From: a virus
Reading direction: 5' to 3' (one strand)
Length of the DNA: 64,000 bases
Virus record (IMG/VR): IMGVR_UViG_3300032284_001133
Location: 20,061 to 84,060 of that record
Below the pieces are notes generated by a model. The model saw only the letters and a program-made list of their open reading frames with translations, did no database searches and was not told the DNA's origin. The translations under genes were made by a program, and so were the position numbers. Positions 1-64,000 of this stretch are shown here, in pieces (within the stretch, counting starts at the first letter, position 1; every line of letters begins with the position of its first letter).

Positions 1-2673
1 AGTATTAGGAGATGCAATATATGTTTCATTAGGGTATGCTTCGATCGGAGTGATCGACGTATCAACTATTAAATAAGTTGATCCGTCTGAGTTTATTTGA
101 AAATAAACAAAATTATCTAAGTATCCTGTCTGTGCTGAAACATGTGTCGGATTCGTAATAATAGTAAATGCATCTGGATCTTGAATTTGACCTGTTACAA
201 GATTAGAATAAAAAGATACTTTTACCTTTTTAGGTTCTATATAACCATCAGCTTCGACTACACTACTATCTATTTGCCAATTATAATCTTCACCTAAAGA
301 AGCAGTTGAGTTAGGCGCATTATTAATGCCTAGTACAGAAATATTATCCTTGATAACTGTATTAGTTACAAAATCATAGTTAACATTAGTAGGATCAAAG
401 AAAAATGCAGTTTCTTGTTTGCTTTCAAATATATATTGAGTTGATCTATAATATACTTTATAATTAATTCCTGTCCATTGAAAACTAATGACCCAGCTTG
501 CATCTAAATTTGAATTAGTTGTATCTTCTTGAAATAATAAACTAAAAGGACTAACTAAATCTAAGTTTGTATCTGTAATAATGTACCAAGATCTAGTTGT
601 AGACGAAAAACTTAAACCAAAATTTCTATTGGCTAAACATAGGTTCACAATTGAAGTTTGTATACTCGGTATCAAAATGCTTCCGAATTCTGGAATTATT
701 TCCGTAAAATAACACCCTGTTGGGACATTTCCCGTAACAATAATTGGACCAGATCCGTTTGTTAATGCGCCTTTTCCGCCGTTCGCTCCGTCTCCTACAA
801 CATTAGTAATTTGTATCCATCTATAAGATACTGTTGTATCGTCTTGAGTAGTTGTTAAATTACCATTAGGTAAAAAATAATTACCTGCCGGAGGAAGTAT
901 CTTAACTAACGCACCTGTATAGGCGTATTGCAAGGTGTTAGATGAAAAATATCCTACCTGTACAGGTACAGTTTTTGATGGCTGACCAAGATAAGATGTT
1001 TTGTCAGCAAGATAACCTGTAGATTGGTTAGTACCCGATGTTACTTTAATCCAGACTGCTCCAGGATCACTAACGTCTGGTCTAGGCCAGTTGTCGTAAT
1101 AAAATGCTTTGACAGAATTTGAATTAACTATGTCTGCTAGTTGATTAGTAACTACAGAATAAATGTCTGTATTACTAGTAAATGAAAATTCAAAATTTGA
1201 TTGAGAATACTCTTTATAAAGCGCACCGTCTGTTGCAAATATATTTGTGCTGGAATATTTTCCTGACACATCAGATAAATCAAAAAATTTACTAATACCG
1301 CTACTGGTTCTATTAACGCTTTTAACTTTAAGAATATCAGTTCCTGCATTTAAAGGAGCAATATTATAGTCTTCGCCGGTGATCATTCTATTTTGAGTAT
1401 AATATATCTGTGGCGCTTTCTTTTTAATATTATCAACACTTTCAGATGCTGTACTATTTGTAATAGTATATTGTAAAGATAAAGTTAACGACAATGTTTG
1501 ACTTTGACCGCTCTTATTATAGTAAGGAATCTGTACTTGAATTCCTCTCATTTGATCAGGGGTGATAGAATAAGTTAGGCCATTACTTTGTCTATAAAAT
1601 AAGTTAAAGTTTCCTACAGGTAAATTACCAAATGCACCGTCAGCAAAATTTAAATCAATTTGATCGTTTGTTCTAGAAGTTACAGCATAGATATTTCTAT
1701 TAGAATTGCTAATACTATTATAAATCACATTGTTACCTGTAACCGAATCTACCTTTGTCCATAAATTTGCATAATTGTTGTTTGAGTCCATTTGCCATAG
1801 CCAAACATCAGAATCATTAATATCAGGTGCATCTACTCCCACAATTTCATTTGTTACAGGATTGCTAATCGAAAAACTAGTTACTCGTAAATCACCTTGT
1901 TTAAGTAAAACAAAAAATCCTGTGTTATTTGAACCTGCACCTTTTCCATCATTTTGATAAATGTAAGAAAAATTACTTCCGGGTTGTGGAGTGTTTTCGT
2001 AGATATATGTTTGTCCAGAGAATGTAGATGGAACGATTTCAAAAGCTATTGTTGTTCCATCTATAGGTCTACTAAAAGAATAAACAGGAACATCAATGTT
2101 AGCCGAATTAATTTTATATTGTTCGCTAGGAACATTTGAAATTGTACTTCTAGCATAAGGAGTACCAAATGTAAAATTGCCAGGCATTGCAGAATTTAAT
2201 ATGCTTATAAACTGCTGATACCAATTAGAATTTGTAGGATCATTCCAGCCAACTGGTTGGTTAGCTAAATTAATACCACTAGCATCAATCACGTTATCTG
2301 TAGTTTTTATAGCAGTAATTTTAATCAGGCCCGATGCAGGACTATTACGTGTTGCACTATAATTAATTAACTGTGCAAGTTGAATAACGCTGTCTTTGCG
2401 TTGTGCGGTCTCTAAAAAGTTTTCTCGAGCATTTAAATCAATTCTAAAACTTAAATTTTGTGCAATGAAGGCAATTAATTCAATGAGGGCAACATATTCG
2501 CTAGAATCAACATAATCATTAAAATCTTCAGGATACTTTTGATTAAGATAGTTAATCATTGTTCTACGAATTGTTTCAAAATCGTAGCTGGTAAAGTCTG
2601 AGTTTTGGAAAGACTGATATATCTTAGTCCAATCTTCAGCGACAAGTAATTTTGAGTTGGTTGCTGGAATCAT
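1..2673 (-). CDS. 6: Baseplate wedge protein gp6-like (C-terminus cut by window edge)
   Basis: This frame runs open from an ATG at 2673 down to position 1, so at least 891 residues are present and the C-terminus lies outside the window. The first ~100 residues carry the gp6 signature: F-x-N-S-D-F-T-S-Y-D-F at about residues 20-32, then S-S-E-Y-V-A-L-I-E, then L-N-A-R-E-N-F-L-E-T-A, which matches the N-terminal region of T4 gp6 as I know it. gp6 forms the inner ring that joins baseplate wedges around the hub. The far end also resembles the long gp6 of aquatic T4-like phages, with alternating beta-rich stretches. It is already longer than T4 gp6 (about 660 residues). It follows gp25 on the same strand, as expected for a wedge operon. 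No strong Shine-Dalgarno is seen, and the start lies beside a hairpin. Identification is firm; the exact length is unknown. Confidence 0.88.
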   Translation of the reverse strand, partial: MIPATNSKLLVAEDWTKIYQSFQNSDFTSYDFETIRRTMINYLNQKYPEDFNDYVDSSEYVALIELIAFIAQNLSFRIDLNARENFLETAQRKDSVIQLAQLINYSATRNSPASGLIKITAIKTTDNVIDASGINLANQPVGWNDPTNSNWYQQFISILNSAMPGNFTFGTPYARSTISNVPSEQYKINSANIDVPVYSFSRPIDGTTIAFEIVPSTFSGQTYIYENTPQPGSNFSYIYQNDGKGAGSNNTGFFVLLKQGDLRVTSFSISNPVTNEIVGVDAPDINDSDVWLWQMDSNNNYANLWTKVDSVTGNNVIYNSISNSNRNIYAVTSRTNDQIDLNFADGAFGNLPVGNFNLFYRQSNGLTYSITPDQMRGIQVQIPYYNKSGQSQTLSLTLSLQYTITNSTASESVDNIKKKAPQIYYTQNRMITGEDYNIAPLNAGTDILKVKSVNRTSSGISKFFDLSDVSGKYSSTNIFATDGALYKEYSQSNFEFSFTSNTDIYSVVTNQLADIVNSNSVKAFYYDNWPRPDVSDPGAVWIKVTSGTNQSTGYLADKTSYLGQPSKTVPVQVGYFSSNTLQYAYTGALVKILPPAGNYFLPNGNLTTTQDDTTVSYRWIQITNVVGDGANGGKGALTNGSGPIIVTGNVPTGCYFTEIIPEFGSILIPSIQTSIVNLCLANRNFGLSFSSTTRSWYIITDTNLDLVSPFSLLFQEDTTNSNLDASWVISFQWTGINYKVYYRSTQYIFESKQETAFFFDPTNVNYDFVTNTVIKDNISVLGINNAPNSTASLGEDYNWQIDSSVVEADGYIEPKKVKVSFYSNLVTGQIQDPDAFTIITNPTHVSAQTGYLDNFVYFQINSDGSTYLIVDTSITPIEAYPNETYIASPNT

Positions 2674-2700
2674 ACGTTATCTTAACCTAAGTAATAACGT
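2674..2700 (-). promoter_or_regulatory. Leader hairpin abutting the gp6 start codon
   Basis: An imperfect inverted repeat lies directly upstream of the gp6 ATG: ACGTTAT (2674-2680) pairs with ATAACGT (2694-2700), and inside it CTTA (2681-2684) pairs with TAAG (2688-2691), leaving a three-base loop and a two-base bulge. In the minus-strand transcript the stem would begin just behind the late-promoter motif and end at the start codon, where it could hide the weak ribosome-binding region. A translational control role is inference. Confidence 0.45.
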
Positions 2701-2707
2701 ATTTATG
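2700..2707 (-). promoter_or_regulatory. T4-type late promoter motif for gp6
   Basis: The minus strand reads CATAAATA, one base off the T4 late promoter TATAAATA recognised by gp55-loaded RNA polymerase. It lies about 27 bases before the gp6 start. The same core recurs before many structural genes in this window, which supports it as a real element. Confidence 0.55.
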
Positions 2708-2729
2708 GCGAAAATAAAGTTGGTATATA

Positions 2730-3167
2730 TTAAGCAGACGCTAGTCCTACAGCAGAATCAAAATTAAATCTTAATGTTTGGCTAACATCTGTTCCATTAA
2801 GTAATAGAGTTACTTCGATTAAAAATCCTGCATCTGCCTGTACAATATTAATTTGTGTCGGGCTGGCTCTCAAATCAGCATTTAATATTGCATTTAGGTC
2901 ATCAGTAATTTGTTGTTTGACTGCCGGTGTTAATGGCTCATAAATTAAATCCCATATTATGGTACCAAAATTAGGATTCATAACACGCTCACCCCTGCGA
3001 GTATTAAACCTATTCAAGAGATCTTGTTTAATTAGATCAAAATCATACATCTTAACACTTTTTGTAGTAGTGTCTTGAGTATTGAACCCTACATAAAATT
3101 GATTAGTTTTATTAGTATGTTGGCTCGAATATTTTGTAGGAGTAACAGTGATGTTTTTATATGGCAT
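2730..3167 (-). CDS. 25: Baseplate wedge protein gp25-like
   Basis: This 145-residue protein matches the gp25 (GPW/gp25) family: after a ~40-residue N-terminal extension it has Y-D-F-D-L-I-K-Q-D-L, then N-T-R-R-G-E-R-V and P-N-F-G-T-I-I-W-D-L, followed by an amphipathic helix segment and a C-terminal beta region. In contractile tails gp25 attaches to the gp6 core bundle and begins sheath polymerisation. T4 gp25 is 132 residues, so the size fits. It sits between gp5 (10 bases upstream) and gp6 (downstream) on the same strand, as expected for a baseplate operon. Identification is firm from motif and context. Confidence 0.9.
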   Translation of the reverse strand: MPYKNITVTPTKYSSQHTNKTNQFYVGFNTQDTTTKSVKMYDFDLIKQDLLNRFNTRRGERVMNPNFGTIIWDLIYEPLTPAVKQQITDDLNAILNADLRASPTQINIVQADAGFLIEVTLLLNGTDVSQTLRFNFDSAVGLASA

Positions 3168-3174
3168 AGTCTAC

Positions 3175-3182
3175 TATTTATT
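3175..3182 (-). promoter_or_regulatory. Late-promoter-like motif before gp25
   Basis: The minus strand reads AATAAATA, overlapping the gp5 stop codon and ending seven bases before the gp25 ATG. If active, the transcript would start almost at the ATG (leaderless), so this copy may be fortuitous. Confidence 0.3.
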
Positions 3183-5592
3183 GAGTCGCTGAACCAGTCT
3201 TTACCGTATTACCTTGACTGTCTGTTAATGGTATTCCAGATCCAGTAGTTACTGTTGTACCTTGTAACTGTGTTAAGAAGCATTGATAATAATCCATCTT
3301 TCTAGCATGAATGTCTGGGCTATTAACACCAACAGCGGCAATTGCGGCATTTATGTAATTAGGATCATTTTGATTAGCATGGCAACGTGCTTTAAAATAA
3401 GCTACAGTTACTTCTGCACCTAAAGTGATATCATTAACTAGATCAGGGTTGTTGATTAAATCAAGGCCTGTGGCAGTTGCGTATTGCTGATAGTTTCCTC
3501 TACCTGTTAATTGAATGTATCCCCTACCATAGTATTTTCCGCCGTCTGCATCAGTTTGATTGCCTAAGAAATTTGCACCTCGGAAAGTAGGACCGTAGAA
3601 GAAAGAGAAGAAATCTTCTCTTGAACCAGTCCATCTAGCATACTTGTTAATAACATCCTGCGACGCACTACGGAATATTTGTTGTAAACGTTCTGGAGTA
3701 TAGTAATACAATTCTTTTTGTGGTACCCACATACTTTCTCCACCCGCAATACCAAGTATTGCGGCAACTGCATAAGGACTTGTAATTTTAGCTTTTTCAC
3801 ATGCGGCTTTAAGTGCGGCAATACCTGCCTGAGCATTAGGATTGCTAATTGCTTGTTTAGCGGCGGTGCTACAAGTTCCTGGTATAGCACTCGATAAGTT
3901 TGCAGGAGGCGCAGTATTTCCAGAAGAAACAACATCAGGTCGACTTGCTGCCGCTGTGTCTGTGTTAGCAGGTGTAAATGCACTTGAATTAATATTTTCG
4001 TGTTGATCCCAAGGTTCATGCATAGGAACACGTTGCATAATTGTAGTCATCGGACTAGCTTTATAGAAATTACCATTGCTCCATCCAGAATCTACACTTC
4101 TAACAGGAACGTTATATGTCGGTATAGGACTAGGTAAATCTGCTGTACTTGCAGGAGTAGCAGGAGTAGCAGGATCAGCGGCTGCGGCGGCCGGACCGTT
4201 TTGATGTATTTCACTTGCAGATGCTAGGTATAAACCAGCGGCACCAACATTAAAGTTGCCACCTGTGCTTTGTTTCATATCTCCTTCTGACGCTAAATTC
4301 ATAGCACCAACTGACGATACACATATTTTTCCATTGGCATCGACCTGTATGTCAGACGTTGCTGACTCATACAAACTTCCGCTAGTAGATATATGCATAT
4401 CTGAGCCAGATGTTTGATACATGGTATCAGCCACCGCAATGTGCATATCTGCACCGACAGTTATTCTATAATTGTTATTAACAGTAAAATGTAAGTCTTG
4501 TGCAAAATCTATTTTTCCTTCGTTGTATACAATCATATAAAAATGATCAAATACATTAATATCCATTGCTTGGTTAGATTTAATGTTGAAGTTTCTTCCC
4601 GACTCAATATTAATATCTCGATCAGCACGAATGTTTAAATCATTTTCAGAATGTATACTTATAGAATCTTTTGCATATATATCTATCTTACCATTTGATG
4701 TAAGTTCAACCCATGCTGTTCCTTTACTATTAGCAATATAAATTAAATCTTGACTGTTATGTAACAATATTTGATGTCCAGTTCTTGTACGCAATCTAAC
4801 AAGTTCATTTTGACCATCTTTGTCGCCATCGTCCATTACAAATGTTGTTCCGCCTAATCTACTTATAGGAACTTTTGTAGTTGCAGGATATCCTATTAAC
4901 CCTTCTTTATAATTTGTATTAGTTGCAGAAGAATCAAGATCAACTGGTCCAGGAGTACTTATACCAAAAACCATACTTGGTACTTCGCGTCTAGCACTAC
5001 TTGATGTTACTCCACGAACTGTGTCTAATAGAAGACCTTGTGCTAGTAATCTATCTGCAAAAGGATGAACAGCTTTGGTAAAGTTGTTAATGGCCTGAGG
5101 AGTGGTCTGATCTCCTAATTTTTTTGTTTTCTTATTAAATTCTGTTACTGGTAAATTTTTTGTACCGTACTTTGTTTCTTGGTCTTGAGACAACTCAACA
5201 TTTTGACTTGCGGCCAATCCAGGAATTTCATAATTTTGATATTTGTCTGCAACACATCCAATCCAATAACCGGAATTAGGGTCTCCGTCTATAAAGATAC
5301 ACATAACTGTTGTACCAATATCAGGAGGTATTGCCCACCACCCGTAAGACTTTTGAGCATCACCTGGCCTAGCAGAATCATTTCCTTCAAACGAAATATT
5401 CGTCGCTCCATAGAACGGACTTAGATACTGCACCGGAAATGTTTCTTCTTGGAATTCTAAAGAATTTGTAACACCTCTCATTAAAGCCACTTCAATCCCG
5501 CCCATACGAGTAGGATCAAGGTGATTTGTTACTATTCCTAAGTAAGGTCCCGGATGTGGTAATTTACTTCTAATTCTTTTATATTCGCTCAT
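3178..5592 (-). CDS. 5: Baseplate hub spike gp5-like with C-terminal GH19-type hydrolase domain
   Basis: This is an 804-residue central spike protein. Residues ~15-110 look like the gp5 OB-fold domain (H-P-G-P-Y-L-G-I-V-T-N, with D-P-T-R-M-G-G-I-E-V). Residues ~270-460 are a chain of short beta repeats rich in D-I-N-I and N-F-N-I-K, like the gp5 C-terminal triple-stranded beta-helix needle. Residues ~560-770 resemble a GH19 chitinase/lysozyme domain: a G-G-E-S segment near residue 617 with the likely catalytic Glu, and Y-Y-G-R-G-Y-I-Q-L-T-G near residue 685. The spike would puncture the envelope and the hydrolase would open peptidoglycan. T4 gp5 instead carries a T4-lysozyme domain between OB-fold and needle, so fold and position of the enzyme both differ. 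A Pro/Ala/Thr linker separates needle and enzyme. The first gene upstream is the large hub protein, 16 bases away. Confidence 0.87.
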   Translation of the reverse strand: MSEYKRIRSKLPHPGPYLGIVTNHLDPTRMGGIEVALMRGVTNSLEFQEETFPVQYLSPFYGATNISFEGNDSARPGDAQKSYGWWAIPPDIGTTVMCIFIDGDPNSGYWIGCVADKYQNYEIPGLAASQNVELSQDQETKYGTKNLPVTEFNKKTKKLGDQTTPQAINNFTKAVHPFADRLLAQGLLLDTVRGVTSSSARREVPSMVFGISTPGPVDLDSSATNTNYKEGLIGYPATTKVPISRLGGTTFVMDDGDKDGQNELVRLRTRTGHQILLHNSQDLIYIANSKGTAWVELTSNGKIDIYAKDSISIHSENDLNIRADRDINIESGRNFNIKSNQAMDINVFDHFYMIVYNEGKIDFAQDLHFTVNNNYRITVGADMHIAVADTMYQTSGSDMHISTSGSLYESATSDIQVDANGKICVSSVGAMNLASEGDMKQSTGGNFNVGAAGLYLASASEIHQNGPAAAAADPATPATPASTADLPSPIPTYNVPVRSVDSGWSNGNFYKASPMTTIMQRVPMHEPWDQHENINSSAFTPANTDTAAASRPDVVSSGNTAPPANLSSAIPGTCSTAAKQAISNPNAQAGIAALKAACEKAKITSPYAVAAILGIAGGESMWVPQKELYYYTPERLQQIFRSASQDVINKYARWTGSREDFFSFFYGPTFRGANFLGNQTDADGGKYYGRGYIQLTGRGNYQQYATATGLDLINNPDLVNDITLGAEVTVAYFKARCHANQNDPNYINAAIAAVGVNSPDIHARKMDYYQCFLTQLQGTTVTTGSGIPLTDSQGNTVKTGSATQ

Positions 5593-5608
5593 ATTCTTCC
5601 ATTAGTGG

Positions 5609-8600
5609 TTAACTAAAAAATGTTCCGCTTTTAACTCCGGCCAATGCTCTTGCTTTTGCATCTGCTAATGTTTGTTTTATTGCGGCAGTATCTAGGCCGC
5701 TAGTTAATCCGGTAGTGTCTAGCGAGGACCCAGGGCTTGTTAAATTATTTGATATACCGGCAAGAGCATTAGCCGGATTGGGTAGATTATTTAACGACCC
5801 GCCCATTAACGATTGTAAAGGACTGACTGCTGAGCTTAAACTAGATGCGGCAATAGACGCAGGATCTAACGAACTCGCTACGCTTTGTTTAATAGAATTT
5901 AAATCAATATTTCCGCTAGAGTCATAAAAATTAGAAGTATCAATTCCAGAAACACTAGCAAAAGAATCAAGTTTTGATTTAAGATCACTAGCTGATAAAT
6001 TTTTCAATGCGGCCGCTTGAGATTTTAAATCATCAACATTTAAATTAGCAATTGATGTAGCCGCTTGTGCTGCCGCAGATGAAATTCCAGACATAGGATT
6101 TGTTAATATACTAGATTTTAAACCTGCTAAATTACCTGATAATGCACCGCTAACATCCGATGCTGATGCAGTTAATGATGCTACCTGACCTACTAGATTA
6201 CCTGGAGCAGTTGCGGCCGCGGTAGCTAATGATCCAAATTGTACGCCGACTGATTTTACCTGAGATGCTACTGAACTTAAATTTAAAGGTCCTTGTAAAG
6301 CACCGCTTAGAGCACCAGTTGCATTGCCAGCAAGACTTGATAATTTACTCATTGCTCCTGATAAAGAAGAAGGTACCGCAGAATCTGCAGATGTAGTTAC
6401 ATCCGGTGTAGTGTCTCCGCCTTGTGCAGTTTTAATTTGAGCGGCAAGTGTGTTCACATACTCTGTAGGTCCCAAAGAATCTGCTAAATTTAAATCAGGA
6501 ATAGGAGCAACTGTTTTTGGCATAGTTGCAGGCAAGTTTGCTATGGCATTACTTTTTAGTTTAGCCAATAATAATCCTGCAGAGGCCGAAGCAGTTAAAT
6601 CAACTCCCGCAGGCAATTTTTTAGCTATATCTGCTACTTGATTAACAATATTACTATCTAAACTGCCGCCTAATCCGGCCAACTGACTAGTATCTATTCC
6701 TAATTTAGCGGTTATTGCAGATGCATTTCCTGCCAGTGCGGCTGAAATTTTATCTTTTGCATTAGCTACATCAATAGACGATGCGGCTCCTAATATATTA
6801 GATGCTCCAGCAATACTACCTATATTGTTTATTGCGCCAGTTGCATTATTTAGAGCGCCTTGAACTGCCGCGGCTGAACCAATGGCATTATTAACAGCAC
6901 CAGATGCAAAATTAGTTAAGCCCGCAGTTAGAGATAACCCATTAGTAGCCAAACGCACACCCGAACTTATAGCACTAATAGCCGAACTTGCCGCTGGACT
7001 TACTAATGCAAAATTTGTTATTTGATTTACTTTGCTAATAGCATTAATACCTTGTTGTACAACACCACCAACTTGATTTAATAATCCGGACGCAGATCCG
7101 ACTGCATTTGAAAAATTTGAAAGTACTCCAGGCAAACCTGCACTAGGTAAACCTCTTTTGACCATGTTAGTTAAACTTATTTCATTTGGTCTAGTGCCGG
7201 CCTGCACAACGTCATCAGGTGCTGTATCTTTAACAGGCTGATCACCTGATTTAGGTTGTTCAATTAACGAATACGCTTTATCTGATGCACCTGCTTGTTG
7301 TCCAGCTAATCTTAACATCTTAAGATGAGATTTAAACATTCCATCTTTAAACGTATTAACCGATTGTATTACCCTATAAACACCGCTATAGTCTGCAATA
7401 GTGTCAAACTTCATAAGACCTGTTTGAGAACTAATATCTGAAGGATTTCTAAATGTAAAATTCACTAAGGCCTGCGCACCTTGCACATTTGCTTCTCCAG
7501 AATTAGTTATTGCTGGATCGCTTGCTGGCGGAATATAATTTCCAGCGCCTCCTGTTACTACATAATAAGGATCACCTAATATGTCTAATTCTGCTTTAAT
7601 TTGATCAACACTTTTTAATATTGCTTCATGCGCGGCATTTTGTCCCATCCAATAGGGATCAGTCTTTTTTGTACCAGCACGTAAATTTTGACTGCTTGCA
7701 CTTGAATCTTGTTGCATCACAGGAGGTGCAACTTTTTGATCTGCCGGTGCTATTGCCGCACCTTTTGCTAATTGTGCTTTTTGATCACTCGAGGCGGCTG
7801 GAGTGTTGGCTGTTCCAGAATTATCTGTATTACCTGTGTTAGGATTTGCCTGTTGAAAATATAAAGTATTAAAATCTATTTTAAAACTTGTTATATCAAG
7901 ATTTTTACCTGTATAGATATAATTATAATCTCTTTTGATCAAAGGTTTTAAACTTGCAGGGTCAAATTGTGTTAATGCCTGTCCAGGAAGTATACTATAG
8001 TGTACCTTGTAAGGAGTTACCACATATTGATAAACAGTATTGTGTCTACCGGTAGATGAATTTAAATCTTTGGTTATGGTATTAATATGTACCTTAAAGT
8101 ATTTTATCATACCTTGAGCATCTTTAGCTTTATCAACATCTACTAAAATATCTCTTAGGTATTCGCTATCTCTAATCACTGCCGCAATAATATCATGTAT
8201 CTGAGCATCATTAGAAAACATAATTGCAACTTCTGAAGGATTGTGTGCATCTTCTTCTTGCTTTTTTTGTTGTTGCGCGGCAATTTCTGCTTTTTGTGCA
8301 TCTGTTAATCTGGGGTCACTTGCGGCGGCTTCAGCTGATCCTTGCCCTGCTCCTGCACTTTTTTTGTCCGATAAGTATCCTGTTCCTGGATTTGGAAATT
8401 TAAAAATATTATTGTCAGTTAGTATTTTATTAATTTTAGACGATGCAATAGCATTTCGAGTAGCCTTAGTTTCATTTTTTAAAGTGGCAGGGGTAATTTC
8501 TTTACCGTCTTCTATATTAGGAAAATATATTTCATATGTGTCTATACTTTTTGCTTTTTCAGGATCCTGTTCATTTTGTGATTGTTTTTTTAATTTTGTA

Positions 8601-9433
8601 TTCAGTCCTGTTATCATATTATCTAAAATTTCGCCAACAGTTGTTCCTGAAATTTGTATTTCTCCCACAAGGGTGTTTGGTTTAGAAAAACCTATTTCGT
8701 TAAAAGGTACTGCGGAACATGCATAGCGTGTGCCTGATTCAGTAACTGATACCTGCACTCCAGTTAACCTAATAGGAAAATATCGAGTAGCATTAGGAAC
8801 TGATTCAGGTTTGTCACTAGGGCCTTGAGATTTATCTGAATAACCTTTAAATTCTAATTTTAATAAAAATAATGCAGATAGATACGTTGGCCAGCCAGCG
8901 GCTCTAGATGAAACTCGTAAAGCTTCAATGAATCCATTCATACTGTAGGGTTCAATAACATCAAATTTTATTTTGGTGGCCAACGCACTGCCTGTTTCTT
9001 TTGAAGGTGTCATTATTGTATCAATTTCAACATTGTCTATAAACATGTCAAATCGACCAGGAGATAATGCATTAAATCCAGAAACTAAATCTTGGGCATA
9101 TTGAGCTGTCTGCTCTGAAGCAGGAGGAATTGGATTACCGTCGCTATCTTTTGTTTCTGAACCAGGATTGTCTGTAGTAATTGCCGAAGCCGCAGACGCA
9201 TTCATGCCGTTGGCTTTTCCTCCAGATTTAAGAATAATAAAGTCTGAAGAACTAGTTGGAAGAGAAGAAGGATCCTGTAATGCTGATGCTTTTAACGCCG
9301 CTAATGTAAAATTATAAGTAACTGACCTATAATTATATAAAACATTTTTGTTATTTGTACTAATTGTTGTTGCAGAAGGAGTCGTAGAAGAACTATTACC
9401 CGTATTGATAACATTGGTGTGTTGTACTGCCAT
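5609..9433 (-). CDS. Very large baseplate hub-associated structural protein
   Basis: This 1274-residue protein sits between the gp53-like and gp5-like genes, the place of a hub component. Residues ~130-560 are the folded part: D-N-V-E-I-D-T-I followed by P-Y-S-M-N-G-F-I-E-A-L and later beta-rich segments, resembling hub-type proteins of aquatic T4-like phages as I recall them. This suggests a gp27-like docking platform for the gp5 spike, but I cannot show homology to T4 gp27 itself (391 residues). From about residue 770 to the end the composition changes to Ala/Ser/Gly/Asn/Leu with heptad-like spacing, which fits a long helical or low-complexity tail. Charged tracts around residues 370-400 look like linkers. 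Structural role is well supported by context; exact identity is uncertain. Confidence 0.65.
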   Translation of the reverse strand: MAVQHTNVINTGNSSSTTPSATTISTNNKNVLYNYRSVTYNFTLAALKASALQDPSSLPTSSSDFIILKSGGKANGMNASAASAITTDNPGSETKDSDGNPIPPASEQTAQYAQDLVSGFNALSPGRFDMFIDNVEIDTIMTPSKETGSALATKIKFDVIEPYSMNGFIEALRVSSRAAGWPTYLSALFLLKLEFKGYSDKSQGPSDKPESVPNATRYFPIRLTGVQVSVTESGTRYACSAVPFNEIGFSKPNTLVGEIQISGTTVGEILDNMITGLNTKLKKQSQNEQDPEKAKSIDTYEIYFPNIEDGKEITPATLKNETKATRNAIASSKINKILTDNNIFKFPNPGTGYLSDKKSAGAGQGSAEAAASDPRLTDAQKAEIAAQQQKKQEEDAHNPSEVAIMFSNDAQIHDIIAAVIRDSEYLRDILVDVDKAKDAQGMIKYFKVHINTITKDLNSSTGRHNTVYQYVVTPYKVHYSILPGQALTQFDPASLKPLIKRDYNYIYTGKNLDITSFKIDFNTLYFQQANPNTGNTDNSGTANTPAASSDQKAQLAKGAAIAPADQKVAPPVMQQDSSASSQNLRAGTKKTDPYWMGQNAAHEAILKSVDQIKAELDILGDPYYVVTGGAGNYIPPASDPAITNSGEANVQGAQALVNFTFRNPSDISSQTGLMKFDTIADYSGVYRVIQSVNTFKDGMFKSHLKMLRLAGQQAGASDKAYSLIEQPKSGDQPVKDTAPDDVVQAGTRPNEISLTNMVKRGLPSAGLPGVLSNFSNAVGSASGLLNQVGGVVQQGINAISKVNQITNFALVSPAASSAISAISSGVRLATNGLSLTAGLTNFASGAVNNAIGSAAAVQGALNNATGAINNIGSIAGASNILGAASSIDVANAKDKISAALAGNASAITAKLGIDTSQLAGLGGSLDSNIVNQVADIAKKLPAGVDLTASASAGLLLAKLKSNAIANLPATMPKTVAPIPDLNLADSLGPTEYVNTLAAQIKTAQGGDTTPDVTTSADSAVPSSLSGAMSKLSSLAGNATGALSGALQGPLNLSSVASQVKSVGVQFGSLATAAATAPGNLVGQVASLTASASDVSGALSGNLAGLKSSILTNPMSGISSAAAQAATSIANLNVDDLKSQAAALKNLSASDLKSKLDSFASVSGIDTSNFYDSSGNIDLNSIKQSVASSLDPASIAASSLSSAVSPLQSLMGGSLNNLPNPANALAGISNNLTSPGSSLDTTGLTSGLDTAAIKQTLADAKARALAGVKSGTFFS

Positions 9434-9434
9434 G

Positions 9435-9734
9435 TTATATTCCTAACAATTTATTAAGTGTTGCCTGTTGTGGTAGATATATAGTAGTTCCTGCAACAAA
9501 ATCATAAACAGAATCTACAATTACTTCAGGATTTCGAACAGCAAATACCCACCATAAATTAACATCTCCATATAGGTCAAATGCCAAAAGGTCTGGTCTA
9601 TTATCATAAGTAGGAGTTATTGTCCACAGAATATCAAATGTATTTGCAGGAATATCTATAGGAGTCCAGGTACTAAGATATTGTCCTGTCACTGAAGTTT
9701 GAAAATAGGGACTTGTTTTAGAATAAACAGCCAT
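9435..9734 (-). CDS. 53: Baseplate wedge protein gp53-like (short)
   Basis: A 99-residue protein with the motif Y-D-N-R-P-D-L-L-A-F-D-L-Y-G, followed by N-L-W-W-V-F-A-V-R-N-P-E-V-I, typical of gp53-family baseplate wedge proteins. T4 gp53 is 196 residues, so this is a shortened form that keeps the core motif. The ATG overlaps the stop codon of the upstream gene in a TAATG arrangement (position 9734), indicating translational coupling. Its own stop lies one base before the next gene. gp53 stabilises contacts between adjacent wedges in T4; that role here is by homology. Confidence 0.75.
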   Translation of the reverse strand: MAVYSKTSPYFQTSVTGQYLSTWTPIDIPANTFDILWTITPTYDNRPDLLAFDLYGDVNLWWVFAVRNPEVIVDSVYDFVAGTTIYLPQQATLNKLLGI

Positions 9735-10633
9735 TATAGATATCCTTTACCTTTTAAATTGCCTGCAAGCCATCCAGTAACATTAAAATCTTGTATTTCT
9801 TGTCTGCTGTACATTACATTTAACGTAACACTGATTGTAGAAATTGTAGGAACCATACTAAGACCAAATAAAGATTTATATTTTGCAGTACCTACAGAAA
9901 TATAATCAACTCCGTCGGGCAATTCTATTTTAAATGAAGCAACTGATACAGGAACGTTAGCTAACATACTATCACCATAGGCATTTAATCTACAAACAGG
10001 AGGTGGACTACCTGCATTAGGATCTGAACCCCATAGCATCTTAGTTAAAGATCTTAATAAATGTACAATACCTAAATATATTGCCCCATCGTCCTCATTT
10101 TGATTTGAAAATTTGCCGCTTATTGTGATTGGACCTACCGAACTCTTTTGATAAAAATACACAGGATAATTTGAATGCATAGCCGCCTGTGCATTATACG
10201 ATGCTTGGTTATCGTATGATATACTAGGAGTATAAGGGAATAATATTCCTCCCATAGATTTTAATACCGATGTTGGACCGGGACCTAAATATGAACTAGG
10301 CACAATAATTTGTGTTCTCATATCTTTAGCTCCTGCCCAGCTTACAGTAGCTCCTGAATTACTAGGGCTAGCTCCTATTGAACGTGTATTAGGAGGAGTA
10401 GCTCCCGGAGGTAAATTAGAATTAGATCTACGATTATCTTGTGGTGAATCTGAGCTAGAAACTTTTCCGTCTGTATCTGTAGCTAATGTAGAACCGTCGT
10501 CAAATGTCTGTATAGTACTACCATCGTCAAATGTTTGAATGCCAGGTGCTGGAGCATTAATTGTTGACTGATCAACATCTGTTGCTGTTGTGGCTCCTTC
10601 ATTAACCGGAGATTCTTCTGTAATAGACGCCAT
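9734..10633 (-). CDS. Tail-tube initiator / baseplate cap protein, gp48/gp54-like
   Basis: This 299-residue protein has a low-complexity N-terminus (residues 1-110, with I-Q-T-F-D-D-G-S-T present twice in tandem). Its folded C-terminal part has L-F-P-Y-T-P-S-I-S-Y, then H-S-N-Y-P-V-Y-F-Y-Q, I-T-I-S-G-K-F-S and S-P-P-P-V-C-R-L-N-A-Y-G. These are features of tube-initiator or baseplate cap proteins of myophages, which set the first tail-tube ring on the hub. It is the first gene of the minus-strand baseplate operon and diverges from gp55. A TAAATAC motif (10654-10661, minus) and an AAGGAT ribosome-binding site precede the ATG. Whether it is the gp48 or the gp54 equivalent cannot be decided here. 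Confidence 0.65.
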   Translation of the reverse strand: MASITEESPVNEGATTATDVDQSTINAPAPGIQTFDDGSTIQTFDDGSTLATDTDGKVSSSDSPQDNRRSNSNLPPGATPPNTRSIGASPSNSGATVSWAGAKDMRTQIIVPSSYLGPGPTSVLKSMGGILFPYTPSISYDNQASYNAQAAMHSNYPVYFYQKSSVGPITISGKFSNQNEDDGAIYLGIVHLLRSLTKMLWGSDPNAGSPPPVCRLNAYGDSMLANVPVSVASFKIELPDGVDYISVGTAKYKSLFGLSMVPTISTISVTLNVMYSRQEIQDFNVTGWLAGNLKGKGYL

Positions 10634-10653
10634 ATCGTTTTTATCCTTATAGC

Positions 10654-10661
10654 GTATTTAA
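10654..10661 (-). promoter_or_regulatory. Late-promoter-like motif for the baseplate operon
   Basis: The minus strand reads TTAAATAC about 20 bases before the first gene of the baseplate block. The TAAATA core matches the other late-promoter candidates. Confidence 0.4.
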
Positions 10662-10664
10662 CCA

Positions 10665-10672
10665 GATAAATA
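10665..10672 (+). promoter_or_regulatory. Late-promoter-like motif upstream of gp55
   Basis: The plus strand reads GATAAATA, about 100 bases before the gp55 ATG and upstream of the sigma-70 promoter. It could give a late, self-reinforcing transcript of gp55. Only the motif supports it. Confidence 0.35.
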
Positions 10673-10689
10673 TGTATGCACTTAAATGG

Positions 10690-10718
10690 TTGACATGGTA
10701 TAACTGCTCTGTTATACT
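10690..10718 (+). promoter_or_regulatory. Sigma-70-type promoter for gp55
   Basis: TTGACA at 10690-10695 and TATACT at 10713-10718 are separated by exactly 17 bases, a near-consensus bacterial promoter. It lies 53 bases before the gp55 ATG and would be read by unmodified host RNA polymerase. This fits the need to make gp55 before late transcription can start. Confidence 0.8.
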
Positions 10719-10771
10719 TACTCGTAAAGGCTATTATTAGCCAAAAATAACTATAAGGAGGCCACGCTAAG

Positions 10772-11689
10772 ATGGCTACAGCACAAATAATATCCGCACC
10801 AGGTAGAAGAGTCCGCTACTTAAACAATAAAGACTTATTAGCAGAAATACATAAATCAAAAAATTCGTTTTCAAGTTTTACTAAAAAAGAATACGGACAA
10901 CACGATATAATACTCCCTAATTTAGAAAAAGTAAACATCAGGACTGTTGCAGAAGCCAAACGCAATAGAGCTAAACGACTAGGATTAGAAATTTTCAATG
11001 CCGCTAGGGCCGCAGGTGATAAAAAAATTAAACTAGCAGAATGTATTCCAGATTATAAAACCATTGCAAAAACAGATGTCGTTATTCGTATTATGACATT
11101 TGATCATATTCCTCTGGCACCAGGTCGTAAAAAGACTACTAAGACTACAGCAGACGCACATGATAAAGTTAATTTTCCACCATTTCAACATTGGAAATTT
11201 GACGAACACGATAATTTAATTTGCGTAGGCAAAAGTCACTGGAAAGGAACTGTAGAAAAGGGCTACTTTAGTAAGGATCATGGAAGAATTACAGAAGACC
11301 TAGGTAAAATGTATATTAAACTCAGCGAGCGATATGCACAGCGCAGTAACTGGCGCGGTTATACATATATTGATGAAATGAAAGGACAGGCTATTTTACA
11401 GTTAAGTCAAATTGGTCTGCAATTTGATGAATCAAAATCAGAAAATCCGTTTGCCTATTATACTGCCGCAGTAACTAATTCATTTACTCGCATACTTAAT
11501 CTTGAAAAGAAAAATCAAAATATACGTGATGATATGCTACAAGAAAACGGCCTAACACCAAGCATGACTAGACAACATAAAGAAGAATATGCAGAAGAAA
11601 CTGCTCGACAGGCTGAAATATATAAAAATATGCGTATGCCTAAGAGCGAAGATATAAGTCCGGACGAAGAAGTTGGAACAGAGGCTTGA
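10772..11689 (+). CDS. 55: Late transcription sigma factor gp55
   Basis: This 305-residue protein ends in the sigma-like core of gp55: R-Y-A-Q-R-S-N-W-R-G-Y-T-Y near residues 189-201, then E-M-K-G-Q-A-I-L-Q-L, N-P-F-A-Y-Y-T-A-A-V and F-T-R-I-L-N-L-E-K-K. These correspond to the minimal sigma region 2 of T4 gp55, which recognises TATAAATA late promoters and recruits the sliding clamp via a C-terminal tail. A Y-L-N-N-K-D-L-L segment near residue 17 parallels the start of T4 gp55. It is longer than T4 gp55 (185 residues) because of about 100 inserted residues in the first half. The ribosome-binding site AAGGAGG is strong. The many TAAATA motifs in the window are its presumed targets. Confidence 0.85.
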   Translation: MATAQIISAPGRRVRYLNNKDLLAEIHKSKNSFSSFTKKEYGQHDIILPNLEKVNIRTVAEAKRNRAKRLGLEIFNAARAAGDKKIKLAECIPDYKTIAKTDVVIRIMTFDHIPLAPGRKKTTKTTADAHDKVNFPPFQHWKFDEHDNLICVGKSHWKGTVEKGYFSKDHGRITEDLGKMYIKLSERYAQRSNWRGYTYIDEMKGQAILQLSQIGLQFDESKSENPFAYYTAAVTNSFTRILNLEKKNQNIRDDMLQENGLTPSMTRQHKEEYAEETARQAEIYKNMRMPKSEDISPDEEVGTEA

Positions 11690-11715
11690 CTTAAGTGTGT
11701 AATATCTGTTACACT
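11686..11715 (+). promoter_or_regulatory. Sigma-70-like promoter for gp47-gp46
   Basis: TTGACT (11686-11691) overlaps the gp55 stop codon, and TACACT (11710-11715) follows after 18 bases. A GTAGGAG ribosome-binding site precedes the gp47 ATG at 11733. The hexamers are one or two bases off consensus, so this is a likely but weaker early promoter. Confidence 0.55.
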
Positions 11716-11732
11716 CATTAGTAGGAGACTCT

Positions 11733-12746
11733 ATGCAATTATTCAAAAAGGTAGCATGCTTTACTGATATACATTTTGGTTTAAAATCTAATAGTGCGGT
11801 TCATAATCAAGACTGCGAAGATTTTGTAGACTGGTTTATTGCCAATGCAAAAGCGCAGAACTGCGAAACTGCTATTTTCTTAGGAGATTGGCACCATAAC
11901 CGAAATAGTATAAATTTAACAACAATGGATTATAGCATTCGTTGTTTAGAAAAATTAGGAGCGGCCTTCAAACAGTTCTTCTGGTTTCCTGGTAATCACG
12001 ATTTGTTTTTTAAAGACAAACGTACTATTCATAGTTCGGCATTTGGTCGACATATTCCGGGAGTAACTGTTGTAGATAGCGTGTGGACAAGCGGTAATGT
12101 TACACTAGTACCCTGGTTAGTAGGTGAGGAATGGAAAGATATTTCCAGTACTAAAAGCAAATATATGTTTGGTCACTTTGAATTACCTTTGTTCTATATG
12201 AACGCTATGGTACAGATGCCGGATACAGGCGAGCTACAATCTGCACATTTTGAACATCAAGAATATGTATTCAGCGGGCATTTTCATAAACGTCAAAATC
12301 AAGGAAAAATCTGGTACATAGGTAATGCGTTCCCTCATAACTTTTCCGATGCAGGTGATGACGAAAGAGGTATGATGGTAATGGAATGGGGCAAAAAACC
12401 AGAATTCATCAAATGGGATCATGCTCCTAAATTTCGTACTCTTAAATTAAGTCAGTTATTAGACGAAGAAGATAGTATTATGAAAGATAAAATGTACCTT
12501 AAGGTGCATATCGATCTGCCTATCAGCTACGAAGAAGCAAATTTAATTAAAGAAGAGTTTGGTAAAAAATACGATATTAGAGAACTTAGTCTAATACAAG
12601 AAAAAGATAATATCGAAACTGTAATCGACGATAGTGTCGAATCTAAATTTGAAAGCGTTGATCAGATTGTCACAGAGCAATTGGTCAATATCGATTCTAA
12701 TTCATACGATCCTAAAGTATTACTGGAAATTTATAACGGTCTATAA
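11733..12746 (+). CDS. 47: Recombination endonuclease subunit gp47 (Mre11/SbcD family)
   Basis: This 337-residue protein has all main metallophosphoesterase motifs of Mre11-type nucleases: F-T-D-I-H-F-G (residues 10-16), G-D-W-H-H-N-R (51-57), P-G-N-H-D (85-89), G-H-F-E and G-H-F-H-K-R. These bind the two catalytic metal ions. With gp46 it forms a nuclease-ATPase that resects DNA ends for recombination-dependent replication and helps degrade host DNA in T4. Its stop and the ATG of gp46 share one base (position 12746), so the subunits are translationally coupled. The length is almost that of T4 gp47 (339). Confidence 0.95.
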   Translation: MQLFKKVACFTDIHFGLKSNSAVHNQDCEDFVDWFIANAKAQNCETAIFLGDWHHNRNSINLTTMDYSIRCLEKLGAAFKQFFWFPGNHDLFFKDKRTIHSSAFGRHIPGVTVVDSVWTSGNVTLVPWLVGEEWKDISSTKSKYMFGHFELPLFYMNAMVQMPDTGELQSAHFEHQEYVFSGHFHKRQNQGKIWYIGNAFPHNFSDAGDDERGMMVMEWGKKPEFIKWDHAPKFRTLKLSQLLDEEDSIMKDKMYLKVHIDLPISYEEANLIKEEFGKKYDIRELSLIQEKDNIETVIDDSVESKFESVDQIVTEQLVNIDSNSYDPKVLLEIYNGL

Positions 12747-14527
12747 TGTTTAAAATAAAAAATATAACAGTTAAGAATTTTCTTAGCGTTGGTAATCAAA
12801 CACAGGCTGTCGATTTTGATAAAGAACATCTAACTTTAGTACTAGGTGAAAATTTAGACCTAGGCGGAGATGATAATGGAAGCCGGAACGGTACTGGAAA
12901 AACTACAATCATTAACGCATTGAGTTATGCTTTGTATGGTAACGCACTTACTAACATTCGAAAAGAAAATCTAATTAATAAAACCAACGGTAAAAATATG
13001 TTAGTTACTGTTGAATTTGAAGTAAGCGGTACTAAATTTAAAATTGAAAGAGGTCGCAAACCTAATATATTAAAATTCTTTGTAAACGACCAAGAACAAG
13101 AGCACAAAGACGATGACGCTCAGGGAGATAGCCGCGAAACACAAAAATCAATTGAGCAATTATTAGGTATGAGCCATACTATGTTCAAGCATTTGGTCGC
13201 TTTAAACACCTATTCTGAACCGTTTCTTAGCTTAAAACCTAATGATCAACGAGAAGTTATTGAACAATTACTGGGTATTACGCTATTGAGTGAAAAAGCA
13301 GAAAACCTAAAAACACAGTTAAAAGAATCTAGAGACGCGATTCAAGCTGAAACTGCAAGAATTGAAGCAGTTAAAGCCGCAAACGAGAATGTACAAAAAA
13401 GTATTGATAGTTTAATTACTCGGAGTAAAGCATGGAATACAAAAAAAGATGAAGATCTAGAACGCCTTGCTCGTGCTATCATGCAATTACAAAATGTAGA
13501 TATAGAAGCAGAGCTTGTAGCTCATGCACAACTTAAAAATTGGAACGATAGTAACAATAAACTAAGAGATCTTACTAAACAAAAAGCTACCTTAGATTCC
13601 GCAGTTGGGCAGGCGGAAAAAACGTTGGCCAAATATAAAAAAGAAACAGAACAATTAGAAAACAAAACATGTCCTGCATGTGCTCAAGAACTACATGATC
13701 ACAAACATGAAGAAATGACTGCCGTTGCTGAAAAAAATTATAAAGATGCTTTTGAGTATTTTCAAAAAATGAGTGCTCAACTTAATCAAATTAAAGATGA
13801 AATTATTGGATTAGGAACGCTACCTAAACCTCCAACAACGTTTTATGATTCTGAATCAGAAGCGTTAGGTCATAAAAGCAACCTTGCTAATTTAGAAAGA
13901 CAACTTGAAGATAAAGCCATGGAGCATAATCCATACAATGAACAAGTTGAAGAATTAAGACACACTGCTATACAGGAAATATCTTGGGATATTGTTAATA
14001 CACTAACCAAATTAAAAGAACACCAAGAATTTTTGTATAAACTATTAACCAACAAAGATAGTTTTATTCGTAAAAAGATTATTGATCAAAATTTAACACA
14101 TTTGAATAAGCGGCTAAGCTACTATATCAATAAATTAGGATTACCGCACAAGGTTACTTTCTTAAATGACCTGTCTGTAGAAATTACTCAACTTGGCCAA
14201 GATTTAGATTTTGATAATCTAAGCAGAGGAGAAAGAAACAGATTAATATTAAGTCTAAGTTTTGCATTTCGTGATGTATGGGAAAACTTATATCAAAATA
14301 TTAATCTATTGTTTATTGACGAGCTCATTGATGCTGGAATGGATGCCGCAGGCGTCGAGGCAGGCATTGCTGTTCTAAAGAAGATGGGGCGTGAACGTAA
14401 TAAAAATATATACTTGATAAGCCATAAAGACGAATTAATCGGCCGTGTTAATAATGTACTTAAGGTTATTAAAGAAAACGGTTTTACCAGTTATTCAAAT
14501 GATGTAGACTTTGTTGAAGCCCGATGA
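12746..14527 (+). CDS. 46: Recombination endonuclease ATPase subunit gp46 (Rad50/SbcC family)
   Basis: This 593-residue SMC-like ATPase has a Walker A loop N-G-T-G-K-T-T at residues 48-54, a coiled coil (about 180-450) interrupted by the zinc hook C-P-A-C at residues 309-312, the ABC signature L-S-R-G-E-R-N-R-L and the Walker B segment L-L-F-I-D-E-L near the C-terminus. The hook lets two complexes dimerise. Length is near that of T4 gp46 (560). It pairs with gp47 upstream and its stop overlaps the next start by four bases (ATGA). Nothing is degraded, so the complex should be active. Confidence 0.95.
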   Translation: MFKIKNITVKNFLSVGNQTQAVDFDKEHLTLVLGENLDLGGDDNGSRNGTGKTTIINALSYALYGNALTNIRKENLINKTNGKNMLVTVEFEVSGTKFKIERGRKPNILKFFVNDQEQEHKDDDAQGDSRETQKSIEQLLGMSHTMFKHLVALNTYSEPFLSLKPNDQREVIEQLLGITLLSEKAENLKTQLKESRDAIQAETARIEAVKAANENVQKSIDSLITRSKAWNTKKDEDLERLARAIMQLQNVDIEAELVAHAQLKNWNDSNNKLRDLTKQKATLDSAVGQAEKTLAKYKKETEQLENKTCPACAQELHDHKHEEMTAVAEKNYKDAFEYFQKMSAQLNQIKDEIIGLGTLPKPPTTFYDSESEALGHKSNLANLERQLEDKAMEHNPYNEQVEELRHTAIQEISWDIVNTLTKLKEHQEFLYKLLTNKDSFIRKKIIDQNLTHLNKRLSYYINKLGLPHKVTFLNDLSVEITQLGQDLDFDNLSRGERNRLILSLSFAFRDVWENLYQNINLLFIDELIDAGMDAAGVEAGIAVLKKMGRERNKNIYLISHKDELIGRVNNVLKVIKENGFTSYSNDVDFVEAR

Positions 14528-14844
14528 TAAACAAGTATAAGAATATCTATAGTGAGTTAATTGTAGCCTTAACTGAGCTACACAATGCTCATCTAGATTA
14601 TCTTGAAGGACCAAATATAAGAAAATCTAGAGATCTTAAAAAGAAAATTAAAAGTCTAACACCTAAGTTAAAAAATTTACTCAATATTGTAACAGATGTC
14701 AATAAAGAAGTAACCAAGCGAGACAGAGGAATATATCCAAGAATACCAAATGATCCCAATTTGTTGACTCCGGAATTTCACGAATGGGTAAGTAAAGGAC
14801 TAGGTAGAGTTAATAAATTTACACCAAAAGGAAAAAAGAAATGA
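14524..14844 (+). CDS. Small basic protein of unknown function, coupled to gp46
   Basis: This 106-residue Lys-rich protein starts inside the gp46 stop (ATGA overlap) and itself overlaps the next ORF by four bases, which argues for real expression. It looks mainly helical in the first 70 residues (N-I-Y-S-E-L-I-V-A-L-T-E-L), then has the Pro-rich segment Y-P-R-I-P-N-D-P-N and a basic C-terminus ending in G-K-K-K. I do not recognise a family. Position next to recombination genes and basic charge allow a DNA-associated role, but that is inference. Confidence 0.7.
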   Translation: MINKYKNIYSELIVALTELHNAHLDYLEGPNIRKSRDLKKKIKSLTPKLKNLLNIVTDVNKEVTKRDRGIYPRIPNDPNLLTPEFHEWVSKGLGRVNKFTPKGKKK

Positions 14845-15035
14845 ATTCACAAGCAGAACTATTAGCGGCTTATCAATCCTATATGGAAGAAAACGCCAAA
14901 TTTGAAAAAGGCAACAATGCGGCCGGTACTCGTGCTCGCAAGGCATTGGCAGACATGGGCAAGGCTGTAAAAGGTCGCCGCAATGAAATTACTGAAACTA
15001 AAAATGCCCGTAAAGAAGAAAAGGTCACAAAGTAA
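14841..15035 (+). CDS. Small histone H1-like basic protein
   Basis: A 64-residue protein with K-G-N-N-A-A-G-T-R-A-R-K-A-L-A-D-M at about residues 23-39, then K-G-R-R-N-E-I and a Lys-rich end. The A-G-T-R-A-R-K-A-L block resembles small histone H1/Hc1-like proteins found in bacteria and aquatic phages. A DNA-binding or nucleoid-compacting role would fit, but the charge pattern is the main evidence. It overlaps the genes on both sides (ATGA and TAATG), within a tightly coupled run from gp47 to the GIY-YIG gene. Confidence 0.65.
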   Translation: MNSQAELLAAYQSYMEENAKFEKGNNAAGTRARKALADMGKAVKGRRNEITETKNARKEEKVTK

Positions 15036-15190
15036 TGTTCCATCTAAGAGAAGAAGGCCAGGTAGTACGTAACGGATTTAACTTTTACAAGTTGTCCGAT
15101 AAAAGTAATGCTGGTTTTATTTTTAGATTAGGAACAAAATTTTTTACACTTAGGTATTCTAAAATAAGGAAGACCTGGATTATTGGATGA
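15035..15190 (+). CDS. 51-residue small protein, translationally coupled
   Basis: An ATG at 15035 shares its A with the preceding stop (TAATG), and the frame ends in a TGA at 15188-15190 that overlaps the next ATG by ATGA. It encodes 51 residues starting M-F-H-L-R-E-E-G-Q-V and ending K-T-W-I-I-G, with a mixed beta-type pattern (N-G-F-N-F-Y-K-L, then G-F-I-F-R-L-G-T-K-F-F-T-L). The perfect fit between its neighbours, with no other coding frame in the gap, makes it a likely real gene. No family is recognised. Confidence 0.65.
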   Translation: MFHLREEGQVVRNGFNFYKLSDKSNAGFIFRLGTKFFTLRYSKIRKTWIIG

Positions 15191-15612
15191 CTTGGACTTT
15201 TCAAGGTACTTTAGTTGAAGAACTCCCCGAAGACTGTGTTGGGTTTGTGTATCTAATAACCAATACAATCACAGGACGCAAGTATATTGGCAAAAAATTG
15301 GCAAAATTTGCAAAAACAACATATAAGACTATAAAATTAAAAAACGGTAACAAGAAAAAGAAGAAAATTAGAGGCAAAATAGAAAGCGACTGGAAAACAT
15401 ATTACGGTTCAAACATAGAATTAAACAAAGACGTAGAAACCTTAGGCACAAATAACTTCACTAGAGAAATATTACATTATTGTAAAAGTAAAGCAGAAAC
15501 ATCTTACATTGAGGCCCGTGAACAATTCGACCGCAAAGTATTAGAATCAGATGACTACTATAACGGACATATACAAGTTCGTGTACATGGCTCACACATT
15601 ATAAAATCTTAG
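15187..15612 (+). CDS. GIY-YIG family endonuclease
   Basis: This 141-residue protein has a GIY-YIG nuclease core: G-F-V-Y-L-I-T-N near residues 19-26 in place of the GIY motif, G-R-K-Y-I-G-K-K with the YIG motif near residue 34, and a C-terminal helix S-Y-I-E-A-R-E-Q-F with the expected metal-binding Glu. The Lys-rich stretch at residues ~52-65 (K-N-G-N-K-K-K-K-K) is an insertion in the core. Such small single-domain enzymes resemble the Seg homing endonucleases of T4-like phages and the catalytic part of I-TevI, but no separate DNA-binding domain is present. It is the last gene of the gp47-gp46 run and is directly followed by the putative structured RNA. Confidence 0.8.
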   Translation: MTWTFQGTLVEELPEDCVGFVYLITNTITGRKYIGKKLAKFAKTTYKTIKLKNGNKKKKKIRGKIESDWKTYYGSNIELNKDVETLGTNNFTREILHYCKSKAETSYIEAREQFDRKVLESDDYYNGHIQVRVHGSHIIKS

Positions 15613-15960
15613 GCATATAATCGGTAATAAGCTCGCACCTGCTAATTTCGGGTGCCCAAAAATCTGGACTTAGAGTCGCAGGGATGGAAACCTCTTGCCG
15701 AAAAGAGTACTCAACTACTATCCTTTACAGGACGTCGATCGCAAATTGCCGCGGTTTAGTTGTTTGAAAAGAGTTAAAAAGGCCTAATGAAGGGAGAAAA
15801 ACCCTACGTTTACATTTATGATAGCGTATATTTGTAAACCGCCGTTGAATGAAGACGGAGCTCGTGGTACCGGTCAACCGCCACTGTAATGCTCTAACGC
15901 TGTGTGACTTGTTGAACTCAGATAATGTCATTTTTTCGCCCGGCAGGGCGAAGTGTGACC
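15613..15960 (+). ncRNA. Candidate structured non-coding RNA, family unknown
   Basis: This stretch has no convincing ORF (the only sizeable one, on the minus strand, looks accidental) and is less A-rich than the neighbouring genes. It contains a series of inverted repeats: GCACC 15635-15639 with GGTGC 15651-15655; GACT 15667-15670 with AGTC 15674-15677; CTCTT 15692-15696 with AAGAG 15703-15707; CAACTA 15712-15717 with TAGTTG 15757-15762; GGG 15792-15794 with CCC 15802-15804; GTTTACA 15808-15814 with TGTAAAC 15833-15839; CCGT 15842-15845 with ACGG 15855-15858; CGCCC 15937-15941 with GGGCG 15946-15950. Such a chain suggests a folded RNA. Local resemblance to group I intron P7 and to cobalamin-riboswitch boxes was seen but not in the right order. 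Ends are approximate; strand is inferred from the neighbouring genes. Confidence 0.5.
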
Positions 15961-16061
15961 ATAGAATCTAGATAATATCTTAAACACTTCGTGTTTTCAA
16001 TGTTAAAAAAATGCTTTGAGCTGAAAGCGAAAAAGCAAATGAGCGCAAGCTCATTATCAAA
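15961..16061 (+). other. Hairpin-rich spacer before the late promoter
   Basis: No gene is seen. Three hairpins occur: AAACAC/GTGTTT at 15982-15996 followed by a short T stretch (a weak terminator candidate), GCTTT/AAAGC at 16013-16028, and a perfect ATGAGC/GCTCAT stem with a GCAA (GNRA-type) tetraloop at 16039-16054. They may end the upstream transcript or belong to the preceding RNA. Confidence 0.4.
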
Positions 16062-16069
16062 CATAAATA
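16062..16069 (+). promoter_or_regulatory. T4-type late promoter motif
   Basis: CATAAATA lies 28 bases before the ATG of the 230-residue protein, and a GAGGA ribosome-binding site follows at 16086-16090. This is the same octamer found before gp6. Confidence 0.6.
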
Positions 16070-16097
16070 AATTTAATGTTCTTTTGAGGAATGAAAT

Positions 16098-16790
16098 ATG
16101 CGAATTGCTGAAATTATTGTAGAATCTGATTTAAATGAAGGTCCTGCTTGGGATGCTATTAAACAAGGTGCGGGTGCCGTAGGTAGTGCTGTAAAACAAG
16201 GAGCTCAAGCTCTTGGTAAAGGTGCTGTAGCCACAGGTAAAGCCGTAGGCAAGTATGGCCCTGGTGTAATTCAAGGTGCAGGTAATTTAGCTACTAATGT
16301 TGCTCATCAAGCAGGTAACGTTGCTAGTACTTTAGGTACTGGTGTTGGTAGAACAGCAGGTGGATTATTAGGTGGTATTAAGCAAGGATGGGATCAAGCA
16401 AGGGGTAACCCTACAGGTGCTAATCAAGTTCCGTCAGCAGTTCCTCCACAACAACCAAATAATCCAAACATCGCTAATTCACAAGGTGCAAATCAGACAC
16501 AAGGCGGTAATCAGTCTCAAGGTGTTACACAACAAGCACCAAATGCTCAGCAGGCCGCAAGTGGAGCTCAACCAACTCCTCAAAGTATTAAATCTCAAAT
16601 TTCTGCTAAACAAAAACAGATGAAAGCGTTGCAAAAAGAGTTAAATGGTCTGCAAAAAATGTTAACTCCTAAACAACCAGCTACAACTACTCAGCCTAAT
16701 CTTCAGGTTCAACAAGGCGGAATAGCACCTTCGGGAAACCAAGCCACAGGCGAAGGCTTTGAAAGTAAATTTTTAGGAATGACGATTTAA
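16098..16790 (+). CDS. Low-complexity virion or internal-head protein candidate
   Basis: This 230-residue protein has an N-terminus M-R-I-A-E-I-I-V-E-S, then Gly/Ala-rich amphipathic repeats (A-V-G-S-A-V-K-Q-G-A type) to about residue 100, a Gln/Asn/Pro-rich middle, a short coiled coil (I-S-A-K-Q-K-Q-M-K-A-L-Q-K, about 165-190) and a C-terminus ending F-L-G-M-T-I. I do not recognise the family. The short helical N-terminus with Glu resembles capsid-targeting leaders cut by the gp21 protease in T4 internal proteins; that is inference. It has its own late promoter motif, so it is probably made with structural proteins. Its stop overlaps the convergent gene downstream by four bases. Confidence 0.6.
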   Translation: MRIAEIIVESDLNEGPAWDAIKQGAGAVGSAVKQGAQALGKGAVATGKAVGKYGPGVIQGAGNLATNVAHQAGNVASTLGTGVGRTAGGLLGGIKQGWDQARGNPTGANQVPSAVPPQQPNNPNIANSQGANQTQGGNQSQGVTQQAPNAQQAASGAQPTPQSIKSQISAKQKQMKALQKELNGLQKMLTPKQPATTTQPNLQVQQGGIAPSGNQATGEGFESKFLGMTI

Positions 16791-17005
16791 AAGAACGGTA
16801 ATCCGGACTTTTTAGTTGTTTCTAAATTATCTGAAATTATTTTTCCGATAATTTCTCTATCTTCAATTGATAACAAATATGCTTCGCTTATGGTCATGCC
16901 ACCACGCATGTACCAGCAAAACTTAAACAATTCGTCTTTGATGGCTTTTGATTCATTTTCCATGGACTTTGACAGCTGGTCAATTTGGTCCATGCTGAGG
17001 TTCAA
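16787..17005 (-). CDS. Small conserved tail/baseplate assembly protein
   Basis: A 72-residue protein with F-C-W-Y-M-R-G-G-M-T-I-S-E-A-Y-L-L near residues 29-45 and a C-terminal T-K-K-S-G-L-P-F-F. The W-Y-M-R-G-G pattern is familiar to me from short proteins next to gp26-like baseplate genes in aquatic T4-like phages. Some are annotated as hub assembly factors (gp51 position), but I cannot confirm homology to T4 gp51. It lies 5 bases downstream of the gp26-like gene on the same strand, so the two are cotranscribed. Function as an assembly chaperone is a context-based guess. Confidence 0.6.
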   Translation of the reverse strand: MNLSMDQIDQLSKSMENESKAIKDELFKFCWYMRGGMTISEAYLLSIEDREIIGKIISDNLETTKKSGLPFF

Positions 17006-17010
17006 AAGCC

Positions 17011-17877
17011 TTAAGCGAAAAAAGTTGATGCATCAAATATCAAAGGAATTTCGATAGGTTTATCTTCAACTCCACCTGCTAGCATTGCAGGAGTTGGATT
17101 AATAGTCAATGAGCTAATAGTATTTTGCTCTCTCAATACATCTAAATGATTTTTAACTTTATCAAAAATTTCTTTATCTGAGTTCTCCATAAACTCTTTT
17201 ATAAACACAGGATCATCTGTACTTCCTTGACTAGATTCAATTTTGTATACACAATCAGTAATAATGCCAACTGCTACTCTGTTGAGTTTATCAAAAGATT
17301 CTTTAAACAGTTTTAATTTGTCTTCTTCCTTCATTTCCGAGCTATTGGCAATTTGCATGATCTTTTGTGTTTCAAAACTTTGTAAAGCACTTTCGGTCAT
17401 TTTTCTGTAATTGATTGGTTTAACAAAAACTGTAAGATCTTGATTAATAGCAACTGCATCTTCCCAAGAAACTTTTCCTGCTAGATCAGACATTACTGAT
17501 CTTAAATCAACATCATATTCGTAATCTGAATCGCCTGTATCAATAGGAACAGCCATACGTTCACCATATGTAGCTATACGTATTGCCATTAAGATAGTGT
17601 CAACATCTAAATTTGGAGCTTCCCATGCATTTTTAATATTAGGCATACAACTTTGCATAAGATCAACAATAGCCTGTCCGTTAAGTAATGCATCGGGAAT
17701 TTTAATTAAAAGTTCATCTTTAGCAGTCATTGAATATACAGGATACTCGCCTGTTTCACTTACTACTAGACTACCTTCTGGCCAAAAACGTCCTCCGCTA
17801 GGCAATTTAATATAAATTTTAGGTTGACGCATTAATCCTGCTAGTGGATTATTTTTTAATTTTGGTTGTGTAATCAC
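17011..17877 (-). CDS. 26: Baseplate hub protein gp26-like (GTG start)
   Basis: The real protein is 288 residues, starting at a GTG at 17877 with GGAG eight to eleven bases upstream. The frame stays open a further 142 codons, but those lie antisense to the tape-measure gene and have no protein-like character. The mature sequence has G-L-M-R-Q-P-K-I-Y-I-K-L-P-S-G-G near the start, then Y-P-V-Y-S-M-T-A-K-D-E-L-L and I-A-T-Y-G-E-R-M. These match the T4 baseplate (gp26-type) family common in aquatic T4-like phages. In T4 gp26 takes part in building the baseplate hub. A late promoter motif on the minus strand lies about 40 bases upstream, and the gene diverges from the tape measure across 73 bases. 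Confidence 0.75.
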   Translation of the reverse strand: MITQPKLKNNPLAGLMRQPKIYIKLPSGGRFWPEGSLVVSETGEYPVYSMTAKDELLIKIPDALLNGQAIVDLMQSCMPNIKNAWEAPNLDVDTILMAIRIATYGERMAVPIDTGDSDYEYDVDLRSVMSDLAGKVSWEDAVAINQDLTVFVKPINYRKMTESALQSFETQKIMQIANSSEMKEEDKLKLFKESFDKLNRVAVGIITDCVYKIESSQGSTDDPVFIKEFMENSDKEIFDKVKNHLDVLREQNTISSLTINPTPAMLAGGVEDKPIEIPLIFDASTFFA

Positions 17878-17917
17878 GGTTTTATCTCCAATAAATAAGT
17901 TGACAAACTTATAGATA

Positions 17918-17925
17918 TATTTATC
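17918..17925 (-). promoter_or_regulatory. T4-type late promoter motif for the gp26-like gene
   Basis: The minus strand reads GATAAATA about 41 bases before the GTG start at 17877. A TTGACA also occurs on the plus strand at 17900-17905, but no good -10 hexamer follows it at the normal distance. Confidence 0.5.
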
Positions 17926-17950
17926 TACGCATATAACCCCAGGAAAAACT

Positions 17951-20923
17951 ATGGCAGACGTAACCGGTACAATAGGTAATGAACATGTAGAACTAGATAA
18001 TGCGGCTACCGAAGCCACGTTAAGAGCATTACTGGCGGCTACCAAAGGCCTAAACCAATCTATTATCAAAATGCAACCTAAAACAGGTGGCAAAGGAGGA
18101 ATAGAAGAACTTGATAAAGCATCTGAAAAAACTGGAAAAAGTTTTGCATCTCTGGTAAAATCTGTCGGTCCTGCTGGAGTAGCATTTGATACATTAACCA
18201 AAGCGGCCAGCGGCTTAGGAGGAGTTCTTGGTTCTTTGATGGCAGGCGCTGTTAAGACTGGCGAGAATTTAATAGAGTTAGGTAAGGCGGCCGTTGAAGG
18301 CAACGCTCGAATGAGTGGTGTCTATAAGGCGTTTGAAGATCTTCCTTTTGGTATAGGTAAAGTTGCTAGCCTGTTTACCATGTTAGCAAAAATACAAGAA
18401 GCTAACCTAGATGCTTATAGACAGATGAGCAAGTCTGGTGTTAATTTTTCAGGTAGCCTAACAGATTTAAGATTAGCGGCCAGTGATGCTTATATGACCT
18501 TAGATCAGTTTACAAATTTTGTTGGAAAAAATTCTGAAGCATTAGCTATGATGGGAGAAACTGCTGATAAAGGTGCAAAGAATTTTGTTAGACTAAGTCA
18601 TTCTTTAATTGACAGTAAATTAGGTGATCAATTAATGGCTATGGGTATGACTACTGAAGAAATTAATCAAGGCATGGCCAATTATATTAAAATGTCAGGC
18701 GGTCGAACTGATAAAGAAATGCAAGATACTGCAAAATTATCAAAAGCCGCAGGTGAATATATGATGCAGTTAGATGCTCTTTCACAGATAACAGGTGAAA
18801 GCAGAGCCGCTGAAGAAGAAAAATTAAAACAAGCCACGCAAGACGCACAGTTTGAAGCAATGATGCAAGGGCTAGATGAAGAAGGCAGAAAGAAAGCTAT
18901 GGCGGCTATGGCCAATGCTTTAGCCACAGGTGGCAAAGGAGCCGCCGATGCATTAAAAGCTAAAATGTTAGGAATTCCACCTGTTACAGAAGCCGCTCAA
19001 AATTTTGTTGCATTGTATCCTAAAGCCGCATCTCATATTGAAAGAATGGGAGATGCTGTAACTGATCAAAAGAAAGGCATAGATGATGTTAATCACATAA
19101 ACGGTGAAGCCGCAGTTGCATTAGCAAAAGAAAACAAAGCCTTAGGTAAAGAAACACGAGCCGCAATAACTGCGGCAGGCGGTTCGTTAGCAAGCACTAT
19201 TACTGATGCTACTAAAACTCAAAACATGCTTAACGCTAAAGGAATTAAAACAGCCGACGACTACGATAAGATGATGAAAGACATTGCTAAGAATGAAGAA
19301 GATCGTAGAAAAAGTGAAGCAGAAGCCGCAGCCGCGGCAGAAAAATCTTTAAAAGATTTAGGCAATACTATATTATCTGCTTTAACTCCTGTGTTTAAAG
19401 CTATGGCTCCGTTGGTTACTGATATTGTAAGAAATTTTGCCAGCTGGCTTAAGAGCGTTGACATGGACAAGTTAGGTAAAGATATGGCAGGGCTTGCTAA
19501 AGCTGTTACAGAATACATGTCAAATTTATTCAGTCCAGAAGGTAGACAAAAAATTATTAATGATATCACATACTACATGAAATTAATGTTAATTGAAATT
19601 AAAAAAGCTATCATTCCTTGGTATAGTGAAGCCGATGCTGAAAAAGATAAGAAAAAATTAGATGAACAAAAATCTGCATATGATGCTCAGGCTGAACAAG
19701 TTAGACTTGCTACAGGTGCAGAGCAAAGAAAAACAGCATTAGCTTTAGACGGAGACAAAGCGGCTCAAGAAAGAGTTAAAGCTGAAAACAAAGCATCAGA
19801 AGAACGAATTAAAAATGCAAACGAACAATTAAGAGATGGTAAGATTACTAAAGAACAAGCCGAAGCTATAAGAAAACGCGAACAAGCGGACATTGATAAA
19901 AAACAAGCGGCCTTGGACATGTTAGATGCAAAGACTGGTAAACTTGATGATGCAAAACGTAAAGAATTACAAGCTCAGCAAAAGACACTTGAAGAAGGTG
20001 GAGCTGTCGCAAAAGAAAAGATGGACAAAGTCCGAGAACAAGAAATTAAAGATAAGTCAAAAGAAGGAACACTTACAGGAAAAGCAACTGGCGCTGTAGC
20101 TGGAGGTGTTACAGGAGGTGTTGCTGGTTCAGTCGGTGGAGCAACAGCAGGTGCATGGGTAGGTGGTGCAATAGGAACCTTGCTTGGACCTTTAGGAACT
20201 GTAGCCGGAGCGGCCATAGGTTCAAGTGTTGGATCTTGGCTAGGCGGCGCCGGTGGTGCATTACTCGGTGGTTACATCGGTGAAGAAGTTGGCAATGCTG
20301 TAACAGCGCCATCTGAAAAAGCGGTAAGAAAATCTATGGATGAGAAAAAGGCCTTAGAAAAACGTGCCGCAGGAGGTCCGGTTAAGAAAGGTGAGCCTTA
20401 CTGGGTGGGAGAAAGCGGCCCAGAAATTATGAAACCAGATACCGGAGGACAGATTATTCCTAACAGTATGTTACAGATGCCTGGAACTAAAGACATTAAT
20501 AGCAGTTTTGATGCTATGACTAAAGAGTTAAAATCTCAAAGTATGGGATTACCTCCTATGTCTAAAGACGCATTAAATTTTAGTTCTTTGATGCCCGATG
20601 GATTGTCAACAGCGATGAAGACCGTTGGAGCTAAAACTAGCCAACTAACTGAAGATACAAAAGAAAAAGACAAAAAATCACCAACCTTTGAAGAAATGGT
20701 TGCAGGGTTTGGTAAATCAGTACAAGAAAAAGTACTAGGAGTTACCAATAATGCAACTACTCCTCACATGACAGCAGAGCAAGGAAAAAATTTAGTATCC
20801 GAGCTACAACTGTTAAATAAACAAACAGCAGACATGTTGAAATACATTCGTGATACAGCAGATCATGCTAAAAACACAGTAGATGCAACAAAAGCTCTTA
20901 ACGGGAACATATTCGCTAGATAA
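17951..20923 (+). CDS. Tail tape measure protein (gp29 role)
   Basis: This 990-residue protein is long, Ala/Lys/Glu-rich and largely helical, as expected of the ruler that sets tail length and helps DNA cross the membrane. Residues ~560-705 form a highly charged coiled coil (K-Q-A-A-L-D-M-L-D-A-K type). Residues ~710-790 are a Gly/Ala-rich hydrophobic stretch (G-G-V-A-G-S-V-G-G-A) that may insert in membranes. Near residue 810 is A-G-G-P-V-K-K-G-E-P-Y-W-V-G-E-S-G-P-E, a motif typical of tape-measure C-termini. T4 gp29 is 590 residues and a longer ruler would imply a longer tail if the scaling holds. It is placed two bases before portal. The first 20 or so codons of the gene oppose the promoter region of gp26. 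Confidence 0.75.
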   Translation: MADVTGTIGNEHVELDNAATEATLRALLAATKGLNQSIIKMQPKTGGKGGIEELDKASEKTGKSFASLVKSVGPAGVAFDTLTKAASGLGGVLGSLMAGAVKTGENLIELGKAAVEGNARMSGVYKAFEDLPFGIGKVASLFTMLAKIQEANLDAYRQMSKSGVNFSGSLTDLRLAASDAYMTLDQFTNFVGKNSEALAMMGETADKGAKNFVRLSHSLIDSKLGDQLMAMGMTTEEINQGMANYIKMSGGRTDKEMQDTAKLSKAAGEYMMQLDALSQITGESRAAEEEKLKQATQDAQFEAMMQGLDEEGRKKAMAAMANALATGGKGAADALKAKMLGIPPVTEAAQNFVALYPKAASHIERMGDAVTDQKKGIDDVNHINGEAAVALAKENKALGKETRAAITAAGGSLASTITDATKTQNMLNAKGIKTADDYDKMMKDIAKNEEDRRKSEAEAAAAAEKSLKDLGNTILSALTPVFKAMAPLVTDIVRNFASWLKSVDMDKLGKDMAGLAKAVTEYMSNLFSPEGRQKIINDITYYMKLMLIEIKKAIIPWYSEADAEKDKKKLDEQKSAYDAQAEQVRLATGAEQRKTALALDGDKAAQERVKAENKASEERIKNANEQLRDGKITKEQAEAIRKREQADIDKKQAALDMLDAKTGKLDDAKRKELQAQQKTLEEGGAVAKEKMDKVREQEIKDKSKEGTLTGKATGAVAGGVTGGVAGSVGGATAGAWVGGAIGTLLGPLGTVAGAAIGSSVGSWLGGAGGALLGGYIGEEVGNAVTAPSEKAVRKSMDEKKALEKRAAGGPVKKGEPYWVGESGPEIMKPDTGGQIIPNSMLQMPGTKDINSSFDAMTKELKSQSMGLPPMSKDALNFSSLMPDGLSTAMKTVGAKTSQLTEDTKEKDKKSPTFEEMVAGFGKSVQEKVLGVTNNATTPHMTAEQGKNLVSELQLLNKQTADMLKYIRDTADHAKNTVDATKALNGNIFAR

Positions 20924-20925
20924 TT

Positions 20926-22656
20926 ATGAGTTGGAAAAAATACTTTACACCAGTTAACATATCTGGATCAATGAGTCCTATATCGGGCTCTACAATGCCT
21001 ACAGGTAGTAAATCAAACTACAGCTCATACCTTCCAGATGTTTATTCCGGGCATCCAAACCGACTTGAACGATACAGTCAATACGACACAATGGATACCG
21101 ATAGTGAAGTTAACGCGGCATTAGATATTCTAGCAGAATTTTGCACTCAAACAAACGACGAAAATGCTACACCTTTTGAAATTTTCTTTAAGGAACAAGC
21201 AACTAGTTCAGAAATTAAAATTATTAAAAAATATCTACAGCAGTGGACTAAATTAAACAAATTTACTAATCGAATCTTTAAGATAGTAAGAAATGCATTT
21301 AAATTTGGAGATGCATTTTTTGTTCGAGATCCAGAAACACTAGCATGGATGTATGTAGATCCTAGCAAAGTAGATAAAATTATTGTTAATGAAAGTGATG
21401 GTAAGAAACCAGAACAGTATGTTATTCGAGATTTAAACATTAATTTTCAAAATTTAACAGTAACTCAAATCAACCCAAGTAATCAAAATGCAACTCCGGG
21501 TGGTACAGCTTATGTAACAGGTGGTTCACATCAGCAAGGTATGGTTGGTGCGTATCCTCAATCAGCAGGCGGGAGATTTGGAGTTAATCAAAATCAATGG
21601 GCAATTGACGCTAAACATGTCATTCATATTAGTATGAGCGAAGGTTTAGATAATAACTTTCCTTTTGGAAATAGTCTGTTAGAATCAATTTTTAAAGTCT
21701 ACAAGCAAAAAGAATTGCTTGAAGATGCTATTATCATATATCGTGTACAACGTGCTCCTGAGCGCAGAGTATTCTATATCGACGTAGGCAATATGCCATC
21801 ACATTTAGCAATGAGCTTCGTAGAGCGTGTTAAGAATGAAGTTAATCAACGCCGTATACCATCTGTTACAGGTGGCGGTCAATCGGTTATTGATGCTTCA
21901 TATAACCCATTAAGTATCAACGAAGATTATTTCTTTCCACAGACAGCAGAAGGTAGAGGATCAAAAGTTGAGATTTTACCCGGCGGTACAAACTTAGGTG
22001 AAATTGATGACTTACGCTACTTTACTAATAAATTGTTTAGAGCTTTACGTATTCCTAGCTCTTATCTACCAACTGGTCCGGATGACGGAGGAAGCTCCTT
22101 TAATGATGGACGAGTTGGGACAGCCTATATACAAGAATTGCGATTCAACAAATACTGTGAACGACTACAAAGTTTAATGAATGAAACATTTGATTCTGAA
22201 TTTAAACAATATATGTTTAATAAAGGTATTAACTTTGATCCTAATATCTTTGATTTAAAATTTAATCCTCCGCAAAACTTTGCTTCATATCGTCAAGCAG
22301 AAATGGATACTGCTCGCGTTGGTACATTTGGTACGCTAGTGGCTGTGCCTTTTATGAGCAAACGATTTGCTATGAAACGTTTCTTAGGTATGACTGCTGA
22401 AGAAATTAGTGAAAACGAACAAATGTGGAAAGAAGAAAACGGTCTTTCTGAAAATAAACTACCTGCACTTTCTGAATTACGATCAGCTGGAATTACTTCT
22501 GGTAACATGGAAAGCGATATACAAGATCTATCACAAAGTCAACCCCCTCCTGAAGGCATGGAGGGAGGATTAGATATGGATACCAGTGGGGCTCCGGCCC
22601 CAAGTGCCGCACAAGGCGGTCCTGCAAGCGGTGCTAATCCTGCACCTCCTATGTAA
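20926..22656 (+). CDS. 20: Portal vertex protein gp20
   Basis: This 576-residue protein matches T4-type portals: Y-D-T-M-D-T-D-S-E-V-N-A-A-L-D near residue 53, K-F-T-N-R-I-F-K-I-V-R-N-A-F-K-F-G-D near residue 115, R-A-P-E-R-R-V-F-Y-I-D-V-G-N-M near residue 285 and L-R-Y-F-T-N-K-L-F-R-A-L. Twelve copies form the ring through which DNA is packaged and to which the tail attaches, and on which prohead assembly starts. The C-terminal 50 residues are Pro/Gly/Ala-rich and probably disordered. T4 gp20 is 524 residues. It leads the head gene cluster in the T4 order 20-67-21-22-23. Confidence 0.93.
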   Translation: MSWKKYFTPVNISGSMSPISGSTMPTGSKSNYSSYLPDVYSGHPNRLERYSQYDTMDTDSEVNAALDILAEFCTQTNDENATPFEIFFKEQATSSEIKIIKKYLQQWTKLNKFTNRIFKIVRNAFKFGDAFFVRDPETLAWMYVDPSKVDKIIVNESDGKKPEQYVIRDLNINFQNLTVTQINPSNQNATPGGTAYVTGGSHQQGMVGAYPQSAGGRFGVNQNQWAIDAKHVIHISMSEGLDNNFPFGNSLLESIFKVYKQKELLEDAIIIYRVQRAPERRVFYIDVGNMPSHLAMSFVERVKNEVNQRRIPSVTGGGQSVIDASYNPLSINEDYFFPQTAEGRGSKVEILPGGTNLGEIDDLRYFTNKLFRALRIPSSYLPTGPDDGGSSFNDGRVGTAYIQELRFNKYCERLQSLMNETFDSEFKQYMFNKGINFDPNIFDLKFNPPQNFASYRQAEMDTARVGTFGTLVAVPFMSKRFAMKRFLGMTAEEISENEQMWKEENGLSENKLPALSELRSAGITSGNMESDIQDLSQSQPPPEGMEGGLDMDTSGAPAPSAAQGGPASGANPAPPM

Positions 22657-22672
22657 TTTGGTAAATATAGAC

Positions 22673-22912
22673 ATGCTACTTAACGAATTCATTTATTTTA
22701 ACAAAGATTCTGAAGAGATGTCTTCTAACGATCGTTTTGACCCAACACATGACGATTCAGTTATTAATTCTAAAGACCTAAGAAAGACTAGATTAACATT
22801 AAAAATGTTAAATGATTTACGCAAAGCTGGTGATTCTAGAGAACAAGAACAAAAAGAAGATTTAGAATTAGTACAGACAATGTACAAAATCCCTGAAGAA
22901 CAGCCAGCATAA
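22673..22912 (+). CDS. Small conserved protein between portal and prohead core
   Basis: The ATG at 22673 gives 79 residues; a longer frame starts inside the portal gene and is rejected because its extra residues are just portal antiframe. The protein is charged and helical, with K-D-L-R-K-T-R-L-T-L-K-M-L-N-D-L near residues 37-52, then E-Q-E-Q-K-E-D-L-E-L-V-Q-T-M-Y. Similar short proteins follow portal in other aquatic T4-like phages as I recall. Position suggests a prohead core or portal-linked assembly role; no enzyme motif is seen. A GTAAATAT motif lies five bases before the ATG. Confidence 0.65.
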   Translation: MLLNEFIYFNKDSEEMSSNDRFDPTHDDSVINSKDLRKTRLTLKMLNDLRKAGDSREQEQKEDLELVQTMYKIPEEQPA

Positions 22913-22917
22913 TAATC

Positions 22918-23022
22918 TATCCTGATAACTTTTCAGGATAAATTCTTAAATATTATTAACAAAAGAATCAAAAAACCCAAAAATTTTTGGGTAACTGAGG
23001 TCAAAAATGCTCGTTTTTGGCC
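22918..23022 (+). other. Three consecutive hairpins before the prohead core gene
   Basis: TATCCTGA pairs with TCAGGATA (22918-22940, 7-base loop). CCCAAAAATTTTTGGG (22976-22991) is a perfect 16-base palindrome. GGTCAAAAA pairs with TTTTTGGCC (22999-23022, one G-U pair). None is followed by a clean T run. They could attenuate portal read-through or stabilise the downstream mRNA, which needs high expression. Confidence 0.5.
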
Positions 23023-23104
23023 TATTTCGCATAACTAAATCGAAATGGCTGTAAATACAGCATATGACAAGCCTTGCCGCAAAACTAATTTAAGGAGAAC
23101 CCGC

Positions 23105-24133
23105 ATGTCTAACAAGTTTGAACAACTATTAGATCTTCTTGTTAACGAAGAACATGAAAAAGCCAATGAACTATTTCATGAAATCGTTGTAGAGAAGTCT
23201 AGAAGTATCTATGAAAATTTAATTGCTGAAGAAGCAGATGAAGAAATGGAAGAAGATTCCGAAGAACAGGAAGATGAAGCCGTTGAAGAAGAAACTACAT
23301 TTGAAATCGGTGGCGATAGTGCTGACGATTTAGTAGGTGGAATTGAAGACCACGATGCTATGGATGCCGCAGGCGCTGATGATGAATTTGGCGACGAGGA
23401 AGGCGACGATGCATTTGGTGGTGACGAAATGGGTGGTGAAGAAGACCTAGAAGATAAAGTTATGGATTTAGAAGATGCTTTAGAAGAGTTAAAAGCTGAA
23501 TTTGAAGCTTTATTAGCTGGCGAAGAACACGAAGAAGAAAAAGATCCTGATATCCACGGTCATGCTTTAGACGACATCGAAGGTAAAGATGACGAAGATG
23601 ACGAAGAAGATGACGAAGAAGATGACGAAGAAGATGAAGACATGATGCCTACAGAAAGTCGTCAATTTACTCGTGAATATCGCGAAACAGTTGGAAACGA
23701 CTGGGATAAGGGTAAGCAAAAAGAACAAGGTAAAAACGTAGGTGGTGGTTCTGGTGAATCATATCCTGCACCTGTAGAAGGTAAGAGCCCTACAAGTTCT
23801 GGTAAAGGTAAGCCACAAAGTGGTGCAAACGCAAGTAACATCGCACAAGGTGGTACAGGCGTAGGTGAAATGAGTGGTACAAGTCCTAATGCAGACAAAG
23901 GTAGCCGCGGTTTAGTTGGCGGTACTAAAGGTGAATTCACTAAAGGTGTTGAAAAGAACATCTCTAGCTCATCTAAGTCTAGCATGAAAGATGGCGCAAA
24001 ACTAGAAAAACAAGGTTCTGGTTATCCTAATAATAACAAATCAGCAGGTCCAGTAGGTTCTGGAACAGGCGACAAAGCTGGTCAAACTAGCATTGGTAGC
24101 CAAAAGTCAATTGTTGACCACAAGATTGGTTAA
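23105..24133 (+). CDS. Prohead core protein, gp67-like N-terminus with acidic extension
   Basis: I place the start at 23105, where AAGGAG stands eight bases upstream; the open frame begins 20 codons earlier without such a site. This gives 342 residues. Residues 1-40 (F-E-Q-L-L-D-L-L-V-N-E-E-H-E-K-A and I-V-V-E-K-S-R-S-I-Y-E) resemble the N-terminus of T4 gp67, an 80-residue prohead core protein with an acidic tail. Here a long Asp/Glu-rich region (about 45-195) and a Gly/Ser/Lys-rich region to the end follow. Runs such as D-D-E-E-D-D-E-E-D-D-E-E-D come from short nucleotide repeats. Core proteins are cleaved by gp21 during maturation. It stands between portal and protease as in T4. Confidence 0.7.
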   Translation: MSNKFEQLLDLLVNEEHEKANELFHEIVVEKSRSIYENLIAEEADEEMEEDSEEQEDEAVEEETTFEIGGDSADDLVGGIEDHDAMDAAGADDEFGDEEGDDAFGGDEMGGEEDLEDKVMDLEDALEELKAEFEALLAGEEHEEEKDPDIHGHALDDIEGKDDEDDEEDDEEDDEEDEDMMPTESRQFTREYRETVGNDWDKGKQKEQGKNVGGGSGESYPAPVEGKSPTSSGKGKPQSGANASNIAQGGTGVGEMSGTSPNADKGSRGLVGGTKGEFTKGVEKNISSSSKSSMKDGAKLEKQGSGYPNNNKSAGPVGSGTGDKAGQTSIGSQKSIVDHKIG

Positions 24134-24145
24134 TAGGAAATCTTA

Positions 24146-24775
24146 ATGAAACATTCTTATCTAAGAGAACATCTAAGTTTTGATCAAGCTCGAGTAATAC
24201 TTGAGTCTCAAGGCGAGGATGGCAAAGACCTTTACTTAAAAGGAATTGCTATTCAAGGTGGTATTCGTAATGCAAACCAGCGGGTTTATCCAGTAGACGA
24301 AATTACCACCGCCGTAAAGACTCTAAACGATCAGATTAAAAATGGATATTCTGTTTTAGGTGAGGTTGATCATCCAGATGATTTAAAAGTAAATTTAGAC
24401 CGTGTTAGCCACATGATTACAGATATGTGGATGGACGGTCCAAATGGTTACGGGAAGATGAAAATTCTTCCTACCCCGATGGGTCAACTAGTTCGTACTA
24501 TGCTTGAGGCAGGTGTAAAACTTGGCGTCAGTTCACGCGGTAGCGGAAACGTTAACGAAATGAACGGTGAAGTAGCCGACTTTGAAATTATTACAGTAGA
24601 TATAGTTGCTCAACCTAGTGCGCCAGGAGCTTATCCTACACCAGTATATGAACATCTTATGAATAATAAAGGTGGCTATTATGCATGGAGGGTTGCGCAA
24701 GAGGTAAAAGAAGATCCGAAAGCCCAGAAGTATCTTAAGGAATCAATGCTTAAGATTATTAACGGGTTAAAATAA
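24146..24775 (+). CDS. 21: Prohead maturation protease gp21
   Basis: This 209-residue protein has the herpesvirus-type serine protease features of T4 gp21: L-Y-L-K-G-I-A-I-Q-G-G near residue 30, G-E-V-D-H-P-D-D at 72-79 with the likely catalytic His76, and L-G-V-S-S-R-G-S-G at 126-134 with the likely catalytic Ser. It sits inside the prohead, matures by self-cleavage and cuts scaffold, core and capsid proteins after Glu. Length is almost that of T4 gp21 (212). It starts 12 bases after the core protein and ends 12 bases before the scaffold. Confidence 0.93.
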   Translation: MKHSYLREHLSFDQARVILESQGEDGKDLYLKGIAIQGGIRNANQRVYPVDEITTAVKTLNDQIKNGYSVLGEVDHPDDLKVNLDRVSHMITDMWMDGPNGYGKMKILPTPMGQLVRTMLEAGVKLGVSSRGSGNVNEMNGEVADFEIITVDIVAQPSAPGAYPTPVYEHLMNNKGGYYAWRVAQEVKEDPKAQKYLKESMLKIINGLK

Positions 24776-24787
24776 GGAGAAACAGTG

Positions 24788-25894
24788 ATGTTGGACGCAT
24801 TCAAACAACTAGTAGAAAGTGGTATGATGTCAGAAGAAATTAAATCTGAAATTGAAACCGCTTTTAATACTAAGATTCAAGAAAATCGCGACCAAGTCAC
24901 CGCTGAATTAAGAGAAGAGTTTGCTCAAAAATATGCGCACGATAAGGCGCAGATTGTTGAAGGACTTGACAAACTAGTCAGCGAGCGATTGGCCGTGGAA
25001 ATGGCTGAACTTGCAGATGATAAAAAAGCTCTAGCAGAAGCTAAAGTTGCCTATCATAACAAGATGGATGCAGATGCTAAAGTAATGGAAGCATTTGTTC
25101 TAAAACAGCTAACAAAAGAAATGCACGAATTCCAAAGCGACCGTCAAAAAGTTGCAGAGAATTTTGGCAAACTAGAACAGTTCATTGTAACTGCTCTAGC
25201 AAAAGAAATCCAAGAATTTGCCGTAGACAAGCGTGATCTAGCTGAAACAAAAGTTAAGTTAGTTCGTGAAGCTAAGACTAAATTCGAAGATATCAAAGCA
25301 CGTTTCATTCAACGTAGTTCTAAGATTGTTCAAGAAGCAGTTGCTACACAGTTGAAATCAGAAATCAAGCAATTGAAAGAAGATATCGATTCAGCACGTC
25401 AGAACAGCTTTGGACGTAAAATGTTTGAAACGTTTGCACAAGAGTATAGCACAAGCTACCTAAATGAAAAGTCTGAAACAGCCAAGCTATTAAAAGCTAT
25501 TGCTAAGAAAGATCAAGAGTTAGCTGAAGCAAAATCAGCAGTTGCAGAAAAAGCTCAATTAGTTGAATCTAAAGAAAGAGAAATCCGTATTCAGAAAAAC
25601 CAAGCAGAGCGTAAGGCTGTAATGAGCGAGATGTTAGCACCACTAAGTGCTGACAAGAGAGCAATTATGCAAGACCTTTTAGAAAGTGTACAAACTCCTA
25701 AACTTGCTACTGCTTTTGAGAAATACCTACCCGCAGTTATGGAAGGCGCAACACAGAAAATTGTTAAGGCAGAACAAAAACCTGCTAAAACAATGATTAA
25801 TGAAGGCACTGAAGTTACTGGTGATCGCGAAGCTAAACCCGCGGTAGGCTTAGATAACATCTTAGACATCCGCAAGTTAGCGGGCCTAAAATAA
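24788..25894 (+). CDS. 22: Prohead scaffold protein gp22
   Basis: This 368-residue protein is almost entirely charged helix: repeated patterns like V-T-A-E-L-R-E-E-F-A-Q-K-Y and A-K-E-I-Q-E-F-A-V-D-K-R-D-L-A predict an extended coiled coil, as for the T4 scaffold core protein. Position between gp21 and gp23 is diagnostic. The start can be GTG at 24785 or ATG at 24788; ATG is chosen because AGGAG (24775-24779) then stands eight bases away. T4 gp22 is 269 residues, so the scaffold here is longer although the capsid protein is shorter. The scaffold is degraded by gp21 before packaging. Confidence 0.88.
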   Translation: MLDAFKQLVESGMMSEEIKSEIETAFNTKIQENRDQVTAELREEFAQKYAHDKAQIVEGLDKLVSERLAVEMAELADDKKALAEAKVAYHNKMDADAKVMEAFVLKQLTKEMHEFQSDRQKVAENFGKLEQFIVTALAKEIQEFAVDKRDLAETKVKLVREAKTKFEDIKARFIQRSSKIVQEAVATQLKSEIKQLKEDIDSARQNSFGRKMFETFAQEYSTSYLNEKSETAKLLKAIAKKDQELAEAKSAVAEKAQLVESKEREIRIQKNQAERKAVMSEMLAPLSADKRAIMQDLLESVQTPKLATAFEKYLPAVMEGATQKIVKAEQKPAKTMINEGTEVTGDREAKPAVGLDNILDIRKLAGLK

Positions 25895-25914
25895 TTATAT
25901 TCAAGGAGACATAA

Positions 25915-27090
25915 ATGTCACAATTATTAAATGAAAGATGGTCAGAGACCAAAGAAGCTCTGCTTGAAGGCCTACAAGGTACCCGTCGTTCTTCTATGCA
26001 AATTTGTTTAGAAAACACACGTAAGTATCTAGCAGAAGCCGCAACAGCAGGTGCAACAAGTTCTGGTAATATCGCAACTTTAAACCGCGTTATTCTTCCA
26101 GTAATTCGTCGTGTTATGCCAACAGTTATCGCTAATGAAATTATTGGCGTTCAACCTATGACAGGTCCAGTTGGACAAATTCACACTCTACGTGTTCGTT
26201 ATGCTGATACTAGCACTGAAGTCGTAGCAGGTGAAGAAGCATTAAGCCCATTCAAGATTGCTCAGGCTTATTCTGGTAACAACAATGCGACAACTCCAAA
26301 AGCTGCCGCAACAAGCCAGCTAGAAGGTCAACCAGGCAACAGAATGAGCATCCAAATCTTGAAAGCTAGCGTTGAAGCTAAGTCTCGTAAACTAAGCGCA
26401 CGTTGGACTTTTGAGGCTGCTCAAGATGCACAAGCACAACAAGGTATTGATATCGAAGCAGAAATCATGGCCGCTTTAGCTCAAGAAATTACAGCTGAAA
26501 TCGACCAAGAAATTCTAGCTTCTCTACGTGCGTTAGCTAGCGTAGAAGCAACTTATGATCAATCATTAGTTTCTGGTACAGCAACATTCGTTGGTGATGA
26601 ACACGCCGCATTGGCAATTCTAATCAACCGTACAGCTAACTTAATTGCTCAACGTACACGTCGTGGTGCGGCTAACTGGGCAGTTATTTCTAACCAAGCA
26701 TTGACAATTCTACAATCTGCTACTACAAGCGCATTTGCTCGTACAACAGAAGGTACATTCGAAGCTCCAACAAACACCAAGTTCGTTGGTACATTGAATG
26801 GCGCTATGCGTGTTTATGTTGACGCATACAAAGTTGACAGCGATGACAACAACCAAGTATTGTTAGGTTATAAGGGTTCTAGCGAGGCTGATGCCGCCGC
26901 ATTCTATTGCCCATATATTCCTCTAATGAGCTCTGGTGTTGTTCTAGACCCAGCAACATTTGAACCAGTAGTTGGTTTCTTAACACGTTACGGTTATGTA
27001 GAACTTTCTAACACAGCAAGTTCTCTAGGTAACGCTGCCGACTACCTAGGTAAGGTTGCTATTACTAGCGCAAACGTAAGTTTCCAATAA
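25915..27090 (+). CDS. 23: Major capsid protein gp23
   Basis: This 391-residue protein matches gp23 of T4-like phages: N-T-R-K-Y-L-A-E near residues 34-41, V-I-L-P-V-I-R-R-V-M-P near 60, V-Q-P-M-T-G-P-V-G-Q-I near 81, and S-R-K-L-S-A-R-W-T-F-E near 157. The N-terminal 41 residues are a probable pro-sequence, with a gp21-type cleavage after Y-L-A-E. It is shorter than T4 gp23 (521), as in compact aquatic relatives. Codon choice is more GC-rich and regular than in neighbouring genes, fitting very high expression. It has a strong AAGGAG site and is followed by a strong terminator. Confidence 0.96.
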   Translation: MSQLLNERWSETKEALLEGLQGTRRSSMQICLENTRKYLAEAATAGATSSGNIATLNRVILPVIRRVMPTVIANEIIGVQPMTGPVGQIHTLRVRYADTSTEVVAGEEALSPFKIAQAYSGNNNATTPKAAATSQLEGQPGNRMSIQILKASVEAKSRKLSARWTFEAAQDAQAQQGIDIEAEIMAALAQEITAEIDQEILASLRALASVEATYDQSLVSGTATFVGDEHAALAILINRTANLIAQRTRRGAANWAVISNQALTILQSATTSAFARTTEGTFEAPTNTKFVGTLNGAMRVYVDAYKVDSDDNNQVLLGYKGSSEADAAAFYCPYIPLMSSGVVLDPATFEPVVGFLTRYGYVELSNTASSLGNAADYLGKVAITSANVSFQ

Positions 27091-27116
27091 TCTTTTTAAG
27101 GTTATTAAACTACACC

Positions 27117-27142
27117 AAAAAAGCACCTTCGGGTGCTTTTTT
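27117..27142 (+). terminator. Strong intrinsic terminator after gp23
   Basis: AAAAAAGCACC, a TTCG tetraloop and GGTGCTTTTTT form an eleven-pair stem with a six-T tail, 27 bases behind the capsid gene stop. The UUCG loop closed by C-G is exceptionally stable. It probably acts from both directions and isolates head genes from the fibre genes. Confidence 0.9.
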
Positions 27143-27150
27143 GTTAAATA
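27143..27150 (+). promoter_or_regulatory. Late-promoter-like motif behind the gp23 terminator
   Basis: GTTAAATA followed by C overlaps the end of the terminator and lies about 71 bases before the next start at 27222. It would restart late transcription for the virion genes downstream. Confidence 0.4.
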
Positions 27151-27221
27151 CAGTGTCTAGATTATTATGCTGTACCCACAGCGTAGGGCCTAGAACGCTC
27201 ATAATTCAAAGGAGAAACAAA

Positions 27222-28133
27222 ATGGGACGTCCTCTAAAAAAGAGATATTTTTTAAAAAATAATACACCTTCTGATGTAGTAAAATACGAAGGTGTTACAG
27301 TAAGCATCAATTCTAATGGTACTGGTTACTCAACCGGTGCTGTAGCAAAATTTTCAGCACCACAAGATGCCGCAGGTGTTACAGCAACATTAGGCTTAAC
27401 AATTACTCCAGCAGGTGGAATTACTGCCGCTAGTATTACTAACGTTGGTTCTGGTTATAATGCCGCCCCAACAGTTACAGTAACTCCAGCCGCTACACAA
27501 AATAACACAGCAGTAGCAACTTCTTCAAGTTTCACACTTACAAACGTTTCTGGTGTAAACGGAATTTATCCAGGTATGTTAGTTAGTGGTTGGAGCGGAT
27601 TAACAGCTTTCTCGCATGTTGCTAGTGTAGGTACAAATACAATTACACTTGATAAAGCTATTACTGCTTCAGGTGGCTCTACTGGAACTAGTGTAACATT
27701 TAGCTATTCTGATACAGGTACTGGTGCTACATTTACAGTTGGACTAACACCAACTGAAATTCTTCCAGGTACTATTGCGGCAACAGCATACTTAACAACA
27801 GGTTCAGGTGCTGTAACTTCTGCTATTATTAAACAAGAAGGCTCACGTAGCTATCTAGTTGAAAATACACAAGGCCGTGGCCGTGTTAAATTGGCTACAA
27901 CTGATGCTTTAACAGCAGGTACAATGAAAATTATTGCTACCGACGGAGCAGGTTCTACGTATTATGTAAAAAAATTAACTGCACGTAAAGTTTCTTTAGT
28001 TAGTCGTACAAACACAAGTACAGGAGTAATTACTTTAACCAGTGATGGTACTTATACTGTTGGTACAGCAAAATGGACTGCAGGTGTAGCAACAGGTACA
28101 CAACAAGTTACTATTGGTACAAATACAATTTAA
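27222..28133 (+). CDS. Beta-rich virion structural protein
   Basis: The start is placed at 27222, preceded by AAAGGAG; the frame is open 27 codons further upstream over the terminator and promoter region. This gives 303 residues beginning M-G-R-P-L-K-K-R-Y-F. The sequence is rich in Thr/Gly/Ala/Val and has the loop pattern V-G-S-G-Y-N-A-A-P-T-V-T at about residues 78-89, common in phage surface beta-domains. A more conserved-looking segment E-G-S-R-S-Y-L-V-E-N-T-Q-G-R-G follows near residue 210. I do not recognise the specific family; a head decoration or tail surface protein is plausible. It stands alone between two terminators, suggesting an independent high-level transcript. Confidence 0.7.
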   Translation: MGRPLKKRYFLKNNTPSDVVKYEGVTVSINSNGTGYSTGAVAKFSAPQDAAGVTATLGLTITPAGGITAASITNVGSGYNAAPTVTVTPAATQNNTAVATSSSFTLTNVSGVNGIYPGMLVSGWSGLTAFSHVASVGTNTITLDKAITASGGSTGTSVTFSYSDTGTGATFTVGLTPTEILPGTIAATAYLTTGSGAVTSAIIKQEGSRSYLVENTQGRGRVKLATTDALTAGTMKIIATDGAGSTYYVKKLTARKVSLVSRTNTSTGVITLTSDGTYTVGTAKWTAGVATGTQQVTIGTNTI

Positions 28134-28147
28134 ATTTGTGTTATAAT

Positions 28148-28169
28148 AAGGGGGAGTAATCCCCCTTTT
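28148..28169 (+). terminator. Intrinsic terminator
   Basis: AAGGGGGA, a GTAA loop and TCCCCCTT form an eight-pair stem followed by four T residues in total, 15 bases after the preceding stop. The next ATG is only four bases downstream, so the following gene either relies on read-through or has a promoter inside this region. Confidence 0.75.
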
Positions 28170-28172
28170 CTT

Positions 28173-28442
28173 ATGTTAACTATAGAATCTTCTTTAGACT
28201 GGACCAAAGTAGACACTGAGCTACAACGATTAGGCAAAATGCTTCCTATGTTTACGCATGATATTAAAAAAATATCAAAACATCTTTCTGAAGAAGTTAA
28301 AAAATTGTCTCAATTAGAAGTGGAACATAGAAATAGACACAGCGGCAGAACTGAACAACTGTGCAAAGATCAATGTTCTAAAATAAATCAAGAACTTAAA
28401 AAAATAGAACAATACCATTTAATGTCCTTGCTTGCTAAGTAG
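28173..28442 (+). CDS. Small coiled-coil protein of unknown function
   Basis: This 89-residue protein is nearly all charged helix (V-D-T-E-L-Q-R-L-G-K-M, then I-K-K-I-S-K-H-L-S-E-E-V-K-K-L) and predicts a short coiled coil. I recognise no family. It has no visible ribosome-binding site beyond the terminator stem directly upstream, which itself carries GGGGGAG. It is followed by a 180-residue virion-type gene after 12 bases, so a tail or fibre assembly role is possible. Confidence 0.6.
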   Translation: MLTIESSLDWTKVDTELQRLGKMLPMFTHDIKKISKHLSEEVKKLSQLEVEHRNRHSGRTEQLCKDQCSKINQELKKIEQYHLMSLLAK

Positions 28443-28454
28443 GTAAATATTGGT

Positions 28455-28997
28455 ATGACTACTTCATGGATATATCCTACATCTGTTACTCAATCCGCAG
28501 AATTTTTAGAACATATTGAATGGTATAGTTCTAACGGAAATTTAAATGTTTTATCTCAGTTAGATACTAATCATATACGCACCGTTAAAAATCTTTTGCA
28601 TATATCTAATGCTACAGCAGGAGATATTAGACAAAAAACTTGGTACCTTTTTTGTACAGGTTTTAATTTTGACACATTACCTGATACAATCACCGGTCTT
28701 GATATTCAATTAAATGTAGTTAGAGGAAGAGTAGTAGAAGACGTAGTGCAGTTAGTTTATCAAGGATCTTTAATAGGTGATAATAAAGTCTATTATTCAC
28801 AAGACATTGAAAATCATATCAATGTTGTACCAAACCCTATGTATAGCGGTGCAAATGATTATTGGAAGACAAATTTAACTTCAGCAATATTATCGGATCC
28901 TACATTTGGAGTTTGTTTACGTTTTCAAAGCCACCCATATTATCCGCACAGTGAAGTTCCAGTTTTACATACAGTAGCTATGCGAGTTAATGGCTAA
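28455..28997 (+). CDS. Hypothetical beta-sandwich virion protein
   Basis: This 180-residue protein has a globular, mixed composition unlike the repeat fibres around it: W-Y-L-F-C-T-G-F-N-F, then I-T-G-L-D-I-Q-L-N-V-V-R-G-R-V, and a C-terminus P-V-L-H-T-V-A-M-R-V-N-G. The I-x-G-L-x-L-x-L pattern with a polar charged strand is seen in small phage tail-associated beta-sandwich proteins. I do not recognise a named family. A GGTAAATAT motif lies immediately upstream. Virion role is inferred from position at the head of the fibre region. Confidence 0.6.
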   Translation: MTTSWIYPTSVTQSAEFLEHIEWYSSNGNLNVLSQLDTNHIRTVKNLLHISNATAGDIRQKTWYLFCTGFNFDTLPDTITGLDIQLNVVRGRVVEDVVQLVYQGSLIGDNKVYYSQDIENHINVVPNPMYSGANDYWKTNLTSAILSDPTFGVCLRFQSHPYYPHSEVPVLHTVAMRVNG

Positions 28998-29000
28998 ATA
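28993..29000 (+). promoter_or_regulatory. Late-promoter-like motif
   Basis: GCTAAATA overlaps the stop of the 180-residue gene and lies 18 bases before the next ATG, with AAAGGAA between as ribosome-binding site. Confidence 0.35.
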
Positions 29001-29018
29001 TGAATAAAGGAAACCTGC

Positions 29019-30020
29019 ATGAGTACTGAAGTTCTACGATTATCTGGTGATTACAAAATTCAAGCCAATCCTGGAGGAACCATTACTATGGATCCTACTG
29101 GTCCTTCTGCAACTACAGGTACAGTTTTAATTAATGGTAATTTAACAGTATTAGGTCAACAATCATATTTTCAAACTAACGACACGTTAATCAAAGACAA
29201 TGTTATTGTTTTAAACGACGGTGAAACTAATGGCTATGTTACTGCTGGATCTGCAGGGGTTGTTATAGATCGAGGAAATCATTACAGCAACACCTTGTCT
29301 GCTGTATTACTATTTGAAGAACAAAATTGGTCGGCTGCAGGCGTAAAACAAGTTAGAGGTATCTGGGATTTTAAAGTAGCAAATGTACAATCAGCTCTTA
29401 GAGCTAACGCAATTTTATTTGACGGGCAGGGTGCAAATTTAGATGGTCGTTTACTACTATTTGGAAACCAAGTCGGTATGTTAAATGTTGGATCACAAGG
29501 CGATCCAACAGGTGTTAGTTATGCTAGTCGAGTAACTCAAGAAAACGATATTCCTAACAAGTACTATGTTGACCACGTAGTATCTCAATCAACTGAAGTA
29601 AATTTTGCAACATCAGCAACTTATATTCAACAAGGTAATAGTTCTGTAATTATTAATGATTTTACAGTAACTGGTCAGCCTAGTAATATTATTGCCTACA
29701 TTGATAACGAACAAACAGTTTTTATAGAAACAGATACCGTAGCACTTGCTGGCATTGCAATCACTAGCAGTACAATTAGAGCAAGTACTACTAACACAGA
29801 TTTAATTTTATTAACAAATGGTACAGGAAACATTATAGCCAATGCGGCAGTATCGTTTCAAGTACCTCATATACCTCCTAGTTATACACACAATCAGGTT
29901 AAAGTTTACAGCACTTCAACTCCGGGATCAGGCGCATCAGGCCTATTGTATGTAAATAACTTAGGTAGTGATGAATTAACAGGAGCACGTAGGGCTATGG
30001 TTTTTAGCCTTATATTGTAA
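29019..30020 (+). CDS. Tail fibre-type structural protein (333 residues)
   Basis: Beta-rich protein with I-N-G-N-L-T-V-L-G-Q-Q near residues 40-50, followed by T-N-D-T-L-I-K-D-N-V-I-V-L-N, a segment also seen in altered form in the 1084- and 2764-residue proteins (where D-P-V-I-D-L-G and T-D-N-I-I-D-L-H occur). In those proteins too it is followed by a domain with a W-x-F or F-x-K strand. The C-terminus ends G-A-R-R-A-M-V-F-S-L-I-L. This suggests a shared fibre domain of about 100 residues. Spacing to both neighbours is short (21 and 10 bases), so it belongs to the fibre operon. Confidence 0.65.
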   Translation: MSTEVLRLSGDYKIQANPGGTITMDPTGPSATTGTVLINGNLTVLGQQSYFQTNDTLIKDNVIVLNDGETNGYVTAGSAGVVIDRGNHYSNTLSAVLLFEEQNWSAAGVKQVRGIWDFKVANVQSALRANAILFDGQGANLDGRLLLFGNQVGMLNVGSQGDPTGVSYASRVTQENDIPNKYYVDHVVSQSTEVNFATSATYIQQGNSSVIINDFTVTGQPSNIIAYIDNEQTVFIETDTVALAGIAITSSTIRASTTNTDLILLTNGTGNIIANAAVSFQVPHIPPSYTHNQVKVYSTSTPGSGASGLLYVNNLGSDELTGARRAMVFSLIL

Positions 30021-30030
30021 AGGATAAAAA

Positions 30031-30348
30031 ATGGCAATAACAAACAATTTATTAATTGCAACAGCACCTACCGTAGTGTTTACTGCAAGCGGCGAACAGG
30101 CAATTACTACTATGATATTTTGTAATACTACTCAGACAACTGATGATTTAGTTACAGTATGGATTGTTCCTTCAACACAACCTCTTGACATTAGTCGTAT
30201 GGTAATGAATCAAGTATCTTTACCAAAAGGCGAAACTTTTGCATTAGATTCTGAAAGATTTGTATTATCAGATGGAGATACAATCCAAGCACAATCTGCA
30301 CAAAATGGTATTATATCTTGCACTATTAGTAGCATGGCGACTCATTAA
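30031..30348 (+). CDS. Small beta-sandwich virion protein (105 residues)
   Basis: Compact protein with T-A-S-G-E-Q-A-I-T-T-M-I-F-C-N near residues 18-32 and a strand pattern to the end (S-D-G-D-T-I-Q-A-Q-S). Such 100-130-residue proteins lie beside fibre genes in many aquatic myophages. The 128-residue protein at 36344 shows the same layout (N-terminal T-x-x-V-Y-V-A-P, conserved I-x-x-Q-D-S type strand), so the two may be paralogues with a capping or adaptor role. Function is inferred. Confidence 0.6.
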   Translation: MAITNNLLIATAPTVVFTASGEQAITTMIFCNTTQTTDDLVTVWIVPSTQPLDISRMVMNQVSLPKGETFALDSERFVLSDGDTIQAQSAQNGIISCTISSMATH

Positions 30349-30350
30349 TT

Positions 30351-31076
30351 ATGAAATTTTATAAACGCAAACCAATTGATCAACATAACCCGATAGATAG
30401 TTCATGGGCTGTGAATAGTGACGGGACTATTGTTACAAATGCAAATGGTTCAATGGAAGTCCCGTCAGGCAATACAGGGCAAAGACCTACTTCGACAGTA
30501 GATGGACAAATGCGTTATAACACTACGTTAAATGAAGACGAAGCACACATTAACGGCGTATGGGAACGTATTAGAACAGTACGCCCGTCGACTATTATAG
30601 TTCAAAATTTAGGAAGCGGAAATTATCTTAATACATATTTTGGACCTTTAAATCCAGATTATGAACCGTCATATGCAAAAAGTTCTGCAAATATAATGGT
30701 GTATGTTGATAATGTTTATCAAATTCCTGAATATAATTATTCATTAACGTTAACTTCCCCTGCAGATTTTCAAATATCAACCAGTGACAATGTTGGTATA
30801 GGCAGTTCAACAATTCCTCTTTCAACCCTTACTAATGTACTAGTAGGAATGACAGTTAGCGGATCTTCAGCATTGCAAGCAAATACTACAGTTGCATCTA
30901 TTGATTCATCATCAACTTCTATAGTGCTTAGTTTACAAACAGTTGATAATATTCCATCATCGACTTCGATAGATTTTACCTATACCACAGGTACATATAT
31001 TAATTTTTCAGGACCTGTTCCTATGAAACCAGTAATTGCATTATTTGGTTTCGACGGCTATTTTCCTCCAGCCTGA
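30351..31076 (+). CDS. Fibre-associated structural protein (241 residues)
   Basis: Starts three bases after the preceding stop. Residues ~43-75 read G-N-T-G-Q-R-P, then D-G-Q-M-R-Y-N-T-T-L-N-E, and W-E-R-I-R, a motif widely found at the end of phage fibre proteins and usually forming a trimer-supporting strand (the G-x-x-R-Y-N-T type). The rest is beta-rich and Ser/Thr-rich, ending F-G-F-D-G-Y-F-P-P-A. Probably a fibre base or tip protein; the exact family is not certain. Confidence 0.6.
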   Translation: MKFYKRKPIDQHNPIDSSWAVNSDGTIVTNANGSMEVPSGNTGQRPTSTVDGQMRYNTTLNEDEAHINGVWERIRTVRPSTIIVQNLGSGNYLNTYFGPLNPDYEPSYAKSSANIMVYVDNVYQIPEYNYSLTLTSPADFQISTSDNVGIGSSTIPLSTLTNVLVGMTVSGSSALQANTTVASIDSSSTSIVLSLQTVDNIPSSTSIDFTYTTGTYINFSGPVPMKPVIALFGFDGYFPPA

Positions 31077-31208
31077 CCTTTAAAAACCACAAATATCCTA
31101 GCGGGAATAAATACATTCGATGCCAGAATTTTTGGCAGTCGATCATACAGTGGTAAACCCGCTATGTAAGGTGGTTATCCGTGAAACACGGTGTATTGAG
31201 GAGCTGAC
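31077..31208 (+). promoter_or_regulatory. Leader with late-promoter motif and inverted repeats
   Basis: No gene is seen. AATAAATAC (31106-31114) is a late promoter candidate about 95 bases before the next ATG. TGCCA/TGGCA (31121-31137) forms a hairpin that extends with flanking TCGA copies. TAGCGGG (31099-31105) is complementary to CCCGCTA (31158-31164). A GAGGAGCTGAC site serves the 1705-residue gene. Confidence 0.5.
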
Positions 31209-34200
31209 ATGGCCGTAGGTCGTATAACGGGTCCACTCTTAGCGCAGAATCTTAACCGCGACGGAGTTGACTTATCATTTGAAACAGATTTATTATACCT
31301 TGACGTTAATAATGGTCAGATCGGTATTAAAACTGCAAGTCCTCAATACACGCTAGATGTAAACGGCACACTTCATACTTTAAATTTAATTGCAGATAAC
31401 ACCAGCACTATTGGACTAATGGTGTTTTCTAGTACTACGTCTAGTAGTACAGTTTCTACATTACACGGTCCTATATCTATTGCTCCATCTGGGCAAGAAA
31501 ACATCTACTTAGTTGGTAACACATTTGTTACTGGTGATGTACGTGCTACTGGTAACTTTTATGCACGTGGTAACATACAATTAGGTGTTTATACAGCTAC
31601 TGATACTATTTCGTTTGGTGGCGAGGTTAACACAAACATTACACCTTTTATTAGTTCAGGAACATACTATTCTACTGTAACTAATGGTACTACGGTCACT
31701 ACTTTTACAACTAATACTAGTGTATTTTCTGGATTTAATTTTGGTAGTACTACTAGCTACTGGGCTGGAGGTTATTTCCAAGATTTGTATGCTAATACAA
31801 TTAGTCCAGCAGATACCGCAACAAATATTACAATGTTTCCTAACCCTGTCTTAAACAGTAAAGGGTTACCAGGAAATGCATTAACAATCAATGGCGACAT
31901 AAGAGTATACGGCGGAAGTCCTATTGGTACAGCACCGGTGGTTAGTAACGTACTTTATGTGACTATGGACGGAAATGATTCTAACGATGGTCGAGCAGAA
32001 GATGCTAGTCGTGCTTGTCGTACCATCAGCGGTGCAGTAAATAGTCCGTTTTATAAACAAGGAACAGTTATTAAAGTCCGTAGCGGACACTATTACGAAA
32101 ACAATCCTATTCAATTATTACCTTATACATCAGTAATAGGAGATGATTTACGTACAACATTTATCGAACCTTTAAACAAAACAGTTGACTTATTTCATGT
32201 TAATTCAGGTGTTTACATTGCACAAATGCAATTTAGAAATTTACGAAGAGGCCAAGTAACCCGTTACGCCCCAGGCGGAGCAGGTACATATACCACTGGT
32301 GCTTATTGCGTAGCATTTCCTCCTAGTTTAACGAATCCTATAGATTTATTTTACAGTCCATATATTCAAAATTGTACTAATCAATCCGGTCCTTGGCTAC
32401 GTGACGGTACTATGTTTGTACCTAATCAAACAGTTCAAGTTCCTAATGTTGTTGCTACAAGCACATACGTTGCAGGAACTTTAACATTAACAGTTAATGT
32501 TGTACCTGGAACAATTGAGATGATTGAAATAGGTAATACTGTTAACGGTTCTGGAATAGTAACAGATTCATTAAACGAAGTTCCTGTAGTTGTGAGCATA
32601 CAAAATCCAGATTTTGGATTTAATAATGCCGCTATATTGCTAACAAAAAATAAAAATTATCTAATAGCCGAAACTATTGGTTACATTAATTATAATAATA
32701 GCGGATTTACTTACAATCAAGACACATGCAAAAGAGATTTAGGATTAATAATTGATGCTATTATTCATGATTCTGTGTTAGGTGGAAATGAAAAATCTGT
32801 TGAAGCAGGACTTGCATATTGGACTGGAAATAACAATATTATTTCTAATGAAATATCAACAACAACTAATGCTATTTCTTATCTAGGAACCATAGCTCAA
32901 AATATTATAGCAAACACACATCCAGGAACAACTTATCAAAATACTGTTCAACAATATATTGATACTGATTTAACAGGCGGAAGTGTTGCCGGAACAAATA
33001 TCACAGCATGTATTAATACAATTAATGATATAATTCAAAATTGGGCAGGTGTCGAAAATGCCGCTAGTTTATTAACAGCCAATAGAAGTTTTATTCAATC
33101 AGAAGTTGTTGCTTATGTCAATAATACTTTTGGTGCTCCATTTAATTATGATCAAACTAAATGTGCTAGAGATACAGGATTAATTGTTGATAGTATTAGT
33201 TTAGATTTAATGTATCAAGGAACAAGCCAAAGTAATTTTACAGGTTTACAATATTGGAATCACTCAGCAACCACTAATTCTATATTATTAGGCGAACAAA
33301 CTACAACAACCAATGCTATAAACTACATTAAAAATTTAGCATTACAAATTGTAACTAACACACCTATTATAACTCATTATCAAAATACTGTACCTCAAGT
33401 AATAAATTCTTTTACTGGTACTACTACAAACATTACATCTGAGTTTAATTTAATTGTTTCTATTATTAATAGTGGGACACATGGAGTTACTGATTTAATT
33501 GTACCAAACGGAATTACAAGTGTTAATACACTTACGGTTAATACCTATAATTTATTAGAGGCAAACAAAACATTTTTACAAGCAGAGGCTGTAGCTTTTG
33601 TAGAAGCAACTAAAACAGCAGGTTTTCATTATACTACCGCAACATGTTATCGAGATGTTGGTTATATTATTGATAGTGTAGCATTTGATATTCTACACAG
33701 CGGCAATAGACAAGCAATTCAAGCTGGTACCTACTATTATGGTTATAGTACAACTGATAGTGCTATTCCAAATGAGTCTATACAAACGATTGCGGCCTAT
33801 AATTATTTAAAAACTATAGTAGAATATGTAGTCACAGCAACACCTATACAGAATCCATATCAAACATATTCTTTACAAAATTATTCTTATCCTCCAGCTA
33901 CAGGTTTAGAAGTTACAACATTAAAAAATGATATTGATTTAATTATTAGTATTATTAAAAATGGACCAAGTGCTGCCGGACCTAAAACACCTATTGGATT
34001 AACTCCAAGTTCTAATCCTAATGTAGCTAAAGCATATACATTGTTAAATGCTAATAGGTCTTTTATTGCTAGTGAAATTGTTTCATTTATTAATGCAACG
34101 TTCCCTCAATCAGGATTTAAATACAATCAAGATATATGTTACAGAGATATTGGATATATTATAGATGCAGTACAAAATGACATCTTACATAAATCAAACA

Positions 34201-36326
34201 CTAGTACAATATATGCAGGTTTACAGTATTGGAACGGACAATATACTTCTTTAAAGGGAGAAATTCCTCAAACATACTATGCAATAGAATATGCTAAAAA
34301 TCTAGCAGTTGATGTTATTTCAAATACAACAGTTACTCAACTTTTACAAACTGGTACTAATGTTGTCAATCAAGTTATCAACTACGATTTAACAAATGGA
34401 TCAACAGCTACAACATCTTTGCAAACTGCATTTGATATTGTAGCAGGTATTGTTCAATATGGTCCCGAAGCGGCACCATTAACTACTAAATCAAATCTAA
34501 CACAATTTATTGTTACATTAAGCACATCAACTACAGCAGGAGCATCTAACGATACAATTTATTTTGGTGATACATCAGTATATCCGTTGCAAGATGAATT
34601 TATACCTACTGCTTGGTCAACAAGTACCAACGCCGATAGAAGAATTGATCCGCACGGATCGGGCGGAGGTGCTCTTGTAGACGGTAATGCTCCATCGTTA
34701 AGAAGCCCTATTCAATCTTTTGTATTTGATGCGTTTACACAGGTTAATCAAGGTGGTAATGGCATACACATTATTAACAAGGGATATGCTCAGTTAGTTT
34801 CTGTGTTTACAATTTTCTGTGACGTTGCTGTTCATTGTGAAAGCGGTGGTATTTGTTCTATTACAAATAGTAATAGCAACTTTGGAGACTTATGTTTAGT
34901 ATCAGAGGGATTCGGTCCAAGAGAATTCGGAGGAACAATTTACAATCCTCCTATTGAAAACTATCCATTAGGGTTCTATCCATACAATCAAGAAGTGGCT
35001 GTATTTGTTCCTAATCCCCTTAATCGTCCACATATTAGTTTAGTAATGGAGGTAGTTCCTCCTGACACTTATGTTGACTACGATGGCAATATTGTTCCTT
35101 ATGTTAACGAACAAGGTTTTCCTGGATTTCTATCAGGTGCATCAAGCATGGATGTACTAACCACAGGATCATATGTTATTACAACAAATTCTTCAACTGG
35201 TATAGTTTTTGATACAACTGATATTGCAGTTGGACAAAATGTTTATATTGTAGATCAATATGGAAGCCAGTACGATTCACATAATAATCTATATCTAAAT
35301 GCAAATACAGTAGTTACAAAAGTAGAATACCAATCTATCACTTTAAGTAATCCTATTAATGCAGGCGGCGGCCAATCTGGAAATGCAAATTATTTTAATA
35401 TATACACATGCGGCAATGCGTATTATTCTATTTTGTCTAGCGTAGTTGCTCCAGATCCTATCCCTGCAGGTCAAAGCAAAATTACAGGTCAAGTTACTGA
35501 AACTATAGCGGCAATCAATTATGCTAATACCTTGTCTCAGAAAATTATTTCAAATCAAATTGTTACTAGTTTACAAACAGGAACAACAACATCTACTCAA
35601 ATTACAAATAATTCGTTAAATGGGGCACCTGCTGGTTCGTTTATTGCTAACGAATTTAATATTATTAACAGCATCATATTGACGGGTCCAAACAATGCCC
35701 CTGTAGTTACAACAACAGGTACAATCGCTACAAATGCACCCGATGCGGCCAGCTTGTTGTCATTAAACAGATCATTTATTCAAGATGAAGTTATTGCCTA
35801 TGTAAATTCAGCGTACCCTGGGTTTAATTACAATCAAAGAAAATGTAGAAGGGACGTTGGATTACTAATAGATGCAGTAGTAGCAGATTTGAATACAGGT
35901 GGAAATTTCCGTGCTATAGAAGCAGGAGGAACATACTATTCTAAATCAGGAACATATCATATTGTAACTCTTGAAGATAACGTAAGAAATCCTTTATTAT
36001 TTGTCGATGGGGTAACAGTTAACTTCTATCAACGTAGCTACATGAGCGCAAGCGGATATTTGTTTGAGTATGTAGGTGCTGGTACGCAATACGGCGCACT
36101 ACCTCAGGTAGGAAAAGCAGATCCTATACAGAGTAAAGAAGTAATTCAGTTAAATAATGGTAAGGTGTTCTTTACTTCAACGGATCAAAACGGTGATTTC
36201 AGGATCGGCCCAGGGCTCGTTATTAGCCAAGCAACAGGCGTTTTAAGTGGACGAACTTTCCAAAAGAGCTTGTATGCAGAAATGACACCGTTCATTTTAG
36301 CAGTTGAAGCTGGTAGCAGTGAGTAA
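31209..36326 (+). CDS. Giant fibre protein with beta-helix domains and Cys-x-Arg-Asp repeats (1705 residues)
   Basis: The N-terminus (residues 1-230) has fibre-type beta repeats with L-D-V-N-G-T-L-H-T. Residues ~240-400 look like a pectin-lyase-type beta-helix (V-T-M-D-G-N-D-S-N-D-G-R-A, then R-T-I-S-G-A-V). Four units of about 162 residues follow, each with an R-x-F-I/L helix, Y-N-Q-x-x-C-x-R-D-x-G-x-I-x-D and T-T-x-N-A-I-N-Y helix. A second beta-helix-like insertion (residues ~1120-1420, R-R-I-D-P-H-G-S-G-G-G-A) comes next, then a fifth unit and a C-terminal domain with S-A-S-G-Y-L-F-E-Y-V-G-A-G and N-G-D-F-R-I-G-P. Size and build say receptor-binding or long fibre protein. It is paralogous to the 3069-residue gene downstream. 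No protease or chaperone domain is seen. Confidence 0.75.
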   Translation: MAVGRITGPLLAQNLNRDGVDLSFETDLLYLDVNNGQIGIKTASPQYTLDVNGTLHTLNLIADNTSTIGLMVFSSTTSSSTVSTLHGPISIAPSGQENIYLVGNTFVTGDVRATGNFYARGNIQLGVYTATDTISFGGEVNTNITPFISSGTYYSTVTNGTTVTTFTTNTSVFSGFNFGSTTSYWAGGYFQDLYANTISPADTATNITMFPNPVLNSKGLPGNALTINGDIRVYGGSPIGTAPVVSNVLYVTMDGNDSNDGRAEDASRACRTISGAVNSPFYKQGTVIKVRSGHYYENNPIQLLPYTSVIGDDLRTTFIEPLNKTVDLFHVNSGVYIAQMQFRNLRRGQVTRYAPGGAGTYTTGAYCVAFPPSLTNPIDLFYSPYIQNCTNQSGPWLRDGTMFVPNQTVQVPNVVATSTYVAGTLTLTVNVVPGTIEMIEIGNTVNGSGIVTDSLNEVPVVVSIQNPDFGFNNAAILLTKNKNYLIAETIGYINYNNSGFTYNQDTCKRDLGLIIDAIIHDSVLGGNEKSVEAGLAYWTGNNNIISNEISTTTNAISYLGTIAQNIIANTHPGTTYQNTVQQYIDTDLTGGSVAGTNITACINTINDIIQNWAGVENAASLLTANRSFIQSEVVAYVNNTFGAPFNYDQTKCARDTGLIVDSISLDLMYQGTSQSNFTGLQYWNHSATTNSILLGEQTTTTNAINYIKNLALQIVTNTPIITHYQNTVPQVINSFTGTTTNITSEFNLIVSIINSGTHGVTDLIVPNGITSVNTLTVNTYNLLEANKTFLQAEAVAFVEATKTAGFHYTTATCYRDVGYIIDSVAFDILHSGNRQAIQAGTYYYGYSTTDSAIPNESIQTIAAYNYLKTIVEYVVTATPIQNPYQTYSLQNYSYPPATGLEVTTLKNDIDLIISIIKNGPSAAGPKTPIGLTPSSNPNVAKAYTLLNANRSFIASEIVSFINATFPQSGFKYNQDICYRDIGYIIDAVQNDILHKSNTSTIYAGLQYWNGQYTSLKGEIPQTYYAIEYAKNLAVDVISNTTVTQLLQTGTNVVNQVINYDLTNGSTATTSLQTAFDIVAGIVQYGPEAAPLTTKSNLTQFIVTLSTSTTAGASNDTIYFGDTSVYPLQDEFIPTAWSTSTNADRRIDPHGSGGGALVDGNAPSLRSPIQSFVFDAFTQVNQGGNGIHIINKGYAQLVSVFTIFCDVAVHCESGGICSITNSNSNFGDLCLVSEGFGPREFGGTIYNPPIENYPLGFYPYNQEVAVFVPNPLNRPHISLVMEVVPPDTYVDYDGNIVPYVNEQGFPGFLSGASSMDVLTTGSYVITTNSSTGIVFDTTDIAVGQNVYIVDQYGSQYDSHNNLYLNANTVVTKVEYQSITLSNPINAGGGQSGNANYFNIYTCGNAYYSILSSVVAPDPIPAGQSKITGQVTETIAAINYANTLSQKIISNQIVTSLQTGTTTSTQITNNSLNGAPAGSFIANEFNIINSIILTGPNNAPVVTTTGTIATNAPDAASLLSLNRSFIQDEVIAYVNSAYPGFNYNQRKCRRDVGLLIDAVVADLNTGGNFRAIEAGGTYYSKSGTYHIVTLEDNVRNPLLFVDGVTVNFYQRSYMSASGYLFEYVGAGTQYGALPQVGKADPIQSKEVIQLNNGKVFFTSTDQNGDFRIGPGLVISQATGVLSGRTFQKSLYAEMTPFILAVEAGSSE
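32268..32326 (+). repeat. 59-bp block shared with the 3069-residue gene
   Basis: This block is identical to 37432-37490 except one base, while flanking sequence has diverged at many third positions. It codes for the G-G-A-G-T-Y-T-T-G-A-Y-C-V-A segment of the beta-helix domain. Confidence 0.85.
32640..35960 (+). repeat. Five-copy Cys-x-Arg-Asp protein repeat
   Basis: The Cys codons of the signature lie at 32727, 33162, 33645, 34137 and 35844. The first four are 435, 483 and 492 bases apart; the last is displaced by an inserted beta-helix-like domain. Units are diverged at the DNA level but keep C-x-R-D-x-G and a downstream S/N-x-x-A-G/x-x-Y-W/Y. Confidence 0.75.
36061..36106 (+). repeat. 46-bp exact block shared with the 3069-residue gene
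   Basis: Identical to 45701-45746. It codes for part of the shared C-terminal domain (Y-V-G-A-G-T-Q-Y-G-A-L-P). Flanks differ at silent sites, which suggests recent gene conversion or strong selection. Confidence 0.85.
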
Positions 36327-36343
36327 AAATTAAGGAGAAATAA

Positions 36344-36730
36344 ATGGCATTAATTCCATTAAACACGTTTAGAACAATGACAGCGGTCTTGAATACCTCT
36401 ACCACTGCCACTGTTTACGTAGCACCAATTGGTGTTACAAGTATTATATTGATGGCGCAGGTTGCTAATGTTGATAACAATAACGCACATTATGTAACTA
36501 TGAGCCACCATAGAAATTTTAGAGTATTACCGAATGCACAAGGCAATAACGGTCAAGCACCAAATGTTATAACAGAAATTGTCTATGGATTTGGCGTTCC
36601 TAACAATGATTCGGCATCGCTGATTTCAGGTAAGATGATTTTAGAAAGCCAAGATAGCGTTATTGCTTATGCTGATACAACATCGACTATGAAGTTAACA
36701 TTATCGATTCTTGAGACAGCTAATACATAA
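36344..36730 (+). CDS. Small beta-sandwich virion protein (128 residues)
   Basis: Sits between the two giant fibre paralogues, 17 bases after one and 14 before the other, with AAGGAG before the ATG. Sequence pattern: A-T-V-Y-V-A-P-I-G-V-T-S-I-I-L near residues 22-36, then H-Y-V-T-M-S-H-H-R-N-F near 50 and I-L-E-S-Q-D-S-V near 101. It resembles in layout the 105-residue protein at 30031. A role as fibre connector or cap is inferred from position only. Confidence 0.6.
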   Translation: MALIPLNTFRTMTAVLNTSTTATVYVAPIGVTSIILMAQVANVDNNNAHYVTMSHHRNFRVLPNAQGNNGQAPNVITEIVYGFGVPNNDSASLISGKMILESQDSVIAYADTTSTMKLTLSILETANT

Positions 36731-36744
36731 TAAAGAGATAGAAC

Positions 36745-39700
36745 ATGCCTAAGTTACTAAGTAATAGAAAACCGGTTTTTCCGCCAAATAAGTTAACCGA
36801 TGATAGATTTAAATATCTCGGCCTAAGTCAGGCTCAACCTGCATTAGGAGAAGCTCCTACACAAAATGAGGGCTATACTATTCAGACTGATGGTACCGGT
36901 AAAGCTACATTTAGTGACACATTAGGTCAATTAAAATTTGTTAGTCAAAATATTAGTACAACATTACCTGGTGATATGACCTTTACTAATACCAATGGTA
37001 ACATTGTTATTAGTCCGTATGTTAAAGCACAAATAAATGGAAATTTTGAAGTAGAAGGTGATATTCTTGTCAAAGGTAAAAATCCATTAGGTACAGCACC
37101 AGTAGTCAGTAACGTACTTTATGTAACCATGGACGGTGATGATAAAAATGATGGTCGTGCTATGGATGCTACTCGTGCTTGTCGTACTATTAGTGGAGCT
37201 GTTCGTAGTCCTTACTATCAAGAAGGTACAGTCATTAAAGTATCATCAGGTCATTATTACGAAGAAAATCCTATTCCATTAAAAGGTTATACTTGTGTTA
37301 TTGGCGATGATTTAAGAACCGTTTTTATTGAACCATTAAATAGAGATCAAGATTTATTTCACGTTAACTCAGGTGTATATGTTGCACAAATGCAAATGCG
37401 TAATTTACGCAGAGGTAGTGTTGAACGCTATGCCCCAGGCGGAGCAGGTACATATACCACCGGTGCTTATTGCGTAGCATTTCCTCCTAGCTTAACCGAT
37501 CCTATTGATCTATATTACAGTCCATATATTCAAAATTGTACTAACCAAACAGGTCCTTGGTTAATGGACGGAACAATGTTTGTTCCAAACCAAACTGTTC
37601 AAATTCCTTTAGCAGCCGGTACAGCAACTTGGAGTGCAAATACCAATACAATTACTGTAGCAGTAAACTTAGGTACAATTTCAGTTGGCATGGCAGTCAA
37701 TGACGCGGCTAATGAGGGTTACAGAAATGCTCAATTGTTATTGCAAGAAAATAAAGTATTTTTACAAACTGAAGTTAATGCGTTCATTAATACAGAATAT
37801 TCAAGTCTAGTGTATGATACATCATTGAGTTTTAGAGATGTTGGTACACTAGTTGATGCAGTATCGGGTGATGCAAGATTTGGCGGTAACGGCCGAAGTA
37901 TTATTGCAGGTTTATCATACTGGAACGGAAACACCAGTGTACTAACCACTAATGAATCTCTTGCTTGTGTAGCGGCAATTAATTACCTTGCAACATTGGC
38001 TCAGTCAATTATAACTAATACTACTATAGCTTCACCGTATCAAAATTCAGTTTCTCAAACAATTGATAATTCTTTATCTGGTGGATCTGTAGTTTCAACT
38101 CGTATAACAAATTTATTTTCTATTATAACATCTATAATAACTGGAGGTCCTGGTTCGGAACCTGCTAGAGTAGATGATTTATACGGATTAATTTATCCAA
38201 CCGGTCTAAGTCCCAATCAAGTTAATAATGCAAGTACAGTTACAAATGTAGTAGACAACGGTGGTGGCTCATTTACCATTACGTTAAGTTCGCCGACCGT
38301 GTCTGAAAGCGATGATGCTACATTATATTTTGGTTATACAACAGTTTACCCATATTTAGATGCAGACATTCCTGATTACTGGTCAACAAGTACCAACGCC
38401 GATAGAAGACTAGATCCTCACGGAGCTGGAGGAGGAGCTTTAGTTGACGGAAATGCACCTTCTTTAAAATCTCCTATTCAATCATTTGTGTTCGATGCCT
38501 TTACTCAAGTTACACAGGGCGGACATGGCATACACATTATTAATAACGGATATGCACAGCTAGTTTCTGTGTTTACATTGTTCTGCGATCAGGCGGTTAC
38601 AACAGAAAACGGCGGTATCGCTTCTATTACTAACTCTAACGCCAACTTTGGTGATTTATGTTTAGTGTCTAAAGGTCTAGGAAAATTAGATTTTTCTGGA
38701 ATTGTTTGGAATCCCCCATACCCAACAAATAGACCTAATGGGCAATTCTATCCATTGGGTTACTGGCCGCAAAGACAACAAATGGAAGTGTTTATTCCTA
38801 ACAGCGTAAATCGACCACATATTGGTTTGGTTATGGAAGTTGTTCCTCCTGATACCTATCTAGATTACAGTAGCAATCGAGTACCGTACGTCAACTCAGA
38901 AGGTTATCCCGGTTATCTAGTTGCGGCATCTAATACAGGTACAATTACAACCGGTAGTTATACAATTAGTGGAATTGACACTACTGATATTGCAGTAGGA
39001 CATACTTTATACATTAGAGATATTTACGGACTCGAAGGGCCGTACGGAAGCACAACTACCTATGTAACAACAGGTACTCAGGTAGTTGACGTAGGGTTCC
39101 AAACTGTTACTCTAGATCAACCTATTTTAACAGGCGGCGGAGATGTTACAAATCCAAATTATCTAAATTTATATTTCTGCGGTAATGCTTACTATACAGT
39201 TTTATCAAGCCAAATTGATGAAACTTTATCTCATACCGGATCTGTTGCAACATCAGTTATTCCTGGAGAAGTAACTACTACCGCTAATGCTATTGCCTAT
39301 GCAAGAGATCTAGCGGTACAAATTATTGCAAATCAAACAGCAACATTATACCAAACAGATGTTGCTCAAATAATAGATCCAACATTTAATACAGGTGGTC
39401 CGCAAGGCCCTACTATTATTGATAGATTTAACGATATTATTGGTGTTATTACCGGAGGTAATCCTCAATTAGAATATAACATCAACGGACAATTTAAGAA
39501 AACAGATCAAAGTGTATTAGATGCGGCTAAATTATTAGAAAAGAATAGAAATTTTATTCAGGCACAAACTGCGGCATACGCAGATACACTATGGCCAAGC
39601 CGTTATAGTTATAATGCAGAAATCTGTGCTCGTGATACAGGACTGATTGTAGATGCTATTGCACAAGACATGTTGTTTAGTGGAACAAGCCAAAGTACTT

Positions 39701-42700
39701 TTGCGGCAATTCAATATTGGAATCAAGGCGATTCTAATATTCCTAACGAATCATATCAAACAATTCAAGCAGTTAAGTATCTAAAAACTTTAGCAGAACA
39801 AGTTGTTACAAATACAACAGGTACACGTTATCAATCAACCGTAACTCAAGTATTAACAGCATACACAGCAACTTCTGTCGAACAATCAATTATTGGTACA
39901 GATTTTGATGTCATTACTAATATTATGAGTAATGGTATTGCAGGAGTAACTGATAATATTGTTCCTAACAGTTTAACTTCTAGCACAAATACTGCAACCG
40001 TTGCGGCATTTAGAAATTTACAAGCAAATAAATTATTTTTGCAAAATGAAGTTATTGCTTATGTAAATGCAAATAAAAACTTTACATACAATTCTACTTC
40101 ATGTGGACGCGATACTGGATTGTTAGTCGATGCTGTAGCATTTGATTTATTATACCCAACTCCTACAGATAGCCAATCAACTTTTGCGGCTATTCAATAT
40201 TATAACCAAAGTGGTTATATTACTAACATTGCAGGAGAAATTACAACTACTACAAATGCAGTTAACTATCTAAAATCGTTAGCACAAAAAGTTATTGTAA
40301 ACGATAAGACTGGTACACGTTATCAAACTGCTATTGCACAAACAACCGGTACAGCGGCAACAAGTGCTGAACAAACTGCAATCGCAAACGATTTTACAGT
40401 TATTACAAATATCTTAACTGGCGGAGTTGCAAATATTACTGACACTATTGTTCCTAACGGAGCCGCAAGCACCAGCACCAGTATTTTAAACGCTTACAAC
40501 TTGTTAGAAGCCAACAAGGCATACTTACAAGCAGAAACAATTGCCTATATTGATGCAACACGTACAGGAACATTTGTTTATAATGAAAAGAAATGCAAGC
40601 GCGATACAGGTATTATTATCGACGATATTTCTCGTGATTTATATTTTGGTGGCACTAGTCAAAGTACGTTTGCTGGTTTACAATATTGGAATCAAAACGG
40701 TTATACCGGCGCTATTGCTAGTGAAATCACAACAACTACAAATTCTATTAACTATCTAAGTCAGTTGGCTCAGCAAATTGTTACAAATGATACAAGCGGT
40801 ACACGTTACAGCGGCGGCACACAGATTACAAATCCAATTGCCGCAGGTTCGAGTGCAGAAGCCGCAATCCTTGCCGCAGATTTTTCTGTAATTACAGATA
40901 TTCTAACAAACGGCACAGCAGGAGTAACTGATAAAATTGTTGCAAACGGAATTGTTGCAAGTTCTACACAAACTGTAATTAATTCTTACAACTTATTGGC
41001 GGCTAACCGTGCATACCTACAGGCAGAAGTTGTTGCTTGGGTAGAAGCACAGTATCCTACATTCGCATTTGACTCTTCTAAGTGCTTCCGTGATGTAGGC
41101 TACATGGTAGATAGTGTTAGCTTTGACTTATTGTATGGCGGTAATCGTCAAGCAATTCAGTCAGGTGTTTATTACTATAGTTTTAATGCTAGCTCATCTG
41201 CAATACCAGGTGAACAAACACAGACTATTGCGGCTTACAACTTTATGTCAAATTTGATTGGACAAATTGTTACCAACACAACTGCAACAACTTACCAATC
41301 TAAAGTTTCTCAAGTAAGAAGCCTACCAGCGGCAACCAGTTCTGAAGCAACTACACTTCAAGCAAAACTTACAAACATTGTAAACATTATTACAAATGGT
41401 CCAAGTGTAGCACCTACTAAGACAGCTATTACAAAAACACCAAGTGGTAATGCTAATGTTGCTAAAGCAGTTGCGATTATAGAAGCAAACAAAGCATTTA
41501 TCCAGGCAGAAGTTACAGCATGGATTAATCAAACATACAATATTTTCTCATACGATGAAGATAAATGCTCACGTGATGTTGGTTATATGATCGACTCAGT
41601 TGCATTTGACTTGGTACATGGCGGCAATCGTCAGGCAATTCAGTCAGGTGTAGCATACTATAATTACACTGGAGTAAATTCAGTGGGAACAGAGCTTCCA
41701 CAAATTAATGCGGCCTATGCTAGATTAAAATCTGTGATTAATACTATCGTCACAGGCGGCACAGTTGTTAGAAGTACCAGCAATACTTCTACTCAAGTAA
41801 CCGGTCTACCATCAGCAACTATTACTGAAGCAAATGCATTAGGTGCCAAAGTTGATTATATCTTAAGTGTAATTAACGGAGGAACTGGCGTTGCAAATAC
41901 TCTTACACCTATCAGTTTAACTGCAAGTTCTGATGTAAATGTACAACGTGCATTTACAATTCTTGAAGCAAACAGAACATTTATTACAAAAGAAATTGTT
42001 GCTTATGTAAACGATAACTTTGCTAACTTTACATACTTGCCGTCAACCTGTGCTCGCGATGTTGGATACATCGTTGATTCTGTAAGTTTTGACTTGGTAT
42101 ATGGCGGTAACAGACAAGCTACGCAAAGCGGTGTTTATTATTTTGGACATAACGGTAGTTCTACTGTTATTCCTGGCGAACAAACACAAACTGTTGCGGC
42201 TTATAACTTTATCAAATCATTAATTTCTAATATTGTAGTTGGTACACAGATTGCTGAGCCACAACAAGATAGAATATTACAAATTGTTTCAACAAGCACA
42301 GGCACATCTAGTGAAATTACTCTTGCAGATTCGTTGGTTGATAATATTACTAATATTATTACTAATGGTCCAAGCGTTGCTCCTAGCCCAACATCTATTA
42401 CACTAGCACCTAGTACAGATACCAACGTAGTTAATGCAACCAAGTTACTAGAAGCAAATAGAGATTTTATAACAGCCGAAGTTATTGCCTATATTGGAAA
42501 TACATTCCATACGCAATTTAATTACAACGAAGCAATATGCGCTCGTGATACAGGATTGATTATAGATGCTCTTGCACAAGATTTAGTATTTGGTGGAACA
42601 AGTCAAAGTACGTTTGCTGGAATTCAATATTATACACAAGGTTCTACGTTTATTCCTGGAGAAATAACAACTACAACAAATGCTATTAACTACGCAAAAC

Positions 42701-45700
42701 AAATAGCACAAAAAATAGTGTTAAATGACACAACGGGCTATAGATATCAAAGTACTGTAACTCAAATTACAACTATAACACAGGCTACAATTAATGAAGT
42801 TAATGCAATATCGAATGATTTTGGAATTATTACAACAATTCTAAACAACGGTATTGCTGGTGTTACAGACACTATTGTTCCTAATAGTTTAACAGCAAGT
42901 ACAGATGCAAATATTGTCAATGCCTATAACAATTTGCAAGCAAATAAATCTTATATTCAAAATGAAGTTGTTGCTTATGTAAATGCAACATCTAATTTTC
43001 AATACAATAATGCAACCTGTTTTAGAGATGTTGGATTAATTGTAGATAGTTTAGCATTTGATTTGTTATATCCTACAACTAATAACAGTCAGTCGACATT
43101 TGCGGCTATTCAATACTGGAATCAAAATGGTTACACAGGTTCAATTGGCAGTGAAATTACAACAACTACCAATTCAATTGTATATCTAAGTCAATTAGCA
43201 CAAAAAATTGTAGTAGGCGATAAGAGCGGTACACGTTATCAAAGCATTATATCGCAAACTACAGGAACTAACATTGGCTTGCCACAAGACGCGGCCGCTG
43301 TTGGTAACGATTTTGGTATTGTTTTAGATATTTTAAGCACAGGTCCTGCAAGTGTAACTGAAGCAATTATATCAAACGGTAGAGCAAGTAATACAACTTC
43401 TACAAATAATGCCTACAATTTATTATTAAATAATCTTGCTTATATGCAAGCAGAAGTTTTAGCCTATATTACAACAACAGCACCTACTTTTGCATATAAT
43501 ACAAGCACATGTATGCGTGATGTAGGGTACATTGTTGATAGTGTTGCATTTGATTTACTACATGGTGGCAATCGCCAGGCAATTCAAGCTGGTACTTATT
43601 ACTATGGTTATAGTTCAACAAGTACAGCGGTACCTAATGAACTACCTCAAGTAACAGCCGCATACAACTATATGAAGAGCGTAATTGCTTCTATAGTAAC
43701 AGGTCAAACTATAACTCCTAGTGTAGGTAATACAGTTCCTCAAGTAACATACATGTTACCTGCAGGTACTACTGAAGTTAGCACACTAAACAGTCTAATT
43801 GACAAAATTGTTAATGTTATCAATAATGGTCCTGATACTGTTACTGCTAAGACACCAATATCATTAGTAGGTAGTACAAGTCAAACCGCAGACAATGCAT
43901 TTAATTTATTAATAGCAAATAGAGAATTTATACAATCAGAAGTTACTTCATGGATTAATAATAAATTCTGTGGATTCAACTACGATGAAGCTAAGTGTTT
44001 CCGAGATGTTGGTTATATGATTGACAGTGTAAGTTTTGATTTGTTGCACGGCGGAAACAAACAAGCAGTTCAAAGCGGAGTTTACTACTACGGTCATAGT
44101 ACAAGTACTACTGTTCCACCTACTGAAATTCCACAGGTAACTGCGGCCTACGAATTTATTTCTAGTATTAGTTCTAAGATTGTAACTAACACTCTTGTTG
44201 CTCCGTATCAAAATAAAGTTACACAAGTAATTAACACAGGTACAAGTGCATCTGCCGCAGATATTGCAGACATCAAGAGTAATTTAAGTTTAATTACTAA
44301 TATTATTAGCAATGGACCAAGCGTGGCTCCGAGTCCTACATCAATTCCATTGACTGCTAGTGTAACAACAAGCACATTGGCAGCAGGAGCGTTGTTAGAA
44401 GCTAATAGAGCATTTATTGTAGCAGAAACTATTTCTTATATAAATCAAACATATGACACAGGATTTGCCTACAATGTTGCTAATTGTAATAGAGATACTG
44501 GACTAATTGTAGATAGTCTAGCATTTGATTTATTGTTTGGCGGAGAAAGTCAAAGTGCATTTGCTGGTTTACAGTATTGGAATCAAGATACCTATACAGG
44601 AAATATTGGAACCGAAGTTACAACTACTACTAATGCAATTAGATACCTAAGAGAAATTGCTCAAAAGGTTATTTTAAATGAAACAATTACTAACTCAGTT
44701 GGTAATACTGCTACTCAGGTAATTAACTTACCAGTTGGTAGTGTTGCGGCAGCTACATCAGTATACAACAATATTGATTTAATTGCTAATATATTACTAA
44801 ATGGTTCTGCAGGTATAACTGATCAAATTATTCCTAATGGAATTGCATCTACTGATACTGGTATTACAAATGCTTATGCGATATTAGAAGCCAACAAGGC
44901 ATTCTTACAAACAGAAGTTGTTGCACGTATTAACGCAGATAATCCAGACTTTAACTACAACCAAGCAACCTGTTATAGAGATGTTGGTTACATCGTTGAT
45001 AGTATAAGTTTTGATTTGTTATACGGCGGCAACAGACAAAGTATACAGAGCGGTGTTTACTATTACAACTTTAACGGAACTGAAACTATTGTTAAAGATG
45101 AAATGCCACAGGTAACCGCAGCCTACAAATATATAAGAGATATGATTCCTTATATTATTACTGGTACACTAATTCCTCAATCGTATCAGTCTAAAGTATA
45201 TCAAAATTCTAAAAATATAGTTTCTCAAATAACTGACATAGCAGTTGGCACCGGTTCTGAAGTTACAGAAATACAAGGTAGTTTAGATTTAATCACTAAT
45301 ATTATTAGCGAAGGTCCAAGTGTTGCTCCTTCTAAGGTTCCTATTGGGTTAACTCCAAATACGTCTGCAAACGTAGTAAACGCTTTCAATATTTTATTAG
45401 CGAATAGAGCATTTATACAAGCGGAAGTACTGGCTTTTGTAGATTATTCATATACATATAATCCTCCATATAACAAAAATAAATGTTATAGAGATATGGG
45501 TTCAATTGTAGATGCAATAATTTACGATTTAACATATGGCGGAAACTATAGATCTATTAACGTTGGTAATGGATATTATTATAGACAAGGTCAATACCAT
45601 GTTATTACATTAGAACAAAACGTTCTAGACCCAACATTGTTTATAGATGGTGCAACAGTTAACTTCTATCAACAAAGTTATATTTCAGCGTCTGGATATC

Positions 45701-45954
45701 TGTTTGAGTATGTAGGTGCTGGTACGCAATACGGCGCACTACCTCAAGTAGGTACAGCCGATCCGGTACAAAGCAAGGAGGTTGTACAACTAAACAACGG
45801 TAAAGTATTCTTTACATCAACTGACCAAAACGGAGATTTCCGCATAGGACCAAGTTTGGTTATTAGTCAGGCAACTGGTGTGTTAAGCGGTCGAACTTTC
45901 CAAAAGAGTTTGTATGCAGAAATGACACCGTTTGTATTAGTAATAGGAGCTTAA
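36745..45954 (+). CDS. Giant fibre protein with fourteen Cys-x-Arg-Asp repeats (3069 residues)
   Basis: One uninterrupted frame of 9.2 kb. Residues ~1-110 are a fibre-type N-terminus (P-P-N-K-L-T-D-D-R-F-K-Y-L). A beta-helix domain (V-T-M-D-G-D-D-K-N-D-G-R-A) covers about 125-290. The first repeat unit (about 320-470) is followed by a second beta-helix-like insertion with R-R-L-D-P-H-G-A-G-G-G-A (550-830). Twelve regular units of about 162 residues, a last unit, and the same C-terminal domain as the 1705-residue protein complete it. Two unit types occur: one with G-G-T-S-Q-S-T-F-A-G-L-Q-Y-W, the other with G-G-N-R-Q-A-I-Q-S-G-V-Y-Y-Y. Repeats look helical, which is unusual for fibres. Likely a very long adhesin or whisker. 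Stop and next start are one base apart. Confidence 0.78.
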   Translation: MPKLLSNRKPVFPPNKLTDDRFKYLGLSQAQPALGEAPTQNEGYTIQTDGTGKATFSDTLGQLKFVSQNISTTLPGDMTFTNTNGNIVISPYVKAQINGNFEVEGDILVKGKNPLGTAPVVSNVLYVTMDGDDKNDGRAMDATRACRTISGAVRSPYYQEGTVIKVSSGHYYEENPIPLKGYTCVIGDDLRTVFIEPLNRDQDLFHVNSGVYVAQMQMRNLRRGSVERYAPGGAGTYTTGAYCVAFPPSLTDPIDLYYSPYIQNCTNQTGPWLMDGTMFVPNQTVQIPLAAGTATWSANTNTITVAVNLGTISVGMAVNDAANEGYRNAQLLLQENKVFLQTEVNAFINTEYSSLVYDTSLSFRDVGTLVDAVSGDARFGGNGRSIIAGLSYWNGNTSVLTTNESLACVAAINYLATLAQSIITNTTIASPYQNSVSQTIDNSLSGGSVVSTRITNLFSIITSIITGGPGSEPARVDDLYGLIYPTGLSPNQVNNASTVTNVVDNGGGSFTITLSSPTVSESDDATLYFGYTTVYPYLDADIPDYWSTSTNADRRLDPHGAGGGALVDGNAPSLKSPIQSFVFDAFTQVTQGGHGIHIINNGYAQLVSVFTLFCDQAVTTENGGIASITNSNANFGDLCLVSKGLGKLDFSGIVWNPPYPTNRPNGQFYPLGYWPQRQQMEVFIPNSVNRPHIGLVMEVVPPDTYLDYSSNRVPYVNSEGYPGYLVAASNTGTITTGSYTISGIDTTDIAVGHTLYIRDIYGLEGPYGSTTTYVTTGTQVVDVGFQTVTLDQPILTGGGDVTNPNYLNLYFCGNAYYTVLSSQIDETLSHTGSVATSVIPGEVTTTANAIAYARDLAVQIIANQTATLYQTDVAQIIDPTFNTGGPQGPTIIDRFNDIIGVITGGNPQLEYNINGQFKKTDQSVLDAAKLLEKNRNFIQAQTAAYADTLWPSRYSYNAEICARDTGLIVDAIAQDMLFSGTSQSTFAAIQYWNQGDSNIPNESYQTIQAVKYLKTLAEQVVTNTTGTRYQSTVTQVLTAYTATSVEQSIIGTDFDVITNIMSNGIAGVTDNIVPNSLTSSTNTATVAAFRNLQANKLFLQNEVIAYVNANKNFTYNSTSCGRDTGLLVDAVAFDLLYPTPTDSQSTFAAIQYYNQSGYITNIAGEITTTTNAVNYLKSLAQKVIVNDKTGTRYQTAIAQTTGTAATSAEQTAIANDFTVITNILTGGVANITDTIVPNGAASTSTSILNAYNLLEANKAYLQAETIAYIDATRTGTFVYNEKKCKRDTGIIIDDISRDLYFGGTSQSTFAGLQYWNQNGYTGAIASEITTTTNSINYLSQLAQQIVTNDTSGTRYSGGTQITNPIAAGSSAEAAILAADFSVITDILTNGTAGVTDKIVANGIVASSTQTVINSYNLLAANRAYLQAEVVAWVEAQYPTFAFDSSKCFRDVGYMVDSVSFDLLYGGNRQAIQSGVYYYSFNASSSAIPGEQTQTIAAYNFMSNLIGQIVTNTTATTYQSKVSQVRSLPAATSSEATTLQAKLTNIVNIITNGPSVAPTKTAITKTPSGNANVAKAVAIIEANKAFIQAEVTAWINQTYNIFSYDEDKCSRDVGYMIDSVAFDLVHGGNRQAIQSGVAYYNYTGVNSVGTELPQINAAYARLKSVINTIVTGGTVVRSTSNTSTQVTGLPSATITEANALGAKVDYILSVINGGTGVANTLTPISLTASSDVNVQRAFTILEANRTFITKEIVAYVNDNFANFTYLPSTCARDVGYIVDSVSFDLVYGGNRQATQSGVYYFGHNGSSTVIPGEQTQTVAAYNFIKSLISNIVVGTQIAEPQQDRILQIVSTSTGTSSEITLADSLVDNITNIITNGPSVAPSPTSITLAPSTDTNVVNATKLLEANRDFITAEVIAYIGNTFHTQFNYNEAICARDTGLIIDALAQDLVFGGTSQSTFAGIQYYTQGSTFIPGEITTTTNAINYAKQIAQKIVLNDTTGYRYQSTVTQITTITQATINEVNAISNDFGIITTILNNGIAGVTDTIVPNSLTASTDANIVNAYNNLQANKSYIQNEVVAYVNATSNFQYNNATCFRDVGLIVDSLAFDLLYPTTNNSQSTFAAIQYWNQNGYTGSIGSEITTTTNSIVYLSQLAQKIVVGDKSGTRYQSIISQTTGTNIGLPQDAAAVGNDFGIVLDILSTGPASVTEAIISNGRASNTTSTNNAYNLLLNNLAYMQAEVLAYITTTAPTFAYNTSTCMRDVGYIVDSVAFDLLHGGNRQAIQAGTYYYGYSSTSTAVPNELPQVTAAYNYMKSVIASIVTGQTITPSVGNTVPQVTYMLPAGTTEVSTLNSLIDKIVNVINNGPDTVTAKTPISLVGSTSQTADNAFNLLIANREFIQSEVTSWINNKFCGFNYDEAKCFRDVGYMIDSVSFDLLHGGNKQAVQSGVYYYGHSTSTTVPPTEIPQVTAAYEFISSISSKIVTNTLVAPYQNKVTQVINTGTSASAADIADIKSNLSLITNIISNGPSVAPSPTSIPLTASVTTSTLAAGALLEANRAFIVAETISYINQTYDTGFAYNVANCNRDTGLIVDSLAFDLLFGGESQSAFAGLQYWNQDTYTGNIGTEVTTTTNAIRYLREIAQKVILNETITNSVGNTATQVINLPVGSVAAATSVYNNIDLIANILLNGSAGITDQIIPNGIASTDTGITNAYAILEANKAFLQTEVVARINADNPDFNYNQATCYRDVGYIVDSISFDLLYGGNRQSIQSGVYYYNFNGTETIVKDEMPQVTAAYKYIRDMIPYIITGTLIPQSYQSKVYQNSKNIVSQITDIAVGTGSEVTEIQGSLDLITNIISEGPSVAPSKVPIGLTPNTSANVVNAFNILLANRAFIQAEVLAFVDYSYTYNPPYNKNKCYRDMGSIVDAIIYDLTYGGNYRSINVGNGYYYRQGQYHVITLEQNVLDPTLFIDGATVNFYQQSYISASGYLFEYVGAGTQYGALPQVGTADPVQSKEVVQLNNGKVFFTSTDQNGDFRIGPSLVISQATGVLSGRTFQKSLYAEMTPFVLVIGA
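37700..45560 (+). repeat. Fourteen-copy Cys-x-Arg-Asp protein repeat, period about 486 bp
   Basis: From copy 2 the Cys codons lie at 39625, 40102, 40594, 41082, 41566, 42050, 42538, 43018, 43510, 43998, 44488, 44972 and 45484, so spacing is 477-512 bases with no exception. The first copy (about 37830) lacks the Cys and is separated by the beta-helix insertion. Type order from copy 2 is A, A variant, A, B, B, B, A, A variant, B, B, A, B, end unit. Confidence 0.85.
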
Positions 45955-45955
45955 T

Positions 45956-47674
45956 GTGAGCTTTGGTTTAATTAGTGGCGCACAGAAGAACCCGAGCTCG
46001 ACTAGCGGATATATTACCTTAAGTAATACGCAGGCCGCGTTAGGTAACACCCCTACAACCAGTACGGGTTATACAATTATTACTGTTAATTCTCAAACGT
46101 CTTATGCAAATTCGTTAGGTAGAATTAATTTTACTTTTACTAATACTGCTTCGTTTATAGAAAGTAATATTACTAATGGCAATGTTGTTTACAATCCAAA
46201 CGGAACCGGGTCACTAACTTTAAATGGTCCAGTATATATTCCAAATTTGCAAACATCTAGCGGTTTTAAAGGACCTGTTAAGGTTGCAACTACAAGCGAT
46301 GTTACTTTAATAGGTGGTGCACCTAATGCAGTTGACGGAGTTTCTCTACTAGTAAACGATCGAATATTAGTATTAGATCAAATTACTCCTTCGCAAAATG
46401 GTATATATGTAGTTTCTTATTTAGGCGTAGGATCTAATGGTACATGGGTAAGAAGTACTGATGCACAAACTTCAGATAAACTTGCAAGTGCGATTGTTAA
46501 CGTAGAGTATGGTTCTACTCACGGTGGCAAATACTATTATACAACATTTACTCCTTCAAATGTGATAGATGTAGATCCAGATTATTGGTATGAAATAATC
46601 ACAGACACGTTACCTCAATCTTTAAAAAATAAATCAATCGATGCTAGCCCAATTGGATTAAACTCAGCATCAGTTGCAACTTTTGTAAACACATTAATTA
46701 CAGGAGGTGCGCAGTCTTACGATATTAACAGCGGAGATTTACAAGTATACGGAGGCACCGGTATTAGAGAAAATCTAAATGTCGGCGGTCAAACAAACAT
46801 TTTAAATATTACTAGTGCAACTAGTTCTTTTACTGGTGCGTTAATTGTTGCCGGTGGAGTTGGCGTAGCAGGAGATATATACGCAAATCATTTTTATTCA
46901 AATGGCGTTCCTTTAAACAATTTATATTGGAACGGCGGAAATATTACTTCTGCGTTGAATATTCAAAATCCTTCTGAATCTACAAATACCTATTCTGGTG
47001 CATTAATTGTTTTAGGCGGTGCTGGTATAGGACAAAGTTTATATGTAGGTAAGAAAATTGTTGTAGAAAGTCGTGTAGTTACCGATAGTGTTAGCATTAC
47101 TATGCGAAATACTGCAACCAATGGACAAAGTTACACATGGAATGTTGGTGGAAATAATGCCGCAGGTCAAGGCGGCACTTCTCTAAATGAAGGTAGTTTA
47201 ACTTTATATAGCGACACAGCTAAAACTTATCGTTTAGCTGTATCAAAAACAACAGGAAATCTTCTAGTAGGACAACAATATGACAACGGTGTAGACAAAT
47301 TACAGGTTGCAGGTAGTATACAGTATGGATCTGCCAATTTGTTTACACAAGTAACCAGTATAAATAACACAAGTACTACAGTAATTGACAGTTTTTCAGC
47401 CGCAAGCTACAGAACTGCTAAGAGTTTAGTGCAAATTGCCAGTGGAATTGGTCCTACAGCATCATTCAACGTAATAGAAGTTGTTGTATTGTTAGATAAT
47501 ATTGGTAATGTTTACTTGTCAGAATACGGTATTATTACTACAGGAGCAGGAGAAATGGGCAAATTTGACGCTGATTATAACGTAGGTGGAAATGGTCTAG
47601 TAAGATTGTTGTTTACTCCAGCAAGCGCATCAAACAAAACTATTACCGTAGCAAGACAAAGTATCAGCAGGTAA
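45956..47674 (+). CDS. Fibre protein with Gly-rich repeats (572 residues, GTG start)
   Basis: Starts at a GTG one base after the preceding stop, with AGGAG six bases before it, so translation is coupled to the giant gene. Residues ~100-220 contain V-K-V-A-T-T-S-D-V-T-L, then V-N-D-R-I-L-V-L-D-Q and S-Q-N-G-I-Y-V-V, a domain common at the base of phage fibres. Two copies of the F/Y-x-G-A-L-I-V-x-G-G-x-G repeat follow (about 290-370). The C-terminal ~95 residues, with Y-R-T-A-K-S-L-V-Q-I and Y-L-S-E-Y-G-I-I-T-T, are shared with the 1084-residue protein and form a likely trimerisation or attachment head. Confidence 0.72.
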   Translation: MSFGLISGAQKNPSSTSGYITLSNTQAALGNTPTTSTGYTIITVNSQTSYANSLGRINFTFTNTASFIESNITNGNVVYNPNGTGSLTLNGPVYIPNLQTSSGFKGPVKVATTSDVTLIGGAPNAVDGVSLLVNDRILVLDQITPSQNGIYVVSYLGVGSNGTWVRSTDAQTSDKLASAIVNVEYGSTHGGKYYYTTFTPSNVIDVDPDYWYEIITDTLPQSLKNKSIDASPIGLNSASVATFVNTLITGGAQSYDINSGDLQVYGGTGIRENLNVGGQTNILNITSATSSFTGALIVAGGVGVAGDIYANHFYSNGVPLNNLYWNGGNITSALNIQNPSESTNTYSGALIVLGGAGIGQSLYVGKKIVVESRVVTDSVSITMRNTATNGQSYTWNVGGNNAAGQGGTSLNEGSLTLYSDTAKTYRLAVSKTTGNLLVGQQYDNGVDKLQVAGSIQYGSANLFTQVTSINNTSTTVIDSFSAASYRTAKSLVQIASGIGPTASFNVIEVVVLLDNIGNVYLSEYGIITTGAGEMGKFDADYNVGGNGLVRLLFTPASASNKTITVARQSISR

Positions 47675-47689
47675 TATCAAGGAATAATA

Positions 47690-50600
47690 ATGGCATTCAA
47701 TAAAGATTTTATTGTCAAGCAAGGCATAGTAATTGAAGGTACAGCAACTACCTATTCAACAAATTCGGGTTCATTAATAGTTGGTGGCGGAGCCGGAGTC
47801 GGCCAAAATTTATATGTCAACAATGCTTTTGTAAGATCTGGCAATACAATCGTAGGAGGTCCTAACGGAGATTTTCAACTAGGTGGAGGCATTTCTTCAC
47901 TAGGTGCATATTATTTAGATCCTGTAACAAACGGTACCACTGACTTTTCTATAATTAATTATTTAGGTACTGCTACATTAGATGTAGTTAATACTAGTAT
48001 TATCAATAATGCTGTTGCATTATATATTGACGGATCTGTCAATACAGGAAGTAATAATATATCGATTGTTAATACATGGTCAGTATACATAAACAGCGGT
48101 AATATGTACTTAGGAGGTACCAGTGTAAACACACAAACTCCTGGAGGTAACGCATTAATCGTACAAGGCGGTATTAGTGGTAAAGGTTTATACATAACCG
48201 GCGGTGGTACATTATTTGGAAATTTTAATTTAAATGGTAGCCCGGTTTTAACAAAAGCAACTCAAAACGCAGGTAATCAAACATTCTCTGGTGATGTTGA
48301 ATTTACAACAAGTACACAATCTACTTCTCCTATCACAGGCGGCGTTAAAATAGATGGCGGTTTAGGTGTTCAAGGAAATATTTTTCTTGGAGGAACACTA
48401 GGTGCTACTACAGGTACATTTTCTTCATTACTAAATTCAACTAGTACAACTACTGGCGCATTAATATTAGCCGGTGGTATTGGTATTGGACAAGATTTAT
48501 ACGCCAGTAATGGATATTTTGTTTCTGGCAACGCTACAACTGGATCGGTTGCAGGTAATAGTTTAGAAGTTACCAATGGTGGCGGCTTAGGAGTTAGCGG
48601 AAGTGCTTTAATTCAAGGCCAGGTAGTTATTACAAATTCTACACCTTCTGCATTAAATGTTGCAGGTGGCGCATCTATCGGTAATACATTAAATGTATCT
48701 GACATCAATATTACAGATTCATCTTCTGCTACTTCGGCAATTAATGCTCCATTAACTGTAGCAGGTGGTGTTGGTATTAGTGGTAATGTTATTATTGCTA
48801 GTACAGAAGCAAGCACAGGAACAACAGCAAGTAACGCTTTGTATGTTGCAGGTGGAGTTGGCATCGGTGAGTCGTTAGTAGTTGGCGGAGATACTGTACT
48901 TTTAGGTAGTTTGACATTATTAAATGTTGGAACACAGTTAACAGTTAATAGTACACAGACAAGCATTGTTGATCCGGTAATTGATCTTGGTACAAATGTA
49001 AACAATACTCCATTAACAACATTTGATGTTTTTGATAAAGGTATCATAATACATTATAATGATGGACCAACTTCTTCTACAGATAATCATGCATTTATGG
49101 GATATGAACATACTCAAGGTAGGTTCATGTTCAAGAAAAATATATACCCAGGTGGTATTGAACAATTTCCAGTAACAGATTTAATAGATACAGGAACATA
49201 CGCTACTTTAGATGCAGGAACGATAAACCTTTCTGATACAACAAGTGCAGGAACAGGTACAGGTGCAATTACTGTAGCTGGTGGTGTTAGCATAAGTGAA
49301 AATATTTACGTTAGCGGAAACACCAGTACATTTGTTGGAACTAACTTTAATTTAAAAGGCATCGACGGCAATACGTTACAGTTACCAAACGGTGGAATTG
49401 GTGCCCAATACCTGTTTATTGCTACTTCTGCAACAATCAACGGCGCAAATATTCTTACTACTGCTACAGCTAACGGTAATATCGGCGGAGTATTTACGGC
49501 ATCGTTTACGTTTATTAATGGTGCAGAATCAAATAGCACAGATACAGGTGCGGTAGTTATTAAACATGGTTTAGGTGTTGGCGGAAATGTTAATGTTGGC
49601 GGTAATTTTGTTACCACTGGAACTGCTTACATATGGTCTACTCTAAATTCTACATCAACATTTACTGGCGCTCTAGTAGTACAAGGCGGTGTGGGTATTG
49701 GCCAAGATGTAAACATAGGTGGAAATTTAGAAACAACAGGAACAGTTTACATATGGTCTAATTTAAATTCGATGAGTACCACAACTGGCTCTTTAGTAGT
49801 AGGTGGTGGTGTTGGCCTTGGCGGAGATGTTTATATTGGCGGCACATTATTTTATTCTAATACCTTAGATATTATAAGCACACAAAATTCGACAAGTACA
49901 ACAACTGGAGCTTTAGTTGTCAGCGGCGGTGTTGGTATTGGTGAAAATTTAAACGTTGGCGGAATTATTAATGCCACAACCGCAAATTTATTCACAATAA
50001 ATCTTACAGGTGGTGTAGATTCTATATCAACTACAACAGGTGATTTGACTGTAACCGGTGGAGTAGGTATTGGTCAAGATGTAAACATAGGTGGTTATGT
50101 AACAGTAGGTTCTACAGCAACATCATATGCTACTACAGCTGGAGCATTGACTGTACAAGGTGGAGTTGGCGTTGGTGGCAATTTATATGTTGCAGGTAGT
50201 ATTGTACGAACTGGAAACATAATGAATCCGGCTTGGGGTACTTCAGGCCAAGGGTTACAATTAACCTCAGCAGTTTATACAGATCTAACATCAATTGGCG
50301 GAAACGCAGGACAAATTGCTGTACATTCAATTGGCCAACCAACAATTATAGGTTCAAATGCTCCTACATGGAGCGATGCGGCTACTCTATATATCGATAA
50401 TGCTCCATTAATCAGCGGTTTGGCTACTGCAACAGGTGTTTGGTCATTATTTGTTAATAACGGACAGGTAAAATTAGCTTCATCTTCTATTAATAACGGA
50501 ACAACAAATACAGGTGCCTTGCAAGTTATAGGAGGCGTTGGTGTTGGTGGTAATATTACATCCGGCGGAACAGTAAAAGGACATCAACTACAGGTTGATA

Positions 50601-50944
50601 ATAATGTTATTACTTCTCCTGCATTATCAGGAATTACTACAAATAGTCCTCAGGCACTTGATATTTTTGTTGGAAATACATTTAGGACTGCAAAATATCT
50701 TGTACAAATTAACGATCAAGGTACTCCTAATTTATTCCATGTTGCTGAAGTTGTAGTTGCCTATGACGGTAGCGGATCTTCAAGCGGTGTTTACATAAGC
50801 CAATATGGTCTTGTAACAAATACTGGTGAATTAGGTACATTTGATGTAGCGTATAGCGGCGGATTTATCACGCTAACCTTTACACCAAACTATACTCCTA
50901 CAAATATGGATATTCAAGCCATTAGAATGGCCATTACCTCCTAA
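47690..50944 (+). CDS. Fibre protein with many Gly-rich repeats (1084 residues)
   Basis: AAGGAATA precedes the ATG by few bases. Most of the protein is a repeat of about 25-60 residues whose core reads T-T-G-A-L-V-V-x-G-G-V-G-I-G-x-N-L-x-V-G-G, at least a dozen copies, probably a long beta-spiral or triple-stranded shaft. A knob-type domain (D-P-V-I-D-L-G-T-N-V, then G-I-I-I-H-Y-N-D-G and F-M-F-K-K) interrupts at about residues 420-500. The C-terminus (F-R-T-A-K-Y-L-V-Q-I, Y-I-S-Q-Y-G-L-V-T-N) is paralogous to that of the 572-residue protein. Fibre role is clear; family name is not. Confidence 0.72.
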   Translation: MAFNKDFIVKQGIVIEGTATTYSTNSGSLIVGGGAGVGQNLYVNNAFVRSGNTIVGGPNGDFQLGGGISSLGAYYLDPVTNGTTDFSIINYLGTATLDVVNTSIINNAVALYIDGSVNTGSNNISIVNTWSVYINSGNMYLGGTSVNTQTPGGNALIVQGGISGKGLYITGGGTLFGNFNLNGSPVLTKATQNAGNQTFSGDVEFTTSTQSTSPITGGVKIDGGLGVQGNIFLGGTLGATTGTFSSLLNSTSTTTGALILAGGIGIGQDLYASNGYFVSGNATTGSVAGNSLEVTNGGGLGVSGSALIQGQVVITNSTPSALNVAGGASIGNTLNVSDINITDSSSATSAINAPLTVAGGVGISGNVIIASTEASTGTTASNALYVAGGVGIGESLVVGGDTVLLGSLTLLNVGTQLTVNSTQTSIVDPVIDLGTNVNNTPLTTFDVFDKGIIIHYNDGPTSSTDNHAFMGYEHTQGRFMFKKNIYPGGIEQFPVTDLIDTGTYATLDAGTINLSDTTSAGTGTGAITVAGGVSISENIYVSGNTSTFVGTNFNLKGIDGNTLQLPNGGIGAQYLFIATSATINGANILTTATANGNIGGVFTASFTFINGAESNSTDTGAVVIKHGLGVGGNVNVGGNFVTTGTAYIWSTLNSTSTFTGALVVQGGVGIGQDVNIGGNLETTGTVYIWSNLNSMSTTTGSLVVGGGVGLGGDVYIGGTLFYSNTLDIISTQNSTSTTTGALVVSGGVGIGENLNVGGIINATTANLFTINLTGGVDSISTTTGDLTVTGGVGIGQDVNIGGYVTVGSTATSYATTAGALTVQGGVGVGGNLYVAGSIVRTGNIMNPAWGTSGQGLQLTSAVYTDLTSIGGNAGQIAVHSIGQPTIIGSNAPTWSDAATLYIDNAPLISGLATATGVWSLFVNNGQVKLASSSINNGTTNTGALQVIGGVGVGGNITSGGTVKGHQLQVDNNVITSPALSGITTNSPQALDIFVGNTFRTAKYLVQINDQGTPNLFHVAEVVVAYDGSGSSSGVYISQYGLVTNTGELGTFDVAYSGGFITLTFTPNYTPTNMDIQAIRMAITS

Positions 50945-50955
50945 TTAACCATAAT

Positions 50956-50985
50956 TTTGTATTTGAATAAATACTCAAATACAAA
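50956..50985 (+). promoter_or_regulatory. 11-bp inverted repeat with late-promoter motif in the loop
   Basis: TTTGTATTTGA (50956-50966) is perfectly complementary to TCAAATACAAA (50975-50985), and the eight-base loop is ATAAATAC, the late-promoter core. It lies 29 bases before the ATG at 51015. It may be promoter plus operator, or a terminator-like structure that also restarts transcription. There is no T run behind it. Confidence 0.6.
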
Positions 50986-51014
50986 GACAGCCGTCATGTG
51001 GAAAGGGAAACTGA

Positions 51015-52406
51015 ATGGCACAACTTGATTTCGTCGTTAAAAACGGCCTAGTAGTTCTTAACGGACAACGGGTCGAATCAACAAGCACTAATACAGGTGC
51101 GGCTATTGTTGCGGGCGGATTAGGTGTCAGCGGTAACATCAATCTTGGTAAAAATCTTACAGTTAACGGATTTAGTACCTTACAAAAAGATGTATATGTT
51201 GGCGGCAATCTAGCAGTTCAATTAAATCAAATCAATACTGGTACTATAACAGTACTGAATACAACCAATTCTACAGGTTCAGCGTTTGGAGCATTAGTAG
51301 TTGCAGGAGGTATTGGTATCGGAGGTGATACCTATGCAACAGGTGATGTAAACGTAGGTAATAATGCAAATATTACCGGCAACGCAAATATTACCGGCAA
51401 CGCAAATATTACCGGCAATTTAATTGCCAATATCATTACAGCAACTACAGCGGTAATTACATCTGAAACTGTTACATATTCTAATATTACTACTGCAAGC
51501 ATTTCAACTGCTACAATTAGTAATCTAATTGTATCTGTTAGTGAAACAAATAACGGATCATTAACAGTTGCAGGTCTTGTTAATTTTAATAATAATACTA
51601 ACTCAACATCAACAACAACCGGTGCATTAATTGTTAGCGGAGGAGTTAGTATTGTAAAAGATTTAAATGTTGGCGGAAATATTGTAGCTCAAGGAAATGT
51701 TGTTGCTAATGGTAACATTGTATTAGGTAAATCTACAAGTACAGATACGTTAACATTAGACGCAGAAGTTAACTCTGATATTATTCCTGCATCAACTGGA
51801 ACATTTAATATTGGTAGTAGCACTCTTCCTTGGAATAGAGTATGGGCAGAAAGTGCAAGATTAATAGGCGGTGTAGATGCAAGTAGTACTACAACCGGTG
51901 ACCTAGTAGTATCAGGCGGTGTAGGTATTGGTGGTACGTTGTGGGCTACTAATGCGTATGTTAATGGACAGTTAGTTGTTACAAACGCAAACTTGGTAAA
52001 CTATGGTGTTGCCGTAATCAATGCAGGCACAGATACTGCGGTAAGTAGTTCGAGCGGTATTGTAACATTATGGGATACCAGCACATTAAAATCAGTTACA
52101 AGTAGAGGTTCAGAAACAACGTCTACAATAAGTATTACAAACACAACATCGAGTACAAGCACAACTACTGGTGCATTAACAGTGGCAGGTGGCGTCGGCG
52201 TTCAGGGAGATATACATGCAAGCGGAAACATTTATAGTTTGCAAGGATCTCCATTAGCTAATATAAAAGTTATAATTTCTTTAACTCCTCCCACAACTGC
52301 AACAAACAATGTTGGAGATTTTTGGATTGATCCGAGTATTGGCGTAGAATATCAATGGGTACAAGATGGATCAAATTTTTATTGGATACAATTTACAGGT
52401 GTATAA
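51015..52406 (+). CDS. Fibre protein with Gly-rich repeats (463 residues)
   Basis: The start has GAAAGGGAAAC upstream. It contains several T-G-A-L-I/V-V-x-G-G-V-G repeats, three exact tandem N-A-N-I-T-G units (residues ~117-134), a segment I-G-S-S-T-L-P-W-N-R-V-W-A-E typical of phage fibre base domains (about 274-287), and a C-terminal domain P-T-T-A-T-N-N-V-G-D-F-W-I-D (about 425-440) of the type seen in fibre ends. It is four bases before the next gene. Probable partner or segment of a multi-protein fibre. Confidence 0.7.
   Translation: MAQLDFVVKNGLVVLNGQRVESTSTNTGAAIVAGGLGVSGNINLGKNLTVNGFSTLQKDVYVGGNLAVQLNQINTGTITVLNTTNSTGSAFGALVVAGGIGIGGDTYATGDVNVGNNANITGNANITGNANITGNLIANIITATTAVITSETVTYSNITTASISTATISNLIVSVSETNNGSLTVAGLVNFNNNTNSTSTTTGALIVSGGVSIVKDLNVGGNIVAQGNVVANGNIVLGKSTSTDTLTLDAEVNSDIIPASTGTFNIGSSTLPWNRVWAESARLIGGVDASSTTTGDLVVSGGVGIGGTLWATNAYVNGQLVVTNANLVNYGVAVINAGTDTAVSSSSGIVTLWDTSTLKSVTSRGSETTSTISITNTTSSTSTTTGALTVAGGVGVQGDIHASGNIYSLQGSPLANIKVIISLTPPTTATNNVGDFWIDPSIGVEYQWVQDGSNFYWIQFTGV
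51363..51416 (+). repeat. Three tandem 18-bp units
   Basis: The 18-base unit with ATATTACCGGC core occurs three times in a row, coding for N-A-N-I-T-G each time. The copies differ by at most one base, so slippage-type expansion is recent. Confidence 0.9.
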
Positions 52407-52409
52407 GAT

Positions 52410-55400
52410 ATGGCAACACTAGGCTTTCCTTCAAACCCCAATATAGGTGATACCTATACATTAGGTACCCGTACCTGGGTATGGAACGGTAACGGCTGGC
52501 AGTTGCAAAGCGGAATTACTAGTTTTGATCCGTTTACTGCAAACAGAATTATTGTTACTACCAGTACAAATTCTACATCAACTACAACAGGTGGATTAGT
52601 TGTATACGGTGGTGCAGGCATTGGAGAAAATTTATGGGTAGGCGGTGATACTACAATACGAGGTAGTGCAACATTTGGTGGTCCTGTATATTTTAACGGT
52701 ACAGCCACTTACATTTTTAGTACAAATACCTATTATACTGATAACATTATTGATTTGCATGTTCCTCCTACTGGTGTTGACGGACAATGGTCTTTTGACG
52801 ATACTAAGGATATTGGTTTACGTTTCCATTATTATAATCGCTCATTATCAACTGATTCAAATGCGGCACTTATATTAGCCGACGACAGTCAAAATTTAGA
52901 ATGGTACGGCACAGGAATAGAAACTTTTGGAGATTTCACCAGTGCAACTTATGGTACATTTAAAACCGGTTCTATTATACTAGTTAGTACAACGACATCA
53001 TATTCTTCTACATCGGGCGCATTAACTGTAACTGGTGGTGTTGGCATTGGTGGAAATTTATATGCTAACGGTATCTATGACAATAACACTCGAGTAATCA
53101 GCCAAATTAATGTAGGTTTAGGATTAGGTGAAAGTGCGGCTAATGGTCCGATAATAACTTTAACCAACACTGGTGTTTTATCTTTATTTGGAACATCGGA
53201 TATTAGTATAACTACATCTACTGGTAATATTATAGTATCAAATACTAGTACACTACAAAGTATAACTAGTAGAGGTGCAATAACTGATAGAATAATTACC
53301 CTTACAAATACCAGTGGGTCAAATAGTACAACAACAGGTGCATTATTAATAGCAGGGGGTGTTGGTGTAGGCGGCAATTTATATGCTACTGCAATATATG
53401 ATAACAACAGTCGTGTTCTAACACAAGCAACTATTGGCAATTTTGGTGTAACATCATTAACTGCTGGTACAGATACAGCAATAAGCACAGCAACTGGACC
53501 AGTTGTTGTCTGGACAACTAGCACACTACAAAGTGTGACCAGCAGAGGTGCAATAACACCTAGTGCTATTACTATTACAAACTCGGCTTCTAGTACAAGT
53601 ACAACAACTGGTGCATTGGTTATAACCGGAGGTGTTGGAATAGGTGGCAACGTATATGCTAACTTTATCTACGGAAATTCATTATACGACAGCGGTAATA
53701 GAGTTGTAACTCAAGTTATTCCTTATGCTGGTCCTGCAATTGGTATTACTAATCTAACAACTAGCGGACCTCAAGCATCATTTACGATTCTTAACTTAGG
53801 TGTTCAAGCAATTACTACAGGTAGTGGAATTGCTATTAGTACATCAACGGGTACTGTTAATATTGCCAGTGTTGACACTTTACAATTAGTAACAAATAGA
53901 GGTGCTACAACTAATAATGCCATTAACATAACTAATACAACTCCAAGCGTTGATACAACATCGGGTGCATTAGTAATTACAGGTGGTGTTGGTGTTGGTG
54001 GATCACTTTATGGTAGTGCATTGTTTGACGATGGCAGTCGTGTTCTTACTCAAGCATCTATTGGTAGTTATGGTGTTACAAGTTTAACAGCAGGAACAGA
54101 TACTGCTGTTAGCTCATCAACTGGTGCTGTGATAATATGGAATACTAGTACATTAGACAGTGTAACTAGACGAGGCAACTCAACTACTGCTACCGTTGTA
54201 TTTGCAAACACATCATCCAGTTCTGTTGCAATATTGGGAGGATTATTTGTTGCTGGTAATGAAATAGTAGGTGGAAATCTTATCACTACAGGTACATTAA
54301 TTGTACAATCTCCATTATCAAGTGTAGGAACAAATAGCGGTGCATTACAAGTTGCTGGCGGTGTCGGCATTGCTGGTGCAACATACCACGGTGGCAATGT
54401 TAAAATTTTAAGTACAACCAGTGCAACAAGTACACTAACTGGTGCATTACAAGTTGCCGGCGGTGTTGGGGTACAGGGCGATTTGTTTATTGGCGGTGCA
54501 TTTATCTATGCTGGTCAATTGTACGATACTGGTGCTCGTGTCATTACAACGGGAACTATTTCTCAATACGCAGTTACAACATTAACTGCTGGTACAGATA
54601 CTGCGGTAAGTGCGTCAACTGGCCCTGTAATTATTTGGAATACAAGTACATTGGCTTCTATTACAAGTCGAGGTGCAACTACTCCTAATATTATCACAAT
54701 TACAAATACTACAACAAATACTGCAACAAGTTTTACATCAGGTAATGCGTTAATTGTTGCTGGTAGTATTGGTGCTAATAGTATTAATTTAAGTGCATCT
54801 AGTTATATTAATGGAGCACAGATTCTTACAACAGTTACCGGTATTATTTCAGCATTTAACGGTGGAACAATTGGTAATCCATTAATTATCGCTACAGGTA
54901 CACAATCAGTATCAACTAGTACAGGTGCATTAGTAGTTAATGGTGGAGTAGGCATTGGAGGCAATTTATGGGTAGGTGGTACTACTAATTTTGAAGGTAA
55001 TGTAATTTTTAATGGTACTGCTACATACGTATTTGCTTCGCAAAACTATTATACAGAAAATTTAATTATCTTACATGCTACAACAAGCACAACAGGTGAA
55101 AACAGTTGGACATTTGATGACGGCAAAGATGTAGGTATTATAGGAGATTACTACAATACAGATCTTAATACCGCTACACAATTCTTTATGGGTTGGAGAC
55201 ACGGTACAGGCAGTTTTGAATTTTTTGATTTTGGTAGTCAAAACACAGCAGGAAACTTTGTCGGTCTGTACGGGGATATTACAGCAGGCAATTTTTATTC
55301 TCAATCTACTGCAAACAGCATCAGTACAACAACCGGAGCAATTACAACACCAGGCGGAGTTGGTATTGGCAGTAATTTAAATGTAGGCGGAACAGCTTAT

Positions 55401-58400
55401 GTAAAAGGTTCGCCTGTACTAACACTTGCTAATTTAAGTGTTAGCACATTGACATTCTATGTATCTGTTAGTAACGGTAATGACAGCTATAACGGTCTAT
55501 CATCTTTACAACCATTTGCAACACTTGGCAAGGCCTTAAGCGTTGCTTCAAACGGTACTGAAGTCTATGTTGAAGCTGGTACATACACTGAAACATTCCC
55601 ATTAACTGTTCCTGCAGGTGTTACAGTTCGCGGTGCAGGCCTACGTTCTACTATTGTTCAACCTACAAGCATAACCAATACACAAACTGGTTTCTTATTA
55701 AATGGTCAAACTTTAATTAGCGATATTACAGTTAGTAATTTCTATAAACCAGGTTATGGTTTTGCTTTTGCTCCTGGTTGTAATATTACAACAAAGAGTC
55801 CTTACTTACAGCGTGTAAGTGTTATTACAAAAGGTTCTGTACAAACTGCTATAGATCCATATGGTTATGGTTCAGGTAATGCAGGTAACGGTGTTTACTT
55901 AGACGCAAGTGTTCTAGCACCTAACAGTTTAGAACCTGCTATGTTGTTCAACGAAGTAACATTTATTGTTCCAAATGCCACTGGTATGTACATGACTAAC
56001 GGTGTACGTGCAGAATTATTAAATGGTTTCTTCTACTTTGCTAATCAAGCGGTATATGCTACTTCTGGAAATGCAGGTGTTTCCGGAGCAGGTCAGACAA
56101 GACTTAAACTTTCTGGAGTATCCGGTTCATTTAATACAAACGATACTATCAGCTATAGAAACACATCTGGCTCAGTCGTTGCATCTGGTACGATTTCTAA
56201 TGTCGCTAATGGTTACATATATATTAACGGTCCGTCATGGGGCTTTACTGTTGGTAATGCAGTTAATACACAAACTGTTTATTCATCAAGTGGAGGCACA
56301 GCAAGTTATATTTCTTTAGCAGACTATCATCAATTTGGTGCCGAACTTCGTTGTATCGGTAGTGCGGCTGTATTTGGTAATAGCGGTGTTACTGCTAACG
56401 GTACTGGTACTGATTTAAAACTTATTGCGTTCAATATGAGCTTTATTGGCTCGCAGGGAAATTTGACAGACGATGATACATTAACTGTTCAATCAAATGA
56501 AGTTATACAAACTAATGGTGGTGTAGTATACTACCAAACAGTTGACCAAGAAGGTAATTTCCGTGTTGGTAAATTCTTTGAAGTTAATGAAAACACAGGA
56601 GTTGTTTCTTTCTCTACAGCTTCTATTGCATTAACTACTGCGTCAAGTATTACATTAACTGATGGTACAAATTATACTATTTTAACGCCAGGTAACGCTC
56701 AAATTGGTGAAGTTAATATTGGTGGAACTACAGTTGGAACTTTATCAGGTAATTTAAATCTTGCTCCGGCATCCGGGTTAACATCAGTCAACGGCTCTTT
56801 ACAATTATCCGGAACACTAACGGTACCAAGTACAACTCAAGCAGTGAGTACTACGTCAGGTGCGGTTATTGTAACTGGTGGCGTAGGTATTGGTGGTAGC
56901 CTTTACGCAGGAAATATGTTCTCTAACGGTAGCCAAGTACTTACTTACGGTTCACTAGCTTCTGCTGGTGTATCATCAATATTAGCAGGAACTGATATTG
57001 CGGTAAGTTCTTCAACTGGTGTGGTCACAATTAGTAATACCAGTACATTAAATTCTGTATTAAGTCGAGGCAGTTCAACTTATCAAAGCATTAGTATTAC
57101 TGGCACAGGTATCCTTTCTGTAGCAACAACAGTAACAGCTGGACAAGTTTATGATAGCAACGCTCGTGTTGTAACAACGGCAACTATTGCAACTTATGCG
57201 GTAACTAATTTAACAGCAGGTAATGACATATTTGTGTCAACTTCAACTGGTCCTGTAACTATTAGTGATATTAGTACATTTCAAAGTGTAACTAATAGAG
57301 GCGCACAAACTACAAATACTGTATATTTTAATAATACAGGAACTTCGATAGTTGCTTTGGGAGATATTACAGTAACAGGAACCGTTACAGCAGGTTTAAT
57401 TACTACCCCTCTATTTACAGCAACTAACGCTATAATTACCACAGCATCAATTATCTATGCTAATGTTACGACAGCAAGTATTAGTACAGCAACAATCGGG
57501 TCTTTAGTTATTAATACCAATGAAACAGATAACGGAACATTAACTGTTGGCGGTCTTGTTTCATTTACTAACACAAATTCTAGTACATCAACTGTATCTG
57601 GTGCATTAACTGTATCCGGCGGAGTTGGAATTGGCGGTACTCTAAATGCTAGTATAATTGCTACGCCAGTATTAACGGCAACTAACGCTGTAATTACCAC
57701 AGCATCAATTATCTATGCTACCGTTACAACAGCAACTATTAATACAGCGACTATTAGCACAGCAACTATTAATTTTCTAACAGTTTCAGGACTTGCCGCG
57801 TTTACAAATAATACAGCAAGTACAAGTACTCAATCTGGGGCAGTAGTAGTTACAGGTGGAGTCGGAATTGGCGGTACTCTAAATGCTAGTATAATTGCTA
57901 CGCCAGTATTAACGGCAACAAATATTACAGTTTCAACATTAAATGTTGTTACGACCGAAACTGATACAGGTTCTTTAACAGTAGGTGGCATTGTACAATT
58001 TACTAACACTACAAATAGTACAAGTACAACTACAGGTGCAGTTTTAATTACCGGCGGTTTAGGTATACAAGGCAATTTGTATGGCGGTAATATGTATTCT
58101 AATGGTGCTCCTGTATTAACAGGCAGTACATTAGGTGGATTTGGTGTTACAAGTTTAACCGCAGGCACAGATACAGCAGTCAGCACCTCAACTGGTAATG
58201 TGGTAATTTGGAATACCGGTACTTTACAAGGTGTAACAAGTCGTGGTAGTTCTACAAATCAAGCTATTACAATTTCTAACACTACACCTAGCGCAAATAC
58301 AGGTAGCGGTGCATTGATTGTAAGTGGTGGTATTGGTGTAAGTGGTCAAGTTTACTCAACAGGATTTTATTCTATAACTACAGTTGGTACATCGACTGTA

Positions 58401-60704
58401 AGAGTTGCAAGCAGTAGTAGTCAAATTGCTCAGATTATTTCTGATCCTGCTCTAGGACCAAGTTTAACTTTTGGTACTACTCTTGCTAATTCGTTATATG
58501 GATCATTAAATGCACCAACAGGCTACCTAACATTAGTTGCAGGATCATCTAGAGATATTAAGATTTACGGAGCCGCAACTACAAATAGCGTATGGATTAG
58601 TAATTCAACTGGTAACGTTGCTATCAATAAAGCGCCTTCTGCGTACACATTAGATGTTGGCGGTACAGTCAATATTTCAAGTACTTCATCAAGCACAGGT
58701 ACTGCATATGGCGCATTAGTAATTGCTGGTGGGGTTGGTATCGGCGGCGGTTTTTACGCAAACACATCTTCGTACATTAATGGTGCGATTGTATTAACCA
58801 GCGCAACAGTTAACCAGTATGCAAGTCAAACAATTATTTCAGCTGGTACAGATACAGCAGTTAGTACCTCAACTGGCAATGTTACAATTTGGGACATCAG
58901 TACATTACAGTCAGTAACAGGTCGAGGCAACTCAACCACTAACGTTGTAATTCTAAACAGTACAACATACAGTACAAATACAATAGTTGGTAATACATTA
59001 CAAATTCCAACTGGCGGTGTAGGTACAAATTACTTGTATATTGCTACCGCTGGCTTTATTAACGGACAACAGATTGTTACGACCGCAACAGCCAATGCGG
59101 CGGTTACAGCATTTAACGGTGGTACAATTACAACTCCTTTATATATTAATACCACAACTGTTTCAACAGGAACAAGTTCGGGAGCATTAATTGTAGGTGG
59201 TGGAGTTGGCATAGCTGGATCATTGTTTGTAGGCGGTACAACTTATCTATCAGGTGATTTATATGTAGATGGAACACAGACTGTAATTAACAGCGTTTTA
59301 GAAGCTACACAAGATAAGACATTAACATTAGGTAATAGTTTATTACAAGCAAGCACAAACGGCGCAGGTATTCAAATTGGATCAACTGCAACACCGTTTA
59401 TCAGTTGGTTGTATGATGGTGGCAATAACTGGAAATCGAGCAACGGTATTTTAGTTACAAACACTGCAACTATTGGTAGTGGTACAGCATCTAGCAGTTC
59501 TTCAACAGGTGCATTAATTGTTGCAGGTGGTGCAGGAATTAGCGGTACATTATATGTTGGTGGAATAGTTTCTGGAAACGTAACAGCTACAAATATTTCA
59601 GCTAGTTCAACTGCAACTATTAACTATGCTAATATCACAACGGCAACAATTAGTACAGCAACTATTGGTTCACTAACAATTCTTACTTCTGATACAGATA
59701 AAGGTACATTAAGTGTTAGCGGATTGGTAACATTTACAAATACAACAAATGCATCTAGCACTACAACTGCCGCAGTAGTAGTTACTGGTGGCATTGGCGT
59801 TGGTGGAAATGCTTACATAGGCGGATTATTAACTTCTACAACATTAGTTGTAGCAAATACAGCAACTATTTTAAGTACAGCAACAAGCACAAGTACAACA
59901 ACAGGTGCATTAATAGTAGGTGGCGGAGTTGGAGTCGGCGGAGCAGTTTACGCTGGCGGCAATATGTATTCCAATGGTGCTCTTGTATTAACAACAGCAA
60001 GTTTAGGTTCAAGCGGCGGAGTTGGTGTAACCACAATCACTGCTGGTACAGATACTGCGGTAAGTGCGTCAACTGGCCCTGTAATTATTTGGAATACAGG
60101 TACATTACTAAGCATAACCAGCAGAGGTGCGACAAGTACAAGTACAATTACTTTAACAAACTTAACAGCAAGTACAAGTACAACAACTGGTGCATTAATT
60201 GTTGCAGGCGGTATTGGTGTTGCTGGATCAGTAATGTTAGGATCTGGTGCTGTACAACGAGGACAGGCTTCTTTAGTACAGGCTAGCGGTCAATTTGTAA
60301 ATCCGGGTGATGCACAATCTAGCGTTTATACATTAAGAATAGCATCAATTGGAAGCACACCTAGCCCATTAACAACAGACGGTGGAGTAGCAGGAGCAAC
60401 TAATCAGGTTGTAATGCCAAATAATGCTGTGTTTACATTCCGTGTATTAATAACTGCAAAATCTACCACAAATACAGATAATGCAGGTTGGGAATTTAAT
60501 GGTGTAGCAACTCGTGGAGCAAATGCGGCAACTACCACATTACAGCGTGTAAATAAAAATAAAATTTGGTACAGCAATGCGGCATGGGATGCAAACGTTA
60601 CTGTAGACACCACAAACGGTGCTATACAAATTACAGGCACAGGTGACGGTGTTAACAACATTAGATTTGTAGCTAGAATTGAAACAGCAGAGGTTACAAA
60701 CTAA
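52410..60704 (+). CDS. Giant Gly-rich repeat fibre protein with internal beta-helix domain (2764 residues)
   Basis: The N-terminus F-P-S-N-P-N-I-G-D-T-Y (residues 5-15) with W-V-W-N-G-N-G-W is a common fibre start domain. More than twenty S-T-T-T-G-A-L-V-V-x-G-G-V-G-I-G-type repeats follow, interleaved with T-A-G-T-D-T-A-V-S-S-S-T-G segments. Knob-type domains with Y-Y-T-D/E-N-I-I-D/I-L-H occur near residues 105 and 885. Residues ~1010-1400 form a pectin-lyase-like beta-helix (Y-V-S-V-S-N-G-N-D-S-Y-N-G, then G-V-T-V-R-G-A-G-L-R) ending in N-F-R-V-G-K-F-F-E-V, a segment akin to the C-termini of the other giant proteins. The last ~150 residues form a non-repeat globular end. Likely a main long tail fibre or receptor-binding filament. 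Confidence 0.75.
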   Translation: MATLGFPSNPNIGDTYTLGTRTWVWNGNGWQLQSGITSFDPFTANRIIVTTSTNSTSTTTGGLVVYGGAGIGENLWVGGDTTIRGSATFGGPVYFNGTATYIFSTNTYYTDNIIDLHVPPTGVDGQWSFDDTKDIGLRFHYYNRSLSTDSNAALILADDSQNLEWYGTGIETFGDFTSATYGTFKTGSIILVSTTTSYSSTSGALTVTGGVGIGGNLYANGIYDNNTRVISQINVGLGLGESAANGPIITLTNTGVLSLFGTSDISITTSTGNIIVSNTSTLQSITSRGAITDRIITLTNTSGSNSTTTGALLIAGGVGVGGNLYATAIYDNNSRVLTQATIGNFGVTSLTAGTDTAISTATGPVVVWTTSTLQSVTSRGAITPSAITITNSASSTSTTTGALVITGGVGIGGNVYANFIYGNSLYDSGNRVVTQVIPYAGPAIGITNLTTSGPQASFTILNLGVQAITTGSGIAISTSTGTVNIASVDTLQLVTNRGATTNNAINITNTTPSVDTTSGALVITGGVGVGGSLYGSALFDDGSRVLTQASIGSYGVTSLTAGTDTAVSSSTGAVIIWNTSTLDSVTRRGNSTTATVVFANTSSSSVAILGGLFVAGNEIVGGNLITTGTLIVQSPLSSVGTNSGALQVAGGVGIAGATYHGGNVKILSTTSATSTLTGALQVAGGVGVQGDLFIGGAFIYAGQLYDTGARVITTGTISQYAVTTLTAGTDTAVSASTGPVIIWNTSTLASITSRGATTPNIITITNTTTNTATSFTSGNALIVAGSIGANSINLSASSYINGAQILTTVTGIISAFNGGTIGNPLIIATGTQSVSTSTGALVVNGGVGIGGNLWVGGTTNFEGNVIFNGTATYVFASQNYYTENLIILHATTSTTGENSWTFDDGKDVGIIGDYYNTDLNTATQFFMGWRHGTGSFEFFDFGSQNTAGNFVGLYGDITAGNFYSQSTANSISTTTGAITTPGGVGIGSNLNVGGTAYVKGSPVLTLANLSVSTLTFYVSVSNGNDSYNGLSSLQPFATLGKALSVASNGTEVYVEAGTYTETFPLTVPAGVTVRGAGLRSTIVQPTSITNTQTGFLLNGQTLISDITVSNFYKPGYGFAFAPGCNITTKSPYLQRVSVITKGSVQTAIDPYGYGSGNAGNGVYLDASVLAPNSLEPAMLFNEVTFIVPNATGMYMTNGVRAELLNGFFYFANQAVYATSGNAGVSGAGQTRLKLSGVSGSFNTNDTISYRNTSGSVVASGTISNVANGYIYINGPSWGFTVGNAVNTQTVYSSSGGTASYISLADYHQFGAELRCIGSAAVFGNSGVTANGTGTDLKLIAFNMSFIGSQGNLTDDDTLTVQSNEVIQTNGGVVYYQTVDQEGNFRVGKFFEVNENTGVVSFSTASIALTTASSITLTDGTNYTILTPGNAQIGEVNIGGTTVGTLSGNLNLAPASGLTSVNGSLQLSGTLTVPSTTQAVSTTSGAVIVTGGVGIGGSLYAGNMFSNGSQVLTYGSLASAGVSSILAGTDIAVSSSTGVVTISNTSTLNSVLSRGSSTYQSISITGTGILSVATTVTAGQVYDSNARVVTTATIATYAVTNLTAGNDIFVSTSTGPVTISDISTFQSVTNRGAQTTNTVYFNNTGTSIVALGDITVTGTVTAGLITTPLFTATNAIITTASIIYANVTTASISTATIGSLVINTNETDNGTLTVGGLVSFTNTNSSTSTVSGALTVSGGVGIGGTLNASIIATPVLTATNAVITTASIIYATVTTATINTATISTATINFLTVSGLAAFTNNTASTSTQSGAVVVTGGVGIGGTLNASIIATPVLTATNITVSTLNVVTTETDTGSLTVGGIVQFTNTTNSTSTTTGAVLITGGLGIQGNLYGGNMYSNGAPVLTGSTLGGFGVTSLTAGTDTAVSTSTGNVVIWNTGTLQGVTSRGSSTNQAITISNTTPSANTGSGALIVSGGIGVSGQVYSTGFYSITTVGTSTVRVASSSSQIAQIISDPALGPSLTFGTTLANSLYGSLNAPTGYLTLVAGSSRDIKIYGAATTNSVWISNSTGNVAINKAPSAYTLDVGGTVNISSTSSSTGTAYGALVIAGGVGIGGGFYANTSSYINGAIVLTSATVNQYASQTIISAGTDTAVSTSTGNVTIWDISTLQSVTGRGNSTTNVVILNSTTYSTNTIVGNTLQIPTGGVGTNYLYIATAGFINGQQIVTTATANAAVTAFNGGTITTPLYINTTTVSTGTSSGALIVGGGVGIAGSLFVGGTTYLSGDLYVDGTQTVINSVLEATQDKTLTLGNSLLQASTNGAGIQIGSTATPFISWLYDGGNNWKSSNGILVTNTATIGSGTASSSSSTGALIVAGGAGISGTLYVGGIVSGNVTATNISASSTATINYANITTATISTATIGSLTILTSDTDKGTLSVSGLVTFTNTTNASSTTTAAVVVTGGIGVGGNAYIGGLLTSTTLVVANTATILSTATSTSTTTGALIVGGGVGVGGAVYAGGNMYSNGALVLTTASLGSSGGVGVTTITAGTDTAVSASTGPVIIWNTGTLLSITSRGATSTSTITLTNLTASTSTTTGALIVAGGIGVAGSVMLGSGAVQRGQASLVQASGQFVNPGDAQSSVYTLRIASIGSTPSPLTTDGGVAGATNQVVMPNNAVFTFRVLITAKSTTNTDNAGWEFNGVATRGANAATTTLQRVNKNKIWYSNAAWDANVTVDTTNGAIQITGTGDGVNNIRFVARIETAEVTN
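54585..54644 (+). repeat. 60-bp exact repeat, copy 1
   Basis: Identical over 60 bases to 60039-60098 in the same gene, 5.4 kb apart. It codes for T-A-G-T-D-T-A-V-S-A-S-T-G-P-V. Other copies of this protein motif in the gene differ by many silent changes, so this pair is recent. Confidence 0.9.
57627..57682 (+). repeat. 56-bp exact repeat, copy 1
   Basis: Identical to 57864-57919. Codes for the end of a Gly-rich repeat unit (G-I-G-G-T-L-N-A-S-I-I-A-T-P). A nearby third copy around 57414-57480 overlaps the adjoining downstream segment imperfectly. Local duplication is likely. Confidence 0.9.
57864..57919 (+). repeat. 56-bp exact repeat, copy 2
   Basis: Second copy of the block at 57627-57682, 237 bases downstream and in frame. 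Confidence 0.9.
60039..60098 (+). repeat. 60-bp exact repeat, copy 2
   Basis: Second copy of the block at 54585-54644. Confidence 0.9.
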
Positions 60705-60717
60705 TGAATTTTATAAC

Positions 60718-60725
60718 GATAAATA
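60718..60725 (+). promoter_or_regulatory. Late-promoter-like motif
   Basis: GATAAATA lies 18 bases before the ATG of the collagen-like gene at 60744. It could start a separate late transcript for the last fibre gene. Confidence 0.45.
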
Positions 60726-60743
60726 TTGGATTAGAGCAGAAAT

Positions 60744-64000
<3,257 letters not shown>

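Follow-up and report, generated by a model that had tools for sequence, protein, structure and literature searches.

A perfect inverted repeat around a predicted late promoter, and the conserved leader behind it, in an apparent T4-superfamily phage

Why should a phage late-promoter motif sit in the loop of a perfect palindrome? The DNA considered here (the window) is a stretch of 64,000 nucleotides from a virus, positions 20,061 to 84,060 of IMG/VR record IMGVR_UViG_3300032284_001133. Between two of its fibre-like genes lies an ATAAATA motif enclosed by two 11-nt arms, and the question is whether these arms serve the promoter, act in RNA, or are a local addition. We suspect that the late promoter drives the downstream fibre-like gene into a conserved leader hairpin, and that the inverted repeat was added in this lineage, most likely without consequence for the promoter (a reading to which we give a probability of roughly 0.6). 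The features that bear on the question are as follows.

10772..11689, plus strand: gp55-like late sigma factor gene (phrog_12791, E 5e-84; phrog_234, E 5.7e-25)
47690..50944, plus strand: upstream fibre-like gene (1084 aa), origin of any read-through RNA
50956..50966, plus strand: left arm of the inverted repeat, TTTGTATTTGA, without a counterpart at the orthologous junction of relatives
50967..50973, plus strand: ATAAATA, predicted T4-type late promoter core, which together with A50966 matches positions -13 to -6 of T4, the A standing at -13
50975..50985, plus strand: right arm of the inverted repeat, TCAAATACAAA, containing the predicted transcription start at about 50979 (from T4 spacing)
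50990..51019, plus strand: predicted leader hairpin of 9 bp, interrupted by two single-base bulges; its loop GGAAAGGGAA spans 51000-51009 and the 3' side of its stem contains the start codon (51015-51017)
51015..52406, plus strand: fibre-like structural gene (463 aa, beginning MAQLDFVVKNGLVV), presumed target of the promoter

The late promoter and its genomic setting

Judged by its sequence and surroundings, the motif at 50967-50973 makes a convincing candidate for a T4-type late promoter. Eight of the ten ATAAATA copies in the window are intergenic, against an intergenic share of only 3.25%, and among the 128 A/T heptamers none is more enriched than ATAAATA (p 3.6e-9), only its reverse complement ranking equal. 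The sequence AATAAATA at 50966-50973 is an 8-bp TATA box close to TATAAATA, the motif is concentrated before genes, and a gp55-family sigma factor is encoded by the same phage. The T4 system (gp55/gp33/gp45) shares this core, its placement before structural genes and the sigma factor; in its late promoters an 8-bp box precedes the start by about one helical turn, and nine of the fifty sites listed in the same source have A at -13 (PMC2988020). With T4 spacing, transcription would begin at about 50979, within the right arm. The core is also kept at the orthologous junction of relatives, and the first-pass annotation appears to have been right in placing a late promoter before the fibre gene.

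The same motif is described for the late promoters of the jumbo phages CBB and GAP32 (PMC5259590), and NATAAATA is given as the late-promoter motif of cyanophage S-PM2 (PMC2984593). Unlike the promoters of these phages and of T4, the copy in the window is enclosed by an 11-bp palindrome. Gene families matched in the window are portal, major head, baseplate hub-lysozyme and SbcC/SbcD-like proteins. Jumbo phages such as Vibrio phage 2.275.O, CBB and GAP32 have head proteins with about 70% identity to the one encoded here. From these family matches, the gp55-like sigma factor and the head protein, the window looks like part of a T4-superfamily phage, of which the 84,060-base record may be a fragment. 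The protein encoded at 51015-52406 has weak PHROG matches to head-decoration and structural families.

Other plus-strand features of the window include an ORF at 15187-15612 that matches the PHROG 'NAD synthetase' as well as several homing endonuclease families, and a Polynucleobacter-1 RNA at 15630-15765 (Rfam RF01718, 111.7 bits, typed sRNA). A freshwater-2 RNA at 27147-27224 (RF02980, 56.8 bits, cis-regulatory type) lies directly 3' of the major capsid gene and a terminator-like hairpin.

Rarity of the palindrome and its absence from relatives

Positions 50956-50985 read TTTGTATTTGA-ATAAATAC-TCAAATACAAA. The two 11-nt arms are perfect reverse complements and the 8-nt loop ATAAATAC exceeds the core by one base, so the description of ATAAATA as lying in the loop of a perfect 11-bp inverted repeat was accurate. 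The repeat sits in the 70-nt gap between the ORFs 47690-50944 and 51015-52406. Counted over the whole window, perfect inverted repeats with arms of at least 11 bp and loops of 3-12 have two centres, whereas 300 dinucleotide shuffles average 0.26; at least two such repeats appear in 2.7% of the shuffles and at least one in 23%. The second centre is the terminator-like hairpin at 27116-27143. When the core was held fixed and both sides of the 70-nt gap were shuffled, arms of 11 bp arose in none of 20,000 trials and arms of 10 bp in two. Around the other nine ATAAATA copies of the window the arms measure 2-6 bp. The palindrome is rarer than composition predicts, also allowing for the roughly ten cores inspected, which agrees with the earlier claim that it is unlikely by chance and leaves room for selection in this lineage. 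Two copies of AAATAC lie 8 bases apart at 50970-50982 (AAATACTCAAATAC), and GTATTT stands upstream of them, which would allow shorter alternative hairpins overlapping the palindrome.

Junctions in relatives came from three sources: by protein, by 5' leader, and by promoter with inner arms. The leader scan gave 74 loci, five of which were dropped because no fibre-like protein follows; with the window included, 51 distinct and 43 clustered junctions remain, and 36 junctions (window included) have a TAAATA core and sufficient upstream sequence. The closest leader class holds eight distinct sequences, the window among them, and ATAAATA and the leader are kept in all eight. At the core of the seven others, the best perfect arm is 3-4 bp (loop 3-12), or 4-5 bp when longer loops are allowed (six measured). 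Five of these seven have the core at the very end of the upstream frame, sharing bases with its stop codon or 1 nt beyond it; in L169 and L195 it follows that stop by 36-37 nt, with a terminator in between. The corresponding distance in the window is 22 nt.

Among 72 contigs chosen for the core with the inner 5-bp arms, the arms are 5, 6 and 7 bp long in 49, 19 and 4 cases and never longer than 7 bp, roughly as chance extension would give. At 9126-9143 of contig L242, TTTGAATAAATACTCAAA overlaps the stop codon before a small ORF and shares the inner 5 bp of the palindrome; similar sequences occur in several of the 72 contigs.

The relatives, then, keep ATAAATA without the arms, the outcome that the first-pass annotation had itself named as refuting its proposal. 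The palindrome is not conserved, which argues against the two functions that the first-pass annotation had proposed for it, a binding site for a dimeric regulator or a cruciform. No relative near enough for alignment at the left arm was found, so that the palindrome may be a young functional site in this lineage; most likely it is a recent lineage-specific repeat with little or no function.

An operator at this one promoter, serving for example autorepression as by I-TevI, would suit the perfect two-fold symmetry over the promoter. A T4 homing endonuclease binds over a late promoter (PMC2988022), and the window encodes at 15187-15612 a protein matching homing-endonuclease families. However, the symmetric site is neither conserved nor repeated. 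A search for both arms with any 8 nt between them found the palindrome a single time in the 84,060-base record and nowhere else among the IMG/VR contigs scanned (the scan may omit records very near this one). Allowing one mismatch, the arm sequence has four occurrences in the window, two of which are accounted for by the palindrome, where 4.7 are expected. The operator of I-TevI resembles its homing site, and the account in PMC2988022 does not, in the part bearing on this, state that it is palindromic. We regard an operator as very unlikely. A DNA cruciform that presents the promoter in its loop and modulates opening is extremely improbable: the arms are perfect and the 8-nt loop contains the core, but the arms are short, A+T-rich and not conserved, and gp55 RNA polymerase recognises a duplex -10 box.

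A survey of late promoters in general covered 309 collapsed candidates from 347 unique sites, a candidate being any NTAAATA between genes and at most 150 nt before an ORF, a definition that takes in some sites that are not promoters. Repeats of at least 6 bp surround the core in 20 of the 309, compared with 8.5 in shuffles and 12-32 at six decoy centres in the same stretches. For repeats of at least 5 bp the core has 55 and the decoys 32-56, the core standing above five of the six. Arms of at least 8 bp were found at five candidates (the window with 11, L038 with 12, and L147, L180 and one in L076 with 8 each), and 3-15 such repeats at the decoys. The window has the extreme arm length among the 309, the L038 terminator excepted. 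In L038, at about 3733, ATAAATA falls within an apparent intrinsic terminator after a capsid gene, a motif match that is probably no promoter. A strong general link was not seen, and the survey does not support the palindrome as a family-wide feature of late promoters; any general tendency of palindromes to occur there may be slight.

The palindrome in read-through RNA

The predicted start lies inside the right arm, so late transcripts would lack the left arm and part of the right one. The hairpin could then form only in read-through RNA, and any role of the palindrome would be there or in DNA. Any activity that it has would most likely be that of an RNA hairpin, in transcripts that read through from the upstream gene. 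The isolated hairpin has a predicted energy of -10.3 kcal/mol (z -5.6). An intrinsic terminator was considered and rejected: the stem is A+T-rich, with two G/C per 11-bp arm, and is followed by GACAGCC and no T-run.

By a simple rule, 10 of the 36 junctions have a terminator before the promoter, in seven an upstream arm could pair with the ribosome-binding site (RBS; an anti-RBS arm), and 19, the window among them, have neither. The terminators suggest that insulation is common here, and the palindrome hairpin might likewise protect the 3' end of the upstream mRNA, be cut by a nuclease or separate the two messages, leaving the RBS unhidden. Its stability is consistent with this, and seg43 of Aeromonas phage 25 offers, by description, a similar case, in which a stable hairpin lies just upstream of an RBS that it does not hide (PMC2988022). 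Yet the 19 junctions with neither element indicate that insulation is not a rule, and the stem is not that of a terminator; such a boundary role appears quite unlikely.

The seven junctions with anti-RBS arms (L153, L157, L177, L187, L134, L163 and L172) recall another known arrangement. In T4 genes e, soc, 49 and I-TevI, read-through RNA is described as hiding the start site and late RNA as exposing it (PMC3014915, PMC2988022), the position of the late promoter leaving the 5' strand of the upstream hairpin out of late transcripts (PMC3014915). In a duplex test, nine of the 36 junctions pass p 0.02 against control windows, two of them (L169, L195) being terminator tracts. The strongest arms (L187, L153, L177 and L157) reach -21 to -24 kcal/mol, stronger than in any of the 300 shuffles. 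Several of the relatives' arms show G-U variants that preserve pairing. As modelled, these arms would hide the fibre RBS in read-through RNA in the manner of T4 gene e.

Could the window work in the same way, with the palindrome as the apical stem of a read-through structure that hides the RBS, and with a translated late RNA that lacks the left strand? By position, the late RNA does lack the upstream arm if T4 spacing holds, and seven relatives have such arms. The minimum-energy fold of 50922-51050 has the palindrome as apical stem on a longer structure; within that structure GCCAUU (50930-50935) pairs with the start-codon region (51014-51019), UCCU (50939-50942) with the Shine-Dalgarno purines (51005-51008) and CCAUA (50949-50953) with the leader (50997-51001); several other 5' ends give similar folds. 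The mean unpaired probability over five 5' ends of read-through RNA is 0.10 for the start codon and 0.46 for the Shine-Dalgarno loop, compared with 0.21 and 0.89 in RNA beginning at 50979. Only 3.6% of 250 upstream shuffles reach the start-codon value and 1.2% reach both (p 0.036, joint p 0.012, several tests having been made and left uncorrected).

Other measures point the other way. By the duplex test the window has no anti-RBS arm: its -6.3 kcal/mol is equalled in 62% of the control windows and in 98% of the shuffles. The p value is 0.47 for mean accessibility across the leader and 0.24 for the start codon when a single 5' end is used, and shuffling the upstream sequence together with the palindrome raises the two fractions to 9.6% and 4.8%. 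Start-codon exposure in the late RNA depends on the chosen 3' end (0.19-0.22 versus 0.36-0.58). Shuffling the palindrome changes the predicted exposure of the start codon in read-through RNA only from 0.10 to 0.13, so the palindrome would hardly be needed and would not be the main part even if masking were real. In contrast to the gene e class, its arm ends before the RBS and is unpaired with it, and the masked form is that of some relatives. Masking of the RBS by the palindrome is not supported by the duplex test and has weak support in the accessibility results, and a gene e-type role in the window is unlikely.

A conserved leader hairpin over the fibre start codon

Our preferred reading, a late promoter leading into a conserved leader with the repeat as an addition, turns attention to the sequence that adjoins the palindrome. 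The leader GTGGARAGGGAAAC precedes the fibre start codon and is conserved in relatives. Alone, the leader of the window is predicted to fold as 50990-51019 with the start codon in the stem, at a stability that is not unusual. Thermodynamic z values are weak for the window (-1.2 and -0.7) and L134 (-0.4) and reach -2.3 in each of L135 and L162; L280 lacks such support (z 0.1) and does not fold into the proposed form. The covariance model matches the leader of the window with 44.3 bits, although the window row is itself part of the model.

A protein-led survey gave 33 loci, with the start located in 24: twelve starts are preceded by GTGGARAGGGAAACT and the other twelve by a variant (judged by eye), and in L278 the matched stretch lies downstream of the start. 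Among the nine loci without a located start, L293-L296 and L302 carry the leader, and L285, L300, L307 and L308 have no match to the leader model up to E 0.1. Since this survey was seeded mainly with proteins of leader-found loci and its twelve exact cases were largely known from the leader scan, it is only partly independent of that scan. Searching with a regular expression for the protein N-terminus gave 60 distinct upstream contexts (47 with a stricter expression), nine of them without the exact leader; by inspection, these nine look operon-internal, without a late promoter of their own.

In relatives the stem varies while mostly staying paired. Over 49 distinct contexts, the mean number of outward pairs beyond GU/AC is 3.41, compared with 2.35 (sd 0.17) when the 3' flanks were dealt among loci; none of 5000 deals attained 3.41, by a statistic that ignores shared ancestry. 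In a MAFFT alignment of 47 rows (the 49 contexts with L325, L357 and L306 left out and the window added), 80.4% of cells pair versus 73.8% when shuffled and at most 47.7% when slid, shared ancestry again being ignored. The pair next to GU/AC is AU in 18 rows, GC in 10, GU in 7, CG in 2 and other in 10. Counts of pair types in this alignment show no excess over shuffles. The bulged and unbulged forms of the stem were scored separately, and two of five pairing measures exceed shuffles in neither form; the covariation score of the bulged form is 0.105, with one slid control higher at 0.159. RNAalifold, unaided, finds the same three inner pairs only, at -0.05 kcal/mol.

One prediction was that leaders with a non-T base after AAC would carry its complement before GU. 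It holds in 10 of 12 fibre loci and fails in L325 and L357. Six of the twelve, including L325, lie on contigs already surveyed; of the six new ones five pair, L357 being the exception. The fibre-like L342, which the filter had missed, pairs with one bulge. It is among the 13 of 38 matches not flagged as fibre that also pair at one position or more.

In part of the relatives the 5' strand of the leader can pair upstream instead (GUAAC..GCC..GUUAC). This upstream stem is at least 4 bp long in 15 of 32 GCC clusters, against 8.2 by permutation (shared ancestry ignored), and its GCC is absent in 11 of 43 clusters.

Over 50500-51500, Rfam gives nothing at gathering score. Three matches with E up to 1 are all far below it, and eight of the relatives' loci have no match.

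50500-51500, minus strand: MIR159, 22.3 of 74 bits, E 0.018, below gathering
Over the palindrome: K10_TLS, 19 of 43 bits, E 0.73, below gathering
50500-51500: IsrR, 18.6 of 52 bits, below gathering

Neither the 15 letters of the leader nor such a leader was found in the literature searched, where papers seldom print such strings, and its absence from Rfam and from these papers is weak evidence of novelty. Among named phages, the fibre protein has two weak matches and a 30-nt leader query two matches at E 8. Of three N-terminal fibre queries one had no match; of the junctions reached through these queries, the one read for the leader, L360, is without it, and L359 does not reach the gene start.

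A bolder proposal, which we put forward tentatively and with the odds against it, is that GTGGARAGGGAAAC and its covarying stem form a cis-acting RNA of T4-superfamily phages, absent from the Rfam and literature searches and situated behind fibre late promoters. The start codon would be held in the hairpin, the Shine-Dalgarno loop would be offered to a phage protein or to a specialised ribosome contact, and the hairpin would alternate with the upstream GUAAC-GCC-GUUAC stem, a switch to which the palindrome would have been added locally. The split initiation regions of T4 genes 25 and 38 likewise have an RNA hairpin in the translation initiation region, but there it is described as lying between the Shine-Dalgarno sequence and the start codon (PMC3014915), whereas in the leader of the window the Shine-Dalgarno purines are in the predicted loop and the start codon in the stem.

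A second conserved leader is a candidate at 31077-31208 (plus strand), before a 1705-aa tail fibre gene, where a late promoter is followed by about 95 nt that by eye resemble L127 13630-13729; this stretch has no Rfam match.

Taken as a mechanism, the preferred reading runs as follows. The ATAAATA at 50967-50973 would drive 51015-52406, presumably in dependence on gp55. A late mRNA starting at about 50979 would retain just 7 nt of the palindrome before the conserved leader hairpin, whose loop would display the Shine-Dalgarno purines and whose stem would contain the start codon. The left arm occupies the 22 nt between the upstream stop and the promoter, a stretch whose counterpart in relatives has no room for it in five of seven cases and holds a terminator in two. 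A local template switch may be the origin of the palindrome, which most likely leaves the promoter unaffected.

By itself the palindrome matters little, beyond illustrating that a striking repeat at a promoter can be lineage-specific. The leader matters more, being kept while the sequence before the promoter, with its terminators and masking arms, differs between relatives. Such a conserved leader makes the control of fibre production testable in uncultivated phages, and its hairpin would bring another class of genes under the T4 theme of start-site hairpins.
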